From a candidate division FCPU426 bacterium (GTDB lineage Bacteria; Oederibacteriota; Muellerivitia; Muellerivitales; Muellerivitaceae), in assembly GCA_030041545.1 (NCBI GenBank), contig JASHNQ010000041.1, forward strand, positions 1-64,000: a DNA stretch of 64,000 nucleotides, written 5' to 3'. Under the pieces are notes generated by a model that was not told the origin of the DNA, made no database searches, and worked only from the letters and a program-made list of their open reading frames with translations. Positions within the stretch are counted from its first letter, which is position 1. Each line of letters begins with the position of its first letter. Position numbers and translations under genes: made by a program. Shown piece after piece: positions 1 to 64,000 of this stretch.

Positions 1-157
1 GGGTTGCTGGCGGGAACGCCATGGCGGTCCCGCCATAGTTCCCCTCCCGCGCCCGGGCGAAAGGGGGAAAAACCCTTTGTTCCGGCCCTTTTTCCCCTGG
101 CACCGGGGTTGCTTTAGTGGGGTTTGAAGTCCAATTCACACAAGGAGAAATCGCAAA

Positions 158-859
158 ATGAAAAACTTCACGCTGGTCCTGATCGCAATGATGGGAATCA
201 CTTCCCTTTCGGCCTTGGCAGTCCTGGCGGATGAGCCCGCCTCCACGGCGGCAAAGACAGTGCCCCTCACCACGCCCGTCTCCGGCCCCCAGGACCCCCA
301 CTCGGGCAAACCGGCCCTGGATTTCAAGGCCGGCACCACCCTGTGGCTGGAAGGCAACTCCACCCTCCACCGCTTTTACTTCACCGCCACCCAGGTTTCG
401 GCCGCCAGCGAGGTGGATTCGGACGCGGCCGGATCCTCCCTGGTGGACCTGATCCTCAAGAAAAAAATCCACAACCTGACCGTCACGGTGCCCGTGGAGG
501 GCCTGAAATCCGGTGAGGACGGAATGGACAAAAACGCCTACGGCTGCCTGAGGGCCAAGGACTTCCCGGACATCGTGTTCAGGATGAACAATTACACGGT
601 CAAGGCCTTCCCGGGCGAGCCCAACACCTACGCCATCCTGGCCTGGGGCAAGATGAAAATCGGGGGACAGGAAAGAGATGTCACCCTGGACGCCACGCTC
701 ATCAACGGCCCCGAGGGTGCGGTGCTTTACGGCAACCAGGACATCCTGCAGAAGGATTACGGGATATCGCCCTACAGCATGGCGCTCGTCATGAGCGTGG
801 ACAACAAGATCGTGGTGCATTACCGCGTCAACCTGGGCGTCCGGGGGGCGGAGCAATAA
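158..859 (+). CDS. Secreted YceI-like domain protein
   Basis: A 233-aa protein with an N-terminal signal peptide (hydrophobic stretch about residues 5-23, ending around LADE). From about residue 55 it matches the YceI lipocalin-like fold: a GTTLWLEGNSTLHRF opening strand, a central DFPDIVFRM segment near residue 136-145, and an alternating-strand C-terminal half. YceI proteins are periplasmic and bind polyprenyl-type lipids; the ligand here is unknown. It is more divergent than the second YceI gene at 12.5 kb. The ATG is preceded by AAGGAG at good spacing. It is followed by a porin-like gene and an SRPBCC gene on the same strand, so a periplasmic/outer-membrane lipid-handling group is plausible. 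The family call is good; the function is inferred. Confidence 0.8.
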   Translation: MKNFTLVLIAMMGITSLSALAVLADEPASTAAKTVPLTTPVSGPQDPHSGKPALDFKAGTTLWLEGNSTLHRFYFTATQVSAASEVDSDAAGSSLVDLILKKKIHNLTVTVPVEGLKSGEDGMDKNAYGCLRAKDFPDIVFRMNNYTVKAFPGEPNTYAILAWGKMKIGGQERDVTLDATLINGPEGAVLYGNQDILQKDYGISPYSMALVMSVDNKIVVHYRVNLGVRGAEQ

Positions 860-964
860 GGTGGATGAGAGTCGAACTTCCCTCGCCGGGATCCAGTCCC
901 GGCTTTGGGAAACAAAGGGTTCGGAATCATGGCAGTAAAAAAATAAAGTTCAAGGAGAAAAGCT

Positions 965-2419
965 ATGAAGACGTTCAAGAGTTTGTTGACGGTCTCCGTC
1001 TTGCTGCTGGGCTTCCAGGCCCTGGGCAATGCGGACCAGGCTACTCCGACGGCGACGACGTCCCAAGTTTCACAAGGGGACCAGGCTTCGCCTACGGCCA
1101 CCCCTGCCGCGGATCAAATTTTGAAAACCGGGGACTTGACGGTGAACCTGGGCGGAAGGTTCCAGGAACTGGGGGAATTGGAGTTGGTGACCAACGACCC
1201 CTTGAGGGACCATACCCGGGTCTACCTCTTCAACGTGGAGGACCGTTTGATCGTCAACGGCGATTACAAGGGGACGGATTACTGGTTTGAGACGGCTTTC
1301 GGGGGCGAGGCCTATTCGACCTCCAACAACCAGATCAACCTTTTGGAATACGACGCCAACGTTCCGTTGGCCGACGGCGTTTCGATCATGGCCGGACAGT
1401 TCAAGGAACCGGCCAACCTGGAAAGCGCGGATTACGACGGCTACCTGCTGTTCACCGAGAAATCCGAGCTCATGACCATATTCTTCAACATGGGGTACGA
1501 CGGCGGCGTGGCCTTGTCGGGCAAGAGCGGCGACCTGGATGCCATCGTCGGAGTGGAGGACGGCGCGGCCGACCTGCCCCAGCGCTACCTGCCCGAGTTC
1601 TTCAATTTCCCGCCCATGACCTTCCTTCGCTTGGGCATCACCGACGGAATCAAGGACGACCCCTGGCATCCCCGCCAGACCGACTTTGACAAGCCGGATA
1701 ATTCCCAGTTCGCCGTGCACGTGAACGGCATCTACTTGAACGACAGCAACGCCGGCCATTCGACCGACGCGGCCCTGCAAAGCAGCTACGTGACCGTCGG
1801 CAGCGCCACGACCGACGACTACGGGAACTTCATGATGAGCGGGGAATGGAACCCCTACCTGGGCAAGACCGCCCCCAACTATGGTCCGGTCTCGGCCGCC
1901 TACTGGCAGGCCAGCCTGGACGCCCAATACCGGGCGCCCCTGGGCGACACTGTGTTCGCCCTGCAGGGCCAGGTGAACGTGGCCCAGTTCACGGCTTCCA
2001 ACTTCGCCCCCATCACGGTCAACGGGAAGGTCATGACGGCCGGTTCCCTGAACATCGGGGGCGGCGAAGTCATGGCCTCGGTGGGCGACAACCCCTGGGT
2101 GGCCGCGGGCCGGTTCGCCATGGTGATCCCGGACAACGGCTTCAAGTACAGTTACGCGACCGGGGAATACGCCACCATCACCGGCAGCGACCCCATCTAC
2201 GAGCTGACGCTTCCTTCCATCACCTGGAAGGCGAACCCCGACACCAAACTGGTGGCCGAGGCCATGTGGCTGATGAACACGCCCACGGTCTTCGGGGGCG
2301 ACGGCGAATACGTCATCGCGGAGATGCCTTCCCAGGTTTCCAACGCCACCGCCTCCACCCCTATCACGCGGCTTGGCTTGGTGCCTGCGGGGAGGATGAT
2401 GTTCCAGTTCCAGTTCTAA
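965..2419 (+). CDS. Outer-membrane porin-like beta-barrel protein
   Basis: A 484-aa protein with a signal peptide (about residues 1-23) followed by a short Thr/Pro/Ala-rich stretch, then amphipathic strand-rich sequence throughout. It has an N-terminal NLGGRFQELGELEL strand, a FKEPANLESADY segment typical of phosphate-selective porin (OprO/OprP)-like proteins, and a terminal Phe (MMFQFQF), the usual C-terminal signature of Gram-negative barrels. An AAGGAG site precedes the ATG. It lies 105 bp behind the YceI gene. The barrel call is strong from composition and C-terminus; substrate specificity cannot be read. It could also be an uncharacterised alginate or phosphate porin-type family member. 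Confidence 0.7.
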   Translation: MKTFKSLLTVSVLLLGFQALGNADQATPTATTSQVSQGDQASPTATPAADQILKTGDLTVNLGGRFQELGELELVTNDPLRDHTRVYLFNVEDRLIVNGDYKGTDYWFETAFGGEAYSTSNNQINLLEYDANVPLADGVSIMAGQFKEPANLESADYDGYLLFTEKSELMTIFFNMGYDGGVALSGKSGDLDAIVGVEDGAADLPQRYLPEFFNFPPMTFLRLGITDGIKDDPWHPRQTDFDKPDNSQFAVHVNGIYLNDSNAGHSTDAALQSSYVTVGSATTDDYGNFMMSGEWNPYLGKTAPNYGPVSAAYWQASLDAQYRAPLGDTVFALQGQVNVAQFTASNFAPITVNGKVMTAGSLNIGGGEVMASVGDNPWVAAGRFAMVIPDNGFKYSYATGEYATITGSDPIYELTLPSITWKANPDTKLVAEAMWLMNTPTVFGGDGEYVIAEMPSQVSNATASTPITRLGLVPAGRMMFQFQF

Positions 2420-2510
2420 GCGTGACCGATGGAGCCCTGGCGGGACAGCCGGGGCCCCTCAAGAAGGGCCCCTTCCGAGAGGCTCTTCTTGAGGGGGAAA
2501 GGCGGGAGAG

Positions 2511-3182
2511 ATGAACCCCTTGTCATCCAAGGCTTTGGCTCGAAATTTTCGTATGCTCTATCTCAGGGCTGCGATGGCGGCCGCCTTCGCCGCTCTCTCC
2601 TGGGGCGCGGGCTTCGCCGCCGACGCCGTTTCCATGACGATCACCTCCAAGAACGGGGATTACCAGCTGAACGGCTCGTTCCGGGTGGAGGCCGACCCCT
2701 CGGTGATTTGGGACGTCCTGACCGCTTATGAGCAAATCCCCCGTTTCGTGGGCAGCCTCAAGAAAAGCCATGTGGAGCAGGACCTGGGCCCCTATCACTT
2801 CCTCCTAGACCAGGAATTCGAGGGCGGTTTTCTTTTTTTCACCAAGAGGGTCCGCGTCCTCCTGGACGTACATGAGACTTGGCAGCAGCAAATCGAATTT
2901 TCCGATATCGATCATAAGGACTTTAAGCTCTACCAGGGCGGTTGGGACGTGATGGCCGCCGGGGACGAGGCCCAGGAAATCACCTACACGCTGGAAGCCC
3001 GGCCCAATTTCGACGCTCCCCTCATGGGCGATTTCATGAACGGCGGGGCCAAGGACCTCTTGTCATGCGTCCGCAAGGAAATCCTCCGCCGCCAGGCCAT
3101 CCTCGACGCGCAGCGGAAAAAAGACCCTCCGGCGGCCTTGGCCCAAACCACGGGCAACCTTCCTTCTTCCAACCGGCCATGA
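2511..3182 (+). CDS. Secreted SRPBCC (START/cyclase-like) domain protein
   Basis: A 223-aa protein with an N-terminal membrane/signal segment (about residues 14-40) followed by a helix-grip SRPBCC domain: a FRVEADPSVIWDVLTAYEQI opening, then the conserved Pro-Arg-Phe and the pattern of strands ending in a long C-terminal helix (KDLLSCVRKEILRR). Members bind hydrophobic ligands or act as polyketide cyclase/COQ10-like proteins. Export would put it with the YceI and porin proteins encoded just upstream, and all three could handle a lipid or quinone. The ATG follows GGGAGAG. Specific ligand unknown; the N-terminal segment could be an uncleaved anchor. Confidence 0.7.
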   Translation: MNPLSSKALARNFRMLYLRAAMAAAFAALSWGAGFAADAVSMTITSKNGDYQLNGSFRVEADPSVIWDVLTAYEQIPRFVGSLKKSHVEQDLGPYHFLLDQEFEGGFLFFTKRVRVLLDVHETWQQQIEFSDIDHKDFKLYQGGWDVMAAGDEAQEITYTLEARPNFDAPLMGDFMNGGAKDLLSCVRKEILRRQAILDAQRKKDPPAALAQTTGNLPSSNRP

Positions 3183-3263
3183 ATTTTGGAAGTGTTTTAT
3201 TTTTACCCCGGATCGGAATCCCTTCCACCCGCGGGGCCCTGGTAAAATGAAGCAGGAGGGGTT

Positions 3264-4049
3264 ATGCGTAAATCCCGTTTTTTGGCCTTAACAGGGCTCC
3301 TCTTGGGTTTAGGGTCTCCCCTCGGCGCCATCCTGATGAGGGCCACGCTTTCACCGCTCCCCTTCCCCTTGTTTTTGTCCCAGGAATGGGCCGCCCTCCA
3401 ACCCCTCTACCTTTACATGCTGCTGGGAACCTGCGCGGCTTTCGCCCTTTTCGGCTACGGCGTAGGCCGCGAAGAAGACAGCCTCATCCGAAAGGATATC
3501 GGGCTCAAGAAGGAAGTCCTCACCGATCCTCTCACCGGCCTGGGCAACCACCGCTTCCTCCACGACGCATTCCAAATCGAGTTCCGCAAGCACCTGACAA
3601 CGCGCAAGCCCCTCTCCTGCCTCATGATGGACCTGGATTTCTTCAAGCGCGTCAACGACAGCTATGGACATCCCTTCGGCGATTTCGTCCTACGGCAATT
3701 CGCGGCGCTCTTGAGGAAATGTATCCGGAAGGGCGACGTGGCCACGAGGTATGGGGGCGAGGAATTCCTGTGCATATTGCCCGACTGCGACGCGTCCGAG
3801 GCCCTGGTGGTGGCCGAGCGCATCCGCAAGGGCACGATGGAATATCCTTTCCTTCAAGGGGAAAAGAAGGTCCGGGTGACGGTCAGCATCGGGACGGTGA
3901 CGGGCTGCTGTAAGGCCGGCTCCAGTTACCGCCATTTGATTGACCTGGCCGACCAGGCCCTTTACGACGCCAAGCGCGGGGGACGCAACCGGGTCGTGCA
4001 AAAATCGATCAACAATACCCGAAAGTCTTTGAAAACAAAGAGGCCCTGA
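3264..4049 (+). CDS. Membrane diguanylate cyclase (GGDEF)
   Basis: A 261-aa protein with two predicted N-terminal membrane segments (about residues 5-30 and 48-70) and a C-terminal GGDEF domain opening with DPLTGLGNHRF. The active-site motif is GGEEF and is preceded by RKGD five residues upstream, a complete inhibitory I-site (RxxD). The domain should make cyclic di-GMP from two GTP with product feedback inhibition. There is no recognisable periplasmic sensor domain because the loop between membrane segments is short. AGGAGG precedes the start. It belongs to the same signalling network as the EAL and PilZ proteins elsewhere in this window. Confidence 0.9.
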   Translation: MRKSRFLALTGLLLGLGSPLGAILMRATLSPLPFPLFLSQEWAALQPLYLYMLLGTCAAFALFGYGVGREEDSLIRKDIGLKKEVLTDPLTGLGNHRFLHDAFQIEFRKHLTTRKPLSCLMMDLDFFKRVNDSYGHPFGDFVLRQFAALLRKCIRKGDVATRYGGEEFLCILPDCDASEALVVAERIRKGTMEYPFLQGEKKVRVTVSIGTVTGCCKAGSSYRHLIDLADQALYDAKRGGRNRVVQKSINNTRKSLKTKRP

Positions 4050-4129
4050 AATCGATTCCCTTTTCAGCCTTGGCGGAATTCAAGTTAAAACATCTTGGAC
4101 CGTTAGGAAATCAAGGACAAACTAAGAGA

Positions 4130-4325
4130 CTCGAACAAAACCTCCCAAGGCCCTCGCCCCTTGCGGGAGCCCTTCGAGAGCCTCAGGGCAGGAGGGTAGG
4201 CTTGCGGTGAGCGACTGAAGGGAGTCAAACCCGGCGAGGGGTGTGGAAAATCCTGCAGTTGCCACCCTCACCCCATCCCTCTCCCCTCAAGGGAGAGGGA
4301 TATTTCTTAAAAACAGGGTTTTGTT
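4130..4325. repeat. Intergenic repeat inserted upstream of an MDPIS gene
   Basis: This non-coding stretch in the 309-bp gap contains GC-rich inverted segments, for example CCCTCTCCC / GGGAGAGGG near 4275-4310, and looks like a dispersed repetitive intergenic element rather than a gene. It separates a short sequence CCGTTAGGAAATC (near 4100) from the following gene. The same sequence lies only about 50 bp upstream of the paralogous gene at 11360, which suggests that this block was inserted. Boundaries are approximate. Confidence 0.45.
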
Positions 4326-4358
4326 AGCGTCTCGAAATTAATAATTAAGGATGTTGCC

Positions 4359-4784
4359 ATGGATCCCATTTCAACCGTGAATTCCCTTTCCTCAACTTCC
4401 GCTTCCCAAATCGCCGAGCTTCTCTCAGCCACGGGCAATCCCTCGGCGGCCTCTTCTTCCCAAACCACCGACCTCCTTTCCGCCTCGGGCGATCCCCTGG
4501 CGGCCTCCTTTGAGGACCTTGTGAACGACCTGTTGACCCCGAACTTGTCCCAAGCCTCCGGCACGGGTCTCACGGAAGCCCAGATTTTGGCCCAGCAAGC
4601 CAATGAGGAATTCCTGCAGAAACTGGCGCTTTTGTCCGGCATGATGGAGCAGGCCAAAATGGCCATGGACGCCCAGCCGCCCCTTCCCGGCGGGCTTCCC
4701 AACCCTGCGGCGAGTTCTTATTATCTTTTCCGGTCCGAACTGGCGCAGGTGGGTTTGCCGGGCGAGGACACCGGCGTGGTTTAA
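4359..4784 (+). CDS. Small MDPIS-family protein, copy 1 (unknown function)
   Basis: A 141-aa protein that I do not recognise from known families. It has no signal peptide. Residues about 16-50 contain a twofold repeat (SQIAELLSATGNPSAAS and SQTTDLLSASGDPLAAS). The C-terminal half is helical with EEFLQKLALLSGMMEQAK. It is a paralogue of the protein at 11360-11716: both start MDPIS-x-VN and share the pattern LVN..L, then E.F.Q.LA..SG..EQA, then P.G.P and a final Y...S.L block. The two genes also start in nearly identical DNA. It could be a structural or secreted-by-other-route protein; nothing in the context fixes a role. Confidence 0.6.
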   Translation: MDPISTVNSLSSTSASQIAELLSATGNPSAASSSQTTDLLSASGDPLAASFEDLVNDLLTPNLSQASGTGLTEAQILAQQANEEFLQKLALLSGMMEQAKMAMDAQPPLPGGLPNPAASSYYLFRSELAQVGLPGEDTGVV

Positions 4785-4793
4785 GATGCTGTA

Positions 4794-4966
4794 ACAAAAC
4801 CTCTTTTAACCACAAGGATGCTTCGCATCCCACGAAGGACACATGCCGACCTTCCATAAATTTGTTAAAGAGGTCGGTATAGTGCCGATTTCATTAACGC
4901 CTTTAAGGTGAATCGGCGCAAAGTAAAGCCAAAACATTTTTTCTTACTTTGTGAACTTTGTGGCCC
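4794..4966. repeat. Degenerate inverted-repeat element (CACGAAGGACAC type)
   Basis: Non-coding. ACCACAAGGA and CCACGAAGGACAC on the left face CTTACTTTGTGAACTTTGTGG on the right, the same arm sequences as the better preserved element at 63749-63881. Two further hairpins are nested inside: GGATGC-TTC-GCATCC at about 4816-4830, and GCCGATT / AATCGGC near 4880-4917. It looks like an old mobile-type repeat into which others were inserted. No coding capacity is seen. Confidence 0.5.
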
Positions 4967-4973
4967 CGACTTG

Positions 4974-4999
4974 CCTGGCGCAGCTTTAGCGAAGCCAGG
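4974..4999. repeat. 26-bp palindromic element, copy 1
   Basis: CCTGGC and GCCAGG arms enclose a 14-base core GCAGCTTTAGCGAA. The same 26-base layout occurs at 18728-18753 and 40740-40765, with compensating changes in both arms so that pairing is kept. The flanks are also similar (GACTTG before, AGGGGCTTGTGG after). This is a short dispersed palindrome, not a gene. Confidence 0.7.
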
Positions 5000-5083
5000 A
5001 GGGGCTTGTGGTGAAAATTCTTTTGGTTGTTGTGGGTTTTAAGTCTATTCCATGCTGAGGGCATATAGCCCCGCTCAGGCTTT

Positions 5084-7195
5084 TTAGTTGGCCGACCAAC
5101 GGGGTCCCGATGTCAAAAGCTCCCCTACCGCCTGCGCGGCCATGGGCTTGGCGAAGAAATAGCCTTGGGCCTGCCGGCACTTCAGCGACTTCAATTTCTC
5201 CAAGTGTTCCCGGGTTTCCACCCCCTCGGCGATCACACCCATCCCAAGTTCGGAAGCCAGGGCGATGATGGCGCGCACGATCCCCACTTTGCTTTCCCCG
5301 CCCGTCATGGGCTTAACGAAAGACTGGTCTATCTTCAATACATCCAAGGGAAAGCGGTGCAGCTGGCTGAGCGAGGAATAGCCCGTCCCGAAGTCATCCA
5401 TGTGCAGGTGGATGCGGTTGTTTTTGAGCTGGTGGAGGACCAGGGAAGCGGTTTCGAAGTTTTCCATCACCACGCTCTCGGTGATCTCCAGGTGGAGGTG
5501 TTCCGGCTCCAGGCGGTTTTCCTGGAGTCGGCGGAGGATGTTGGAAACCAACTCCCTCTGGATGAATTGCCGGGCCGAGAGGTTCACGGAAACCGAAAAA
5601 GAGGTGTCCCCCTTAAAGCGGTCCAGCCACTCGCGCCGTTGCCGACAGGCCTCCTCCAGCACCCAATCCCCGATGGGAAGGATGAGCCCCGTTTCCTCGG
5701 CCAGTGGGATGAAATCCGCCGGCGAAACCATCCCCCGCTTCGGATGGTTCCACCGCAGGAGGGCTTCGAAACCGCTCAAGGCCCCCGTCTCCACCTCCAC
5801 GATGGGCTGGTAATAAACCAGGAATTCCCTTCGTTCCAAAGCGCGCCGCAAATCCGTTTCCAGCCTCAGGTCTTGGGCCAATCCTTCCGCCATGGAGTGG
5901 TTGAAGACTTCGTAACCGTTCTTGGACCGCCGCCGGGCCCAGTACATGGCGACGTGGGCGTCCCTCAGGACCTCCTCGGCCTTGGCGTAGGGCGAAAGAA
6001 GGCTTACCACCCCCAGGGCGGCGTCGGGAAAGACCGGCTGCCCCTCCAGGTCGAAGGGTTCCCCGAAGGCCTTCAGGACCTTCTGGGCGAAACGCAAGGC
6101 TTCCCCCTCCGGCACCCCGTCCAGCAGGGCCGCGAACTCGCTGCCGCCCAAATGCGCCGCCGTGTCGCGGGGCCCCAGGATATTCTCCAGCCGCCGAGCG
6201 GCTTGCTTAAGCAAAAGGTCCCCTGCGCCGCTGCCCAGGGTGTCGTTGATCTTCCGGATGCCTCCCAGGCCCAGGAACATCACCGAGGAACCGTCGGACG
6301 AGTCCTTGCGCAGGCGTTGGAGGGCCTGGCCCACCCGGTCCAAAAACAGGGCCCGGTTGGGCAGGTTGGTCAGGGGGTTATAAAGGGCGTTGCGGGCCAG
6401 CTGCTCCTCGGCTTTTTTAAGGTCCGTGACGTCGCGGAACACCGCCAGCCCCCCTTTGGGCCGGCCGTCCTCGTCCTTTAAAGGGCGCGCCGTCACGCTC
6501 ACGAAGGCCCCTTGGGGGACGTTATCGTTTCGCACGAAGGCCTGTACGTTGTCCGCTTCCTCACCCCGGATGGCCCGGGTCAGTGGGAATTCCTCCGCCG
6601 GGAAAGGCGTTTCGCCGTCGGCCAGGTAAAAGCCGTAATGCCTCACCCAGGACGGCGGGGCCTGCGGGTCGGGTTCGGAACCCAGGATTTTTTTGGCCGC
6701 GCGGTTGAAAAAGGCCAGTCTGCCTCCGGCGTCGGCCAGGGCCACGCCCTCTCCCATGCTGTCCAGGATGGAATTCAGGTACTCGTTCCTTTTGCGCAGG
6801 GCCTCCTGGGCTTCCCTGCGTTCCAGGGCATAGCGGATGGTGCGCTCCAAAATATCCGCGTCCAGCTTGTTCTTGTTGAGGAAATCATCCGCCCCCAACT
6901 TCATGGCTTCCAAGTCGACCTCGAAGTCCGCCAGGCCGGTCAACAGGATCACCGGCGCCCGGCTGACGCGGCGGCTTTCCTTCAGGAAATCAAGCCCCGA
7001 CTCGGGCCCCAGCCGGTAATCCACCAGGAAAATGGCGAAACCGGCCTTTTGGGCCAATTCCAGCGCTTGGCGGCTGTTGAAAGCCCATTCCACGGCGAAT
7101 TTTTGGGTCCGCACCGAGGAAAGCAGCCGGCGCACGATGATGAAATCGTCCTGGTTGTCGTCCACCATCAGGACCCGAAGGGCTTCGGATTGCAT
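5084..7195 (-). CDS. Response regulator REC-PAS-GGDEF-EAL; probable c-di-GMP phosphodiesterase
   Basis: A 703-aa protein. Residues about 6-125 form a receiver domain (VDD, phospho-acceptor Asp in LVDYRLG, conserved T and K positions). About 140-265 is a PAS domain, 270-435 a GGDEF domain and 440-700 an EAL domain. The GGDEF motif is degraded to GGSEF and the upstream metal-binding region reads LGLGGIRKIND, so cyclase activity is unlikely and the domain may only bind GTP. The EAL domain keeps EALLRW, NLSARQF, EITES, DDFGTGYSSL, KIDQSFV and EGVET, so cyclic di-GMP hydrolysis is expected. No output DNA-binding domain is present. No partner histidine kinase is nearby. The start is supported by receiver-domain alignment. 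Confidence 0.92.
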   Translation of the reverse strand: MQSEALRVLMVDDNQDDFIIVRRLLSSVRTQKFAVEWAFNSRQALELAQKAGFAIFLVDYRLGPESGLDFLKESRRVSRAPVILLTGLADFEVDLEAMKLGADDFLNKNKLDADILERTIRYALERREAQEALRKRNEYLNSILDSMGEGVALADAGGRLAFFNRAAKKILGSEPDPQAPPSWVRHYGFYLADGETPFPAEEFPLTRAIRGEEADNVQAFVRNDNVPQGAFVSVTARPLKDEDGRPKGGLAVFRDVTDLKKAEEQLARNALYNPLTNLPNRALFLDRVGQALQRLRKDSSDGSSVMFLGLGGIRKINDTLGSGAGDLLLKQAARRLENILGPRDTAAHLGGSEFAALLDGVPEGEALRFAQKVLKAFGEPFDLEGQPVFPDAALGVVSLLSPYAKAEEVLRDAHVAMYWARRRSKNGYEVFNHSMAEGLAQDLRLETDLRRALERREFLVYYQPIVEVETGALSGFEALLRWNHPKRGMVSPADFIPLAEETGLILPIGDWVLEEACRQRREWLDRFKGDTSFSVSVNLSARQFIQRELVSNILRRLQENRLEPEHLHLEITESVVMENFETASLVLHQLKNNRIHLHMDDFGTGYSSLSQLHRFPLDVLKIDQSFVKPMTGGESKVGIVRAIIALASELGMGVIAEGVETREHLEKLKSLKCRQAQGYFFAKPMAAQAVGELLTSGPRWSAN

Positions 7196-7485
7196 GGGTT
7201 ATGCCTCCCAATCAAAAGTAAAAGGGATCGTCGGCTCGCCCGGAAGCGGAGAAAACGTTCGGCCGCCAACGGAGGGCCCGGGGATTCGGCTGGGCTTTAT
7301 TGGGATAAGGGCGCGAGACAAAGGTATTTCAGCACCTTTGTAGGGATAAAAACTGGGGGACCATTCCTTCATTAGGATAGGCGAGGGATCGGGCTTTGTC
7401 AAACAAACCGCGTTCCTTTCCCTTTGGAAACCGTTACATTTCAATAAACAGGACATAAAAAATACATTTCTTGTCCCATTCCCTC

Positions 7486-7833
7486 TTAACGCCGCTGATT
7501 CCCGGTTTTTCCAAGCGCGCCGGAGAAAAGCAGGAAGGCCATCTTAAAATCGGCGCAAAAGGACCAGAGGGGATACTTCAGTGTGGCAGGCTTGTTTTTT
7601 TCGATGAGAAAATGGGCCAGCCAGGCCGGGGCGTAACCCGCGGCCAACGCGGCCAGGATCCAGGGGTATTTTCCACTGCTCAGGGCCCACAGCGCGATGC
7701 CCACGCCCGTTAAGGTACCGGCTGCGTGGACCCAGCGGGTGGCGGGTTTCCTATGTTCCCCCAGGTAATAAGGCCAGAACCGGGAAAAGGTGGAGATGGT
7801 CCTTCCGTTCCTGGCGGTCTTGGCCTTGCTCAT
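7486..7833 (-). CDS. Mpo1-like (DUF962) membrane protein
   Basis: A 115-aa protein. The family signature is clear: RWVHAAGTLTG, GYAPAWLAHFLIEKNKPAT and a trailing P...D.KM segment, with conserved His residues. Eukaryotic Mpo1 is an iron-dependent dioxygenase acting on 2-hydroxy fatty acids; bacterial members are mostly uncharacterised. Two to three membrane segments are expected. The ATG at 7833 is chosen over the longer open frame because GGGGAG lies at proper distance and the upstream extension (to 8100) is basic, low-quality sequence. It stands alone, with a terminator-bearing gene upstream. Confidence 0.8.
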   Translation of the reverse strand: MSKAKTARNGRTISTFSRFWPYYLGEHRKPATRWVHAAGTLTGVGIALWALSSGKYPWILAALAAGYAPAWLAHFLIEKNKPATLKYPLWSFCADFKMAFLLFSGALGKTGNQRR

Positions 7834-8060
7834 GGCTTTCTCCCCTTCGATTGTTTTGTTGACAATAAAAAACATTGTGCCGCGCCAAGGGTCATTCACG
7901 GCTGGAGGGGTAGGGCGGGCCCGGATATCCCAAGATCTGGAAGGAGGCTTCAACGGTCGGGCGGGCCTCCGGCGAACGGAGCGCGCCTGAAGGCCATCTC
8001 GGCAAACCCGCCGGTAAGCGCGGAAGGCGGTCTGCGGAACGGTTTCCCTACGGGTCTTCC

Positions 8061-8093
8061 AAAAACGAAAAGCCCTCCCCCTAGGGAAGGGCT
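8061..8093 (-). terminator. Rho-independent terminator of the HPr gene
   Basis: Read on the minus strand: an AGCCCT...AGGGCT stem extended by CCC/GGG around a short loop, followed by TTTCGTTTTT. It lies 23 bp after the stop codon of the minus-strand HPr gene. Confidence 0.8.
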
Positions 8094-8115
8094 CGATCAT
8101 CGGAGAACTGCCGGG

Positions 8116-8388
8116 TTATTCTTTTTCGCCGAACTTGTTCAGGATGAGGTTTTGGATTTCCAAACTGGCGTCCCGGGCGTCCTCTCCCTGGAAAACCAGG
8201 GTGAGTTCCGAACCATAGCTGGCCGCCAGGGTCATGAGGTTCAAGAGGCTCTTGCCATCCACCGGGCCCATGTGACTTTTCACGAGGACGCGGCATTTGA
8301 ATTTGCACGAAGTCTTGACGAATTGGGCGGCGGCCCTCAAGTGAAGCCCCAAACGGTTGAGGATCTTGACCTTCTTCTCGATCTCCAT
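8116..8388 (-). CDS. ptsH: HPr-family phosphocarrier protein
   Basis: A 90-aa protein of the usual HPr length. The phosphorylation site His is at residue 16 in NRLGLHLRAAAQF, and the regulatory-serine region is GKSLLNLMTLAA (Ser47). It should accept phosphate from Enzyme I, acting either in sugar uptake or in a regulatory (nitrogen-type) phosphotransfer chain. No Enzyme I or HPr kinase is nearby, so the role cannot be decided. GCAGGAGG precedes the ATG and a terminator follows, so it is probably monocistronic. Confidence 0.92.
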   Translation of the reverse strand: MEIEKKVKILNRLGLHLRAAAQFVKTSCKFKCRVLVKSHMGPVDGKSLLNLMTLAASYGSELTLVFQGEDARDASLEIQNLILNKFGEKE

Positions 8389-8665
8389 GAACGCCTCCTG
8401 CCAAAAAGAAATGTGAGTTTCAACGGCCTGATATTTTAAGAGTCGGGTTAGGGTTTTGAGCTACGCCCGGCAAGGCCACTTGCCGGTCCACCGGTGGGCG
8501 ATGGAAAAGAATAACAACGGAACTATTTTATCGCGGCTTGGGAGAGGGGCCCTAATCATTTCCAGTTTAAAAAAATGGTGCCATTTCAAGGGTTAAACGG
8601 CCGCCGGGGAGGTTGGCCTGCTTTTTGCGTCTTTCATTTCGAAGGAGCAGGGTCCGAATGGGCCG

Positions 8666-9424
8666 TTATTCCAGGACCTTGATCAGCATCATCAAGCTGA
8701 CGCCCGCCAGGATGGCGATGAACTGGAAGAGGGCCCGGAAGGACTTTACGTCTTTGTGCAGTTGCGGTACCAGGTCCGAACCCGCGATATAGATGAACCC
8801 CCCGGCCGTCAAGGGGACGAGGATTTGGATGAACCCTTCCATTCTTCCGCCCACCCACCAGGCCGCCAGCCCGCCGGCCAGGGCCATCACGCCCGTGAGG
8901 AAGTTGATGAAAAGGGCCCTCCACCGGCTGAAGCCGGACTTCACCAGGATTCCGAAATTGCTGAACTCATGCGGGATCTCGTGAAGCATGACCGCCAGGG
9001 AGGTGGCCACTCCCATCTTGACCCCCACCAGGTAGGAAGCGCCGATGATGAGGCCGTCGATGAAATTGTGGGTCATGTCGGCCAGGATGTTGAGGTAGCC
9101 GTAAGGCTGGATTTCCCGGTGCTCGTCCGAGTGCTGGTGCCTCCAATGCAGGAAATTCTCCAGGATGAAGAAGACCAGGATGCCCGCGATGACGAAAAGG
9201 GAGGTTGTGGAAGAGCGGGATGGGTCCGAATAAGCCTCCGCCAAAAGGTGGAGGAAGGCGTCCCCAAAAAGGGCGCCCACGGCCAGGGCCACCAGCCCGA
9301 AAACGATCTTATGGAAGGATTCATGGCTCAAGGCGAAAAGTGAGATGCCGATCAGGGAAAGCAGGCTGACCACCGCCACGCTCAAGACCATGTAAAGGAA
9401 AGCTGGGGCCATGGGGCCATACAC
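8666..9424 (-). CDS. ZIP-family divalent metal transporter
   Basis: An inner-membrane protein with about eight membrane segments. The two metal-binding helices are clear: HNFIDGLIIGASY (TM4) and HEIPHEFSNFGIL (TM5). A His-rich loop (HWRHQHSDEHRE) precedes them, as is typical of ZIP carriers for zinc or iron. Translation could begin at TTG 9436, GTG 9424 or ATG 9412. I chose GTG 9424 because a GAGG site lies 6 bases upstream; the difference is only a few residues. It is divergent from the HtrA gene at 9527. Confidence 0.88.
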   Translation of the reverse strand: MYGPMAPAFLYMVLSVAVVSLLSLIGISLFALSHESFHKIVFGLVALAVGALFGDAFLHLLAEAYSDPSRSSTTSLFVIAGILVFFILENFLHWRHQHSDEHREIQPYGYLNILADMTHNFIDGLIIGASYLVGVKMGVATSLAVMLHEIPHEFSNFGILVKSGFSRWRALFINFLTGVMALAGGLAAWWVGGRMEGFIQILVPLTAGGFIYIAGSDLVPQLHKDVKSFRALFQFIAILAGVSLMMLIKVLE

Positions 9425-9526
9425 TAGCCGCCTCAACCCACCGTTTCAACCCATAAAAACCTCTTCCCCCCGCAGTCTGGACTTATCAGTCCCCCTTCCT
9501 ATTGTTATGGGAACAAGGAGGCCGCC

Positions 9527-10561
9527 ATGAATTTTGAACGTCTTCTTTCCAACGGTAACCTGCCAACGGTCTCGTCCCCCCACCTCTTGGCCCCCTATGA
9601 CAACGAGGGCCTGCTGGACGCCTATTCCAGCGCGGTCATTTACGCCTCGGAAAAGGCCAGCCCCTCGGTGGTCAACATTGACGTCTTCCAACGGGGCCGC
9701 CGCTTCCGGGAGCGGGATAGCTCCCTCCACAAGGCGGGCAGCGGCTCGGGGTTCTTTTTCACGCCCGACGGCTTCATCCTGACCAACAGCCACGTGGTGC
9801 ATGGGGCCCAGGAGATGGAAGTGACCCTTTTGGACGGCCAATCCCACAAAGGTCGGCTGATCGGCGAGGATCCCGATTCGGACCTCGCCGTTATCCGCAT
9901 CGATGCCGTCGGGTTCAAACCCGCCGACCTGGGTATTTCCCAACAACTGCGGGTGGGCCAGTTGGTGGTGGCCATTGGCAGCCCCCTGGGTTTCCAAACC
10001 ACCGTGACGGCCGGCGTGGTTTCAGCCTTGGGCCGTTCCCTTCGGTCCCAATCCGGGCGCCTTATCGACAACATCATCCAGACCGACGCGGCATTGAACC
10101 CCGGCAACTCGGGCGGGCCCTTGGTCAATTCCCGGGGCGAGGTGGTGGGCGTCAACACCGCCACCATCATGGAGGCCCAGGGGCTTTGCTTCGCCATCGC
10201 CATTGACACCGCCAAGCGGGTGGCGATGCAGATGATGAAATACGGCCGGGTGCGCCGCAGCTTCATCGGCATCGGCGGCCAGAATATCGACATTCCCCGC
10301 AACATCGTCCGCTATTTCGAGCTGCCTGTGGAAAAAGGGGTGCTCATCGTGGCCGTGGAAGATGGCGGCCCCGGCCAAAAAGCGGGCTTGCGGGAAGGCG
10401 ACGTAATCGTGGGTTTTGAGGGCCAATCCGTGGAGGGCATGGACGACCTGCACCGGATGCTGACCGATGAGAGGGTCGGAGCGGAATCCGCCCTTTCGGT
10501 CATCCGTAAGTCGGAAAAGAAGATGGTTCGGGTGGTTCCGCAGGAATCCACTAAGCAATGA
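9527..10561 (+). CDS. HtrA/Deg-type trypsin-like serine protease with one PDZ domain
   Basis: A 344-aa protein. The catalytic triad is visible: His89 in TNSHVV, Asp119 in DSDLAVI, Ser195 in GNSGGP. A single PDZ domain occupies about residues 245-335 (GVLIVAVEDGGPGQKAGL, GDVIVGFEG). Unlike standard DegP/DegS it shows no signal peptide or membrane anchor: the N-terminus is hydrophilic and the first 40 residues lack any hydrophobic core. It may therefore be cytoplasmic, or exported some other way. AAGGAGG lies directly before the ATG. Protein quality control is the likely role. Confidence 0.9.
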   Translation: MNFERLLSNGNLPTVSSPHLLAPYDNEGLLDAYSSAVIYASEKASPSVVNIDVFQRGRRFRERDSSLHKAGSGSGFFFTPDGFILTNSHVVHGAQEMEVTLLDGQSHKGRLIGEDPDSDLAVIRIDAVGFKPADLGISQQLRVGQLVVAIGSPLGFQTTVTAGVVSALGRSLRSQSGRLIDNIIQTDAALNPGNSGGPLVNSRGEVVGVNTATIMEAQGLCFAIAIDTAKRVAMQMMKYGRVRRSFIGIGGQNIDIPRNIVRYFELPVEKGVLIVAVEDGGPGQKAGLREGDVIVGFEGQSVEGMDDLHRMLTDERVGAESALSVIRKSEKKMVRVVPQESTKQ

Positions 10562-10748
10562 AATCAAATGGAAATGTGGGGATCGGCGGCCTGTCCTCGC
10601 GGTGACCGCAATAATATTCTTCGTGGTACGTTAAACTCTCCCAAGCTCCTTTCCCTTCCTTTTTTAAATCATCCCCTTTAACTTGAGCTTTTTTTATGAG
10701 TTAATAGACCGCGAACCGGGCTTTGATTTTCATTTTTGAGGGAACCTC

Positions 10749-11114
10749 ATGAACTATTCATCCAGCATCCTGGAAAAGCGGGGTCATTCCCGTTTTTTCG
10801 TCAAGCTCCCCATCCAATACCGCCTCATGGACACGAATGCCTCCGAACCGGTTGAAAAGTTCAAAGGAAGAATAGCCCTGGGCAAGGACCTCAGTCAGGA
10901 AGGCGTTTTCATGAAAATCGCGCCGGATAAGGCGATGCGCACCGGGGAGGTGTTGCGGCTGGATATCAGTCTTCCCGAAATCTCCAAGCACCTTTTCGTT
11001 TTCGGCGAGGTGGTATGGGTCAACCGGCTGGGCGCCGGCATTCATTTGATGCTGATGTCGGAGGAAGACCGCCAATACCTCAACAGCTACCTGGCCCAAA
11101 TGCAGTATTCCTGA
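10749..11114 (+). CDS. PilZ-domain protein, copy 1
   Basis: A 121-aa single-domain PilZ protein. The cyclic di-GMP binding motifs are R11-x3-R15 (RGHSR) and D47-x-S-x-x-G52 (DLSQEG), so ligand binding is expected. It probably acts as a small effector or adaptor for surface or motility functions. It stands alone between the protease gene and an MDPIS gene. Confidence 0.85.
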   Translation: MNYSSSILEKRGHSRFFVKLPIQYRLMDTNASEPVEKFKGRIALGKDLSQEGVFMKIAPDKAMRTGEVLRLDISLPEISKHLFVFGEVVWVNRLGAGIHLMLMSEEDRQYLNSYLAQMQYS

Positions 11115-11359
11115 CTTCCCTTCCCTGCCTTTTTTGCCTTAAAAAAAACACGGTTAAATCCTGAAAACAAAAATAATCGCCTTCGGCGCAGACTGCTATC
11201 GAGATTCCGAAATCGTTACAAACCCTCCATGGCCCTTCATCTGGCGGGCTTCCCTCAAGCGGAGTTTTCTTGAGTTTCCGCCATCATTAAAGTCCCTGGC
11301 TTTCCTGCCGTTAGGAAATCCAAGGATGAGGAAGGACCTTCATCCCGCGAAGGTGGAAA

Positions 11360-11716
11360 ATGGATCCCATTTCGAACGTTAATTCTAATGACGCAAATAA
11401 CCTTTTGAACCAAAATTACCTCACCATCCTGGCCCTGGAACAAACCATCGGCCAACTCGTGAACCAGGAACTGGCCGCCCACAAAGTCGACCCGGCGAAG
11501 TCCGTGGCCCGCCAGATCACTGAAAATTTCCAACAGCAGCTTGCGAAAGTTTCGGGGGAGGTTGAGCAGGCCCAAGCGGAAGTGGCGGCTTCGTCTCCTT
11601 CGGGAAATCCCCAGGCCCAGGAGAACTACGCTTATTGGAAGTCCCAGTTGGAATACCTCCAAAGCCAAGCTGTCTTTGTTTCGGAGAGTCCGGCCGAAGT
11701 CACCCCGGATTCTTAA
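11360..11716 (+). CDS. Small MDPIS-family protein, copy 2 (unknown function)
   Basis: A 118-aa paralogue of the protein at 4359-4784. It begins MDPISNVNS and carries the shared helical core (LVNQEL, ITENFQQQLAKVSGEVEQAQ) and the Y..W.S.L end. It has no signal peptide and no Cys. The start codon DNA (ATGGATCCCATTTC) is the same as in the paralogue. It is mostly alpha-helical with high Gln/Ala/Glu content, probably a small coiled-coil. Function unknown. Confidence 0.6.
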   Translation: MDPISNVNSNDANNLLNQNYLTILALEQTIGQLVNQELAAHKVDPAKSVARQITENFQQQLAKVSGEVEQAQAEVAASSPSGNPQAQENYAYWKSQLEYLQSQAVFVSESPAEVTPDS

Positions 11717-11762
11717 GCGGCCTTTCCCCTCCATCTTAACCATGCGGATGAAATGAGTTCTT

Positions 11763-12155
11763 TTATCCTAAGGAAAGGGCTTCGGCTTTTTCCTTCGGAA
11801 CAGGCTTAGAGCCGCCTTCCATTTTTGTGATTTCCTTTCCCACTTCGGCAACCGATTTCAGGATGGGATTGAGTTTATGTCCCAAAGGGGTCAGGGCGTA
11901 TTCCACCGTGGGAGGCGAGCTGTGCATGACGGTGCGGGTGACCACTCCCCGTTTTTCCAGTTCCCTCAGGCGGGTGGTCAAAACTTTGGCGGAAATCGGC
12001 CCCAAGTCCCTTTTCAAGTCGCCAAACCGGCGCGGTTCGGTCCTCAAATACCAAAGAATTTGAGGAGTCCATGCGCCGGCCAAAAGTTTCAAGCTGGTTT
12101 CAAGCGGACAATCCGGGGGAACGGGTCCGGATTTATTGGGGCGGTGTCGGATCAT
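11763..12155 (-). CDS. HxlR-family transcriptional regulator
   Basis: A 130-aa winged-helix protein with the HxlR signature: CPLETSLKLLAGAWTPQILWYL, RRFGDLKRDLGPISAKVLTTRLRELEKRGVV, then the wing. Cys17 near the N-terminus is the position used for thiol-based sensing in some relatives. The ATG has AGGAGG six bases upstream. It is divergent from the YceI gene at 12466. HxlR genes beside YceI and NAD(P)H/FMN-dependent redox genes usually answer electrophile or quinone stress, and it probably controls that divergent group. Confidence 0.9.
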   Translation of the reverse strand: MIRHRPNKSGPVPPDCPLETSLKLLAGAWTPQILWYLRTEPRRFGDLKRDLGPISAKVLTTRLRELEKRGVVTRTVMHSSPPTVEYALTPLGHKLNPILKSVAEVGKEITKMEGGSKPVPKEKAEALSLG

Positions 12156-12186
12156 CACTTTCCTCCTAGGGTAGTCGTCTAAAAAG

Positions 12187-12296
12187 AGAATTTTGAATTC
12201 TCAATTTTTAATTTTAAATTGTTGAATACTTTTAAGCCTTTGGCTTAAAAGCCACCTTGATTCATAATTCAACATTCAAAATTCATAATTTTTCTT
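12187..12296. repeat. AT-rich repeat with 10-bp central hairpin, copy 1
   Basis: Outer arms are rich in AATTTTAAATT / ATTCAAAATTCATAATT. At the centre is a perfect hairpin, CTTTTAAGCC-TTT-GGCTTAAAAG (12229-12251). The copy at 15440-15540 has the same plan with a different hairpin sequence. Non-coding. Confidence 0.6.
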
Positions 12297-12298
12297 TT

Positions 12299-12350
12299 GT
12301 GGTTACCTTTGGGTACCCACTTTCTTTTAGTAAGCACATTCGTATATATA
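12299..12350 (+). promoter_or_regulatory. Putative HxlR operator and promoter of the YceI gene
   Basis: Closely spaced GGTTACC and GGGTACCC motifs (12301-12318) followed by CTTTTAGTAAG (about 12323-12333), then TATATATA (12343-12350) as a likely -10 element. Direct or inverted TTAC/GTAA-type motifs are common in HxlR-controlled promoters. Assigned by position between the divergent regulator and target; binding is inferred. Confidence 0.4.
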
Positions 12351-12465
12351 GAACCGGGCTGGATTAAATTCAACCCTTCGATGTGACTCAGGGTCGATGG
12401 TGAGGAACGCCCCTTTTAAGGGCGTTATCGAACCATCAAGTAAATTAATTAAAGGAGTTGGAGAG

Positions 12466-13152
12466 ATGAAAAAGTTTTTATTGTCGTTGGCCGCCTTTGG
12501 TTTTTTAGCCTCAACATCCGTTAACGCCACCGAGTATGGATTCGATAAGGCCCACAGCCACATCGGCTTTTCCGTGACGCACATCCTGAGCAAGGTGCCG
12601 GGCGAGTTCAAGGATTATGACGGTACTTTCTCGTTTGATCCCGCCAATCCCGAGGCGGGTAAGATCGACGTCACGATCCAAGCCGCCAGCATCAACACCG
12701 ATAACGAGATGCGGGACCACCACCTGCAGTCGGCGGATTTCTTCGACGTCGAGAAGTATCCGACGATCGCGTTCAAGAGCACAGGTGTCTCCAAGGGAGC
12801 CAGCGACAATGAGTATCAAGTGGCCGGGAACCTGACCCTCCATGGCGTGACCAAGCCCGTGACCCTGGACGTCCAATACCTGGGGTCGGACACCATGCCC
12901 ATGGGCAAGGACGGCAAGATGACCGCGAATATCGCCGGTTTTTCCGCGACCGCCAAGATCGACCGCCGGGACTTCGGCTTGGTCTGGAACAAGACCCTGG
13001 CCAGCGGCAACCTGATGGTGAGCAACGATGTAGCGATCAACCTGGATATCGCCGCCATGGATAAAAAAAGCGTGGACGCCATGAAAAAGATGATGGCGGG
13101 CATGAAGAAGGATAATCCCGCCCCGGCGCCCACGCCCGCCCCTTCCAACTGA
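12466..13152 (+). CDS. Secreted YceI-family protein
   Basis: A 228-aa protein with a clean signal peptide (cleavage after VNA, about residue 22). It is a canonical YceI domain: YGFDKAHSHIGFSVTHIL, MRDHHLQSADFFDVEKYPTI, NLTLHGVTKPVTLDV and RRDFGLVWN. It should bind an isoprenoid or other lipid in the periplasm. A Met/Lys-rich and then Pro/Ala tail (about residues 205-228) follows the domain. AAAGGAG precedes the ATG at 12466, and the longer upstream frame is rejected. Likely under the divergent HxlR regulator. A strong terminator follows. Confidence 0.93.
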   Translation: MKKFLLSLAAFGFLASTSVNATEYGFDKAHSHIGFSVTHILSKVPGEFKDYDGTFSFDPANPEAGKIDVTIQAASINTDNEMRDHHLQSADFFDVEKYPTIAFKSTGVSKGASDNEYQVAGNLTLHGVTKPVTLDVQYLGSDTMPMGKDGKMTANIAGFSATAKIDRRDFGLVWNKTLASGNLMVSNDVAINLDIAAMDKKSVDAMKKMMAGMKKDNPAPAPTPAPSN

Positions 13153-13170
13153 CCTTTCCGTTTCGCGCAA

Positions 13171-13209
13171 CAAGCCGTGGGGGCCCCTGCCGCCACGGCT
13201 TGTTTTTTT
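13171..13209 (+). terminator. Rho-independent terminator after the YceI gene
   Basis: A 10-bp perfect stem CAAGCCGTGG / CCACGGCTTG (13171-13180 and 13193-13202) followed by seven T. It separates the YceI gene from the downstream redox genes, so these need read-through or another promoter. Confidence 0.93.
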
Positions 13210-13222
13210 GAAAGGGGTTTTT

Positions 13223-13861
13223 ATGAAAATCGCCCTGATAGGGGCCGGTTACGTGGGCGGGGAAATCCTCAAGGAAGCCTTGGCCCGGGGCCACCAGGTT
13301 AAGGTGATTGTCCGCCATCCCGAAAAAATCGCGCCCCGTCCCGGCGCCACTTCGGTGAAGGGCGATGTCTTTGACGTGGACGGCCTGGCCCAAGTCCTCC
13401 AGGGACAGGATGCGGTCATCAGCGCCTTTAACCCGGGGGCGGCCCAGCCCCATGCCGGCCGGCTGCAATTCCAAGGCACGCTGAACACCTTGGCCGCCGC
13501 CAAGAAAGCCGGGGTCAAGAGGTTCCTCGTGGTGGGAGGGGCCGGAAGCCTGGAAGCGGCCCCGGGTGTCCAACTGGTGGACACGCCCCAATTTCCCAAG
13601 GAATGGAAAGACGCGGCCTCCGGCCTGCGCGACGCCCTGGCCGAGATCCGGAAGGAACGGGACCTGGACTGGACCTTCTTCAGCCCCGCCGCCCTGCTCC
13701 AGCCCGGCGGGCGTACCGGCAAGTTCCGCCTGGGAGGCGACCAACTGCTGATGGAGGGGAACACTCCCGGGCGGATTTCAACCGCCGACTACGCCGTGGC
13801 CATGCTGGACGAGGTGGAAAACCCCAGGCACGTCCGCCAACGCTTCACCGCCGCCTATTAA
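13223..13861 (+). CDS. NAD(P)-dependent oxidoreductase / epimerase-like (Rossmann) protein
   Basis: A 212-aa protein. The N-terminal Rossmann motif GAGYVGG (residues 6-12) and the VIVRHPEK segment after the second strand indicate NADP binding of the NmrA/atypical SDR type. The catalytic Tyr-x3-Lys is not evident, as in most NmrA-like members. The ATG at 13223 is preceded by AAAGGGG; an upstream TTG is rejected. It lies 12-15 bp before the FMN reductase gene, so the two probably form an operon linked functionally to the HxlR regulator. Confidence 0.85.
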   Translation: MKIALIGAGYVGGEILKEALARGHQVKVIVRHPEKIAPRPGATSVKGDVFDVDGLAQVLQGQDAVISAFNPGAAQPHAGRLQFQGTLNTLAAAKKAGVKRFLVVGGAGSLEAAPGVQLVDTPQFPKEWKDAASGLRDALAEIRKERDLDWTFFSPAALLQPGGRTGKFRLGGDQLLMEGNTPGRISTADYAVAMLDEVENPRHVRQRFTAAY

Positions 13862-13876
13862 CCTACGAGGTCATTG

Positions 13877-14434
13877 ATGAAAATCCTGGCTTTCACCCCG
13901 GCCTTGCGCGGGGAATCCACCAACCTGAAGCTGGTGAAATTGGCCGCCGGGGCCGCGCGCCAAAACGGCGCCGAGGTGGATTTGGCCGATTTTCACGATT
14001 TTGAGATGCCTTCCTATGACGGGGACTTGGAGGAAAAGGGATTGCCGCCGGGCGCCCTGGGAATGGCCGAACGCGTGAGGGCCGCCGACGGGCTGCTGCT
14101 TTCCCTGCCCGAGTATAATTATTCCCTTCCGGGCAATTTCAAGAACGCCGTGGACTGGGTCTCCAGGATCCGCCCGGTTCCCTTCCGGGGCAAGAGCGCG
14201 CTCTTGCTGGCCGCCTCGCGTGGCGCCGTCGGCGGCATCCGGGGCCTGTGGCAGGCCGGCATCCCGCTGGAAGGCCTGGGAGTCTTCGTTTATCCCGACA
14301 TGTACACCCTGCCCCACTCCTGGGAGGCTTTCGACGAAACAGGCCGTTTCCGCGACGACCAGAACCAGTCCCGTTTGGAAAAAATAGTCGCCGAATATTT
14401 AAGGGCCGCCTCCCGCTGGTCCGGGCCGCGCTGA
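13877..14434 (+). CDS. NADPH-dependent FMN reductase-like protein
   Basis: A 185-aa flavodoxin-fold protein. The FMN phosphate-binding loop is PALRGESTN near the N-terminus. The flavin/active-site segment reads SLPEYNYSLPGNFKNAVDW, followed by ASRGAVGG, matching the chromate/quinone reductase-like family. It would reduce quinones or azo compounds with NAD(P)H, consistent with an HxlR stress-response neighbourhood. The ATG follows GAGG; the TTG one codon earlier is not preferred. Confidence 0.9.
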   Translation: MKILAFTPALRGESTNLKLVKLAAGAARQNGAEVDLADFHDFEMPSYDGDLEEKGLPPGALGMAERVRAADGLLLSLPEYNYSLPGNFKNAVDWVSRIRPVPFRGKSALLLAASRGAVGGIRGLWQAGIPLEGLGVFVYPDMYTLPHSWEAFDETGRFRDDQNQSRLEKIVAEYLRAASRWSGPR

Positions 14435-14502
14435 TCGCTTTTCCCTTTCCCCGGGTGGGAAGGAGGCTAAAATAAGGCCCGGGTGAGTCCAAGGGGGGAA
14501 CC

Positions 14503-14724
14503 ATGGCGGAGTTCGATTATGAGCCGAACGACGAGGTTTTCAACATCCTGACCCGCAAGGTCGGGACGGTGCTGAACGTGAAGGAAGTGGGCTCCTCCAT
14601 CGCCCCCAAAAAGAAATTCGTGCGGGTTTTCATTAAAAGCGACCTGCCCGACGAGATCTGGGCCGTGGACGAGATCGCCCTTTGGGTGCGCCCCAAGAAG
14701 TTGATGGACCGGCCTCCCCTCTGA
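14503..14724 (+). CDS. Small conserved-looking protein of unknown function
   Basis: A 73-aa soluble protein I do not recognise. Charged, with a probable beta-rich core (VGTVLNVKEVGSS, KFVRVFIKSDL, EIWAVDEIALWVR). GGGGGGAA precedes the ATG. It lies between the FMN reductase and the DUF2461 gene on the same strand with short gaps, so it may be co-transcribed. Confidence 0.6.
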   Translation: MAEFDYEPNDEVFNILTRKVGTVLNVKEVGSSIAPKKKFVRVFIKSDLPDEIWAVDEIALWVRPKKLMDRPPL

Positions 14725-14751
14725 TAAACCCACTCCTCCGTGAGGAATTCC

Positions 14752-15438
14752 ATGCCCAAATCTTATTTTACGCCGGACTTTTTCAAGTTCCTGAGGGATC
14801 TCAAGTCCCACAACAACCGCCCCTGGTTTCAAGCCAACAAAGACCGCTACGAAAAAGCCGTCCGTAACCCACTCTTGGACTTCATTGGGGGGCTCGGACC
14901 CCGTTTACGGAAGGTCAGCCAACACCTCATCGTGGACAACAGCCCCACGGGCGGATCCATGTTCCGCATCTACCGGGACACGCGTTTTTCCAAGGACAAA
15001 TCGCCCTACAAGACCGCGGCTTCGGCTCATTTCCGCACTTCCCGGAGCAAGGACGTCCATTCCCCCGGCTATTACCTGCACCTGGAGCCCGGGGAGGTTT
15101 TCAGCGGGGGCGGCATCTGGCACCCGGAGGCCCCGGTCCTTCACCAAATCCGGGACTACCTGGCCCACCACCCCTCGGCCTGGAAGTCCGTATTGAAAGA
15201 TAAAAAGTTCAAAAAGCATTGCACCGTCGAGGGCGAAAAGCTTTCGCGCCCGCCCAAGGGCTACCCCCCCGACCATGAACTCATCGAGGATTTAAAATAC
15301 AAGGACTTCACTTTTTATACCCAGTTCGACGAGAAAACCGTTTGCGGGCCCAACTTCATGGAAAAATACGTCGATGCCTGCGCCGCCGCGGCTCCCTTCA
15401 TGGAGTTCCTCTCCAAAGCGCTGATGATGGAATGGTGA
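14752..15438 (+). CDS. DUF2461 family protein
   Basis: A 228-aa protein of the DUF2461 (TIGR02453) family, opening YFTPDFFKFLRDLKSHNNRPWF and containing the FRIYRDTRFSKDKSPYKT and GGGIWHPE segments that define it. Cytoplasmic; biochemical role unknown. ATG 14752 has GAGG just upstream; the GTG four codons earlier is less likely. Full family length. Confidence 0.9.
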   Translation: MPKSYFTPDFFKFLRDLKSHNNRPWFQANKDRYEKAVRNPLLDFIGGLGPRLRKVSQHLIVDNSPTGGSMFRIYRDTRFSKDKSPYKTAASAHFRTSRSKDVHSPGYYLHLEPGEVFSGGGIWHPEAPVLHQIRDYLAHHPSAWKSVLKDKKFKKHCTVEGEKLSRPPKGYPPDHELIEDLKYKDFTFYTQFDEKTVCGPNFMEKYVDACAAAAPFMEFLSKALMMEW

Positions 15439-15439
15439 T

Positions 15440-15540
15440 TCCCAATTTTGAGTTCTTAATTTTCGATTTTAAATTACCGTAGAGTTTTCAATCACAGATT
15501 GAAAACTTTCATCAATTTAAAATTCAAAATTCATAATTCC
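15440..15540. repeat. AT-rich repeat with 10-bp central hairpin, copy 2
   Basis: Outer AT-rich arms (CGATTTTAAATT and AATTTAAAATTCAAAATTC) surround a perfect hairpin GTTTTCAATC-ACA-GATTGAAAAC (15484-15506). Same design as the element at 12187-12296. Shorter relics of the arms occur near 26868-26892 and 39727-39765. Confidence 0.6.
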
Positions 15541-15556
15541 GGAACGATTTAAGTTC

Positions 15557-16561
15557 ATGAGCCAACCCAAGCGGGAACTTCCACAAAAATTTATTGAGAA
15601 ACTTCGAAAAATCGTTCCGGTTAACCAGTGGGAAAAGGTGCTCAAGACCTTCGCCACCGAACGCCCCACGACATTCCGCGTTAATACTTTGAAAGCCCAG
15701 GCCTCTTCCCTGAAGGAGCGCTTAGAACCCCAAGGCTTTAAGGTCGAAAACGTTCCCTGGTACCAGGACGCCTTTATCCTGCGCAAGGGTAAGCGGAAAG
15801 ACCTGGAAAAAACCGATCTCTATCAAAAAGGCGAAATCTACGTCCAGGGCCTTTCCAGCATGGTTCCGCCCTTGGTCCTCTCCCCTCAGCCCGGCCAAGC
15901 GGTCCTGGATTTGACCGCCGCGCCCGGAAGCAAAACCACCCAGCTGGCCGCGCTGATGAAAAACCAGGGTCGTATCCTGGCCAATGACAATAATCCCATT
16001 CGGGTGGAGAAATTAAAGGCCAATGCCGCCCTGCAAGGCGCCACCAGCGTTCAGGTGCTCCCTCCCGGTGACAGCGGACTGGTTTGGAAGGAACATTTCG
16101 AGAAATTCGACAGGGTTTTGCTGGATGCCCCTTGCAGTTCGGAGGGACGGTTCCAATTGGACGAACCTTCAACCTATGGTTATTGGAAAGAGGACACCAA
16201 CCGCAAGATGGCCAAGGACCAACGGCGGCTTTTCAAGTCCGCCTTCTTGTCCTTAAAGCCGGGCGGCGTGATGGTTTACTCCACCTGCACCTTCGCCCCC
16301 GAGGAGAACGAGATGGTCCTCGGTTGGGCGCTGGAAACTTACGAAGGCGCGGTTGAATCAGAGGATATTTCCACCCCTCTTCCGGCCCACACCCGCGGCC
16401 TCGCGGCATGGGAGGATTTGAAATTCGCTCCCACGGTGGTAAAGTCCGTCCGCGTCCTTCCCACGCCGGATATGGAAGGCTTTTTCGTCGCCAAATTGCG
16501 GAAGTTAAAAAGCGTGCCGGCTCCGGAACCTTTTATACCTTCATCGGAAGGTATTAAATAA
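15557..16561 (+). CDS. RsmB/NOP-family RNA 5-methylcytosine methyltransferase
   Basis: A 334-aa protein. The SAM-binding region is VLDLTAAPGSKTTQLA (motif I). Motif IV is LLDAPCSSEG and motif VI is YSTCTFAPEENE, giving the two conserved cysteines of the RsmB/NOP2 family (catalytic and release Cys). An N-terminal region typical of the family precedes it. The target is probably a cytosine of rRNA or tRNA; the exact position cannot be assigned. No ribosomal genes are adjacent. Confidence 0.9.
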   Translation: MSQPKRELPQKFIEKLRKIVPVNQWEKVLKTFATERPTTFRVNTLKAQASSLKERLEPQGFKVENVPWYQDAFILRKGKRKDLEKTDLYQKGEIYVQGLSSMVPPLVLSPQPGQAVLDLTAAPGSKTTQLAALMKNQGRILANDNNPIRVEKLKANAALQGATSVQVLPPGDSGLVWKEHFEKFDRVLLDAPCSSEGRFQLDEPSTYGYWKEDTNRKMAKDQRRLFKSAFLSLKPGGVMVYSTCTFAPEENEMVLGWALETYEGAVESEDISTPLPAHTRGLAAWEDLKFAPTVVKSVRVLPTPDMEGFFVAKLRKLKSVPAPEPFIPSSEGIK

Positions 16562-16562
16562 C

Positions 16563-16617
16563 TGTCATTGCGAGAAGTGGCCCGCGAATAGCGGGACGGT
16601 TACGACGAAGCAACCTC
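16563..16617. repeat. Dispersed GTCATTGCGAG-type intergenic repeat
   Basis: GTCATTGCGAG followed by a GCCCGCGAATAGCGGG-type internal inverted segment and CGACGAAGCAACCTC. This resembles the short repeats scattered between genes in many bacterial genomes. Non-coding. Confidence 0.5.
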
Positions 16618-16650
16618 AGTCTAAATAAGCCTCTTCCAAAAGGATCTTTT

Positions 16651-17094
16651 ATGCCCCGCAACCTGCGTTGCAGAACTTTCAATGATATCCGCGCCGAACT
16701 CGACCGTTTAAGCATAGGTCCCGTGGAAACAACGGGTAATTGGTCCTATTACCAAATCCTCACCCACCTGACCAAGGGGGTGGAAGGCAGTATGAAGGGC
16801 GTGAAGCGGGACATGCCCTGGTGGCGGAAACACGTGGTGGGGCCCCTTCTTCATAGGCTGTTTGTCTTTCGGGGTTATATCCCCCGGGGCATCAAGGGGC
16901 CGCCCTCCGACCGCATCGAGGGGAACGAGGCGGAGGCACTGGCGGCTTTCCGGAAGGCCTTGGAGACTTTTGAGAAACATGAGGGGCCTTGGAGCGAGCA
17001 CCCCATCCTGGGCCCGTTCAACAAGAAACAGTGGGCGGAATTTCACCCCCTGCATTTCGCCAACCACGTCAGCCACGCGAGGAAAAAGGAATAG
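16651..17094 (+). CDS. DUF1569 / DinB-like protein
   Basis: A 147-aa helical-bundle protein. His residues at the metal-site positions (LTHLTKG near residue 38, HFANHVSHA at the end), together with the W-x-Y-Y-Q-I-L-T-H-L segment, match the DUF1569 branch of the DinB/YfiT superfamily. Members are thiol-dependent or metal-binding enzymes of mostly unknown substrate. Cytoplasmic and stand-alone. Confidence 0.75.
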   Translation: MPRNLRCRTFNDIRAELDRLSIGPVETTGNWSYYQILTHLTKGVEGSMKGVKRDMPWWRKHVVGPLLHRLFVFRGYIPRGIKGPPSDRIEGNEAEALAAFRKALETFEKHEGPWSEHPILGPFNKKQWAEFHPLHFANHVSHARKKE

Positions 17095-17103
17095 CCTCAG
17101 GCA

Positions 17104-19020
17104 TCAAACGGAAGCGTTCTGCTTGGCTTCCAGTTCTTCCCACCGCTTGAAAAGGGCGTCCACCTTGGCCTGTTCGGCATCCACCCTTTTTTGGGCTTCC
17201 AACAACTTGGAAACGTCCGTAGCGATCTTCGGGTCTTCCAATTGGGCCTTGGCGGCCTTTAAATGCGCCTCAGCGGCGTGAATGGCGTCGTCCATTTCCT
17301 TGAGTTCCCTTTGTTCCTTGGAAGACAAGGCTTTCCGGGGCTTCTCCACCTGTGCCGACTTGGATTTTCCCACCTGCGTCGAGGCTTCAGGCCGAGACGC
17401 AGGCTTTGGTTGTGTCAATGCGGAAGAAGCATTGGCGCGCCAGGCTTCCCACTGGGACAGGTCCGCGAAGAACCCCGCGTGGCCCTTTCCGTCCAGTGCC
17501 AGGATCTGGCGGCTCACCCGGTCCAGCAGGTAACGGTCATGGGTCACCAGCACCAGGGCGCCGGGGAACTCCTCCAGGCTTTGTTCCAGCACTTCCAGCG
17601 AGGGGATATCCAGGTCGTTCGTGGGCTCGTCCAAGAGCAGCAGGTCGGCGGGCTTGAGCATCAGCCGGGCGATCAAGACCCGGGACTGTTCCCCGCCGGA
17701 AAAGCGGCTCAATGGCCGGTCCAGCTGGTCGGCGTTGAAGAGGAAGCGGGTGGCCCAACTGGCCACGTGGATGGGTTTTTCCTTGAAGAACACGTAGTCG
17801 CCCTTCTCGCAAAGGGCCAGGCGCAGGGTTTGTTTGAGGTCCAGTTGGTCCCGGTGCTGGTCAAAGGTGACGACCCGCAGTTTTTCCGCCTGCTTGACGG
17901 TTCCCGAATCGGGCTGAAGCTCGCCCGCCAAAAGCTTCAGCAGGGTGCTCTTGCCGCTCCCGTTCTCGCCCAAAAGGCCCAGCTTGTCGCCCGGGGTCAA
18001 CAGCAGGTCCAGGGGCCCGAAGAGCTTGCGCCCGCTTAAGGTTTTCACCACCTTGGAGGCGGCCACCAGCCGCCGGGTCTGGCGCTCGCTGCCCGTGAAG
18101 TCGATGTCCACGCTCTTGCCCTGGGAATTGCGGAACCTCAGTTCGTCCAGTTCCCCCATCAGTTCCCCGGCCCGGTCAATGCGGGCCTGTTGCTTGGTCT
18201 GCCGGGCCTTGGGGCCCCGGCGCAGCCATTCGATTTCCCGTCGCACCAGGTTGGCCGCCGTGTCCTCGTGCCGCTCCTGGGAATTGAAGAGGTCCTCGCG
18301 CTTTTCCAGGAATTGCGTGTAATTGCCGTTGTTGGCGAAAAACCCCTCCGGGTAGCGCTTGTTGAGCTCGATGACGCGGTTGCTGACCCTCTCCAGGAAA
18401 CGCCGGTCGTGGGTGACCACCAGGAAAGCGAAGTTGAGGTTTTCCATGAAGCGCTCCAGCCAAAGCACGCCTTCCATGTCCAGGTGGTTCGTGGGCTCGT
18501 CCAAGAGAAGCAGGTCCGGCTCCCGGGCCACCTGGGTGAGGATGGCGAGGCGCTTGCGCCAGCCCCCGGATAGCTTGGAAACTTCCTGGTCCAGGTTGAC
18601 GAGTCCCGCGTCCTCTAAATTCGTCTCCACCCGGAGTTCCACTTCCCAATCCTCCAGGCCCAACCCCTCCAGCCCCTTGGCCAGGGCTTCCCGCACGGTG
18701 AAGCTTGACGGCTTGCCCGCCGACCTGTCTGGCGTAGCCTTGGCGGAGCCAGAAGCCCCTGCGGTAGCGGAATCATGGGCGTAGGTCGGGTCCTGCTGGG
18801 GCAAATAGCCCACCCTCAAACCCTTGCGCAGGGCCAGTACGCCCTCGTCCGGCTTTTCCTCGCCCGCCAGGATCTTCAAGAGGGTCGACTTTCCCGTTCC
18901 ATTGGGCCCGATCAGGCCGGTCCGCTCGCCCTCAAAGAGGCCGAAAGAAAGGTTCTCGAAAAGAGGCCTGGCCCCGCCGAAGCTCTTGGATAGGTTTTGA
19001 CAACTCAGCAGGATGCCCAT
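17104..19020 (-). CDS. uup: ABC-F ATPase, Uup-like
   Basis: A 638-aa protein with two ABC domains and no membrane segments. Walker A: GPNGTGKST and GENGSGKST. Signatures: LSGGWRKR and FSGGEQSR. Walker B: LLLLDEPTNHLD and LLLLDEPTNDLD. A linker and a C-terminal coiled coil (about residues 555-638, rich in Lys/Glu/Ala) point to the Uup subtype, which acts on ribosomes or branched DNA intermediates. Residues about 80-105 are an Ala/Ser/Lys-rich insertion between DPTYA and FTVREAL that normal homologues lack; it is encoded by a palindromic repeat (see 18728-18753). ATG 19020 is chosen because the domain starts there. The Shine-Dalgarno sequence is weak. Confidence 0.9.
   Translation of the reverse strand: MGILLSCQNLSKSFGGARPLFENLSFGLFEGERTGLIGPNGTGKSTLLKILAGEEKPDEGVLALRKGLRVGYLPQQDPTYAHDSATAGASGSAKATPDRSAGKPSSFTVREALAKGLEGLGLEDWEVELRVETNLEDAGLVNLDQEVSKLSGGWRKRLAILTQVAREPDLLLLDEPTNHLDMEGVLWLERFMENLNFAFLVVTHDRRFLERVSNRVIELNKRYPEGFFANNGNYTQFLEKREDLFNSQERHEDTAANLVRREIEWLRRGPKARQTKQQARIDRAGELMGELDELRFRNSQGKSVDIDFTGSERQTRRLVAASKVVKTLSGRKLFGPLDLLLTPGDKLGLLGENGSGKSTLLKLLAGELQPDSGTVKQAEKLRVVTFDQHRDQLDLKQTLRLALCEKGDYVFFKEKPIHVASWATRFLFNADQLDRPLSRFSGGEQSRVLIARLMLKPADLLLLDEPTNDLDIPSLEVLEQSLEEFPGALVLVTHDRYLLDRVSRQILALDGKGHAGFFADLSQWEAWRANASSALTQPKPASRPEASTQVGKSKSAQVEKPRKALSSKEQRELKEMDDAIHAAEAHLKAAKAQLEDPKIATDVSKLLEAQKRVDAEQAKVDALFKRWEELEAKQNASV
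18728..18753. repeat. 26-bp palindromic element, copy 2, inside the uup coding sequence
   Basis: Arms TCTGGC and GCCAGA around the core GTAGCCTTGGCGGA, same spacing as at 4974 and 40740. Flanks (GACCTG before, AGCCCCTGCGG after) also resemble the other copies. It sits in frame and contributes to an extra run of roughly 24 residues in the ABC-F protein. Confidence 0.7.
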
Positions 19021-19093
19021 GGGAGGGGAAAGGATAAGGGGGGAGAGGCTAAAAGGAAAGGTTATTCGAGGATTTCCACTAAGCACAAATATA

Positions 19094-19705
19094 TTAAGAC
19101 TCTATTCCTATCAGAACAAGCGGAACGGCGGGAACGCCTCGGCCTTGGCGGATAACGTTGTAAAACTCACCTTCATAATAAGCAACGCCGGAGGACATGT
19201 TGCTTTGGAGGGTCTTCATCGGAAGGATTTCAATACCGACATCTATCTGATTACCAATATAAAAAGCCATATGTTTAACGAATAGGTCATAAGCAACAAA
19301 AGAGTATTTACCAAACTGAACCTCAATAGCTAAACGGTCTTTTACAAAATCAGTCTGGTTATAACTAAATATGGGTGTTTCACCGGCGGACTCAATATCT
19401 TTTTTCTGGTCGTCGGGTGCTTTAGCAAGGGTGCTTCGGATTAGCTTTTCTGATTTGGTGACCCAATAATTAACCCGACTTTCGTTCCAGCCCTTTGCGG
19501 TCAATAAGCGGTCAAACTCTTTGTTCATTTCAATGGGGCTATAAAGCAACGCCCCTTTCATGGTCTTTTCTTTGCTGACTTTAGTTTTACAAGCTTCTGC
19601 GTCAACTTTTGAAATGACGTCCTGAATTTCTTTCCAGAGTTTGGGTTTGTGAACTTGGATGAATTCTAATCCGTTTAGGTGGGAATAGACCTCCTTAATC
19701 TTCAC
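19094..19705 (-). CDS. Type II restriction endonuclease, BglII/BstYI-like
   Basis: A 203-aa protein resembling the BglII/BstYI endonuclease family. Asp119-x8-Glu128-x-Gln130 (in DFVKDRLAIEVQF) reproduces the spacing of the BglII metal-binding residues Asp-x8-Glu-x-Gln. Translation begins at GTG, which overlaps the stop of the methyltransferase gene (GTGA). Family members recognise a GATC core (AGATCT or RGATCY), so a similar site is likely here. The DNA is clearly AT-richer than its surroundings, a sign of acquisition by transfer. Confidence 0.8.
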   Translation of the reverse strand: MKIKEVYSHLNGLEFIQVHKPKLWKEIQDVISKVDAEACKTKVSKEKTMKGALLYSPIEMNKEFDRLLTAKGWNESRVNYWVTKSEKLIRSTLAKAPDDQKKDIESAGETPIFSYNQTDFVKDRLAIEVQFGKYSFVAYDLFVKHMAFYIGNQIDVGIEILPMKTLQSNMSSGVAYYEGEFYNVIRQGRGVPAVPLVLIGIES

Positions 19706-20640
19706 TTATGGCCGCCATTGGGCAGGTTGGGATCATAAACCGGTTTTCCCATGGGCCTTGTCTTCAATGTTCCATCCCGGAATTGATGAACCCTGTCCCA
19801 GGCGATATCAACGTAATGTTTGAAGATGTCACAGCCGTAACCATTTCTGCCATTTTTTATTGCGGCGATAACCGAACTGCCAACCCCCATGTAAGGGTCA
19901 AGGACTGAGTCACCTTTTTTAGTCATGGACAAAACCAATCTTTCAACCAATTCCACGGGAAATTGGCAAGGATGCTCGGTCTTTTCGACATGGTTTGCTT
20001 TTACGTTAGGAATAATCCAAACATCGCCAGGATTTTTCCCTAATGGATTGCAAGAAAGCTTTCCGGCATTAGGTCCTTTGAAATATTTTTTGTTTGGATA
20101 CTTTGAGGGAACACGAATGGAATCCAAATTAAAAGTATAGTCATCGGTTTTTGTAAACCACATGATTGTTTCATGCCTGCCTGACAAACGGTTTGTGCAG
20201 TGAAGCCCGTGTTCAAAATGCCAAATGATCCTGTTTCTTAACCGCAAGCCATGTTGCTTGAATAAAGGATAAAGAAGAATATCGAGTGGAAAAATTTCCG
20301 CGGTTTCACTTTCTTTCCCAACATGGTTGCCTACTTGCCAACAAATGCTACCTTTTTTATGGAGAACCCTTACACATTCCGCGATAGTTGCGGCCTGCTC
20401 GGATAAATATCTTTCGATCGAAGTGGGCTTTTCGTAATTCTTGCCAATGTTGTAAGGGGGTGAAGTGATAATTAACTTCATGCTTTCATCGTGTAAGGAA
20501 CGTAAGAAGGTAAGGTTGTCCGTGGCTTCTATACGAACAACGGGGTCTTCGTTGATGCGTACGACTTTAGCGAGTTGAAGCTGGGTTTCCCTTGCAAAAA
20601 GAGGTTTATGCTTGCGACCGGTTCGGTATTTTATGGACAC
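19702..20640 (-). CDS. DNA methyltransferase of the type II system (beta class)
   Basis: A 312-aa SAM-dependent DNA methyltransferase. Motif IV TSPPYN (residues 59-64) precedes motif I DPYMGVGSS (248-256), the permuted beta-class order. The SPPY form suits N4-cytosine or N6-adenine methylation; by analogy with BglII-type systems N4-cytosine is favoured. It should protect the site cut by the adjacent endonuclease, whose gene overlaps its 3' end. Both genes are AT-rich relative to neighbours. Confidence 0.9.
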   Translation of the reverse strand: MSIKYRTGRKHKPLFARETQLQLAKVVRINEDPVVRIEATDNLTFLRSLHDESMKLIITSPPYNIGKNYEKPTSIERYLSEQAATIAECVRVLHKKGSICWQVGNHVGKESETAEIFPLDILLYPLFKQHGLRLRNRIIWHFEHGLHCTNRLSGRHETIMWFTKTDDYTFNLDSIRVPSKYPNKKYFKGPNAGKLSCNPLGKNPGDVWIIPNVKANHVEKTEHPCQFPVELVERLVLSMTKKGDSVLDPYMGVGSSVIAAIKNGRNGYGCDIFKHYVDIAWDRVHQFRDGTLKTRPMGKPVYDPNLPNGGHK

Positions 20641-20889
20641 GATAACCCTTTCCCCAAGGTTAATTAATTCTAAAGGCTAGCAAGAAGATGGGTCAAGCGA
20701 AAAGAATACACTCGTATACCGTGGAACAAGACCCATTAAAACGAACCCACGTGTTGATGGCGCCTTGGCATTCTGCGCCCCCTTCCCGATTTGCCTAACC
20801 AAAATCCTCTCCTTCTGGCATGTTTGGGGCTTGGCCAATGGTTGTCTGGACTTATTTGTTTTAGCCCCCCGCCGACTTAGACTGGATAA

Positions 20890-22830
20890 ATGCAAAAACT
20901 CAAACCCCTCTTTTTAGTTCTTCTCTTCCTAGCCCAAACCGCCTGGGCCCAAACCTTCTATGTTTCCCCCCAGGGCAACGACGGTTGGAGCGGCATCCAG
21001 CCCGATGGCGCCGGCGCCGACAATGGCGGGCCCTTCGCCTCCCTGCCCCAAGCCTTGCAAGCCAGCCGGGACTGGAAACAAGCGAACCCGGATAAACCGG
21101 CCAAGATCTTCCTGCGGCAAGGGACTTATTACCTGGATACCACCTTGGACCTCTTCGGCGTGGATTCGGGGCTGACCCTGGCCGCCTATCCAGGGGAATC
21201 GCCGGTTATTTCCGGCGGGCGCCGCATCACCGGTTGGGAAAAGGCGGGGGACCATCTTTGGGAAGCTCCGGTGCCCGAGGCCCGGAACGGCACCTGGGAT
21301 TTCCGGGTCCTGGCCGTCAACGGCGAATGGCGGCCCCGGGCCCGGCTGCCTGAGACCGGCTATTTCACCCACTTGAGTCGTTTTGACGTTCGTTGGATGA
21401 GCACCACCGGGGGCGGGTGGCAGGTGAAGCCCACCCAGGAACAGTTGACCCGGCTTCAATACCAACCCGGGGACATTGAGGCGTGGATGGACCTGAACAA
21501 CGCCGAAGTGGCCGTTTACCACATGTGGGACATGTCCATGATGAAACCCGTCTCCATCGACAGCGGCACCAACACCCTCATCTTCGCCTATCCGGGGGAG
21601 CACCCGCCGGGCGCCTTCGGCATCTCCAACTATCTCGTGTGGAACGTGAAGGAGGGTTTGAAGGAGCCAGGCCAATGGTACCTGGACCGCACCCGGGGCA
21701 AGGTGGTGTATTGGCCCAGGCCCGGGGAGGACATGGACAAGGCGGTGGTGATGGCGCCGGGCCCGGCGAACCTCATCCGGGTATCGGGGTATAAAGACCA
21801 ACCGGTCAGCAATATCTCCCTGGAAAATCTCACCCTTACCCTGGCCAATGCCCCTCTCAATAAAGGGGGGGTCGGGTCCAAGGACGTGGAAGGGGCCGTC
21901 CAGATGTCCTATACGCTCAATTGCAGCCTCGCGGGGCTTCGGTTTGACGACCTGGCGGGCTGGGCGGTGCAAGCTAAGGGCTCCGACGGGCTGACCGTCA
22001 AGGATTGCCGGGTGGTGGAGACCGGGGCCGGGGGAATCCACGCCGAGGGAGCGGGTGTGGTGGTTTCCGGGAACTGGGTGGAAAAAATCGGCCTTATCTA
22101 CCCCAGCGGCAATGCCATCGACGTGGAAAAAGGCCTGGGCGCCCAAATCCTGCGTAACACCATCAAGGATTGCCCTTACGACGGTATCCTCAACATGTCG
22201 GGAAACAGCCTGATCGGGAAGAACCTGATCGACAGCGTCATGCGGGAGCTCCACGACGGGGGTGGGATTTATTCCGGATTCTGCCAGGGGGTCACGATAC
22301 GGGGGAACTGGGTGATGAACGTCACCAACATGGGGGGCTACGGCTCCTCGGCTTATTACCTGGACGAGCAGTCGACCGGCTGCCTGGAGGAGGACAACCT
22401 GTCGGTCAACGTCACCCGGCCCAGCCAAAACCACATGGCCCACGACAATACCTTGCGGCACAACTTTTTCATCGTCGAGGGGGACGGGCAGATGGACTTC
22501 GCCCGGTGCAAGGGTTATACGCTGGAAAACAACGTGATCGACGCCCAGGGAAAGTTCACCTTTTCCGCGCCAGCGGAGGGCATCACCTCCATGCCCGACA
22601 ACCTCATCTACTGCGCCCAAGGGCAGGTGACCCTCAAAACCCTCTTGGACTACAACCCCCAGGGCACGGCGGATTTCGCGCCCCGCGACGGGACCCTCCT
22701 GGCGGACCCCCGTTTGGAGAACCCCAAACCCGGGGTTTACGGGTTCGCCCCCGGTTCACCCGCGCTGAAATTGGGAATCGCCCCCTTGGATGATTCGGAT
22801 GCGGGGAGTTCCATCCCCGACCCCAAATAG
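20890..22830 (+). CDS. Secreted right-handed beta-helix protein, GH141-like
   Basis: A 646-aa protein with a signal peptide (residues 1-20, cleavage after AWA). FYVSPQGNDGWSG, a FASLPQALQASRD segment and an IFLRQGTYYLDTTL strand are followed by an ISGGRRITGW block and the GQWYLDRTRGKVVYWP motif. About residues 300-560 are parallel beta-helix coils with conserved Asn/Gly turns. This order matches the beta-helix glycosidase group that includes GH141 (fucosidase/xylanase) relatives. Substrate unknown, likely a plant or microbial polysaccharide. It stands alone and is convergent with livM across a palindrome array. Confidence 0.75.
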   Translation: MQKLKPLFLVLLFLAQTAWAQTFYVSPQGNDGWSGIQPDGAGADNGGPFASLPQALQASRDWKQANPDKPAKIFLRQGTYYLDTTLDLFGVDSGLTLAAYPGESPVISGGRRITGWEKAGDHLWEAPVPEARNGTWDFRVLAVNGEWRPRARLPETGYFTHLSRFDVRWMSTTGGGWQVKPTQEQLTRLQYQPGDIEAWMDLNNAEVAVYHMWDMSMMKPVSIDSGTNTLIFAYPGEHPPGAFGISNYLVWNVKEGLKEPGQWYLDRTRGKVVYWPRPGEDMDKAVVMAPGPANLIRVSGYKDQPVSNISLENLTLTLANAPLNKGGVGSKDVEGAVQMSYTLNCSLAGLRFDDLAGWAVQAKGSDGLTVKDCRVVETGAGGIHAEGAGVVVSGNWVEKIGLIYPSGNAIDVEKGLGAQILRNTIKDCPYDGILNMSGNSLIGKNLIDSVMRELHDGGGIYSGFCQGVTIRGNWVMNVTNMGGYGSSAYYLDEQSTGCLEEDNLSVNVTRPSQNHMAHDNTLRHNFFIVEGDGQMDFARCKGYTLENNVIDAQGKFTFSAPAEGITSMPDNLIYCAQGQVTLKTLLDYNPQGTADFAPRDGTLLADPRLENPKPGVYGFAPGSPALKLGIAPLDDSDAGSSIPDPK

Positions 22831-22884
22831 CCATTTGGGTAGCGGGTTAGTTGAGGCGTCAATGCGGGCCCTTCGACAAACCCA

Positions 22885-23035
22885 GGTGTTCACCCAGTAA
22901 ACACCTAGGGCCTAGGGGTGTTCAGCGGGGTGTTCACCGATCGAACACCTGGCACCCAGGGTGTTCAGCGGGCTGTTCACCCGTCGAACACCTAGGACCC
23001 AGGGGCAAGGGGGTGTTTACCCGGTAAACACTTAT
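22885..23035. repeat. Tandem array of about 43-bp palindromic units between convergent genes
   Basis: Four units begin at 22885, 22929, 22971 and 23012 (spacing 44, 42, 41). Each opens with GGTGTTCACC or a variant and has a facing GAACACC/AAACAC arm, then a CTAGGNCCNAGGG-type spacer and GTGTTCAGCGGG. The last unit is a near-perfect palindrome, GTGTTTACC/GGTAAACAC. There is no coding content. It fills the gap between the convergent beta-helix and livM genes. Confidence 0.75.
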
Positions 23036-23068
23036 CGCCAGCGTTCCTAGTCCGGCTTGCCTTGATTT

Positions 23069-24037
23069 TCAGCCTTTTTGAGCCCGCCTCAATTTCAACA
23101 TTTCCCACAATTCCCTGCGCCCGAACATGCCCTTGGGCCGAAGCAGCATCATGAGGATGAGGGCCAGCGAATAGATCACCATGCGCAGGTCCACGTGGGT
23201 GATGTCCTGGAGGGGCCTCAAGGCCTCGGGCAGGAAGGTGAGGACAAAAGCCGCCACGATGGAGCCCGACACCGATCCCATGCCGCCCAGGACCACCATG
23301 ATGACGATCTCCACCGATTTCATGAAATCGAACGAACTGGGGTTGATGTAGGAAAGGTAATGGGCGAAAAGCCCGCCCGCCACGCCTGCCGCAGCCGCCG
23401 AGACCACGAAGGCCTGGACCTTATAGTAGGTCGTGTTGACCCCCATGGCCTCGGCCGCGATCTCATTTTCCCTGACCGCCAAAAGCGCCCGCCCGTGGGA
23501 AGACATTATGAACCGGTGGGTTAGGAGCACGCATAAGGTCAGCACGAAGACCACCAGGAAGGGCGTGGTGGTCGTGGGAATACCGATGAAACCCCTGGCG
23601 CCGCCCACGGCCTGGATATTGAGGATGATGACCCGGATGATTTCCCCGAACCCTAAGGTGACAATGGCGAGGTAATCGCCTTTGAGCCTCAGCGAGGGCA
23701 AGCCCACCAGATAACCGGCCCCCGCGCTCATCAAGGCCGCCGCCAAGAGGGAAAGGACGAGCGCTATTTGGTCCCCTAGTGGGTTGCCATGCAGGGAAAA
23801 AAGCAGAAACACATTCACCGAAGCGGAAACGTAAGCTCCCACCGCCATGAAGCCCGCGTGGCCCAAGGAAAATTGGCCGGAGAGTCCGTTCACGAGGTTC
23901 AGGGAAACCGCCAGGATAGCGTTGATGCAGGCCAGGGTGAAAAGCTCGCTGAAATAGGGCGGTAGGACTAGGGCCAGCCCCTGGGCTGCCGCAGACACAC
24001 CCAAAAGGGTCAGGAAAAATTTAAGGTTGGAGTTCAT
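23069..24037 (-). CDS. livM: Branched-chain amino acid ABC transporter permease LivM
   Basis: A 322-aa integral membrane protein with about eight to ten hydrophobic segments and the permease signature GHAGFMAVGAYVSA near residue 60, FGEIIRV, and the EAA-like GGMGSVSGSIVAA loop. It pairs with LivH in the inner membrane to import branched-chain amino acids. The ATG lies three bases after the stop of the HEPN remnant, so the upstream part of the operon is interrupted. No livG or livF gene lies downstream in this window; the palindrome array follows instead. Confidence 0.93.
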   Translation of the reverse strand: MNSNLKFFLTLLGVSAAAQGLALVLPPYFSELFTLACINAILAVSLNLVNGLSGQFSLGHAGFMAVGAYVSASVNVFLLFSLHGNPLGDQIALVLSLLAAALMSAGAGYLVGLPSLRLKGDYLAIVTLGFGEIIRVIILNIQAVGGARGFIGIPTTTTPFLVVFVLTLCVLLTHRFIMSSHGRALLAVRENEIAAEAMGVNTTYYKVQAFVVSAAAAGVAGGLFAHYLSYINPSSFDFMKSVEIVIMVVLGGMGSVSGSIVAAFVLTFLPEALRPLQDITHVDLRMVIYSLALILMMLLRPKGMFGRRELWEMLKLRRAQKG

Positions 24038-24040
24038 CTT

Positions 24041-24187
24041 TCACGAGAATTCCGCTTTTTTAGAAAAACCAAAATTCCACAAACGTCCCGTCGTGCTCAA
24101 TTGTTGGGCGGCCTCAAAATCCTCCTCGGCTTTCCGAACCCATTCCTGAACGTTTTCATTCGGGACCCGGTCCTCAGGATTTGTCAT
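24041..24187 (-). pseudogene. Truncated HEPN-domain gene
   Basis: A 48-aa product with the typical HEPN start (WVRKAEEDFEAAQQL) that breaks off after about 30 matching residues. The family is normally 110-140 aa and needs a later R-x4-6-H motif, which is missing. It begins inside the 3' end of the nucleotidyltransferase gene (14-bp overlap), the usual MNT-HEPN order. The remaining tail (NFGFSKKAEFS) stops three bases before the livM ATG. The truncation probably removes toxin activity. Confidence 0.7.
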
Positions 24188-24494
24188 AAAGAACCTTGCC
24201 GTATTTATTGGCGGGATAAGCGACGCCGCCGATGATATCCTTCGTGACCTCAAACCTCTTGGTGGACATCAAGACGACATCGATGGGAAATCCCAAGCCG
24301 GTCAACGAGTCATAAATGGGGACGGCTTCCTTAAAAGGTTTTTTAATCGATTTTTTAAGCACTAAAAGGTCAATGTCGCTGTCGCGGGTCATTTTACCGG
24401 TGGCCGCGGAACCGAATAGGATGATCCGGTCCGGTTTCGCCACGCGCCGGACCCGTTTCACGATTTCTTGGATGGTTTTTTGATTCACGCCCAT
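24174..24494 (-). CDS. MNT-type nucleotidyltransferase (antitoxin-like)
   Basis: A 106-aa minimal nucleotidyltransferase with motif GSAATGKMTRDSDIDLLV (GS-x11-DxD) and a later Asp in FPIDVVL. In MNT-HEPN modules the MNT protein AMPylates and silences the HEPN RNase. Here the HEPN partner is truncated, so this may be an orphan antitoxin. ATG 24494 is chosen because the motif-bearing domain starts there; the upstream extension (to 24533) overlaps the gap after livH. It is inserted in the livH-livM gap. Confidence 0.85.
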   Translation of the reverse strand: MGVNQKTIQEIVKRVRRVAKPDRIILFGSAATGKMTRDSDIDLLVLKKSIKKPFKEAVPIYDSLTGLGFPIDVVLMSTKRFEVTKDIIGGVAYPANKYGKVLYDKS

Positions 24495-24574
24495 GAAAAT
24501 TTCCCTTCGGTAGTTGGAGGGCCATTTTAGCATTTTTCATCACCGGCCCGGCAACCGACGCCCGACCACCCGCT

Positions 24575-25477
24575 TTACACCTTCTCCGGCTGGTATTTGC
24601 CGAACAAGCCGGCCGGCTTGAAGATGAGGATGAGGATCAGGATGGCGAAGGCCAGGGCGTCGCGGTAGGTGGAGGAGCCGTAGCCCACCACCATGGACTC
24701 GGAAATGCCCATCAGGAACCCTCCCACCACCGCACCCCGGATGCTGCCGATGCCGCCCAAAACCGCCGCTACGAAAGCCTTGATACCGATCATAACGCCC
24801 ATCAAGGGGTCCACGCGGGGATAGGAAATGCCCACCAGGATGCCCGCCGCGGCCGCCAGGGCCGAGCCCAGGACGAAAGTGAAGCTGATGATGGTGTCCG
24901 TGGGGATGCCCACCAGGGACGCCGTCTCGTGGGAATGGGAAACGGCCCGCATGGCCCGTCCCAGTTTGGTTTTTTGGACGATCCATTCCAGGACGACCAT
25001 GAGGAAAATCGAGGTGCCGAAGACTGTGACCTGCTGGTTGGTGATGGAAAGCTCCCCCGACTGGAACAGGGCCACGTTGGGCATGATGTCGGGGAATACC
25101 CGGGGCGTGGCGCCGAATACCACTTGGCCCAGGTTTTCCAGGAAAAGGGAGACGCCCACGGCCGTAATCAAAAGGTTCAGCCGGGACACGTTGCGCAAGG
25201 GGCGGTAGGCGAGGCGCTCGATGAGGTAGCCTAAAAGGGCCGAGGCAGCCATGGCAGCGGCCATAACGACCAGGAACCCGCCGGCGGTGGGATGGTCGGA
25301 GGCGTGGAGGGCCAGTGCCGTGAAGAGGCCGGCGTAGGCGCCCACCATCACGATGTCACCGTGGGCGAAATTGATGAGCCGCAGGATACCGTAAACCATG
25401 GTATAGCCCAGGGCGATGAGCGCGTAGATGGACCCCAAGGCCGTGCCGTTCAAGAGCAGTTGGAGAAAGCCTTCCAT
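24575..25477 (-). CDS. livH: Branched-chain amino acid ABC transporter permease LivH
   Basis: A 300-aa membrane protein with the LivH signatures GSIYALIALGYTMVYGIL, RLINFAHGDIVMVGAY and GGIGSIRGAVVGGF. It forms the transmembrane channel with LivM. AGGGG lies six bases before the ATG at 25477; a second ATG two codons earlier (25483) sits directly against that site. It is the first gene of the interrupted permease pair. The substrate-binding protein gene (28513-29646) lies about 3 kb away on the same strand, separated by unrelated genes. Confidence 0.93.
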   Translation of the reverse strand: MEGFLQLLLNGTALGSIYALIALGYTMVYGILRLINFAHGDIVMVGAYAGLFTALALHASDHPTAGGFLVVMAAAMAASALLGYLIERLAYRPLRNVSRLNLLITAVGVSLFLENLGQVVFGATPRVFPDIMPNVALFQSGELSITNQQVTVFGTSIFLMVVLEWIVQKTKLGRAMRAVSHSHETASLVGIPTDTIISFTFVLGSALAAAAGILVGISYPRVDPLMGVMIGIKAFVAAVLGGIGSIRGAVVGGFLMGISESMVVGYGSSTYRDALAFAILILILIFKPAGLFGKYQPEKV

Positions 25478-25497
25478 ATCCATCCCCTAAAAAATTT

Positions 25498-25618
25498 CAC
25501 CGCGAAGGCGCGAAAATCGCGGAAAGGACAACATCTATATATAATCCAAAAGGAATCTTCCAACCATTTCATTTTATGATTATCTTTCTTCTTTCGCAGA
25601 CTTCGCGCCTTCACGGCA
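25498..25618. repeat. Inverted-repeat element, GCGAAGGCGCGAA type
   Basis: Arms CCGCGAAGGCGCGAA (25500-25514) and TTCGCGCCTTCACGG (25602-25616) pair with one mismatch, and pairing continues weakly inward. The interior is AT-rich and non-coding. It lies between the divergent livH and metallophosphoesterase genes. It is related in design to the CACGAAG elements at 4794 and 63749. Confidence 0.6.
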
Positions 25619-25694
25619 AAAGTCTTTGGATGCCTCCCTTGACAATGGGGGCCATCCGATAAAATAGTACGTTGCCTTTAACCCAGGAGGAACC

Positions 25695-26864
25695 TTGGCC
25701 ACCCGGCGAACCGTTCTCATCGTCAATCTCATCCTGAGCCTTTTCTTCCTGATGAACGCCCTTTCCATTTGGTCCGGATTGTCCATCTACCCCGGCGGGT
25801 GGCATTTCGTGCTGGTTTTCGCGGTGCTGGGAAACCTGCTCTGGCTGCTCTTGCCCCTCATCCTGCGCCGCCATTCCTCCCCCTTTTTCCGGCTGTCCCG
25901 GGCGCTCCTGGCCCCCCCTTGGGTCTTGTGGAACTTCCTGATCTTCCTTTATTCCGCATTCATGCTTTTATTGGGATTGCTCTGGCTGGTCACCTTCAGC
26001 TGGAAATGGGTTCCCTTGGCCCGCTTCGCCCATATCCCCTCGAACTTATTCCTGGCGACGCTGGGTTCCATCTGCGTCATCGGCTTTTTCCAAGCTCTTT
26101 TCACCCTGCGCCTGGAAAGGGTGTCCGTGCCCATCCAGAACCTTCCCCCGGAATTCGCGGGCTTCAAGATCGCCATGGTTTCGGACCTGCACGTGGGCCT
26201 TTTCACGCGTTTAAGCCGCCTAAGGCAATTCGCACGGGTGGCCCAAGCCGCGCAGCCCGACCTGTTCGTGGTTTGCGGCGACATCACGGACGACGATCCC
26301 CAATACCTCCCCAAGTTCCTGAGAAGCCTGGAGGAATTGGACCCCTACCTGCCCGCCATTGGGGTTTTGGGCAACCACGACGTTTATGCCAACCCGGAGA
26401 AAACCCTACTGGTCCTGGAGGACAGCCGGCTCCAAATGCTGGTCAATGAAGGCATGGAAATCAAGCGGGGAAACGCCGTAATCTGGCTTGCCGGGGTGGG
26501 CGACCAGGGCGCCCGCCGTTTCGGCAAATGGGGATCGGTGGCGCCCGATTTCGACAAGGCCCTGGAGGGAAAGCCCGCCGGAGCCCCAACCGTCCTCCTG
26601 GCCCACCAGCCGCAAGGCTTCAAGGATGCCGTGGAAAGGAATGTGGAATTGACCTTGAGCGGCCACACCCACGGGGGGCAGGTGGGCTTTAAGGCCATGG
26701 ACTGGTCCCTGGCCAAGCTTTTCATGAAATATCACATGGGGCATTTTAAGGAGGGGGATTGCCATCTCTACGTGACGCCCGGGACGGGCTTTTGGGTGCT
26801 GCCGGTGAGGTTCGGCCTGACGCCGGAAGTGACGCTTATTGAGTTGCTTCCAGCAACCCAATGA
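25695..26864 (+). CDS. Membrane-anchored metallophosphoesterase (YaeI/YkuE-like)
   Basis: A 389-aa protein. Roughly residues 1-145 hold four membrane segments. The calcineurin-like domain follows with VSDLHVG, CGDITDDD, GNHDVY, LLAHQP and SGHTHGGQVG, all metal-ligand motifs intact. YaeI/YkuE proteins hydrolyse phosphodiester or lipid-linked phosphate bonds at the membrane. The start codon is TTG, supported by a perfect AGGAGG four bases upstream. Stand-alone, divergent from livH. Confidence 0.9.
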   Translation: MATRRTVLIVNLILSLFFLMNALSIWSGLSIYPGGWHFVLVFAVLGNLLWLLLPLILRRHSSPFFRLSRALLAPPWVLWNFLIFLYSAFMLLLGLLWLVTFSWKWVPLARFAHIPSNLFLATLGSICVIGFFQALFTLRLERVSVPIQNLPPEFAGFKIAMVSDLHVGLFTRLSRLRQFARVAQAAQPDLFVVCGDITDDDPQYLPKFLRSLEELDPYLPAIGVLGNHDVYANPEKTLLVLEDSRLQMLVNEGMEIKRGNAVIWLAGVGDQGARRFGKWGSVAPDFDKALEGKPAGAPTVLLAHQPQGFKDAVERNVELTLSGHTHGGQVGFKAMDWSLAKLFMKYHMGHFKEGDCHLYVTPGTGFWVLPVRFGLTPEVTLIELLPATQ

Positions 26865-26888
26865 GTTTTAAATTCTCAATCGGAAAAT

Positions 26889-28163
26889 TTATTCGGATAG
26901 CGCTTCCGTGTTGATGTCCAGGCAAAGCACGTATTTCCTGCCGTTGACGTTCGTCAAAAGCGAGGACAAGGTCACGCAGCTGTTGCCCGAGGCCATGGAA
27001 AGGTAGGGTTCGGAAAGGTAGCTGGTCTTGCTCATGCCCGTTTCCATGAGGAAATAGTAATAATCCTTCATGGTATGGTCCGAGCCCTTGGGCGCTGGCC
27101 GGAAGACCACGGAGTTGCGTTTTGTCCCTCCGTCGTCGTTGGAGACGCTTTCGGTTATTTGGAGGCCTCTCTCGTCGAGAATGTACATGCTCTCCACATG
27201 GGGAAACCGGGCCACCATGCGCCTGAGGATGATATCGAAATGGATGGGATGCATCTGGCTGAGTTGCATTTGGATTTCAAAGAGAACGGCGTAATACCGG
27301 CTCATGTTGAGTTTCTTGGCCCCCAACCGTTTCAAAAGATGCCGCTTGAAGGCCCAGCCTAATCCCTCCACCCTGGATAGGACCGGCTCCATCTCCAGCC
27401 GGTCGTGCCGTTGGGGCCGCGCGAAGTAAAACCCCTGCACCATGTCCACGTCGATATCCAGGAGGCAAACCGCTTCCTCCTCGGTTTCCACGCCCTCGGC
27501 GATGATGAGCGTGCCCAGGTGGCGCGCCATGCGCACGAGGGATTTCAAGACTTCCTGCTTGTAGAAATCCTGGTGGATGTCCTGGACCAAAAAACGGTCG
27601 ATCTTGAGGATGTCGGGCTTGATCAAGGGAATGCGGTTGAGGTTGGAATGGCCCGCGCCCACGTCGTCCAGCGCGATCAGGAATCCGTAGCTGCGGTAGA
27701 GCTGGACGAAGCGCTGGAGTTCCTTGATGTCCGCCACTTCGGACTCGATGATCTCGATGGCGACATTCTGGGGTTTGATCCCCATCTGGTAAACCTGGGT
27801 GCGCAGGTGGCCGGACCCCGAAACGCCCTGGTCGAAGACGGCGGTGTTCAGGTTGAGGGAAAGGATCAGCTCGGGCGAAAGGGAATGGATGAGCCTGAAA
27901 TCGTCCAATGCCTTGCGGCGGCACAGGCGGTCCAAGTCCACCTCCAGGCCCTGGACTGCGGCCTCGTGAAAAAGGTCCTTGGGGGGGATAAGGCTGCGGC
28001 TGGAAGGGTGCAACCCCCGGCTCAATCCTTCCAGGCCGACGATGCAGCGCCTTTTGAGGGAAACAATGGGCTGGAAATGGGCTTCCACCCATTCCCCGGC
28101 GATGATCTCACGGAGGTTGAAAAAAGCCGGCTGGACGCCTTTTGTGAGTGTCGCTTTGTCCAT
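26889..28163 (-). CDS. EAL-domain protein with C-terminal sensor-like region (YkuI-like)
   Basis: A 424-aa protein. The EAL domain spans about residues 20-260: the signature is EGL (GLEGLSRG) rather than EAL, but the Glu is kept, and EIIESE, LDDVGAGHSN, KIDRFLV, EGVET and QGFYFARP are present. It may bind or cleave cyclic di-GMP. The C-terminal 150 residues (MYILDERGLQITES, YYYFLMETGMSKTSYLSEPYLS) look like a PAS/cache-type region of the EAL-associated YkuI_C kind. There is no transmembrane segment, so sensing is intracellular. It sits downstream of livK after a terminator. Confidence 0.85.
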   Translation of the reverse strand: MDKATLTKGVQPAFFNLREIIAGEWVEAHFQPIVSLKRRCIVGLEGLSRGLHPSSRSLIPPKDLFHEAAVQGLEVDLDRLCRRKALDDFRLIHSLSPELILSLNLNTAVFDQGVSGSGHLRTQVYQMGIKPQNVAIEIIESEVADIKELQRFVQLYRSYGFLIALDDVGAGHSNLNRIPLIKPDILKIDRFLVQDIHQDFYKQEVLKSLVRMARHLGTLIIAEGVETEEEAVCLLDIDVDMVQGFYFARPQRHDRLEMEPVLSRVEGLGWAFKRHLLKRLGAKKLNMSRYYAVLFEIQMQLSQMHPIHFDIILRRMVARFPHVESMYILDERGLQITESVSNDDGGTKRNSVVFRPAPKGSDHTMKDYYYFLMETGMSKTSYLSEPYLSMASGNSCVTLSSLLTNVNGRKYVLCLDINTEALSE

Positions 28164-28334
28164 GGGGAGGTCTCCTCAAGCCCAACAACAGCCCTTCAGC
28201 ATCCGGGATGTAAATGGAACCACCAAGCGGGAATGTTTACAAGTTAAATCAAGGGGTCTTCTGCAAAAAGATGGGGTTGCACAAAAACTTTCCGTGCTTT
28301 TCGCACAAAGGCTGGCTGGTTAAAGGCCTTCTAA

Positions 28335-28362
28335 ACAAAAAAGACCCGACAATTTGCCGGGC
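28335..28362 (-). terminator. Rho-independent terminator downstream of livK
   Basis: On the minus strand CCCGGC-AAATT-GTCGGG forms a six-pair stem (one G-T), followed by TCTTTTTTG. It lies in the 349-bp gap between livK and the EAL gene; I see no other gene in that gap. Confidence 0.75.
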
Positions 28363-28512
28363 CATGTTGTTTTTAGTAAGGTTTTTAGGCGCCGTAGATA
28401 GGCGGTTTATGCCGGGGGATTCCTCTCCAACAATACAGGGTTCCTTCACTCCGCCCAGTGGATATCCAAGTTCCTGAATTGATTTTGAAGTGACGGGAGG
28501 ATAAATGACTTA

Positions 28513-29646
28513 TCACGGGTTGATGGTCGTAACGTAGGAAGCCTTACCACCGGATATCTTTAAGACCACCGCGGGCTTCACCGCGTTGCGGTCCGCGTCC
28601 AGGCTGATGGAACCCGTGACGCCGGGATAATCCTTGGTGGCCGCGATGGCGTCGCGGATGTCCGCGCCGTCCAGGCTTTTGGCGCTCTTCAAAGCCGCCA
28701 CGAGTACGCCCGCCGCGTCGTAGCCCAGGGTGGCCAGGGCGTCCGGTACCTGGCCGAACTTGGCCTGGTACCTCTTCACGAAGTCCTGCACCTTCGGGTC
28801 GGTGGATTCGGGCGAATAGTGACTGGAGAAATAACAGCCGTCTAGGGCCTCTCCCCCGATCTCGTAAAGTTTCGAGGAGTCCCAGCCGTCCCCGCCCAAA
28901 AGGGGAACCTTGATGCCCAGTTCACGGGCTTGCTTAACAATGAGCCCGACATCCCCATAGTAACCCGGCACGAAAATGACATCGGGTTTTTGTCCCCGGA
29001 TGATGGTTAATTGGGATTTGAAGTCGACGTCCCCGGCCACATAACTTTGATCCGAAACGATGGCGCCCTTTCTTTCTTGGAAACGTTTGATAAAGAAATC
29101 CGCCAAACCCATGCTGTAATCACTTTTCTGATCCCTCAAGATAGCGGCCGACTTAGCCTTAAGCTGATCCATGGCGAAGTCGGCCATGACCCGGCCTTGG
29201 AAAGGGTCAATAAAACAAACCCGGAAAATGTAATCCCCTTTTTGGGTCACTTTCGGGTCGGTGGAGGAAGGTGAAATCATGGGAATTTTGTGGTCTTGGC
29301 AGATGGGTGCCGCGGCCAAGGAAAGGGAACTGGCGACTTCCCCCAGGATGACTTGGACTTTATCTTCCGTGATGAGTTTGGTGACGACGACGGCTACTTC
29401 TGAACCTTCACCTTGGTCATCGTAAGCGATCACCTTCAGGGTCTTGCCGTTCACGCCGCCCGCCGCGTTGGCCTCGTCCACGGCCAGTTGGATGCCGTTC
29501 TGGGTGGAAACGCCGAAGGTGGCCTGGGCGCCCGTGAGGGATCCATATTCCCCGATGCGGATTTCATTGGGGTTCAACTTGGGCCCGCAGGACAGGCCCA
29601 GGATCAGCGTCGCCAGGGCCGTAAAGGCCAAAAACCGTCGTTGCAT
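28513..29646 (-). CDS. livK: Branched-chain amino acid ABC transporter substrate-binding protein LivK
   Basis: A 377-aa periplasmic-binding protein. Signal sequence with a probable lipid-attachment Cys at residue 20 (LGLSC). The type I receptor fold is clear: IGEYGSLTGAQATFG, GIQLAVDEANAAGGVNGK, LKVIAYDDQG, GEVASSLSLAAAPI and ISPSSTDPKVT. It should capture branched-chain amino acids or relatives for LivHM. GAGGTGCTTC precedes the ATG; the frame upstream of it (to 29706) is rejected. Confidence 0.93.
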   Translation of the reverse strand: MQRRFLAFTALATLILGLSCGPKLNPNEIRIGEYGSLTGAQATFGVSTQNGIQLAVDEANAAGGVNGKTLKVIAYDDQGEGSEVAVVVTKLITEDKVQVILGEVASSLSLAAAPICQDHKIPMISPSSTDPKVTQKGDYIFRVCFIDPFQGRVMADFAMDQLKAKSAAILRDQKSDYSMGLADFFIKRFQERKGAIVSDQSYVAGDVDFKSQLTIIRGQKPDVIFVPGYYGDVGLIVKQARELGIKVPLLGGDGWDSSKLYEIGGEALDGCYFSSHYSPESTDPKVQDFVKRYQAKFGQVPDALATLGYDAAGVLVAALKSAKSLDGADIRDAIAATKDYPGVTGSISLDADRNAVKPAVVLKISGGKASYVTTINP

Positions 29647-29733
29647 GAAGCACCTCGTCAGGAAAGATGAAGGGTTGTAGGATAGCAAGATTACGGGGAC
29701 CGTCAAGAAAGAGTAAAATCCGGTGCCTAACGC

Positions 29734-31962
29734 TTAAACATCATTAAATTTCTTCCCGTAAAGCCTCAACGCGTTCAACACCACCGTCACCGAGGAAAGC
29801 GACATGGCCAGGGCGGCCAGGGCGGGCGGGACCTGGGTGAAGACGGCCAGCGGCAGGGCCGCCAGGTTGTAGGCGAAAGCCCAAAATAAGTTTTGGCGGA
29901 TGATGGAAAAAGTGGCCCGGGAAAGTTGAAGGGCCTCGATAACCTTTCCCAGGTTGCCTTGGACCAGCACCATGTCCCCCGCCTCCTTGGCCACATCCGT
30001 GCCCGATCCAAGGGCTATTCCTAAGTCCGCGCCGGTCAAGGCCGCCGCGTCGTTGTAACCGTCGCCCACCATGGCGACCTTCAAGCCCTTTCCCTTCAGC
30101 CCCCGGATGTAATCCAGCTTGTCGGCCGGGTCCATATTGGCCCTCACCACGTCCACGCCCACCCTTTCCCCCACCTTTTGCGCCACCACCTCCCCGTCGC
30201 CCGTCAGGAGGTGCGTTTGCAGTCCCAGGTCCTTAAGCTTTTGGACAACCTCCTTGGCGTTGGCTTGGGGCGGGTCCTCCATGACCAGGATGGCGGTGAT
30301 CTTTCCATCCAGGGCCATCAAGGAAACGGTCTGGCCGCCCTGCCGGTAGGCTTCCACGTTGGCCCTGACTTGGGGGGAAGGCAGGATGCCTTCCAGCGAT
30401 TCGACGAAAGCCTTGGTGCCGATGACCACTTGGTGGCCTTCCACGATACCTTGGAGGCCGGCGCCGGGCGTTTCCACCACCCTTTCCGAAGACGGCACGA
30501 CCAGGTCCAACGTCATCACTTCTTTTAATACGGCGGAAGCCAGGGGATGATTGGTTCCCATTTCCAAGGCCGCGGCGTAGCGCAGGAGCTTTTCTTCCTC
30601 CAAGCCGTTCAAAACCAGCATATCCACTAAGCGGGGTTTCCCCCCGGTTAAGGTTCCCGTTTTGTCGAAGACCATCACGTCCACGCGGTTGGATTTTTCC
30701 AGCGCTTCCGCCCGGCGGATCAGGATACCGCGCCGGGCCGCCACCCCGATTCCTACCATGAGGGCGATGGGGGTGGCCAGCCCCAGCGCGCAGGGGCAGG
30801 CGATAACCAAGACCGCGATGGCGTGGGAGAGCCCGAATCCCCACGGGCGCCCCGCCGCGAAAAACCAGCCTAAGGCCGTGGCTACGGCCAGCGCCAGGAC
30901 CGCCGGCACAAAGAAGGCCGCGGCCCGGTCGGCGGCCTTTTGCGCCGAGGCTTTGGATCCCTGGGCCTCCTCCACGAGGCGGACGATGTGGGCCAGGGCG
31001 GTTTCCTCCCCCACTTGGTCCGCCTTGAGGTTAAGGCTGGAGGGGCCGTTCAGGGTGCCGGCAAACACCTTGTCACCCGGCCTTTTCTCCACCGGCATGG
31101 ATTCCCCGCTCAAAAGGCTCTCATCCACCCGTCCCTTGCCTTCCAATACGTAACCGTCCACCGGGATGGCTTCGCCGGGCCGGACGCTTAAATGATCGCC
31201 GGCCGCCACCATTTCCACCGGCAAATCCACTTGGTGGGTCTCCTTGATCACATGGGCCATCCGGGGCTTGAGGTTCAGCAGCCCTTCCAAGGCCCGGTTG
31301 GCGCGCCGTTTGGAGTGGACTTCCAGGTACCGGCCCAGGGTCACGGTAAAAAGGATGAAGCTGGCCGCGTCGAAATAGGTTCCCACCTTCCAGCCGAAAA
31401 GGGCGGGAATGGAGGAAAAATAAGCCGCCGTGGAACCCAGTGAAATGAGCGTGTCCATGGTGACTTCCCCATGCCGAAGGCCCCGGAGGGCCGCCCCGTG
31501 GAAAGGCCAGCCGACGATGAAGAAAACAAGGGTGGCGAAAACCGCCTGTACCGGGAGGGGAAACTGGAAAGGCCTTAAGGCCATCAGCAGGTGCTCCATC
31601 AGGAAAGGGAGGATGAACAAACCTCCCATGACCAGCCTCCATCCCAGGCGGTTCTGTTCCGCCTGGTAGGTCTGGGAGGGTTGGGGTTGGGGGGAATAAG
31701 GCTTGGCCGAATACCCCGCCTTTTCCACGGCCGCTTCCAGGGCGTCCAAGTCGGGCGTGGATTCGGTCCGCACATAGGCCTTTTGCGAGGCGAAATTGAC
31801 GGCGGCGTTTTGGACCCCTGGCACCGTTTTGAGTTTGCGCTCAATGCGCGCCGCGCAGGAGGCGCAAGTCATGCCTTCCAGGTTGAGAATAACCGATGAG
31901 GGGCCGCAGGCCGGTTGTTGGGAGGCGGCTGGGGGGGGGTTCACTTCCAAAGAGGGGGACAT
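29734..31962 (-). CDS. copA: Copper-translocating P1B-type ATPase
   Basis: A 742-aa ATPase. An N-terminal heavy-metal domain has GMTCASC (Cys33, Cys36). It is followed by eight expected membrane segments with CPC in IACPCALGLATP, the phosphorylation Asp in DKTGTLT, HPLASAV, and MVGDGYNDAAAL. The CPC motif fits Cu(I) export. It follows the 69-aa metallochaperone gene by about 20 bp, on the same strand, so the pair is probably co-transcribed and copper-induced. No copper regulator gene is visible. Confidence 0.95.
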   Translation of the reverse strand: MSPSLEVNPPPAASQQPACGPSSVILNLEGMTCASCAARIERKLKTVPGVQNAAVNFASQKAYVRTESTPDLDALEAAVEKAGYSAKPYSPQPQPSQTYQAEQNRLGWRLVMGGLFILPFLMEHLLMALRPFQFPLPVQAVFATLVFFIVGWPFHGAALRGLRHGEVTMDTLISLGSTAAYFSSIPALFGWKVGTYFDAASFILFTVTLGRYLEVHSKRRANRALEGLLNLKPRMAHVIKETHQVDLPVEMVAAGDHLSVRPGEAIPVDGYVLEGKGRVDESLLSGESMPVEKRPGDKVFAGTLNGPSSLNLKADQVGEETALAHIVRLVEEAQGSKASAQKAADRAAAFFVPAVLALAVATALGWFFAAGRPWGFGLSHAIAVLVIACPCALGLATPIALMVGIGVAARRGILIRRAEALEKSNRVDVMVFDKTGTLTGGKPRLVDMLVLNGLEEEKLLRYAAALEMGTNHPLASAVLKEVMTLDLVVPSSERVVETPGAGLQGIVEGHQVVIGTKAFVESLEGILPSPQVRANVEAYRQGGQTVSLMALDGKITAILVMEDPPQANAKEVVQKLKDLGLQTHLLTGDGEVVAQKVGERVGVDVVRANMDPADKLDYIRGLKGKGLKVAMVGDGYNDAAALTGADLGIALGSGTDVAKEAGDMVLVQGNLGKVIEALQLSRATFSIIRQNLFWAFAYNLAALPLAVFTQVPPALAALAMSLSSVTVVLNALRLYGKKFNDV

Positions 31963-31982
31963 AGGGAAACCGGCGGCTCCTT

Positions 31983-32192
31983 TTAGGCAAGACTGGCTTT
32001 ATAGCCTTCGTCCCCGACGATTTCGGCAACCGCCTTGAAGTCGAGTGGACCCTCGGATTGGACCGTTGCTTGGTCCAGCGCCAGGCTGACTTCGGCCCTT
32101 TGAACACCCGGAACGGCGGAAAGGGCTTTTTGGACTGTATGGGCGCAATGGTCGCAAGTCATGCCTTCGATCTTGAGTGTCGTTGTTGGCAT
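31983..32192 (-). CDS. copZ: Heavy-metal-associated (CopZ-like) metallochaperone
   Basis: A 69-aa single HMA-domain protein with metal-binding MTCDHC (Cys13, Cys16) and the ferredoxin-like pattern ending in DEGYKASL. It should deliver Cu(I) to the ATPase encoded just downstream. ATG 32192 is preferred over GTG 32201 because the AGGAG site lies eight bases before it. Confidence 0.92.
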   Translation of the reverse strand: MPTTTLKIEGMTCDHCAHTVQKALSAVPGVQRAEVSLALDQATVQSEGPLDFKAVAEIVGDEGYKASLA

Positions 32193-32462
32193 CCGGTTCA
32201 CTCCTCGGCAGAAGGGGAAAGTACGGTTTTATTTTAGGACAATTAAACGGTTTTTCACGGCCTGTGTTGTATTTTTGGCTTGTGGATAACTTTTTCCTTC
32301 AACAAAGTGTGGTTTAAACCAAAGTGTCGTTCCATTCGAAAGGCCCTAAAAACCTTATAAGGGTTGAATTGGGGACGGCGGCCGACCCATAATAGGTTCT
32401 CGCAAAATTGCCTGGTAGTGCTTACCTTAATCCCTAATTCTTCAATTTTTTGGAGGAATTCC

Positions 32463-34472
32463 ATGCCGGAAAGCGCCAAGCGGTTGAATTTAGTTCAAAA
32501 GATTATCCAAGCCCACCTGGTTTCGGGCAATCCCGTGGCCGGGGAGGAAGTGGGCATTAAAATCGACCAAACCCTTACCCAGGACGCCACCGGAACCATG
32601 GCCTACCTGCAGTTCGAGGCCATGGGTATCCCCACGGTCCAAACCCAACTTTCCGTGTCCTATGTGGACCACAACATGCTCCAAACCGGCTTTGAGAACG
32701 CCGACGACCACCGTTACCTGCAGTCGGTGGCGGCCAAGCACGGCATTTATTTCTCCCGGCCCGGCAACGGCATCTGCCACCAGGTGCACTTGGAACGTTT
32801 TGCGGTCCCAGGTATGACCCTTTTAGGATCCGATTCCCATACCCCCACCTGCGGGGGTTTGGGTGAGCTTTCCATCGGCGCGGGCGGCCTGGATGTGGCG
32901 GTGGCCATGGGCGGCGGACCCTTCTATATGACCATGCCCAAAGTCCTGAGGGTGGAACTCAAGGGCAAACTCCAGCCCTGGGTGACCGCCAAGGACATTA
33001 TCTTGGAGGTCCTGCGCCGGTTGACCGTGAAAGGCGGCGTGAGCAAGATTTTGGAATATACCGGCCAGGGCGTGAAAAGCCTTTCGGCCACCGAACGGGC
33101 CACCATCACCAACATGGGAGCCGAACTGGGCGCCACCACCTCGATCTTCCCATCGGACGAGAATACGCGCGAATACATGAAGGCCCAAGGCCGCGGAAAG
33201 GATTGGACCCCCCTGACAGCAGACCCCGGCGCCACCTACGACGAGGAACTCATCATCGACTTGAACAAGCTCGAACCCTTGATCGCCCAGCCCCACAGCC
33301 CGGATAACGTAATCGAGGTTTCCAAGCTCAAGAACGTGGACGTCCAGCAGGTCTGCGTAGGGAGCTGCACCAACAGCTCCTACCGGGACCTCATGGCCGT
33401 GGCCAAGATGCTCAAGGGCAGGCATATCCACCCTTCCGTCTCCATGACGGTCACCCCCGGCTCCAAGCAGGTGTTCGAAATGATCGCCCAGAACGGGGCC
33501 TTGACCGACATCATCGCCTCCGGCGCCCGCATTATCGAGTCCGCCTGCGGTCCCTGCATCGGCATGGGCCAGGCCCCCCCCTCGGGCGGGGTTTCCATCC
33601 GCAGTTTCAACCGTAATTTCGAGGGCCGATCGGGTACCCGTGACGCCAAGGTCTACCTGGCCTCGCCCGAGGCCTGCGTGGCCTGCGCCCTCACCGGCAA
33701 GATCACCGACCCCCGCACCCTAGGCAAGCCCGTCAAGGTGGAGGTTCCGGAGAAATTCACGCTCGACGACGACGGCATCATCCCTCCCGCCAAGGACCCC
33801 AAAAAAGTAGAGGTGCTGCGCGGCCCCAACATCAAGCCCCTTCCCATCAAGGAGCCGCTGGGTGAAACGCTGGAAGGGGAGGTGCTGTTGAAGGTGGCGG
33901 ACAACGTCACAACCGACCATATCATGCCGGCGGGATCCAAGGTGCTCCCCCTTCGCTCCAACATCCCCGCCATCTCGGAGTTTGTATTCAACATTATCGA
34001 CCCCACCTTCCCCAAGCGCGCCAAGGAAGCGGGCGGCGGTTTTGTGGTGGGTGGCGAAAATTACGGCCAGGGTTCCAGCCGCGAGCATGCGGCCCTCGCC
34101 CCCATGTACCTGGGGTTGAAGGCGGTTCTCGTGAAAAGCTTCGCCCGCATTCACCGGGCCAACCTCATCAACTTCGGCATCCTGCCCTTGACCTTCGTGC
34201 AGGCTTCCGATTATGACTCCATTTCCCAGGGCGACAAACTGGAGATCCCGGACTTAAAGCAGGTCATCAAGGTGGACCATCCCTTCCCCGTGAAGGACCT
34301 GGCGACCGGCAAATCCGTCCAGGTGGTGCACAGCCTCACCGACCGCCAGAAGGAAATCATCATGGCGGGCGGCCTCTTGAACTGGACCAAGCTCAAGAAC
34401 GCGGCGGCCCCTGCGGGGAAACCGGTGGCCGCGCCCAAGGCCAAACCCGCGAAGAAGGAAAAGGTGAAGTAG
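32463..34472 (+). CDS. acnA: Aconitate hydratase
   Basis: A 669-aa enzyme of the citrate cycle. The 4Fe-4S cluster ligands lie in VGSCTNSSYRD and ACGPCIGMG, substrate residues in GSDSHTPTCGGLG and the C-terminal swivel domain GENYGQGSSREHAA. The length fits the shorter bacterial/mitochondrial-type aconitases. A Lys/Pro/Ala-rich tail (about residues 645-669) is extra. ATG 32463 has GGAGG upstream; the preceding open stretch is rejected. A strong terminator follows. Exact subfamily (AcnA versus mitochondrial type) is not certain. Confidence 0.92.
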   Translation: MPESAKRLNLVQKIIQAHLVSGNPVAGEEVGIKIDQTLTQDATGTMAYLQFEAMGIPTVQTQLSVSYVDHNMLQTGFENADDHRYLQSVAAKHGIYFSRPGNGICHQVHLERFAVPGMTLLGSDSHTPTCGGLGELSIGAGGLDVAVAMGGGPFYMTMPKVLRVELKGKLQPWVTAKDIILEVLRRLTVKGGVSKILEYTGQGVKSLSATERATITNMGAELGATTSIFPSDENTREYMKAQGRGKDWTPLTADPGATYDEELIIDLNKLEPLIAQPHSPDNVIEVSKLKNVDVQQVCVGSCTNSSYRDLMAVAKMLKGRHIHPSVSMTVTPGSKQVFEMIAQNGALTDIIASGARIIESACGPCIGMGQAPPSGGVSIRSFNRNFEGRSGTRDAKVYLASPEACVACALTGKITDPRTLGKPVKVEVPEKFTLDDDGIIPPAKDPKKVEVLRGPNIKPLPIKEPLGETLEGEVLLKVADNVTTDHIMPAGSKVLPLRSNIPAISEFVFNIIDPTFPKRAKEAGGGFVVGGENYGQGSSREHAALAPMYLGLKAVLVKSFARIHRANLINFGILPLTFVQASDYDSISQGDKLEIPDLKQVIKVDHPFPVKDLATGKSVQVVHSLTDRQKEIIMAGGLLNWTKLKNAAAPAGKPVAAPKAKPAKKEKVK

Positions 34473-34493
34473 GCTTCGCGAGAAACAGCAGGT

Positions 34494-34530
34494 CAAAAAA
34501 GCCCCGCCTCCCTGAAGCGGGGCTTTTTTT
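34494..34530 (+). terminator. Rho-independent terminator of aconitase
   Basis: GCCCCGC (34501-34507) and GCGGGGC (34517-34523) form a seven-pair stem followed by seven T and preceded by a run of A, so it could work in both directions. Confidence 0.95.
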
Positions 34531-34566
34531 ATGTGTCAATGACGACTTTTCAATGGTGGAGAAAAC

Positions 34567-34788
34567 ATGGATGCCCTTCCCTCCGGGACCCCCTTGGATC
34601 CCAATAAAAAAAACAAGATGAACATTGACATCTCCCCCCGTAAGCCGGGGGAGAAGATCCTTTATACCGGACCCCATCTCTGCGTGACCTGCGCCGAGGA
34701 AAACAGGACCGTGAGCGTTTATCTGAAGACGGGCGAAACGGCCCCGGAATGCAAAAACTGCGGTTCCCGCGCCCTTTGGGAACCTTAG
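34567..34788 (+). CDS. Small zinc-ribbon-like protein
   Basis: A 73-aa protein with two CxxC pairs (LCVTC near residue 40 and ECKNCG near residue 63), enough for one zinc-ribbon. A KPGEKILYTGPHLC segment before the first pair recalls the short YjzC-like zinc-ribbon family. Cytoplasmic; role unknown. GGTGGAG precedes the ATG. It follows the aconitase terminator by about 35 bp. Confidence 0.65.
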   Translation: MDALPSGTPLDPNKKNKMNIDISPRKPGEKILYTGPHLCVTCAEENRTVSVYLKTGETAPECKNCGSRALWEP

Positions 34789-35110
34789 CGGGTTTCTGAA
34801 AAAGTCCCTTCCACAGGCAAATTTCCCGGCTCGAACGTTTCGAGACACCCAAATTCCACTAGAATTCAGGTATAGCAAGCTGCATCAAAGGTGATTATTT
34901 TCGTTTTTCAGCGGCCTGCTAGTTTTTCCCACGGAAAAAACTGGAAAAGGGAGCATTGATGAGTTGAGCGGCAGATGAACCGCTCTCTCCTCCGTGTTCT
35001 CCGCAGTGCTGCCCTATCCGTTTTTAGCCTAAATCATTGCCAAAATGCCCCTTTTTGGAAATAATGGTATGTATATTATTGACCGGATATATTCTCGTTA
35101 AAGGGGTTGA
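34789..35110. other. Non-coding gap; no element recognised
   Basis: About 320 bp without a credible gene. A weak pairing (TTTCTGAAAAAG on the left, CGTTTTTCAG near 34905 on the right) is visible, and AAAGGGG lies just before the following ATG. I see no promoter or terminator I would defend. Confidence 0.4.
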
Positions 35111-36043
35111 ATGGCTCACGATTTCACCATTACGTTCCGGGGGGTGCGGGGCAGCATCCCCGTTCCCGGTCCTTCCACGCTTAAAATCGGGGGCAATTCC
35201 TCCTGTGTCCAAGTGAACGTCCTGGACCACACCCTATTCCTGGACGCCGGCACGGGCATCATCGGCGCGGGCCAGCAGTTGGTGCGCGACTTTTTCGCCA
35301 ACCGCGACAAGATGAAGCGCCTCGCCGTGACCATCCTCATTTCCCATACCCATCACGACCACGTCATGGGCCTTCCCTTTTTCCCTCCCCTTTACATCGG
35401 CGATACTTCCCTTTCCATCTTCGGGCCCTCGGTTTATGGGCCGGTGGGCTCCAAAACGGGCTTGGATTATGTGTTGGACATGATGATGGACCAGATGTTC
35501 TTCCCCATCGACCTGAAGGAGACCCATTCCCTCAAGAGAATCTCCACCCTCAAACAATTCGACCAGATTCTCCTGGCGGCGGGCGGCGAGGCCGAGCTCA
35601 TCAATCTCCAGACCGATTTTAAGGCCAGCTTCAAGGACAAGGTCATCGTGAGCCAATACCGGGCCTACAACCATCCCAAGAACGGCACCCTGGTTTATAA
35701 ACTGCAATACGCCGGCAAATCCATCGTCTACGCCACGGATATCGAGGGATATGCGGAGGGGGACAAGCGCCTCATCCAGTTCGCGCGCGGAGCCGACCTG
35801 TTGATCCATGACGCCCAATATTCCGCGGAGCAGTACACCGGGGCCGTTCCCACCCAGGGTTTCGGCCACTCCACCCCGGAAATGGCCTGCTTCGTGGCCA
35901 AGGAGGCGGGGGTGAAACAGCTGGTGCTTTACCACCACGACCCCAACCATGACGATGCGGCCGTGGCCAAGAAGGAAGAAAACGCCAAAAAGCTGTTCCC
36001 GAACTGCCTCTGCGCCTATGAGGGCCTGACGATAGCGGTTTAA
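35111..36043 (+). CDS. MBL-fold metallo-hydrolase
   Basis: A 310-aa metallo-beta-lactamase-fold protein. The opening FRGVRGSIPVPGPST with GGNSSCVQV is typical of a phosphodiesterase-like subgroup often linked to signalling. Metal ligands: HTHHDH (residues 79-84), later His and Asp (ATDIEGY, LLIHDAQYS) and a C-terminal YHHDP motif. A hydrolase of a phosphodiester or similar bond is likely; substrate unknown. AAGGGG precedes the ATG. Confidence 0.88.
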   Translation: MAHDFTITFRGVRGSIPVPGPSTLKIGGNSSCVQVNVLDHTLFLDAGTGIIGAGQQLVRDFFANRDKMKRLAVTILISHTHHDHVMGLPFFPPLYIGDTSLSIFGPSVYGPVGSKTGLDYVLDMMMDQMFFPIDLKETHSLKRISTLKQFDQILLAAGGEAELINLQTDFKASFKDKVIVSQYRAYNHPKNGTLVYKLQYAGKSIVYATDIEGYAEGDKRLIQFARGADLLIHDAQYSAEQYTGAVPTQGFGHSTPEMACFVAKEAGVKQLVLYHHDPNHDDAAVAKKEENAKKLFPNCLCAYEGLTIAV

Positions 36044-36112
36044 TGACGGTCACGCCCGAAGATTTCTTTATCTATCTCTTGGACAGAAAATATCCTTTGA
36101 TTCAAAATTGGA

Positions 36113-36793
36113 TTAGTTGGTCTTGTATTTCTGTATTTTTTCGTGCAGTTCCCGCAATTCCTCTTCCGTGGGGCCCGTGGAGAGGTTTTCCATCTCCTCC
36201 ATCTGGTTGAAGACGTCGAAAAGGATGGACCAGAGCTCCTCCGTGGTGAACTTCCGCTTGTTCAGGAAATACTGGAGGAAGAGCTGGAAACGGATGCTGC
36301 TTTCGTAAAGGTCGACACACCGCACGCCCGAAAGTTCCCCGCTGACCAGGGAGAAGGATTGCAGGACGACCTCCACCTCCTCGATGATCTTCTTCAAAAG
36401 CACCCGTAAGTCAATGTTCTGGATGGCGTCAAAATAAATGGTGTCGAAATGGTCCTTCGAAAGGCTGTCGCGGGTGACACCGTCGTATTTCCGGAAAGCC
36501 TTGCGGAAATCCCGGCCGCTTTCCTGGACTTCCTGCACCAGCCCGACCAGCCTCGCGACCTGGGAAAGGAGGCCCTTCCCGTCGATTTCCTTGGTGGTGG
36601 CTAGTTCGTGGATGTATTGGATGTAATCGTAGGTGGTTTCCGAGCACCGGTGGAAGGCCCGGCTCAAGTCCCCGACCAATTCCGCCGGGGCATGGGCGCC
36701 GCGCAACTGCTTGTCCACGCGGGCCTCAAAATCCCCCTCGGGCCTCCAGGACTTCACGTTTTCCAAAAGTTGTTCCGGCGTTAATTCATCCAT
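36113..36793 (-). CDS. Helical protein of unknown function, last gene of the cysC-yfhO group
   Basis: A 226-aa soluble, charged, almost entirely helical protein I do not recognise (LKKIIEEVEVVLQSF, ESSIRFQLFLQYFLNKR, EELRELHEKIQKY). ATG 36793 is chosen because it lies just 8 bp after the stop of the membrane protein gene; a longer open frame would run back into that gene. It is likely co-transcribed with cysC and the YfhO-like gene. It could be a scaffolding or interaction protein. Confidence 0.6.
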   Translation of the reverse strand: MDELTPEQLLENVKSWRPEGDFEARVDKQLRGAHAPAELVGDLSRAFHRCSETTYDYIQYIHELATTKEIDGKGLLSQVARLVGLVQEVQESGRDFRKAFRKYDGVTRDSLSKDHFDTIYFDAIQNIDLRVLLKKIIEEVEVVLQSFSLVSGELSGVRCVDLYESSIRFQLFLQYFLNKRKFTTEELWSILFDVFNQMEEMENLSTGPTEEELRELHEKIQKYKTN

Positions 36794-36801
36794 GGCGTCT
36801 A

Positions 36802-39039
36802 TTATAGGCTTCGCCGTTTGAGGGCGAGAAGCCCCAAAAAACAGATCCAAGCGGCGATGGAAATCCATTTTCCCACCGTGAAGGCCGTGGGCCGGTATTC
36901 CAGGTAAAAGTGATGGCTCCCCGCCGAAAGGGGGATAGCCCTTTGGAAGCCGTTGGCGGGCAGGACACGGTATTGTTTTTGGGCATCCATTGGGACCGGC
37001 TCCGCTTTCCAACCCGAGTCGTAATTGTCCGAAATCACCAGGATGGCAGGTTGCTTGAGTTCGGCCTTGATTTCCAGGCGGTCCGTGGTGAGGTCCAGGA
37101 CGCTCGCCTTCCCCTGGGATCCTTCGCCGGTTGGCCTCACACCCGGATCGCTTTCCAAAAGCGCCTCGCGCCGTGGGTCGAAAAGGTGGTTGACGGTTTT
37201 ATCCAAAATTTGCGCCTCAGGAAGCACCTCAAAACGGCCCACCAAATAGGCCCGCGGCACTTCCGGCAAGCGGGTCTTCTCAACGGTCAAATGGTCGCCC
37301 CGGTCCCGGAAAACGTAACGAAGCCGCAGCAGTTCCAAGGCCGGCGTGAATTTTTGGAAGAAATAAAGCCTCAAGGCCTCCTGAGGAAAGTCGTAACCCT
37401 GCGTGGCCGCCGCGAAACGGGCGTAACGGTAGGGATTGAGGGGGTCTTCCCCCCAAACGTCATATCCCGATGTTCCCAGGGTGTCATTGCCGTTGTCCAC
37501 CCAGACCCGGTAATTCCCCGGGTCCCCGTCGTAGGTTTTTTGGATGACGGCCACCTTGTCCTGCAGGGCTTTCAGGTCGAAGGAAGGCCTGTTTTCCCAG
37601 GCGAAAGTAAAAAGTTCCAGGAAGGCCAGTCCCAGCAATCCCCAGCGCCAGCGGGGCCGCCGGGTAGCCAGGAAAGCCGTTAAAGCCATCACCCCGAAAA
37701 CAAGGCCGGCCGACAAAAGATGCCAGGCCATTTCATCCGCATGGCCGAGGAATTGCCGGAAAAGGCGGCCTCCTCCCAGCCGGGGCGTGAGGTAAAAAAG
37801 GGCCGCCGCGAAACCGAAAGTCACGGCGGCGGTGAGGGAACCCCGCCGGAGGCTCGGTATCGTCTCCGGCCGCCTGAAAACTTCGTCCAGCCCCAGGGCC
37901 GCCAGGACCACCCCGCAAAGGGTCGTCAAGATCCCCAGTTTGCTGACGCCCCGGAAGTTCCCGAAAAGCGGGAAGGCTTTGACGAAAAGGAGGAACAAAG
38001 GCGTCCTTCTTCCGAAGGAAAGCAGGAGGAAGAAAAGGCCCAACCCCGCGAAAACCTTTTTCTCGGGCCGGGTCGAGGCTTTCAGGGCGAAGAGGGCCAG
38101 GACAAAACCCGTGGCGCTTAAAAAAGGATGGCCCTCCCAGTACATTCCGCCGCCCCAATAATGGTCCCAGCTCCCGAAAAAATTAGGCATCAAAAAACAC
38201 CAGGTCCTCTCGACGGTCATGTCCGCCACGTCCAAGGCCTCCAGGGACAGGTGCTGGATCCGCACGCTTTGGGAAGCGGCGTCCCACCCGGCCAAAAGCT
38301 GCGCCGCCGCCAGGAGGGAGGCCCCGCCGTAAATAAGGACAAACCCCAGCAAGTAGCGGGCTTTCCGCCGTGTGAATCGGAGGGTCAAGAGGACGTAAAA
38401 AAAGGCGCCCATCCCGGTGTAATAGCAATATTGGATGTGCCCGGAAAAAAATTGGAGGGCGAGGGCGAGGATCCCCAGGACCAGCCATTTCGCTCCTTCC
38501 GTTTCCCGGTACTTGTCCAAGGCGAGGAAAACCAAGGGAATCCAAGCCATGGTGCAAAGGTTGGAAAGCTGCCCCGCCACGATGCGGGTGAAAAAAGCTC
38601 CGCTGAACATGAACATCAGGGCGCCCAGCAAGGCTGAAGCCATGTGGGCTCCCCGGCCCTTGAGCCAAAGGTGGGTGAACCATCCGGCCAGGAAAACGTG
38701 CAGTGCGATGCTGGAATTCAGGGCGAAACCCAGCGGCAGGAGCATGAAAAACCAGTTGGGCGGGTAAAGCAGGGCGGACTGGAAGCCGCCGAAAAAGGGC
38801 TCGCCGCAGAAAAGGCGGGGGTTCCAAAGGGCGAGGTGGCCTTTTTTGAGTTCCCCAAAGCCGAACTCACGCCACCAGACGAATTGTTTCGTCAGGTCTC
38901 CGGGATGGGAAAGGACCCAATGACCGGCCGGGTCCAGGAAACGGTTGAAAAGGAGGAGGACCGCCGAAAGCAGGAACAGGGTGGCCGTGGAGTTGGGATG
39001 GCGGGAAAAGAAGGAAAGATAGGTTCGGCCTTCCCTCAT
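36802..39039 (-). CDS. YfhO-like polytopic membrane protein
   Basis: A 745-aa protein with about 12 membrane segments over residues 20-480 and a soluble C-terminal domain (about 490-730) before a last membrane segment. The order fits the YfhO/GT-C-like family ([38 protein letters not shown]). Members are implicated in transfer of sugars to cell-surface polymers. Its ATG overlaps the stop of cysC (ATGA), so the genes are translationally coupled. Confidence 0.75.
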
Positions 39040-39581
39040 GGGGGGAGGTATCCCATGTCCTCTAGCTTCTGGAGGACTTTTTCCACGCTTTCCTCGACGC
39101 TCTCCACGTCGGTTTTGCAGGTGACTTCGGGGTTCAGGGGCGGTTCATAAGGGTCATCCACCCCCGTGAAGCCCTTGATCTCGCCGGAACGGGCCTTTTG
39201 GTACAGGCCCTTCAGGTCCCGTGCCTCGCAGACTTCCACGGGGCACCGGGTGTAAACCTCCACGAAGTGCTTGATCCTCTGCCGGTTGTATTCCCGCGCC
39301 TCGCGGTAGGGCGAGATGACCGAGGCGATGACCGCCACGCCATGGCGGGTCAAGATCTGGCATACGAAGCCCACGCGCTTGATGTTCTCATCCCGGTCCT
39401 CGCGGGAGAATCCCAGTCCCTTGGAAAGGTGGGTGCGCACCACGTCCCCGTCCAGGATCTCCACGGGGATTCCCCGGCGCTCCAGTTTCAGGGCCACCCG
39501 TTCGGCGATGGTGGACTTGCCCGACCCCGAGAGGCCGGTGAACCAAAGGGTAAAGCCTTTTTGCAATGTTTTTTCCGCCAT
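39036..39581 (-). CDS. cysC: Adenylylsulfate (APS) kinase
   Basis: A 181-aa APS kinase. P-loop GLSGSGKS (residues 16-23), the DGD motif ([11 protein letters not shown]), [13 protein letters not shown], and the lid segment [23 protein letters not shown]. It makes PAPS from APS with ATP. No ATP sulfurylase gene is adjacent. Its coupling to a YfhO-like membrane protein suggests that PAPS may serve sulfation of a surface polymer, an inference. ATG 39581 has GAGG eight bases upstream; a TTG two codons earlier is possible. Confidence 0.93.
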
Positions 39582-39778
39582 GGACAAAACCTCGACCGGG
39601 TAAAAAGTCTATGGCACAAACTAATAAGGCCCTTGGGATAAATCAACTTTTTTATGGTCCTTAGATTCCACCAATAAGGCCCCCGTCATAGACACTGGGG
39701 TGCTCTTTCGCTAGACTACCATCCTTAATTTAAAATTCAAAATTGAGAATTCAAAATTCGCCTTCCAAGGAGGAGTTC

Positions 39779-40711
39779 ATGTCCAATCGCCCCAAAATCA
39801 CCGTGGTGGGGGCCGGCAACGTGGGCGCTTCCTGCGCCGCCTGGATGGCCGAGAGGGATTTGGGGGATATCATCCTCTTGGATATCCCGGCCACCAAGGA
39901 CATGCCCAAGGGCAAGGCCCTGGACATGCAGCAGGTGGGCCCCATTTCGGGCTACAACGCCCGCCTGAGTGGCACCACCGACTACGCCGCCACGGCCGAC
40001 TCGGACATCTGTGTGATCACCGCGGGCGTGCCCCGCAAGCCCGGCATGAGCCGGGAAGACCTGGTTTCCATCAACCAGGGCATCGTGGCCGATGTCACTA
40101 AAAAAATCGTAGCTTCCTCGCCCAACGTGATCCTCATCGTGGTGACCAACCCCTTGGACACCATGTGTTCCGTGGCCTATAAGTCTTCCAGCCTTCCCAA
40201 GCACCGGGTCATCGGCCAGGCGGGCGTCCTGGATTCCGCCCGCATGCGGACCTTCCTGGCCCAAGCCGCGGACGTGGCGGTTCAAAACGTCACGGCCGCC
40301 GTCATCGGGGGCCACGGCGACGAGATGGTTCCGCTGGTTCGCTACTGCAACATCGCCGGCATCCCCCTCACGAACCTCCTGAAGAAGGAACGAATCGACG
40401 CCATCGTGGAGCGCACCCGCAAAGGGGGGGGAGAGCTGGTCAACCTGCTGGGTGTTTCCGCCTGGCTGGCGCCCGGCGCCGCGGCCGGCTCCATGGTGGA
40501 AGCCATCTTGAAGGATTCCAAGCTGGTGATCCCCTGCTCCTGCTACCTGGAGGGAGAGTACGGCCTGAAGGGAATGTATTTCGGGGTTTACGCCAAACTG
40601 GGGCGCAAGGGCCTGGAGGCGGTCATCGAGGTTCCCTTGAACGACGAGGAAAAGGCCATGGTGAAAAAATCGGCCGATCTCATCCAAGATACGATGAAAG
40701 CCTTGAAATGA
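39779..40711 (+). CDS. mdh: Malate dehydrogenase (LDH-like class)
   Basis: A 310-aa NAD-dependent enzyme. Dinucleotide motif GAGNVG (residues 11-16), Asp35 after strand two (NAD preference), substrate Arg86 in GVPRKPGMSR, and catalytic His179 in GGHGDEMVPLVRY. Arg rather than Gln at position 86 indicates malate, not lactate. AAGGAGGAG lies before the ATG. With aconitase it gives two citrate-cycle steps in this stretch. The last codons of the gene are duplicated downstream (40685-40912). Confidence 0.95.
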   Translation: MSNRPKITVVGAGNVGASCAAWMAERDLGDIILLDIPATKDMPKGKALDMQQVGPISGYNARLSGTTDYAATADSDICVITAGVPRKPGMSREDLVSINQGIVADVTKKIVASSPNVILIVVTNPLDTMCSVAYKSSSLPKHRVIGQAGVLDSARMRTFLAQAADVAVQNVTAAVIGGHGDEMVPLVRYCNIAGIPLTNLLKKERIDAIVERTRKGGGELVNLLGVSAWLAPGAAAGSMVEAILKDSKLVIPCSCYLEGEYGLKGMYFGVYAKLGRKGLEAVIEVPLNDEEKAMVKKSADLIQDTMKALK

Positions 40712-40912
40712 GAGATCGGCCGTAGCGAGGCCCGGCTTATCCGCCGGAGCTTTAGCGAAGGCGGAAGGGCCGTGGCTACCTCGCCCTTCGACTTTGCCGA
40801 TCTCGTCCGCGAGACAATGAAAGCCTCAAAATTAAGAGATCGGCCGTAACGAGGCCCGGCCTGCGCCCTGAAGCTTGAGCGAAGCTGGAAAGGGCCACCG
40901 CTGCCTTTGATC
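40685..40912. repeat. Tandem partial duplication of the mdh 3' end and its downstream repeat
   Basis: The segment from GAT ACG ATG AAA GCC (mdh codons near the stop, 40688) recurs about 123 bp later as GAG ACA ATG AAA GCC (40811). Both are followed by AGAGATCGGCCGTA and CGAGGCCCGGC. The second copy would encode FADLVRETMKASK against SADLIQDTMKALK in the gene. Each copy then carries a palindromic element, decayed in the second. The 326-bp gap to the next gene is otherwise empty. Confidence 0.8.
40740..40765. repeat. 26-bp palindromic element, copy 3
   Basis: Arms TCCGCC and GGCGGA around the core GGAGCTTTAGCGAA. Same size and core as copies at 4974 and 18728, with different but matched arms. 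A fourth, decayed copy with CTGAAGCTTGAGCGAAGC lies in the duplicated unit near 40861-40890. Confidence 0.7.
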
Positions 40913-41037
40913 TAATTTTTGGCGATTATTTCCCGCGGGTTTCGCATTTACCTCATGTGAATAATCCAGTGAAAGTTTAACTTGGATGGACACGCTCCCC
41001 CTTAGAATATCTTGTTGCTAAACCAAGGGGAGGGACT

Positions 41038-41469
41038 ATGGACATCCATATCAACTTTTGGGCCGTGCTGTTGGCGGCGGCAGCCTATTTCTTGATTGGT
41101 TGGCTTTGGTATTCGGCTCTTTTCGGCAAGATGTTCATGAAACTGACCGGGATGGATAAGCTGAGCAAGAGGGAAAAGGAAAAAATGATGAAAGCGGCCA
41201 TGCCCTCATTCGGCATGGCTTTCGCGGCCTCGCTGCTAACCGCTTATTGCCTGGCCCATTCGGTCGTATCGGGCGCCAGCTTCTACCACGTTTCCGGCGC
41301 GCCGGCGGGGCTCATGGCGGGTTTCTGGACCTGGCTCGGCTTCCTTGTGACCACCCATTTGAACGCCGTACTCTGGGACCGGCAACCCTTGAAACTTTAT
41401 TTTCTCCACATGGGCTACTACCTGGTTTCCTTCCTGGTGATGGGGATGATTTTGGCTCTCATGCCCTGA
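41038..41469 (+). CDS. DUF1761 membrane protein
   Basis: A 143-aa integral membrane protein with four expected segments. The family pattern is visible: IGWLWYSALFGKMFMKLTG near the N-terminus, then a cytoplasmic Lys-rich loop, then the AGFWTWLGFLVTTHLNAVLWDRQP block. Function unknown. AGGGGAGGG precedes the ATG. Confidence 0.88.
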   Translation: MDIHINFWAVLLAAAAYFLIGWLWYSALFGKMFMKLTGMDKLSKREKEKMMKAAMPSFGMAFAASLLTAYCLAHSVVSGASFYHVSGAPAGLMAGFWTWLGFLVTTHLNAVLWDRQPLKLYFLHMGYYLVSFLVMGMILALMP

Positions 41470-41510
41470 CGGCGGCAGATAGGGGTGGATGGTGGCGAAG
41501 TAAGTATATT

Positions 41511-41624
41511 TCAGTGCAAAACCACGGCTTGGATGACCTGCCGCCCGAGCAAGCCGTTACCAGAGTAACTTTCCACCACCGCCAGGTAAACGCCGCTGGC
41601 GAACGTAGTCAACCCCGGGTGAAT
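41511..41624 (-). pseudogene. Remnant of a VLH-ending C-terminal sorting-like domain
   Basis: Read on the minus strand, this stretch encodes [20 protein letters not shown] and then RQVIQAVVLH before a TGA. It closely matches, at protein and DNA level, the end of the 763-aa protein at 51449 ([29 protein letters not shown]). The rest of that domain is absent. The relic starts directly after the stop codon of the small secreted gene at 41625 and is in the same frame. No start codon of its own, so it is a fragment left by recombination or deletion. Confidence 0.8.
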
Positions 41625-42026
41625 TCATAATGAAGACTCATTGCTTTGTAGAATTTGGTTCAATTGGTTTTTTTGGTCGGCGGTGATTTCTTTCTGGCCG
41701 TTTTGGTGGAAGAACTCTTTTTCTTGTTGGCGGATCGCTTTTAAATTTTCCCATGCCGCTTTAGCTTGTTCCTTGGTGATTTTGCCGGTCTTCAAATCCT
41801 TTTGGATTTGCCTCATCTGGGCCCTTACCTGGGCATTCACACTTCGCATGTTCGAACCTATGGAAGACGCATTTGCATTGGCCGATTTACCGAACCCAGC
41901 AATCGGAACATGGACCACCGGCATGGGCGTTCCCGCCTGGCCCGTTCCAACCGTTTTATTCTGCGCCCATGACGCCCCCCCACAAAGCAAAACAACCGAA
42001 GTCGAAAAAGCCATGAATCTATTCAT
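41625..42026 (-). CDS. Small secreted helical protein, copy A
   Basis: A 133-aa protein with a signal peptide (about residues 1-21, ending SWAQ). A Gly/Ser/Val-rich stretch follows, then a helical core of about 75 residues: QMRQIQKDLKTGKITKEQAK, AAWENLKAIRQQEKEFF, QNGQKEITADQKNQLNQIL. The protein from 55939-56289 has the same core (about two thirds identical). Each lies directly downstream of a giant propeller gene, here 28 bp away. GGGAGA precedes ATG 42026. It resembles in style the short periplasmic LTxxQ/Spy-like helical proteins but is not one I can name. Perhaps a partner or chaperone of the giant protein. Confidence 0.7.
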   Translation of the reverse strand: MNRFMAFSTSVVLLCGGASWAQNKTVGTGQAGTPMPVVHVPIAGFGKSANANASSIGSNMRSVNAQVRAQMRQIQKDLKTGKITKEQAKAAWENLKAIRQQEKEFFHQNGQKEITADQKNQLNQILQSNESSL

Positions 42027-42054
42027 CACTTTTCTCCCAGAAACACGGTTTGGG

Positions 42055-45000
42055 TCAATGTAATACCACCACTTTGCCGATCTTGATGGCCGTATTGCCC
42101 TCCTCGTTCTCTATCCGCAGGGCATAGATATAGAGTCCACTGGCAACATTCGCCCCACCCTGGTTTTGCAGCGGCCAAACAAGTTTATTGGAACCCGTAT
42201 TGCCCTCGATTGCAGCGCTGTAAACCTGTTCGCCTACCAAACTATAGATGGAAAGGCGAATCCACGCCGGCTGTTCAAGGCTAAGCAGGAACTGGATAGG
42301 CTCTCCTTCCCTGGAAACATTAGGAACCGCCACCACACTCCCAATATCGGCCGCCACAGCTGTTGAGGTGCCAGGGCCCCTGTAAGCCATGGCAGAAATT
42401 ATTTCTTGATTCGGACCTCCGACCAACGTCGGAGTAAAGGTGGGAGTTTTTGTGGCTGTCGATGTAGGCGTTTTTGTGGCGGTCAAAGTCAAGGTTTTCG
42501 TCGCCGTACTAGTGGGCGTGTTGGTTTTAGTCAAAGTTGGAGTAGCGGTAAATGTGGCGGTCTTGGTGGGTGTAAAAGTTGGAGTCAAGGTTGTGGTTTT
42601 GGTAACCGTATAAGTGGGGGTATTCGTGAAAGTATAGGTCAAAGTGAGCGTACTCGTGGTTGTCTTGGTAGCCGTGTAAGTCGGCGTGCTCGTGGTCGTC
42701 TTGGTGGCAGTGTAAGTCGGTGTACTTGTAGTTGTTTTGGTCGGCGTGTTCGTGAGGGTAGCTGTGGGGGTGGAAGTTGGCGTCGAGGTCGGATATGGCG
42801 CACCTAGCGTGTATTCCACCACCCAGCCCTTGCCATTACTATCAATAAACGCAACATAGGGTGTTCCTCCAGAGAACGCCAGCGTTGAACTATAACTATC
42901 AGTGGTCCCGTAGCTTCCTCCCACCGTCGTCCATCCACTGCCGTTATATTCCACCACCCAGCCTTTTCCGGAACTGTCGGAGAAAGACACATAAGGGGTT
43001 GTGCCGGACAATGCCAACGAGGGGCTTTCATTGGTGGAGGTATCGAGCGTCCCATAACTGCCGCCCAAGGTAACCCAGGTGCTCCCATTTAAGGTCACCG
43101 TCCAGCCCTTATCATTGCTGTCGGGGAAGGCCACGTAGGGCGTGGTTCCCGACAGCGCAAGGGAAGGGCTTACGGCAGTGTAAAGAGTTCCGTAACTTCC
43201 GCCTATGGTCCCCCATGCATCGTTTCCTATAGTTACCGCCCAGCCCTTATCACTGGAGTCCTGGAAGGCGACAAAAGGCGTGCTGCCGGAAAAAGCCAGC
43301 GAGGGACTGGAATAGTTATACAGTGTCCCAAAATAACCCGGGCCTGGAATGCTAATCTGCCCCTCACTCGACCCATTCGTAAAAGCCCATTCGGGAGTTC
43401 CATTTGAGAAAGCTAATGAAGGGCTTGTATAAGCATATAGGCCGCTTCCGCTGGATACCGTATTCCATGAGTTTCCGGTATAGTCATAAACTTCAAGGGT
43501 TCCAGCCAAGGTTGCGGAAGCGGCATAGAGGGTAACGCCGGAGAATCCCAAAGAAAAGCTGCTTTCGGCGTAGATGAAACCGAAAGGACTTCCAACCGTC
43601 ACCCAAGCGCTGCCGTTGTATTGTTCCACCAAACCCTCGGTGTTTGGATAAGCGGAGAAGCCCACGTAAGGCGTTGTCCCCGTAACGGCTAAACCCGGCC
43701 CCAATAATGTATCTACGCAATTGCCAAAAGAGGCTCCCCCCACCGTCACCCATTCATATACTTCTCCTGTCGGAGTAAAAGTGGCCGTGAAGGTGGGAGT
43801 AAAGGTTGGGGAAAGAGTGGGGGTAGGTGTTTGGGTATAGCTTGGCGTCAACGTGAAGGTTGAGGTGGGTGTTAGAGTAAAGGTAGGTGTCATGGTCGGG
43901 CTTAGGGCGGGACAGCCATTGGCCCATTGGAATTCGTCCAATTGCTGGTTGACAGCATCCCCCACGAGCCAATATCCGCTCCCCGTGGCGATTCCCTGGG
44001 TGGAGCCAAAAGGCGTGGTTCCAGATCCCTGGACAAAACCCAGGATATCCCCCATTTCATCGAAAATTCCCACGGTTCCAAAGCCGTCGGAAACATATAC
44101 GTAACTATTGGAGTCCACAGCCACGAAGTTCGCCGCCAAGAGGGGAGTTCCCGCCGTGGCGTCCCATTGGGTGATGACGGAGGCATAGTTACCGCTCATG
44201 GGGTTAGTCCCCAAGGTGAAAACCTGGACCAAACCCGTATCCGAATTCCCGACGTAAACGTTCCCGGAGGCATCCAAGGCAACTCCCGCCGGAGTCCCGA
44301 AAATCCCATATCCAAAGTTGCCGGGCTGCCATTGGAATAAAAGAGTGCCCGAACCATTGTATTCCTGCACGGTTTGGTTCCCGCTGTTGGTGACGAAAAC
44401 GGTTGTTCCAGAGGAATTTGACGTCACCGCGATACCGTAGGGCGAGCTGAAGTTGTCGGCGGGGTTGCTGGAGGCGCCCCAGGTGGCGATAGGAGTGGCC
44501 TGGGGATTGAAGATGACCACGGCGTTTTGGGTTGCGTCGGTGACGTAAATATTCTCGCTGGCATCCAACGCCACGCCCACCGGCAGGGTCAACGCACCGG
44601 TCCCAATGGAGGTTTGGTAGGTCCCCTGCGAATTATAAAGGTTCACTACAGCGTCCATGGGGTCCACGACGTAAATATTTCCCGATGGGTCCAACGTAAT
44701 CCCCGAGGGAGCATACGTATCCACGTTTGGAATTTGGGCGGGAATGGCGGTGGCGGAACACAAGATCGGCGTTGGTGTGTTGTTCAGAGTCGGTGTAATC
44801 GTGGGGGTCCAGGTGGGGGCCATGGTGGCTACACAGAGGCCGTATCTTACGATTCGGCTGTTCCCTGTATCCGAAACAAAGATGTCCCCGGAGGCATCCA
44901 TGGCGACGCCTTGGGGATTGTTGAATTGGCCGTTGCCAGAGCCTTGGGTGCCCCAGGCCGCAAGAAATACTTGACTGGGATTGAACTCTTGTATTCGGTT

Positions 45001-48000
45001 GTTCCCCGAATCGGCGACGTAAATATTCCCATAGGCGTCCAGCCCCACAGCGGAAGGAGCGACAAACAAACCATTTGAACTGCCGTTCGAACCCCAATAA
45101 GTAACGGGAGTTCCAGCGTTAGTAAATTTATCGATTTGGTCATTCCCCGAATCAGCGACATATACGTTTCCAGCCGGGTCCAAGGCTATCCCAAAGGGTT
45201 TGTCCAATAATTGGGAACCATTGCCGGTGGCCGTCCATGTGGCTACCGGCGTTCCATCGGGGTTGAGTTTTTGGATGCGGTTATTCCCCGTGTCGGAAAC
45301 AAAGACATTGTCGCCCGAATCAACAGCCACACCCTGCGGATATTGGAATTGTCCCGGATTGCCGCCCTGCTGGCCTATTTGGGTGATATAGGTGCCCCCG
45401 GAAGTGAGCTTAACGATCCGGCTGTTCCCCGAATCGGCGACATAAATATTGGCCTTGGAATCAAGGGCGACATCAAAAGGATTATTGAAATTTGTTTCAC
45501 CGTCCCCCTGGCTCCCAAAAAGGCTGATGAAGTCGCCGTTGATGTCGAATATTTGTACCCGGTCGTTCACGTTGTCGGCGACGTAAACATAGGTGTTCGG
45601 GCCCCCAACCGCTATCCCTTCATTGGTGTTGAATTGGCCCCCTGTCGCTCCGTTTCCCGACCAGGAACCAAGCCAAGCGGTACAAGCCGGTGTCGGGGTG
45701 AGGCTGGGGCTCAAGGTTCCCGTGGGGGAAAAAGTAGGCGTAAGGGTCGGGGTGGAACTTGGTGTATAGGTGGGGGTGGGGGTTTTGGTGAAACTGGCGT
45801 TGGGTGTCGGGGTGATGGTAGGCGTCCAGGTGCCGGTATACGTCGGGGCGGGATATCCGCAAGGAGGCGCCGTGGTGGTGCAAAGGGAATATTTGATAAT
45901 CCGGTTGTTCCTTATATCCACGGCAAAAAGGTCCCCATAGGCGTCCACATCAAAACCCGTTAAAAGGGTATTTGACGGACTGGGGGCCATAAACCCGTAA
46001 AGGAATTGTCCTTCGTTCGTGAACTTGTTGATTTGGGGGTATTGGAAGCTGCTGGGGGTGTTGACATATACCGAACCCAAAGAATCAGTCCTCATGTAAT
46101 AGGGGGCACCATAGGTGGTGCCAAAGCTGGAATTGCCGATGTTGGATAACCAAACCGAGTCTTGAGAGGCTCCCGGTTGGTTTCCTAAGAACTTATAAAC
46201 CTTACTATTCACTATATCATCGACAAAAACATTATCGTTGTTATCAACGGCTATCGAAAACGCGTCCCCGTAGGATGTACCGTAAGTGATCGAAACAGCG
46301 GCTACCCCTCCGGTAATGTTGATCATGGCCGCTTCACTACTTAAGGCCGAGTAAAGATTGCCATCGTAATCCGTGTCAAGGCCCCCCAACCCTCCCAATT
46401 GGGACAGATTCAAGGTCGTTTGGAGCGTTCCGTTTGAGTTATAAATGTCGCCGTTCGAGAGATAGATAAGGCTACCGTCCTTGCTCAGGCCCATATAACT
46501 TGGGCCCGATCCGCCGGGAGGGTAACCGGTTTTTGAAACGGGCCATTGGGTGAGATAATTACCGCAGGAGTCGAATTTCTGGATCCTGGAATTCCCCGCA
46601 TCGAAAACATAAACATTTCCGTTGGGATCGACCCTTAAATCACTTCCATATTGCGCATTAGGTGGGGCTTGTGAATTGAACTCGAACTGGCCGTTGCCCG
46701 TGCCCGTCGTGCCCCATTGGGCTGTTATTTGGTAACACTCCACCTGGATTTGGATGTTCGTGGTGGCGGCGGTTATATCCCCATTGCTGTCGGTTTCGCT
46801 GACTGCGATGACGTAATTTCCCGCCGGCAGGAAAGTTCCGGCGCTGCTTCTCCCATCGAATTGGACGCCTTGCGAGCCTATACTTTGGTTTTGGCCGTTG
46901 ACCAGGGTCCTGACGACATTTGATCCGCTATACACTTGGACGGTTACGCTTCCTGACCCCGTCAAATCGTAAGTGACGGAAACGGGTATAGAACTGTTTG
47001 TGGCGGGAAGGACGTATAGCACCGGCGGTGCGGTTAAGTCTTCAATAGGTGGTTCGTAAGAAAATTCCGTAAGCCTCTCGAATTCCGTGGTCCATATTTG
47101 ATTATAGGAATAGACTTCGTTACTTGAATTAAAGGATTTATCGATCGCCACGCTTCGCAAGTATTGGAAAGGAGAAAGAGGGTAACCATTAGAAGCGGTA
47201 AGAAAATTTAAATTCTGATCTAAAACATAAACCTCATTGTTGGTAACATCCGTCGCGTAAATCCTTCCACTTAAATCACTATCCAAAGAAGTAAAGGAGG
47301 GGTTGGGCCCCATTTGCGTCTGAGGCGGGATTGTCTTAATTAAGTTTCCTGATGAATCAAATTTCGCGATATTTCCGGTAGTGTCGGCGACATAAATGCT
47401 GCCGTCCACATAACTCACGGTTATTCCAAGAGGTGTTCCAAAAGGCGACCCATAAAACTCTCCAATACAATTCGTAGGTTCGGATTGATTGTTTGGGCCG
47501 CTGGGTGTCATGAATGAATTGACTGGATTACCATTGGAATCGAACTTCTGTATCCTATTGTTCCCTGAATCAGCCACGTATATATCCCCGCTCGAATCCA
47601 AAGCGATTCCGGTAGGCGAAATAAATTGGCCTGGCGCATAACCATACGACCCGAACTCAGAAACGTAACTCACGTTATTCGCGTTATAGGAAAGCTGGAC
47701 TATTTGATTGTTACCCGAATCAACGACATAAATTTGGCCACTGCTTCGGGCGGCTATTCCCCGGGGGTTTGAAAAGTTGTGGTCGTAAGAATTAAAACCG
47801 TAGGCGTTTGCGGAAGTATCCCAAGCCCTCCACACGATCCGGTTCGCATAAGAATCACAAACCAAGACGCTGGGGAAGACGGCCCATTCGGAAGGCGCAG
47901 GGTCGCTTAGAAATTTTGTTGCCGCAAGCCCGGAAAGGCTGTCATATAGCACATCTGTGGACGGAAGATTGTAATCGGACTGGTAGGTCGAATTGTCCGT

Positions 48001-48096
48001 AAACTGCAAAAACTCAAAGGATTGTTGGGCCCTCAAGGGCGAGAAACTTTCCAGCAAATAAAGTGCAATAAAGTAATAAATTACTTTCTTTGCCAT
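42055..48096 (-). CDS. Giant secreted NHL-propeller / Pro-Thr-linker protein A
   Basis: About 2013 aa. Signal peptide at residues 1-24 (cleavage near LRAQ). NHL-type beta-propeller repeats fill about residues 60-750, 800-1090 and 1110-1395, with the repeating pattern ALDSSGDIYVADSGNNRIQ. A FlgD-like beta-sandwich (GTFLPAGNYVIAVSE) interrupts near residue 420. Pro/Thr-rich linkers lie at about 752-800, 1089-1112, 1395-1442 and 1769-1889. Between the last two is a different propeller built on GTTPYVAFSDSSGKGWVVEY. The last 120 residues form a beta-sandwich ending SGLYIYALRIENEEGN and KIGKVVVLH. Likely displayed on the surface as an adhesin or matrix protein. The start (ATG 48096; GTG 48108 also possible) has no clear Shine-Dalgarno site. 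Confidence 0.88.
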   Translation of the reverse strand: MAKKVIYYFIALYLLESFSPLRAQQSFEFLQFTDNSTYQSDYNLPSTDVLYDSLSGLAATKFLSDPAPSEWAVFPSVLVCDSYANRIVWRAWDTSANAYGFNSYDHNFSNPRGIAARSSGQIYVVDSGNNQIVQLSYNANNVSYVSEFGSYGYAPGQFISPTGIALDSSGDIYVADSGNNRIQKFDSNGNPVNSFMTPSGPNNQSEPTNCIGEFYGSPFGTPLGITVSYVDGSIYVADTTGNIAKFDSSGNLIKTIPPQTQMGPNPSFTSLDSDLSGRIYATDVTNNEVYVLDQNLNFLTASNGYPLSPFQYLRSVAIDKSFNSSNEVYSYNQIWTTEFERLTEFSYEPPIEDLTAPPVLYVLPATNSSIPVSVTYDLTGSGSVTVQVYSGSNVVRTLVNGQNQSIGSQGVQFDGRSSAGTFLPAGNYVIAVSETDSNGDITAATTNIQIQVECYQITAQWGTTGTGNGQFEFNSQAPPNAQYGSDLRVDPNGNVYVFDAGNSRIQKFDSCGNYLTQWPVSKTGYPPGGSGPSYMGLSKDGSLIYLSNGDIYNSNGTLQTTLNLSQLGGLGGLDTDYDGNLYSALSSEAAMINITGGVAAVSITYGTSYGDAFSIAVDNNDNVFVDDIVNSKVYKFLGNQPGASQDSVWLSNIGNSSFGTTYGAPYYMRTDSLGSVYVNTPSSFQYPQINKFTNEGQFLYGFMAPSPSNTLLTGFDVDAYGDLFAVDIRNNRIIKYSLCTTTAPPCGYPAPTYTGTWTPTITPTPNASFTKTPTPTYTPSSTPTLTPTFSPTGTLSPSLTPTPACTAWLGSWSGNGATGGQFNTNEGIAVGGPNTYVYVADNVNDRVQIFDINGDFISLFGSQGDGETNFNNPFDVALDSKANIYVADSGNSRIVKLTSGGTYITQIGQQGGNPGQFQYPQGVAVDSGDNVFVSDTGNNRIQKLNPDGTPVATWTATGNGSQLLDKPFGIALDPAGNVYVADSGNDQIDKFTNAGTPVTYWGSNGSSNGLFVAPSAVGLDAYGNIYVADSGNNRIQEFNPSQVFLAAWGTQGSGNGQFNNPQGVAMDASGDIFVSDTGNSRIVRYGLCVATMAPTWTPTITPTLNNTPTPILCSATAIPAQIPNVDTYAPSGITLDPSGNIYVVDPMDAVVNLYNSQGTYQTSIGTGALTLPVGVALDASENIYVTDATQNAVVIFNPQATPIATWGASSNPADNFSSPYGIAVTSNSSGTTVFVTNSGNQTVQEYNGSGTLLFQWQPGNFGYGIFGTPAGVALDASGNVYVGNSDTGLVQVFTLGTNPMSGNYASVITQWDATAGTPLLAANFVAVDSNSYVYVSDGFGTVGIFDEMGDILGFVQGSGTTPFGSTQGIATGSGYWLVGDAVNQQLDEFQWANGCPALSPTMTPTFTLTPTSTFTLTPSYTQTPTPTLSPTFTPTFTATFTPTGEVYEWVTVGGASFGNCVDTLLGPGLAVTGTTPYVGFSAYPNTEGLVEQYNGSAWVTVGSPFGFIYAESSFSLGFSGVTLYAASATLAGTLEVYDYTGNSWNTVSSGSGLYAYTSPSLAFSNGTPEWAFTNGSSEGQISIPGPGYFGTLYNYSSPSLAFSGSTPFVAFQDSSDKGWAVTIGNDAWGTIGGSYGTLYTAVSPSLALSGTTPYVAFPDSNDKGWTVTLNGSTWVTLGGSYGTLDTSTNESPSLALSGTTPYVSFSDSSGKGWVVEYNGSGWTTVGGSYGTTDSYSSTLAFSGGTPYVAFIDSNGKGWVVEYTLGAPYPTSTPTSTPTATLTNTPTKTTTSTPTYTATKTTTSTPTYTATKTTTSTLTLTYTFTNTPTYTVTKTTTLTPTFTPTKTATFTATPTLTKTNTPTSTATKTLTLTATKTPTSTATKTPTFTPTLVGGPNQEIISAMAYRGPGTSTAVAADIGSVVAVPNVSREGEPIQFLLSLEQPAWIRLSIYSLVGEQVYSAAIEGNTGSNKLVWPLQNQGGANVASGLYIYALRIENEEGNTAIKIGKVVVLH

Positions 48097-48198
48097 ACTT
48101 GTCGCCACTTTCAGGGTCCGTTTGTTATTTGGTTAAAGTTGATAAATGCCTTGGTTTATTTCTCCACTGAGTTGTTATTAATCTTCAATGAACTTTTT

Positions 48199-49272
48199 TT
48201 ATTTTTGATCGTCGATCATTTTGATTTTTTGTTGAACCCGATTAATATTTCCAGTTTCTTGGTTCATTTCAGCGGCAAAAGCCTCTTTATGTTGTTTAAT
48301 GAATGATTCCCCCTTTTCTTTGGTCAAATTGACGGGGGGAGGGCCATTAAGAAAAGGAGTTTCCATAGTTTTGATTCGGATTATCCAGTTTTCATAATTC
48401 GTAACAGCTTTTTCATAAAACGAACGCGCCTCATCAATTTTCCCGTCTGTAATTAACAGGTCTCCGACGGACTCATAACTTCTCGCCAAATTTTCACTCC
48501 AGAGAAGTTTTCCATTTTCACTTACCGCTTCGTCGTAGTTACCCATTTCAACGTCAATGGCTTGTAACATTTGAGGGCTGACGATTGCCCCCATTTTTGA
48601 TCTTGTCCTCGCCGTAGACAAAGCCATACCCCAATCACCTTTTTCCACTTGAGCGTTCAGTTCAAGAAATTGGGCGTAATGAGTGTGGGCGCTGTCGCCT
48701 TTTTTCAATAAGAGGGTGTTATTGAGCACTAGAAAATGATTCCGGGCGTAATAGGCGTCCTTTTCACCGTTAAAGAAAGTAAATATGAAATAATCCTCTC
48801 CTACGACATCCGAATAATCGCGTTCAACGGTTTTGACTCCCCAAAGAAAACGCGGAGGACACAAAGGGAGGGGCGCGAGGAAATGGCCATTCCAAACAAA
48901 ATCATCCAGCGATACGCCTCCGTAGGATATTGTCGCGAGGACGAATTCCAGTGTTTTTTTATCCTTATCTTGGTAGTAAAAACCACTTGGCTCGATCACT
49001 CCGCCGGTGTTTTTTCCTTTCGGATTTTTCCCCATTACATATACACGGTTGCATGGAAACGAGTACATTGGCTTTCCGGGCGGATAAAAGGCCACCTCTA
49101 GGGAGTTTCTAAAAGCAAAGAATTTTGCCTTGGTGCCGTCCGGAGAGGTAAATTCGACCGGGGTTCCTTTGGAATCTATTACGGCATTTTCCATCGGTGG
49201 TTCTTCACCAAGACTTAATTGGAAACAGGCAAAGCACAACAGAAAAACTGGGAAAAAGCTTTTAATTCCCAT
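48199..49272 (-). CDS. Secreted protein with TPR-like C-terminal half
   Basis: A 357-aa protein with a signal peptide (residues 1-22, SLGEE). The N-terminal half is beta-rich and unrecognised (about 30-190). The C-terminal half is helical with TPR-like pairs (LARSYESVGDLLITDGKIDE, ARSFYEKAVTNYENW). Its ATG lies inside the end of the upstream gene (11-bp overlap). It is 102 bp before the giant protein gene on the same strand, so it may belong to the same transcript. DNA is AT-rich compared with flanks. Function unknown. Confidence 0.65.
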   Translation of the reverse strand: MGIKSFFPVFLLCFACFQLSLGEEPPMENAVIDSKGTPVEFTSPDGTKAKFFAFRNSLEVAFYPPGKPMYSFPCNRVYVMGKNPKGKNTGGVIEPSGFYYQDKDKKTLEFVLATISYGGVSLDDFVWNGHFLAPLPLCPPRFLWGVKTVERDYSDVVGEDYFIFTFFNGEKDAYYARNHFLVLNNTLLLKKGDSAHTHYAQFLELNAQVEKGDWGMALSTARTRSKMGAIVSPQMLQAIDVEMGNYDEAVSENGKLLWSENLARSYESVGDLLITDGKIDEARSFYEKAVTNYENWIIRIKTMETPFLNGPPPVNLTKEKGESFIKQHKEAFAAEMNQETGNINRVQQKIKMIDDQK

Positions 49273-50376
49273 CCGAAAACCTCCAATAAACGAAATTATT
49301 TGAAATTACGTTTTCGCAAGGGCTTGATGGTGAATAACCACTCCAAAGCGCCGTTTCAGCCATATCGGATAGTTCGAACGCGTTTGTCGGTGTGACATAT
49401 GTAGTATCCCCAGTATTCCAATAGTTAATAGAAAGTGGAGCAGCGCCAAAAACATAATCATCGATATCAAACGTTTGCGAGGTTCCATTCGGAAAAGAGT
49501 TATAGGCAATTGAAGCGGCGGCTGTAAAGGTGTAACCGCCAAAGTCAAATGTATAAGAACCGCCTACGAAAGAAAGTTGCTGGACTACAACGCTGGTCGA
49601 ACAAAGGGGAGTGCTTTGGTCACTTGAAGAGATATAGTTAAGACCAACAAAGGGGGAGGGACAAATCCCTCTCCCACATTGAGGAGTAAAAGGATCATCT
49701 TGGTCACCCCAGGTTCCAGTATTACTACAACCTCCAAGCGTACCAGCGTAACCTGTATCACCATCCGGGCAGTTCCCAACTATTGGATTTCCATCTTGAT
49801 CAACGCCGACATATATGGGGCCTTCGGGTCTTATTTGGGTCACTTGCGGATTGAACCAAACATAATAAGCGTTCGACCCATAGAGGTTGACGAAACTATT
49901 ACCGGAAGGCATCGAAAGCATTGCCGAGACCGCCTCTTGGGCATCTTGATTATTAACTGATTCAGGGTAGTAGGTAAAATTCGCCTTAGAATTTGATAAT
50001 GTCAGCGTGCAACCAGCGGAAGGAATCGGGGTGGCATTAATTTGTGCATGTGTATCCGACGAGTAGACGATTAAATATGTAAAGGTTCCTGAATTAATTC
50101 CAGTGACCGCATTTCCATATTGGTCCTCTACGGTTACATTGACATTAACCGGAGTTGATTGGGCCACGACGTTCACACCGTCGCCGGTTGTAATGGATAT
50201 TGCCACGACTGTTGGAGCTGGTGGACCTAAATTAGGTGTAGGCGCTGGCGGAACAGATGGCTGTTGAGGAAGTTTCTCAAGGGGATCTGAGCATAACCCC
50301 CCATCAAACTCATCGAGATCAATACAATAAAAAACCAAAAAACGTAATAAGTAACGGGGGTTTTAACTTTTTTCAT
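49262..50376 (-). pseudogene. Secreted Ig-like/invasin-type protein with a frame break after the signal peptide
   Basis: The ATG at 50376 overlaps the previous stop (ATGA) and opens a signal peptide (KKVKTPVTYYVFWFFIVLI, then SMSLMGGYAQIP). That frame stops after 54 codons. The remaining roughly 340 residues lie in another frame: a Pro-rich lead (QQPSVPPAPTPNLGPP), then an Ig-like/invasin domain (VNVNVTVEDQYGNAVTG) and a Cys-containing strand-rich region. A one-base change near GATCCCC or the G run at about 50280-50305 would join AQIP to LEKLPQQP. The gene is either freshly broken or carries an assembly error. Its end overlaps the next gene. Confidence 0.7.
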
Positions 50377-50933
50377 TTTTGTCCAGAAGAATTTTTCAAG
50401 TAAAATTTTGGTGTTAATTTTGAATAATTATTTTTGAATTTTTCCCACATCAAAATGCAATCGGCTTTTTCGGCGAGTGAGAGAGACCTTTTGGACGACA
50501 ACTTCCAAGCGCTATAAGTGCCATAAGCAAGAGTTTTGACGGTCAGGTCGTCATTGGAACCCTGATGAAGGATTTCCCGGGCCGTCGCAAAGGAATCCTC
50601 ATATTGACCGTCGACCGTCTGAATCTGAACCAGCCTGTGGCCGGCTTTAATCTTCAAATAAGGATTTTTTGTGTTGGTGTAGGCTTGCCGGTAATAACTA
50701 ATAGCTTCTTTTTTATGCCCAAGATAAAAATGGCATTCAGCAATCCTAAAATTTAGATTACAAGTGTCCTCATTTGAGGAACTTTGCCCCAAAAGTGATT
50801 GATACTGATTGAGCGCTTGGTTGTATTTTCTAGCTTGAAAGGCCTGGTCTGCTGCGGAGGCGGAAAACGCATTTAAGTGGGCCGCCAAAAGAAAAATGGC
50901 TATTAAGCAGATAATATTTTTGTGGAAGTTCAT
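50373..50933 (-). CDS. Secreted TPR-repeat protein
   Basis: A 186-aa protein with a signal peptide (MNFHKNIICLIAIFLLAAH, ending near SASA). TPR-like units follow: AFQARKYNQALNQYQSLL, NLNFRIAECHFYLGHKKEAI and ISYYRQAYTNTKNPYLKIKA. ATG 50933 has GGGGGG upstream and fits the signal peptide; the longer frame to 51011 is rejected. The stop overlaps the next gene by ATGA. It is the first gene of the AT-rich group; the 515 bp upstream (to 51448) are AT-rich and non-coding and should hold the promoter. Confidence 0.75.
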   Translation of the reverse strand: MNFHKNIICLIAIFLLAAHLNAFSASAADQAFQARKYNQALNQYQSLLGQSSSNEDTCNLNFRIAECHFYLGHKKEAISYYRQAYTNTKNPYLKIKAGHRLVQIQTVDGQYEDSFATAREILHQGSNDDLTVKTLAYGTYSAWKLSSKRSLSLAEKADCILMWEKFKNNYSKLTPKFYLKNSSGQK

Positions 50934-51448
50934 GAACCCCCCAAATTTAAAAAGACGATGAACTGGACGCTTCTCGTAAACAGACGTGATGAAGTATTTT
51001 GAACGAAGCATGGAATGGTGAAGAGGTGTGAAATGGAGTAATCTTAGCCGTGATTCAAATATCGATCAAATAATTATTCGTTAATTTAATGTTACATTAT
51101 GACCCGGAACATATTCCTAATAATTTTTTAACCTGAAAACAATTTTATTCGCGGTCTTTTATCAGCGGGTCAATAAACGGTCAGTAATTGGGCTACTTTG
51201 AGAATGTCAAATAAATAAGATTTTATTCGGTATGGCTGGTAATTATTCCGGTTGTTTGTGGCGCAAGTAGTTCATTTTTATCGATTCTAATCCTCGGTGC
51301 CTGCCGCTGACTGCCACAACAAAAAAGGCCCAATTCGGAAAAATCCTTCCGGCAGGACTCTTGAAATCCTCTTTAGCCACATTCTCCAGGCCGCTATCCA
51401 AGGATACGAAACCACCTCGTAAGTTCCAAAGGGCACAACCCCTCTTTT
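50934..51448. other. AT-rich non-coding gap upstream of the secreted-protein group
   Basis: About 515 bp without a credible gene between two minus-strand genes. TTGACA occurs on the minus strand at 51210-51205, but no good -10 box follows at 17 bp, so I do not call a promoter. The sequence is much AT-richer than the region beyond 51.4 kb. Confidence 0.45.
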
Positions 51449-53740
51449 TTAATGTAAAACCACAACCTGTAGGACCTGCCTCCCGACCAAGCCGTTGGCC
51501 GAGTAGCTTTCCACCACCGCCAGGTAGGCGCCGCTGGCGATGGCTTCCCCCCCCAAGTTCCACGTCACCACCCCGGGGTTCCCGGGCTGGCTGGTGAGGG
51601 TCTTGAACCATTCCCCGGCCAGCGTGTAAATCTTGACCTTCGCGGACGTCACCTGCCCTGAGTAGGTATTGACCAGGAAAGCGGCCTGGGAAACCTGGTT
51701 CAAGTTCACCGGGTTCGGGGCCAGCACCGCGCCCTGGACGCCTCCCCTCCCGTTGTTCACCACGTGCACCGTTAAAACCACTTCTTGGTCCGGTTCGTTG
51801 GGTTGGGCGGACTGGAATTCCATGAAATAGTTCCCCGGGGTCAGGAAAGCGCCGTTGCTCCCGGTCCCGTTCCAGGTGATGCTTTGCCCCGATCCCAAGG
51901 TGATCGTCAAGAAGCTCCCGTTTCCGCCCTGCGGGGAGGGGGCCAGGGTATTGGAGGAAAGCCGCGCGGCCTCCACGTTGAAATCCGCCGCCTGCAGCGC
52001 CGCGTTGGCCCCCAGGAGGCCCTGGATCTGCGCCTCGCTCCACTGTTGAACCGCCTCCCCGGCCCCGTTGTACACGGTGATTTGCAGGTTGCTGTTCCCC
52101 AGGATCACGGTGACGGTTTTCGTGACGGTGGTGGCCACGCCATCGGGATCGACACTGGTGGTCTTGATGAAATAGGTGCCGTTGGTCACCTTCTGGCCGC
52201 TGGAATTCGTGGCGTTCCAGGCCCCCAAGGTGACGCCGTTGTCCAGGACCAGGGCCTCCTGTGAATCGGTTTGGATCGTCCCGTTCACCAGGGTCCAATT
52301 GGTGAGCGCGGATCCGAACTGGAAGTCGGACAAAGTTTCAATCAGTTCCCCGGCCTGGTTGTAAACCGCCACGCTGACGGTATAAGGCCCTCCCACCGTG
52401 ACGGTGTCGGAAGCGCAGGTTTGCCACCCCTCAAAACTCACGCAGGCGTTGTTCACCAGGTTGTAGCCCCCACCCGACCCCGTTTGCACCTGCACTTGAA
52501 GAACATAGGTTTCCGTCACGGCTGCGTCCGGGGCCAGGGAAGCCACGTTCCACGCCAGGCTGTTGGCGGAGGCGCTGTAAACCCCGCCGTTGGAGGCCGA
52601 ACCGGCCACATAGGATTCCTGGGAAGCGGGCGGCAGGTTGTCCGTGATGACCGCGCTGGGCAGGGTAACCGCCTCATGGTTGGTATAGACCAGGGTATAG
52701 GTGACCTCGTCCAGGGGTTGGGCGTTGGTTTCGGAGGAACTTTTCGCCAGGCTCACAAAGGGCGTGGGAGTGGAGGTGGGGGTCTCGGTGAAGGTGTTGG
52801 TCGGGGTGTTGGTGGGGGTTGGCGTATCCGTGGCGGTGAAAGTGTTCGTGGGCGTGGAAGTGGCCGTAAGGGTGGGGGTATTCGTAGGCGTGAACGTGGG
52901 GGTCCGGGTTGGGGTGTTCGTCGGGGTGCTGGTGGGAGTCAAAGTGTCTGTGACCGTGAAGGTGTCAGTGGGCGTGGAGGTGGCCGTAAGGGTGGGGGTG
53001 TTCGTGGCCGTGAAGGTGTTGGTGGGTGTGCTGGTGGGGGTCGAGGTATCCGTGACGGTGAAGGTGGGGGTGGGGGTGGAGGTAGCGGTGAACGTGGCGG
53101 TGTTCGTGGGGGTAAAGCTGTCCGTGGGCGTCGGCGTATTGGTGGGGGTGGCCGTGGGAGTCGGCGTATCCGTGACGGTGAAGGTGTCGGTGGGAGTCGG
53201 GGTGGGCGTCAGGGTGGCCGTCGGGGTGGGGGTGTCGGTGTTCGTCGGTGTGCCGGTCGCGGTGGGGGTGGAAGTGGGCGTGCCGGTGGGGGTGTTGGTG
53301 GCCGTGTTGGTCGGGCAGACGACTGAAATCGTCACCGGGTTGGTGTTCAGCGTCTCCAAGGGCGACCCCACGTCGATGGAGGAAACGTCGATCACTTGGG
53401 GATCGGCGCAGGAGTTGACGGCGACGAAAAAGGTCACGTGTCCCGACGTGCCCGATGGGACGGTTCCCAGGTCCCAAACGATCTCCCCCGAATTATCCGA
53501 GCAGGGCGCTCCCGAGCAGGAAACGTAAGTGAACTCCGCGGGAAGGGTGTCCACGATGGTGGTGTCGTCCCACGTGCTTCCCGTGTCGTTGTCGTAAGTG
53601 ATGATGAACCCGACGGTGGTGCCGGCGCTTACTTGGGCCCGGGCCGCGGAAACCGCCGCGAAAAAAAGCAGCCCGCAAACCCAGCCGGTTTTTCGAAGGG
53701 CCGCCGGGAAATAAACCTTCCAAAAAAATTTTGATCCCAT
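51449..53740 (-). CDS. Secreted DUF11-like / Pro-Thr-linker protein with VLH C-terminus
   Basis: A 763-aa protein from ATG 53740 (an ATG 36 bp earlier, 53776, is less fitting). Signal peptide ends at SAARAQ. Residues about 35-140 form a DUF11-like beta-sandwich ([31 protein letters not shown]). A Pro/Thr-rich linker of nearly 190 residues follows (about 140-327). Then comes a second DUF11-like domain ([19 protein letters not shown]) and FlgD-like sandwiches ([20 protein letters not shown]). The final domain ([19 protein letters not shown], ending QVVVLH) is shared in style with the two giant proteins. Likely exported and surface attached. Confidence 0.85.
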
Positions 53741-53984
53741 AAAAGAAATGAGCCCCGTAAGAATGTCATCCGACATCGTTTTCTAATGATACCACCCAAG
53801 CGCTACGCCCCCTGTTACCATCCCCTCCCTAACGGCAATTTAGGCATGAATCACAAATCTTTTTTTAGGGCGTTATCCCCGGCTGGAGAGAGGGTTCCCT
53901 GGGGATGTTAATAAAACCGCTTTTAGGTTCGATGCGGCACCACCTGAAAACGGTTTTAAATTGAGACACTACCGGCCCCCGGCG

Positions 53985-54428
53985 TCACCCTTGGGCCTTC
54001 TTTTGATCGATCAGGTATTCGGCGATGAGATCCACGTCGCCTTTGTGGATGGCCAAAGTCTGGATGCCGGCCTGGAAGAGGGTTTTTCCCATTTCCATGG
54101 TGGTTTCCACGTGCCGGATTTCCGCCAGGAACTTCAGGCTAGCCTTGTAATTGGGCAGGTGCAGGGCCACTTCCAGGACGGTTCCCACCTTCAGGGGGTT
54201 CTGGCTCACCAAGGCCAGCCCGCCCATGGAAATATCCTTGGTAACGGCCTTGTAAAGGGACGATTTTTCGGAGAGCTTGGGAAGGTGGTCCACGGTGGTC
54301 TGGCTGTAGTTTTCGTGCGAAAGGAGCTTCTGCGCTTCCCGGCCCTCCACGATCGAGTATTCCATCTTTAAGGTGGCCAGGACCCGTTCGAAACGGCGTT
54401 TTTCCACCCATCCCGATTTCTTGTCCAT
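53985..54428 (-). CDS. PilZ-domain protein, copy 2
   Basis: A 147-aa PilZ protein. R11-x3-R15 (RRFER) and D65-x-S-x-x-G70 (DISMGG) are both kept, so it should bind cyclic di-GMP. Between them is an insert of about 35 residues (LSHENYSQTTVDHLPKLSEK), longer than usual. GGGGGAG precedes ATG 54428. No linked effector gene; it may act on surface display or motility. Confidence 0.85.
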   Translation of the reverse strand: MDKKSGWVEKRRFERVLATLKMEYSIVEGREAQKLLSHENYSQTTVDHLPKLSEKSSLYKAVTKDISMGGLALVSQNPLKVGTVLEVALHLPNYKASLKFLAEIRHVETTMEMGKTLFQAGIQTLAIHKGDVDLIAEYLIDQKKAQG

Positions 54429-54530
54429 TTCTCCCCCACGTCCAAAAAGGTCGTCCGAGAAAAAACCACCAGGGCAAGATAGCAGAGAAATCCGCGGCCT
54501 CAAAGGGTGAATCCGGGATGGCTGTCTTGG

Positions 54531-55188
54531 TCATTCCGATGGAAGAAAGGCCCGGTTTTCGCTCAGGCCCAAAAGGGCGCAAGCGGCCAGAACCAGGGCA
54601 GTTCCCAACATGAAAGGGGGCGTGAGGGATTCGCCCAGCAGCACCCATCCGAAAAATGCCGTCACCACCGGCACCAACAGGGAAAGCAAGGTTCCCGCGG
54701 CCAGGCTGGCGTAGCCGTAGCCTTGGGTGAACAGAAGTTGAGCCGTCATGGCGGTCAAGCCCATGGCCAAAAGCACCGCCGATCCAGGGGCCTCCAAACC
54801 CCTCCAGGCCATCCACGAAGCCTTACCCATCCAGGGTCCCGCCAGGAGAAAAAAGCCGGAGATAAGGAAGCCGAATAGGGAAAAACTGGCGAAGACGGTC
54901 AAGGCGTTGTCCGTGCGGCGGGCTTCCTTGGGGGCCAAAACCGCGGCCCCGGCGGTCATGCCGGAAAGCACGCCGGGGAGATCGCCCCATTCCCAGCGGC
55001 CCCACCTCGCGCCCAGGACCAGCCAAATCCCCACGAGGGCCAGGAGGAGCGAATAGGCGAACCCCTTGGGGGGCTTTCGCTTGAGGAGAAGTGCGTCGAA
55101 GACGTTGGCCCAAATGGAATAGGTGTAATTGAAGAGGGTGGCCTTGGCGGCCGTGGTGAACTGGAGGGTCAGGAAAAAGAAAAATCAT
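54531..55188 (-). pseudogene. 5'-truncated EamA/DMT-family transporter
   Basis: The readable frame encodes the later part of an EamA carrier: TTAAKATLFNYTYSIWANVF, then the second five-helix repeat (SLFGFLISGFFLL, LLSLLVPVVTAFFGWVLLGE). Roughly the first two membrane helices are missing. The frame runs back to the stop codon of the HAD gene without a start. An ATG overlapping that stop (ATGA, 55188) is in a different frame and would need a one-base shift within a T-rich run after five codons. A GTG at 55034 gives only 167 aa. Either a relic or a frame error; function lost as written. Confidence 0.6.
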
Positions 55189-55814
55189 AGGTGACGGAGG
55201 ATAAGGGAAAGGTCGCGGGTTCTCAAATCCACGTCCGCCAGGCCATCGAGGAACCCGTCCTGGTTCAGCGCGATACGGAAGCCCGCGATCTTGAACACTT
55301 CCCGGTCGGTGCGGCTGTCCCCCACCACGGCCGTTTGGGCCAGGGGCAGCCGGTGAACCCGTGCCAGGCGCCGCAGGAAGATGGCCTTTTCACGTTCCCT
55401 GAAAATTTTCATCTTCCGGCCCGTGATGACCCCGCCCTTCATCTCCAGGGTCGTTCCCCGCGCCTCGTCGAAGCCGTAGCGTTTTTGGAAATAGCGGGCG
55501 CAGAGTTCGTAGCCCAGCGTGGCCAGGGCCACGTAAAAACCCTTTTTCCTCAAAACCCGCACGGTTTTGGCGATTCCTTCCATCTTGGGGATGAGGCGGA
55601 GGGACCGCTCGACGTCCCGCGCCCGCCAGCCCGCCATGCGCTTCGTGACCTTCTTGGCCAGGGCCAAGTGCCCCATGCGGTCCTTCAGCCATTCCTTTTC
55701 GAGGAACTCGAAAAAGGCCTCGTCCCCGGCGCGGCGGAAAAGGAACCGTGTGCTGGACACGCCGTAAGTGAGGGTCCCATCCAGGTCGAAAAGGATGATG
55801 CGGCGGGGTTTCAA
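55185..55814 (-). CDS. HAD-IB family phosphatase
   Basis: A 209-aa SerB-like HAD hydrolase. Nucleophile Asp10 and Asp12 in LFDLDGTLT, motif II Thr in ALATLG, the Lys in REREKAIFL, and motif IV VVGDSRTD. The helical cap (about residues 20-80) matches the IB type. It may dephosphorylate phosphoserine or a lipid phosphate; substrate not deducible. Its stop overlaps an ATG of the truncated transporter (ATGA). Confidence 0.9.
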   Translation of the reverse strand: MKPRRIILFDLDGTLTYGVSSTRFLFRRAGDEAFFEFLEKEWLKDRMGHLALAKKVTKRMAGWRARDVERSLRLIPKMEGIAKTVRVLRKKGFYVALATLGYELCARYFQKRYGFDEARGTTLEMKGGVITGRKMKIFREREKAIFLRRLARVHRLPLAQTAVVGDSRTDREVFKIAGFRIALNQDGFLDGLADVDLRTRDLSLILRHL

Positions 55815-55938
55815 AAGAAAGGGCCTTTCAGTTGTCGCTGAAAAGACCCAGTAAAGGAAAGGAGGGACTCATTTTCAAGTGTAAAAACTTTTTAAGACTT
55901 TTAAGGCAAGACGACGATCTTCTTTGTTGGCGTTTATA

Positions 55939-56289
55939 TTAAATGGAGCCGGTATTTTGGCTTAAGGTTTGTTCCAACTGGGTCTTCTGCTCCGGGGTGA
56001 TTTCCTTCTGGCCGTTCTGCTTGAAAAACTCCAGTTCCTGCCGGCGGACGTTCTTCAGGTTTTCCCAGGCCGCCTGCGCCTGGGCCTTGGTGATCTTTCC
56101 CGCTTTCAAATCCTTCGGGATTTGCCGCATCTGCTGGCGCAGGACAATATTGACCGAATGGATGTTTGAATTCGACACTGCCACTCGCGTAGATGCCTTA
56201 TTGGACCCCGCCGTTTTAACCTGGGCCTGGACCGACGCTACCAGTCCAACCAGTAAAACCAGTAATAGGCAGCTCTTATGAACTTTCAT
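55939..56289 (-). CDS. Small secreted helical protein, copy B
   Basis: A 116-aa paralogue of the protein at 41625. Signal peptide residues 1-22 (VASVQAQ). Core QMRQIPKDLKAGKITKAQAQ, AAWENLKNVRRQELEFF, QNGQKEITPEQKTQLEQTL. It lies 50 bp downstream of the second giant propeller gene, repeating the arrangement at 41.6-48.1 kb. AGGGGG precedes the ATG. The two helices joined by GKIT and the QNGQKEIT block look like a conserved interaction surface. Function unknown. Confidence 0.7.
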   Translation of the reverse strand: MKVHKSCLLLVLLVGLVASVQAQVKTAGSNKASTRVAVSNSNIHSVNIVLRQQMRQIPKDLKAGKITKAQAQAAWENLKNVRRQELEFFKQNGQKEITPEQKTQLEQTLSQNTGSI

Positions 56290-56339
56290 GGTTTTTCCCC
56301 CTTAACAAAAGATATTAGCGCCGTTTCCAAATTTTGGAC

Positions 56340-59300
56340 TCAATGCAAGACGGCGATTTTTCCTATTTTGGTGCTGGTGGAGACGCCGTCATCCGCCGTC
56401 ATCAGGTAAATGTAAAGTCCGCTGGCGACCTGGTTCCCCAAGTTGTTCTCAAGGTTCCACGTCAGGCTGTTCAAGCCGGCGTCGCCTTGCATTGACGCGT
56501 CGAAAACCTCCTCACCGACGACATCGAACAACTGGATACGTATCCCCATGGGCTTGTCCAGGTTCGCGACGAAGCGGATGGCTTCCCCGTCGCGGGACAC
56601 GTTGGGCACCGCCCCCATGAACAAGGCCTGCCGGGGATTGGAACCGGGCGTCACGGTCCCTCCCGATCCCCCGACAACTAGCGCCATTTCGCTCTCGTCG
56701 GCAGGGGCTTTGGTGGCCGTAGGCGTATTCGTGGGTGTCCTCGTGGGCGTCTTGGTCGCCGTCGGCGTGGCCGTTTTGGTGGCGGTATGGGTGGGAGTGG
56801 CCGTGCGCGTCAACGTGGCCGTCTTGGTGGGCGTCGGCGTGGCTGTTTGAGTCGGCGTCTTGGTGGCAGTACGAGTGGGTGTAGCCGTGGGCGTCACCGT
56901 GGCTGTTTTGGTGGGCGTCGATGTGGCCGTTTGGGTCGGCGTCTTGGTGGCGGTCTCCGTGAGTGTGGAAGTAGCCGTTTTGGTAGCCGTCTCCGTGGCG
57001 GTGAACGTCACCGTCACCGTCGCCGTTTTGGTGGGGGTCCAGGTGGCCGTCGGGGTAACGGTGACGGTGTTTGTGGGAGTGAACGTCGCCGTCAAGGTCG
57101 GCGTTAATGTGGCGGTATTGGTAGGGGTCCAGGTCGCCGTCGAAGTGACGGTGGGGCTGTTCGTGGGGGTGGATGTCGCCGTCAAGGTCGGAGTCACCGT
57201 CGCGGTATTCGTGGGGGTCCAGGTGGGCGTGTTCGTCGGCGGAAGGCCGGAACAGACCGTTGCCGGGCAAGCCCCGAACTTCAAAACTTGTTCGTTCACA
57301 TAATCCGCGGCGTAAAGGTCTTGGTTTCCATCCACTCCGAGTCCGGTGGTTTGGATGAAGTCTTCGCTTCCCGATCCCGTGTTCCAAGACTGCATTGAAC
57401 CCACCGGAGTCCCGGAGGTATTGAAGATCCCAATATCCCCGAACCCGTCATCGACGTAGACCATGCAATTTCCATAAACCGCGATGAAATTAGCCGTCAA
57501 CAGGGGCGTTCCCTGGGTGGCATCCCATTGGGTGACGGGTGTTCCCAGGGGCGTAAAAACCTGCACCAAACCCGTGTCGTTGTCGGTAACATAAACGTTG
57601 CCCAAGGCGTCCAAGGCCACCCCCACTGGATAGGCAAAGGTCCCGTTTCCGGATGTCCCGGGCCCGCCCCACTGGGTGAGGGCCGCGCCCTGGGCGTTAT
57701 AGACCTCGACCTGTTCGGTGTTCTGGTCCGCGATGTAAACGCTGGTCCCGGCCGAGTTGACCGCGATTCCTACCGGAATCTCGTAGTTGCTACCGCTGGC
57801 AAGGGTGCCCCATTGGGTGACGGCCCTGCCCGAACCGTTGAAGACGTCCACCTGGTATTGGGTCTGTCCGTTGGTGTAATAATCCTCCACTTCGTCGGTC
57901 ACATAAATACACCCTTTTCCGTCCACCGCGACCCCGATGGGCTGAGTGATGGTTCCCGATCCGATCTGTCCCAGCGATCCTCCCGACCCGTTAAAGACAT
58001 CCACCAGGCTGACCGATTCGTCGGCCACGAAAACGGAGGTTCCGGCGCTGTTGACGGCAAGCCCATAGGGCAGGAAGGAGGGGGAAGCGGCCCAGGAAAC
58101 CGGGGCCCCGCATAAAGTGGGAGTGGAACTGGGAGTAAAGGTGGGGGTTGAACTAGGCGTAAGGGTCGGGGTTGAACTGGGCGTAAGGGTGGGAGTTGAA
58201 CTAGGCGTAAAGGTAGCGGTTGAACTGGGCGTGGGAGTCGGGTCAAGGGTCGCGCAGGCGGTTACCGGGCATTGGCCGAAACCCTCCACCTGGAGGTTCC
58301 AATAGTCCGATACGTACCAGTCGCCGTTTCCAGCCACTCCGATGCCTTCCGTGTCGCTGAAGAAAGACGTCGCGCTCGGCCCGAGGATATTCCCCAATAC
58401 GTTTCCTTGGGTGTCGAACACCCCGACGGAACCGAAGCCGTCCGTCACATAAACCAGGCAGTTGTTGTAAACCGCCACGAAGTTCGCCGCCAAAAGCGAT
58501 GTCCCCTGCGTCACGTCCCAATTCCGCAGCCAATTCCCCTGGGGGCTGAATACCTGTATCTCATTGGTGTCCCAGTCCGCCACGTAAACGCAGCCCGATG
58601 CGTCCAAGGCGACGCCTACCGGCATATCGAAAGAGGAAGGCCCGGTGAGGGCGTTGAAATCCGGCCCAAGGGAGTTGTTAGAACCCCAATTTCCATTGTT
58701 GTTATTGAAAATTTGGACCTCTTGGTTGCCGCTGTCGGCCACGCACAGGGTTGTGCCAAGGGAATTCACCGCCACCTGGCCGGGCAGGTTGAAGGGCAAG
58801 GAACCTCCCCCTATTTGGGTGAGCGCGTTTCCTTGCGGGTTGAAAATATCCAGTTGGTTCAGGAAACTATCCGTCGCGTAGACGTTCCCCTGCCCATCCA
58901 CCGCCACCCCATAAGGCTGGTCTAAAAGATTTGCGCCCATTTGACCCATGGAAACTCCCGCCCCATTGAACACGTCGATCTGGCTGACCGATTCGTCGGC
59001 CACGAAAACGGAGGAAGCGGCGCTGTTGACGGCCACTCCCACCGCCTCGGTGACCGGTACGGAAACACCCGCAGCGCAAGAAACGAGGATAGGTGTCAGG
59101 GTAGATGTTAAGGTGGGGGTCTGGGTGGGGCTTGGGGTGTAAGTTGGAGAATTGGTTGGGGTAGGCGAGGTGGGGGTGCATTGGGCGAATTCCACGACCC
59201 GCTGGTTGTTGGTGTCCCCCACGTACACGTTCCCTGCTTGGTCCAGGCTTATCCCTTGCGGACCGTTCAGGCCCACTCCATTGGCGCTGGAACAGCTCTC

Positions 59301-62300
59301 CAGCAACTGGCCTCCAATGTTGTAAACCAAATAATTGTTGGCATTGGCGATGTAGAGGTTCTCGTTATTGTCCACGGCCACGTCGTGGGGGTTGTTCAGG
59401 CTCCCGCCCTGGATCACCGTGACGGGGTTGGAGGTGTAGCCCGTGGAGGGGGAATACGCGTATTCCGCCACCACGTAACCCGAGCCCGTGAAGACCGTGA
59501 AAAGGTTGTCCGAGGCGTCCATGGCCAGGCCGATGGCGTGCAAGCCGGAAATGGGCGTCAGGGTTTGCGCCAGGGTGAGGGCCGAACCCGTGTAGGTGAA
59601 AATATTGACCTGGTTATTCCCGTTGGAGCTGATGGCCACGGTAGTTCCCGCCGCGTTCACGGCCAAGCTCTCGGTGTCCGACATGCCAGTGGGGTAACTG
59701 GTCACCGTATTGCCCCCCGCCGTGTTCACCACGAAAAGGGTGGCGCTGCCGCTTCCCACCATGAACAGGTTGTTTCCCGCCAGGGCCACGGACCGGGGGT
59801 CCACGAAGCCCGCACCCGTGATCTGGGTCAGGGGGGCGCCGGTTAACTGGTTGAAGACGTTAATGCGGTTGTTGTCGGTGTCGGCCACGTAAAGGCTGAC
59901 CGGGTTGGAACCCACTACTACCCCCCGTTGCGGGTAATCCAGCTGGCTGACGGCCGAACCCGCCGTGCCGGTGCCGTAGGTCATCAGTACCTCACAGCAG
60001 CCGATCGTGGGGGTGGGGGTCCATGTAGGAGTGGCGTCAATGGCCGGAGTTGGGTCGATAGCGGGGGTAGGGGTTGGTGTGGCCGTAGGCGTGGAAGTGC
60101 CCGTGGAGGTGGGCGTTGGCGTCAAGGGTGGTTCCGTGATGCAGCCTTGGAGGACGGTGACCGACCCCGTGGCCGAGTCGGAAACATATATATTCCCGGA
60201 TGCATTGACGGCTACACCCCAGGTGTTGGGATAGGCGCCGCATTGATGGTCCAAGGTGAAATCGGGGCGGTAGACGTTGAGATAGGAGTTGTTGGTGAGG
60301 TAAAAATACCCCGCCTGGTCCGTGGCCATCCAACCGGCATATCCTATATTGCTGAAAGTGGCCGCCGCCGAGTAGTTGTTATTGGCGTCGAAAGCCACCA
60401 CCCTTCCGTTGCCGCTGCTGGCCACGTATACCAAATGGCCTGATTTTACGATCCCCAGCGGGACGCTGAGCCCGCTTCCGAACGTGGCCGCGATGGCCGG
60501 CACCGAGCCGTTGACGCTCTGAAAGAGGTAGGCCGAAGCCCCCCCGCCGCTGGTGATATAAACCGATACGGTGGTTCCTTGGTCATCCACGCATATTCCC
60601 AAGAGCGACCCCGCCATGGTGTTTTGGCCGAAGGTGATGGGGTTGGCGTAGTTGCCCGCCGGAAACTCATAAGCCACGTTGTTGTTGAAATCCGGCGCGT
60701 AGACATTTCCCTCATGGTCCAAGGCCAGGCTTCGAATAAAGGAATTGACCGGTTCCGCGAAAGACGTCACCGGAGTGCCGTTGGATTGGTAAATCCTCAC
60801 CAATTGGTTCCCAGTGTCATCGACGTAGACATAACCGTTGACCGGGTTGACCGCCAGGCCTTCGGGCGAACTATAACCGTTCATCGTAATGGGCAGCCCC
60901 TGGCAGCAGTCAAGCGGTGGGGTGGAGGTGATGGTCGGGGTGGGGGTGGAGGTGGGGGTGCGGGTGATGGTCGGGGTGGGGGTGAAGGTGATGGTTGAGG
61001 TAGGAGTGGAAGTGGGCGTTGGAGTTGGAAAAGGGTTGGAAAAGGGTTGGAAATACACCAAGACCCGGCCCCGGTTATGTTCGGTGACATAAAGGTTATC
61101 CTGATTATCGAAGGCGACTCCAAAGGATTGGGGACCGTAATCATTTAAATAGCCGACGGGGTTGTCCCCGGCTCCCGGGGTGTCCGCAACGCCTGGAGGT
61201 TCTATGCCATTCAGGGGATTTTGAATGATGATGGGGGGAAGTCCGGATAACTGTGCGTCCGTAGCCGCGACCATAATACTGGCGTTGTGATTAAAAGTCA
61301 TTTGCCAGGCGTAAGCCGCGGAATCGGATGATGTCGAAAAGGGGCCTCCATAAGGGATCCGGTATGTCGTAAAACTTCCACCCGTTCCATAGACCCCATC
61401 GGCGGGGATTTCGAACTGGCAAGTCGTCAGGGACCCACTAGGCGGTAGAGTTTTCGCATCCCATCTCAGCATCCGCAGGTTTCCTTGGTCCTCTAATGAG
61501 TGATCGGAAACAAAAAGATCGCCATAGCTGTCCACCTTGAGGCAGCCAGGCCAATTCAAACTGTACCGTGAAGGTGTCGTGACGTTACAAGGCGGGGCGG
61601 AACTTCCAGTGATATTACAACCCGTGGCAGTGGCGCTAGGCTGACCTAAAACAATGTCCACATAGGGTCCCCCCGAATGCCCCAGGGGGTCGTGGATGCG
61701 CAGGACACGGTTCTCTGTTTGTTCCGTTATCCATACATCGCCTGTATTGGGGTCTACCGCTAAGCCGCTTTCATTCTCGAGGGAAATGGAAGCGCCCGCG
61801 CCCGTCCCCCCCAGCACGGAAACCGGCGAGGGAAGGGTGACGCTGGGCATTTGACCTGAAGTCAGCGGCAGCGTAAAAGCCACGATTTGTCCGGTTGCCT
61901 GCTGGTACGTCCATAGGTAACCCTTATTGGGACTGGTCGTGTCGTAATCTATAAAACCATAGTAACCGTTTAAGTTGTTGAACATGTAAGGAGTTGTAGT
62001 GCCGGCGTAGCCGCTTTCAGGCTGGCCGTTGGTCAAAGCCGAGAGGCCACCGGCTGGAATATTCCAATAATGAAGCCGTACTTCGTCAGTGACGATGATT
62101 TGGGTAACACCATTCCAACTTGGCACAACCACAGACTCAGGATTGAAAAATCCAAGATCACCAATTTTATTCGGTATCGGGGGATCAGAAGGGGGTAAAA
62201 CATCGGCGTTGTTAAAAAGGTTTAGTCCGGATGGGGGAAGAGAAGGCAAGGGGGCAATCGGCGCATCAAAACGATACACCATTCGGCCCAATATGCTGGC

Positions 62301-63680
62301 ATCATAGACATCACCGGATGGATCAACACCCACGGCTCCATAGTTGTACCCCCCCGATGAAGATAATTCTTTAGGCACGGCAATCGAATTTATAACCGAG
62401 AGATTTGAAGACCAATTGATTAAAAATTGAAAGGTTCCAACGGTACCATCGGTCACCCAAAGGGCCACCGTTGTTCCCGAGGTGGCCGTCGGATCGATTT
62501 CCAGGCCATCTACTTCATCAAAATTGGTAGGGGAGGATGAATTGGGCGTAAAAGTGTTGAAAACCGTAACCGCTGTTTGGCCGTTGGAATAAGTGTAAGG
62601 CGGACCGGAGGAAAAGTTGGCCGGCTGAAAAATCAAAATCCTTCCCCAATTATTGGTAGGCACGGACTCACCCACGTAAACATTACCCCACTGATCCACC
62701 CGCACAGCCACGGGATGCGCCATGGTGACGGGATCATTGATGTTCGACGTAGGAGTATAACTCGAGAAATTCGGTTGCCCCAGGACAACGTCGGCTGAAG
62801 TTTGCGGCACACCGTTGCCACCCAGGGGAAACCGTAAGACCCGGTTATTGTCGGCGTCCGCCACCCAAAGGTTTCCCTGCCCGTCAATGGCCACGCCCGC
62901 ATCAGCGCGGTTTCCTTCCTTTGTGTTTTGTGCTTGGTTTGCAAAATTTAGAGTCTGATTCGTCGGCGCGCCGGACACGTTGTTACCTGAGTTGTTGGGA
63001 ACATAGCCCGTGAAATCCTGCTGGCTATTGGTGAGTTGGCCCCAAACATAGGAAGCGCTTTGGCCGGTGGTGATGCCGGCGGAGCCGAAGTTGTATCTCA
63101 AAACCCTGTTGTTCCAAACATCCGGCACATAAAGGTTTCCCTGGCTGTCCGCGGCCATGTTGGCGGCGGAGCCGCCCTCAAAGGGAGACTGGTTCGTCGC
63201 GGGGTCCCCGCAAAGGCAAGACGCATTGGGCAAGGTGAGTGGGCTATTGAGCCCTAACTGCCAATTGTACGCCTGCCAGTTGGAATCATGGTTGCAACCC
63301 GCGTGGACGAAATCCGCTTGGCCCAGGACCAAATCCGCCCCCTGGCCTTGGGCCGCTTGACTCGGGTTATGGATACCTAAAACGCGGTTATTGGTTGAAT
63401 CCCATATGTACAATATAGGAATGTTCAAGTTATTGGAATTGTTCACAAAAACACCTTCAGGGACGAATAGATTTTGAGCCGTTGCTTCCTCGGATTTGAC
63501 GTCCCCATAATCGGGCTGGCCCAGGATGATGTCCGCCCAAAGGTCACCCGCTACCCCACGGGTGGCGATAGGTGTTTGGGCCTTTGACAAGGTGGGTAAG
63601 AAAAAAAGGAGGGAAAGGACAGGCAGAATGGCCGCTCCGCGCGCCATTCTTTTTCCATACCGCTGGTTCATACCGCTCAT
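56340..63680 (-). CDS. Giant secreted NHL-propeller / Pro-Thr-linker protein B
   Basis: About 2446 aa. Signal peptide within the first 35 residues ([14 protein letters not shown]). The first 880 residues hold repeats of the VLGQPDF/VLGQADF type. Four further propeller blocks of NHL pattern ([20 protein letters not shown]) follow, about 927-1183, 1227-1500, 1533-1810 and 1857-2147, separated by Pro/Thr-rich linkers. Most blocks are bordered by Cys residues ([23 protein letters not shown]). The last linker is about 180 residues. The final 105 residues match protein A ([23 protein letters not shown], ending KIGKIAVLH). Likely surface displayed; ligand unknown. Start within the first dozen codons is uncertain. 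Confidence 0.88.
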
Positions 63681-63748
63681 AAAGTTTGCCCTTAAAACGG
63701 TCAGGTTTTAAGACGATTCAACTCGACTCAAAACAAAGATCAACGGAT

Positions 63749-63881
63749 TAGAACCTGTTTCAAAACCTATCGCACCACGAAGTACACGAAGACCACGAAG
63801 TAAACCGAATGCTTTTTCAAGACATTTTCAACTTACTTTGTGTACTTTGTGGTAAGAGTTTGGGTTTTGAAATGGCTTCTA
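63749..63881. repeat. MITE-like element with TAGAA/TTCTA ends
   Basis: Outer arms TAGAACCTGTTTCAAAACC (63749) and GGGTTTTGAAATGGCTTCTA (to 63881) pair over most of about 19 bases. Inner arms CCACGAAGTACACGAAG and CTTTGTGTACTTTGTGG pair as well. There is no coding sequence. It lies upstream of the giant gene B start. This is the best preserved copy of the family also seen at 4794. The remaining bases to 64000 hold nothing I recognise. Confidence 0.65.
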
Positions 63882-64000
63882 GCAGCTTTTTCTGCGACCT
63901 TAAAGAGTGGCGGATGGAAAAAACTTTATTCCAAAAATTTAAAAAATATTTTTGAGAATACTTGGAAGGTCAGAGAATGTTCAGAAATCGTTTTTAGGGA

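Follow-up and report, generated by a model that had tools for sequence, protein, structure and literature searches.

The locus and its orphan gene tail

The window analysed here is a stretch of 64,000 nucleotides from the genome of a candidate division FCPU426 bacterium. It contains a series of minus-strand genes between a DUF1761 gene and a PilZ gene, among them a small and a large gene for secreted proteins (small gene B and large gene B) and an intact gene of 775 codons (Table 1), referred to below as the 775 gene. The 763-aa protein described in the initial annotation is this same open reading frame, read from its second ATG. A further small gene (A) sits downstream of a 2446-aa paralogue of the large protein. 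The EamA transporter gene (54531-55188, minus strand) lacks about 80 N-terminal residues compared with its counterpart in a relative of the same genus (214 vs 295 aa); by this comparison it is probably a pseudogene.

Table 1. Features of the locus, in window coordinates.
Feature	Position	Strand	Remarks
DUF1761 gene	41038..41469	plus	conserved left flank of the insertion
Orphan gene tail (stub)	41511..41624	minus	37 codons and stop; the final 30 codons share homology with the 775-aa protein's C-terminus
Small secreted protein gene B	41625..42029	minus	133-134 aa; its TGA directly precedes the tail
Large secreted protein B, NHL-repeat/Thr-Pro-repeat	42055..48108	minus	2017 aa; own VLH-ending C-terminal domain
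TPR protein	48199..49272	minus	357 aa, low GC; a search of eight other genomes found no homologue
Protein of no known family	49262..50338	minus	358 aa; no homologue in 44 other genomes of the phylum
TPR protein	50373..51011	minus	212 aa, low GC
Intact DUF11/FlgD_ig protein	51449..53776	minus	775 aa, or 763 aa from the second ATG; GC3 82%
PilZ gene	53985..54431	minus	conserved flank on the right; three relatives have it immediately next to DUF1761, in convergent orientation
Small secreted protein A	55939..56289	minus	paralogue of B; ends in TAA, without tail

Directly 3' of the TGA of small gene B, 37 codons continue in the same frame and end in AVVLH (translation of 41511-42020, minus strand). 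The initial annotation had noticed this tail and its likeness to the C-terminus of the 763-aa protein, and both were confirmed. A blastn comparison within the window aligned the stub with 51447-51540 (minus strand), the 3' end of the 775-codon frame, with 78 of 94 bases identical (83%), no gaps, and E=2e-23. The match runs through the stop codon of the stub. The local alignment score was 60, whereas none of 2000 shuffles exceeded 19. Clear homology spans about 41509-41603, and the 5' neighbour of this homologous part is small gene B; the first seven codons after the TGA show no clear homology to the 775 gene. The stub has two features of a gene remnant: significant homology to a part of an intact gene, with the 5' part missing. 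Of a FlgD/CHU_C-like C-terminal domain, it covers only the final 30 residues. The frame shared with small gene B is a matter of chance (1 in 3).

Among the 32 recognisable tails in the genome, the 775 tail is the closest to the stub, with 83% identity at the protein level (62% for the next best tail). The stub is also the only one of the 32 that is not part of a longer frame and does not lie close to a contig end, and no second orphan tail was found among them. Three other candidates were rejected: the tails on contigs C69 and C16 are both at contig ends, and the tail on C109 belongs to a frameshifted gene. In favour of a misjoin at similar tails during assembly, the genome is split into 115 contigs and a number of the other tails lie near contig ends. 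However, the longest exact run common to the stub and the 775 tail is 20 bp, which is too short for a usual assembly overlap, and the join is internal to a 96-kb contig. An assembly artefact is therefore improbable.

The stop codon and the C-terminal domain

The initial annotation had also raised, as its less likely option, that read-through of the TGA might attach a sorting tail to the small protein and so alter its localisation. The 37 codons are in frame and open, and the tail residues are conserved. Against this, 20 small-protein homologues taken from this genome and its family have their stops, a mixture of TAA, TGA, and TAG, at almost identical columns, and a tail behind the stop codon was found in none of the 19 others (0/19). 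The mixed stops at nearly the same column, with a tail only here, indicate that the TGA is the family's own stop. No stimulating RNA structure was found around the TGA, where the fold z-score was an unremarkable -0.16, and the region has no Rfam match. The peptide of the stub alone matches no Pfam model, and a functional sorting tail was rejected because the stub is a partial domain. Read-through found no support in these results and is very improbable. A possible false annotation (read-through, or a sorting tail added to the small protein) is thereby removed. The search for a terminator role of the stub also found none.

The label of sorting domain is itself uncertain. As judged by profile scores, the tails resemble FlgD_ig/CHU_C only weakly: the intact tails scored 19.9-23.3 bits with CHU_C and 12.8 bits with Por_Secre_tail, neither reaching the curated cut-off of 27. 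SprA_N, which belongs to the T9SS translocon protein SprA and was the only T9SS part sought, had no match in this genome (98.5% complete), nor in 14 control genomes.

A lineage-specific segment between DUF1761 and PilZ

The gene order was compared with one relative of the same genus (G001) and two of the same family (G003 and G005). All three have the order MDH, DUF1761, and then immediately the convergent PilZ; beyond PilZ lie EamA, HAD, and small and large genes, in varying sets. In this genome the gap between DUF1761 and PilZ is 12.5 kb; its left end is occupied by the stub and its right end by the 775 gene. Neither a stub nor an intact separate gene was found at the DUF1761/PilZ locus in the three relatives. 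This comparison, which the initial annotation had proposed, supports its preferred reading of the stub as a recombination scar: a lineage-specific block, missing in the relatives, has the stub at one of its ends.

From the stub to the intact 775 tail extends a 9.8-kb block of low GC content. GC3 is 37-57% in the five genes between them, compared with 82% in the 775 gene, 84% in MDH, 82% in HAD, 76% in PilZ, and 75% in DUF1761. Two proteins of the block are without homologues in the genomes searched (Table 1), and no recombinase or integrase was recognised by Pfam among its proteins. The gene 3' end is present on both sides of the block, at 41509-41602 and 51447-51540. The coincidence of the low-GC block with the interval between the tails is as expected if the block was joined at the tail. 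The pattern of G/C versus A/T differences switches inside the tail (permutation p=0.04), which gives a weak indication of a crossover there.

The locus is a mosaic, jointed at the ends of genes. The last ~510 bp of large gene B are 81% identical to contig C96, and this match ends at the stop codon. The match of small gene B and its leader to contig C4 (84% DNA identity) starts right after the stop of large gene B. The joint, where the best matches switch contigs, lies at 42052-42057.

Related copies elsewhere in the genome are in different states of decay. On contig C4, a small-gene copy (L039:9552-9950), with 84% DNA identity to small gene B, has a Trp codon changed to TGA. It adjoins glycerate kinase and acetyl-CoA synthetase, where relatives carry the best 775 homologue. 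Two neighbouring TPR ORFs (L039:9985-11526) share a 99-residue C-terminus with 78% identity, and the shorter one looks, from this similarity, like another partial 3' duplicate. On contig C109, an NHL-repeat large gene (L183:7899-9272) is frameshifted, and its C-terminal domain is 80% DNA-identical to that of large gene B. The best homologues of the 775 gene in G001 and G005 adjoin glycerate kinase and acetyl-CoA synthetase; in this genome, the corresponding site holds the small-gene pseudogene and TPR genes. If these homologues are orthologous to it, the arrangement is suggestive of a relocation of the 775 gene.

Origin of the stub and comparison with known systems

The stub and the 775 tail differ at 16 of 90 coding bases, nine of them at third positions. 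The six amino-acid changes are all conservative, and about ten changes would be expected under neutrality (P about 0.01). For neutral change of one copy, the probability falls to 0.0007 when the conservative character is also required; a half-neutral history of the divergence is compatible with the data (0.11). The conservative changes thus speak against a target-site duplication followed by purely neutral decay (P about 0.01). From this substitution pattern, the stub probably belonged to a working gene during much of the time over which the copies diverged. A simple target duplication fits the constrained substitutions less well than the arrival of a diverged tail or the deletion of a paralogue.

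The sequence comparisons make it very probable that the stub is a recombination scar rather than a functional extension; as a scar, it is an ordinary one. The stub is very probably a non-functional leftover, made up of the stop codon and the 30 codons before it from a surface-protein gene of the 775-aa family, and stranded at one end of the 12.5-kb DUF1761-PilZ segment specific to this lineage. We infer the mechanism of its formation as follows. The 775 gene may have recombined at its conserved 3' end and so been joined to the low-GC block, which consists of small gene B, large gene B, the two TPR genes, and the 358-aa orphan. The other copy of the tail would have been left on the far side of the block, beside the stop of small gene B. 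Joining at the tail of the 775 gene, as the specific step, is a plausible but tentative proposal. The join between small gene B and the stub counts against it, having no recognisable homology to explain it, and so does the lack of a Pfam-recognised recombinase among the proteins of the block.

The same scar would be left if a complete second 775-like gene had stood in tandem between small gene B and DUF1761 and had then been deleted except for the 30 codons at its end. Such a deletion, a version of the scar reading that differs in the event alone, is a serious possibility. Genes of the family lie in tandem, 5-10 kb apart, on contigs C20 and C66 of G003, and the constrained substitutions fit a tail that was long part of a functional gene. 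Decayed copies are also common (the small gene with a stop on C4, the frameshifted large gene on C109, the truncated EamA). However, the deletion requires a second gene never seen at the locus, and it leaves unexplained the low-GC block that fills the interval between the stub and the 775 tail. Joining at the tail is slightly favoured by composition.

It is conceivable, although unlikely, that the conserved C-terminal tails of the large surface-protein family are recurrent recombination points in FCPU426 genomes, at which blocks of secreted-protein genes enter and are reshuffled, with tail stubs as their footprints. The locus provides one synteny-placed example of secreted repeat-protein loci being rebuilt in an uncultured phylum, and has little wider consequence unless such a pattern is general.

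In bacterial arrays of tandem paralogues, ordinary gene remnants are short, start-less 3' fragments of a paralogue near an intact copy. The stub resembles them in all these respects, but it bounds a lineage-specific low-GC block. Integrative elements duplicate a gene 3' end as the att site, so that two copies flank the inserted block. Two copies of a gene 3' end also flank the inserted block here; however, they are only 83% alike, and Pfam identified no integrase in the block.

The closest described situation is that of CDI genes, whose 3' remnants are displaced (PMC6336857). In CDI/Rhs loci, such displaced 3' ends, lying downstream of a gene, are regarded as likely reserves (PMC6336857). By this analogy, the stub, which is the closest tail to that of the 775 gene, might be maintained so that it can donate sequence to the 775 C-terminus by gene conversion or exchange. 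Such a role is highly doubtful, given that the stub has just 30 codons, differs conservatively, lacks a partner gene, and is the only such stub in the genome. Unlike the orphan cdiA-CT and rhs tip fragments (PMC6336857), the stub has no toxin/immunity gene or variable tip, and the leftover is the conserved tail. Like them, it would be a start-less 3'-terminal piece of a surface-protein gene, lying downstream of the intact gene after the arrival of new DNA at that gene's 3' end.
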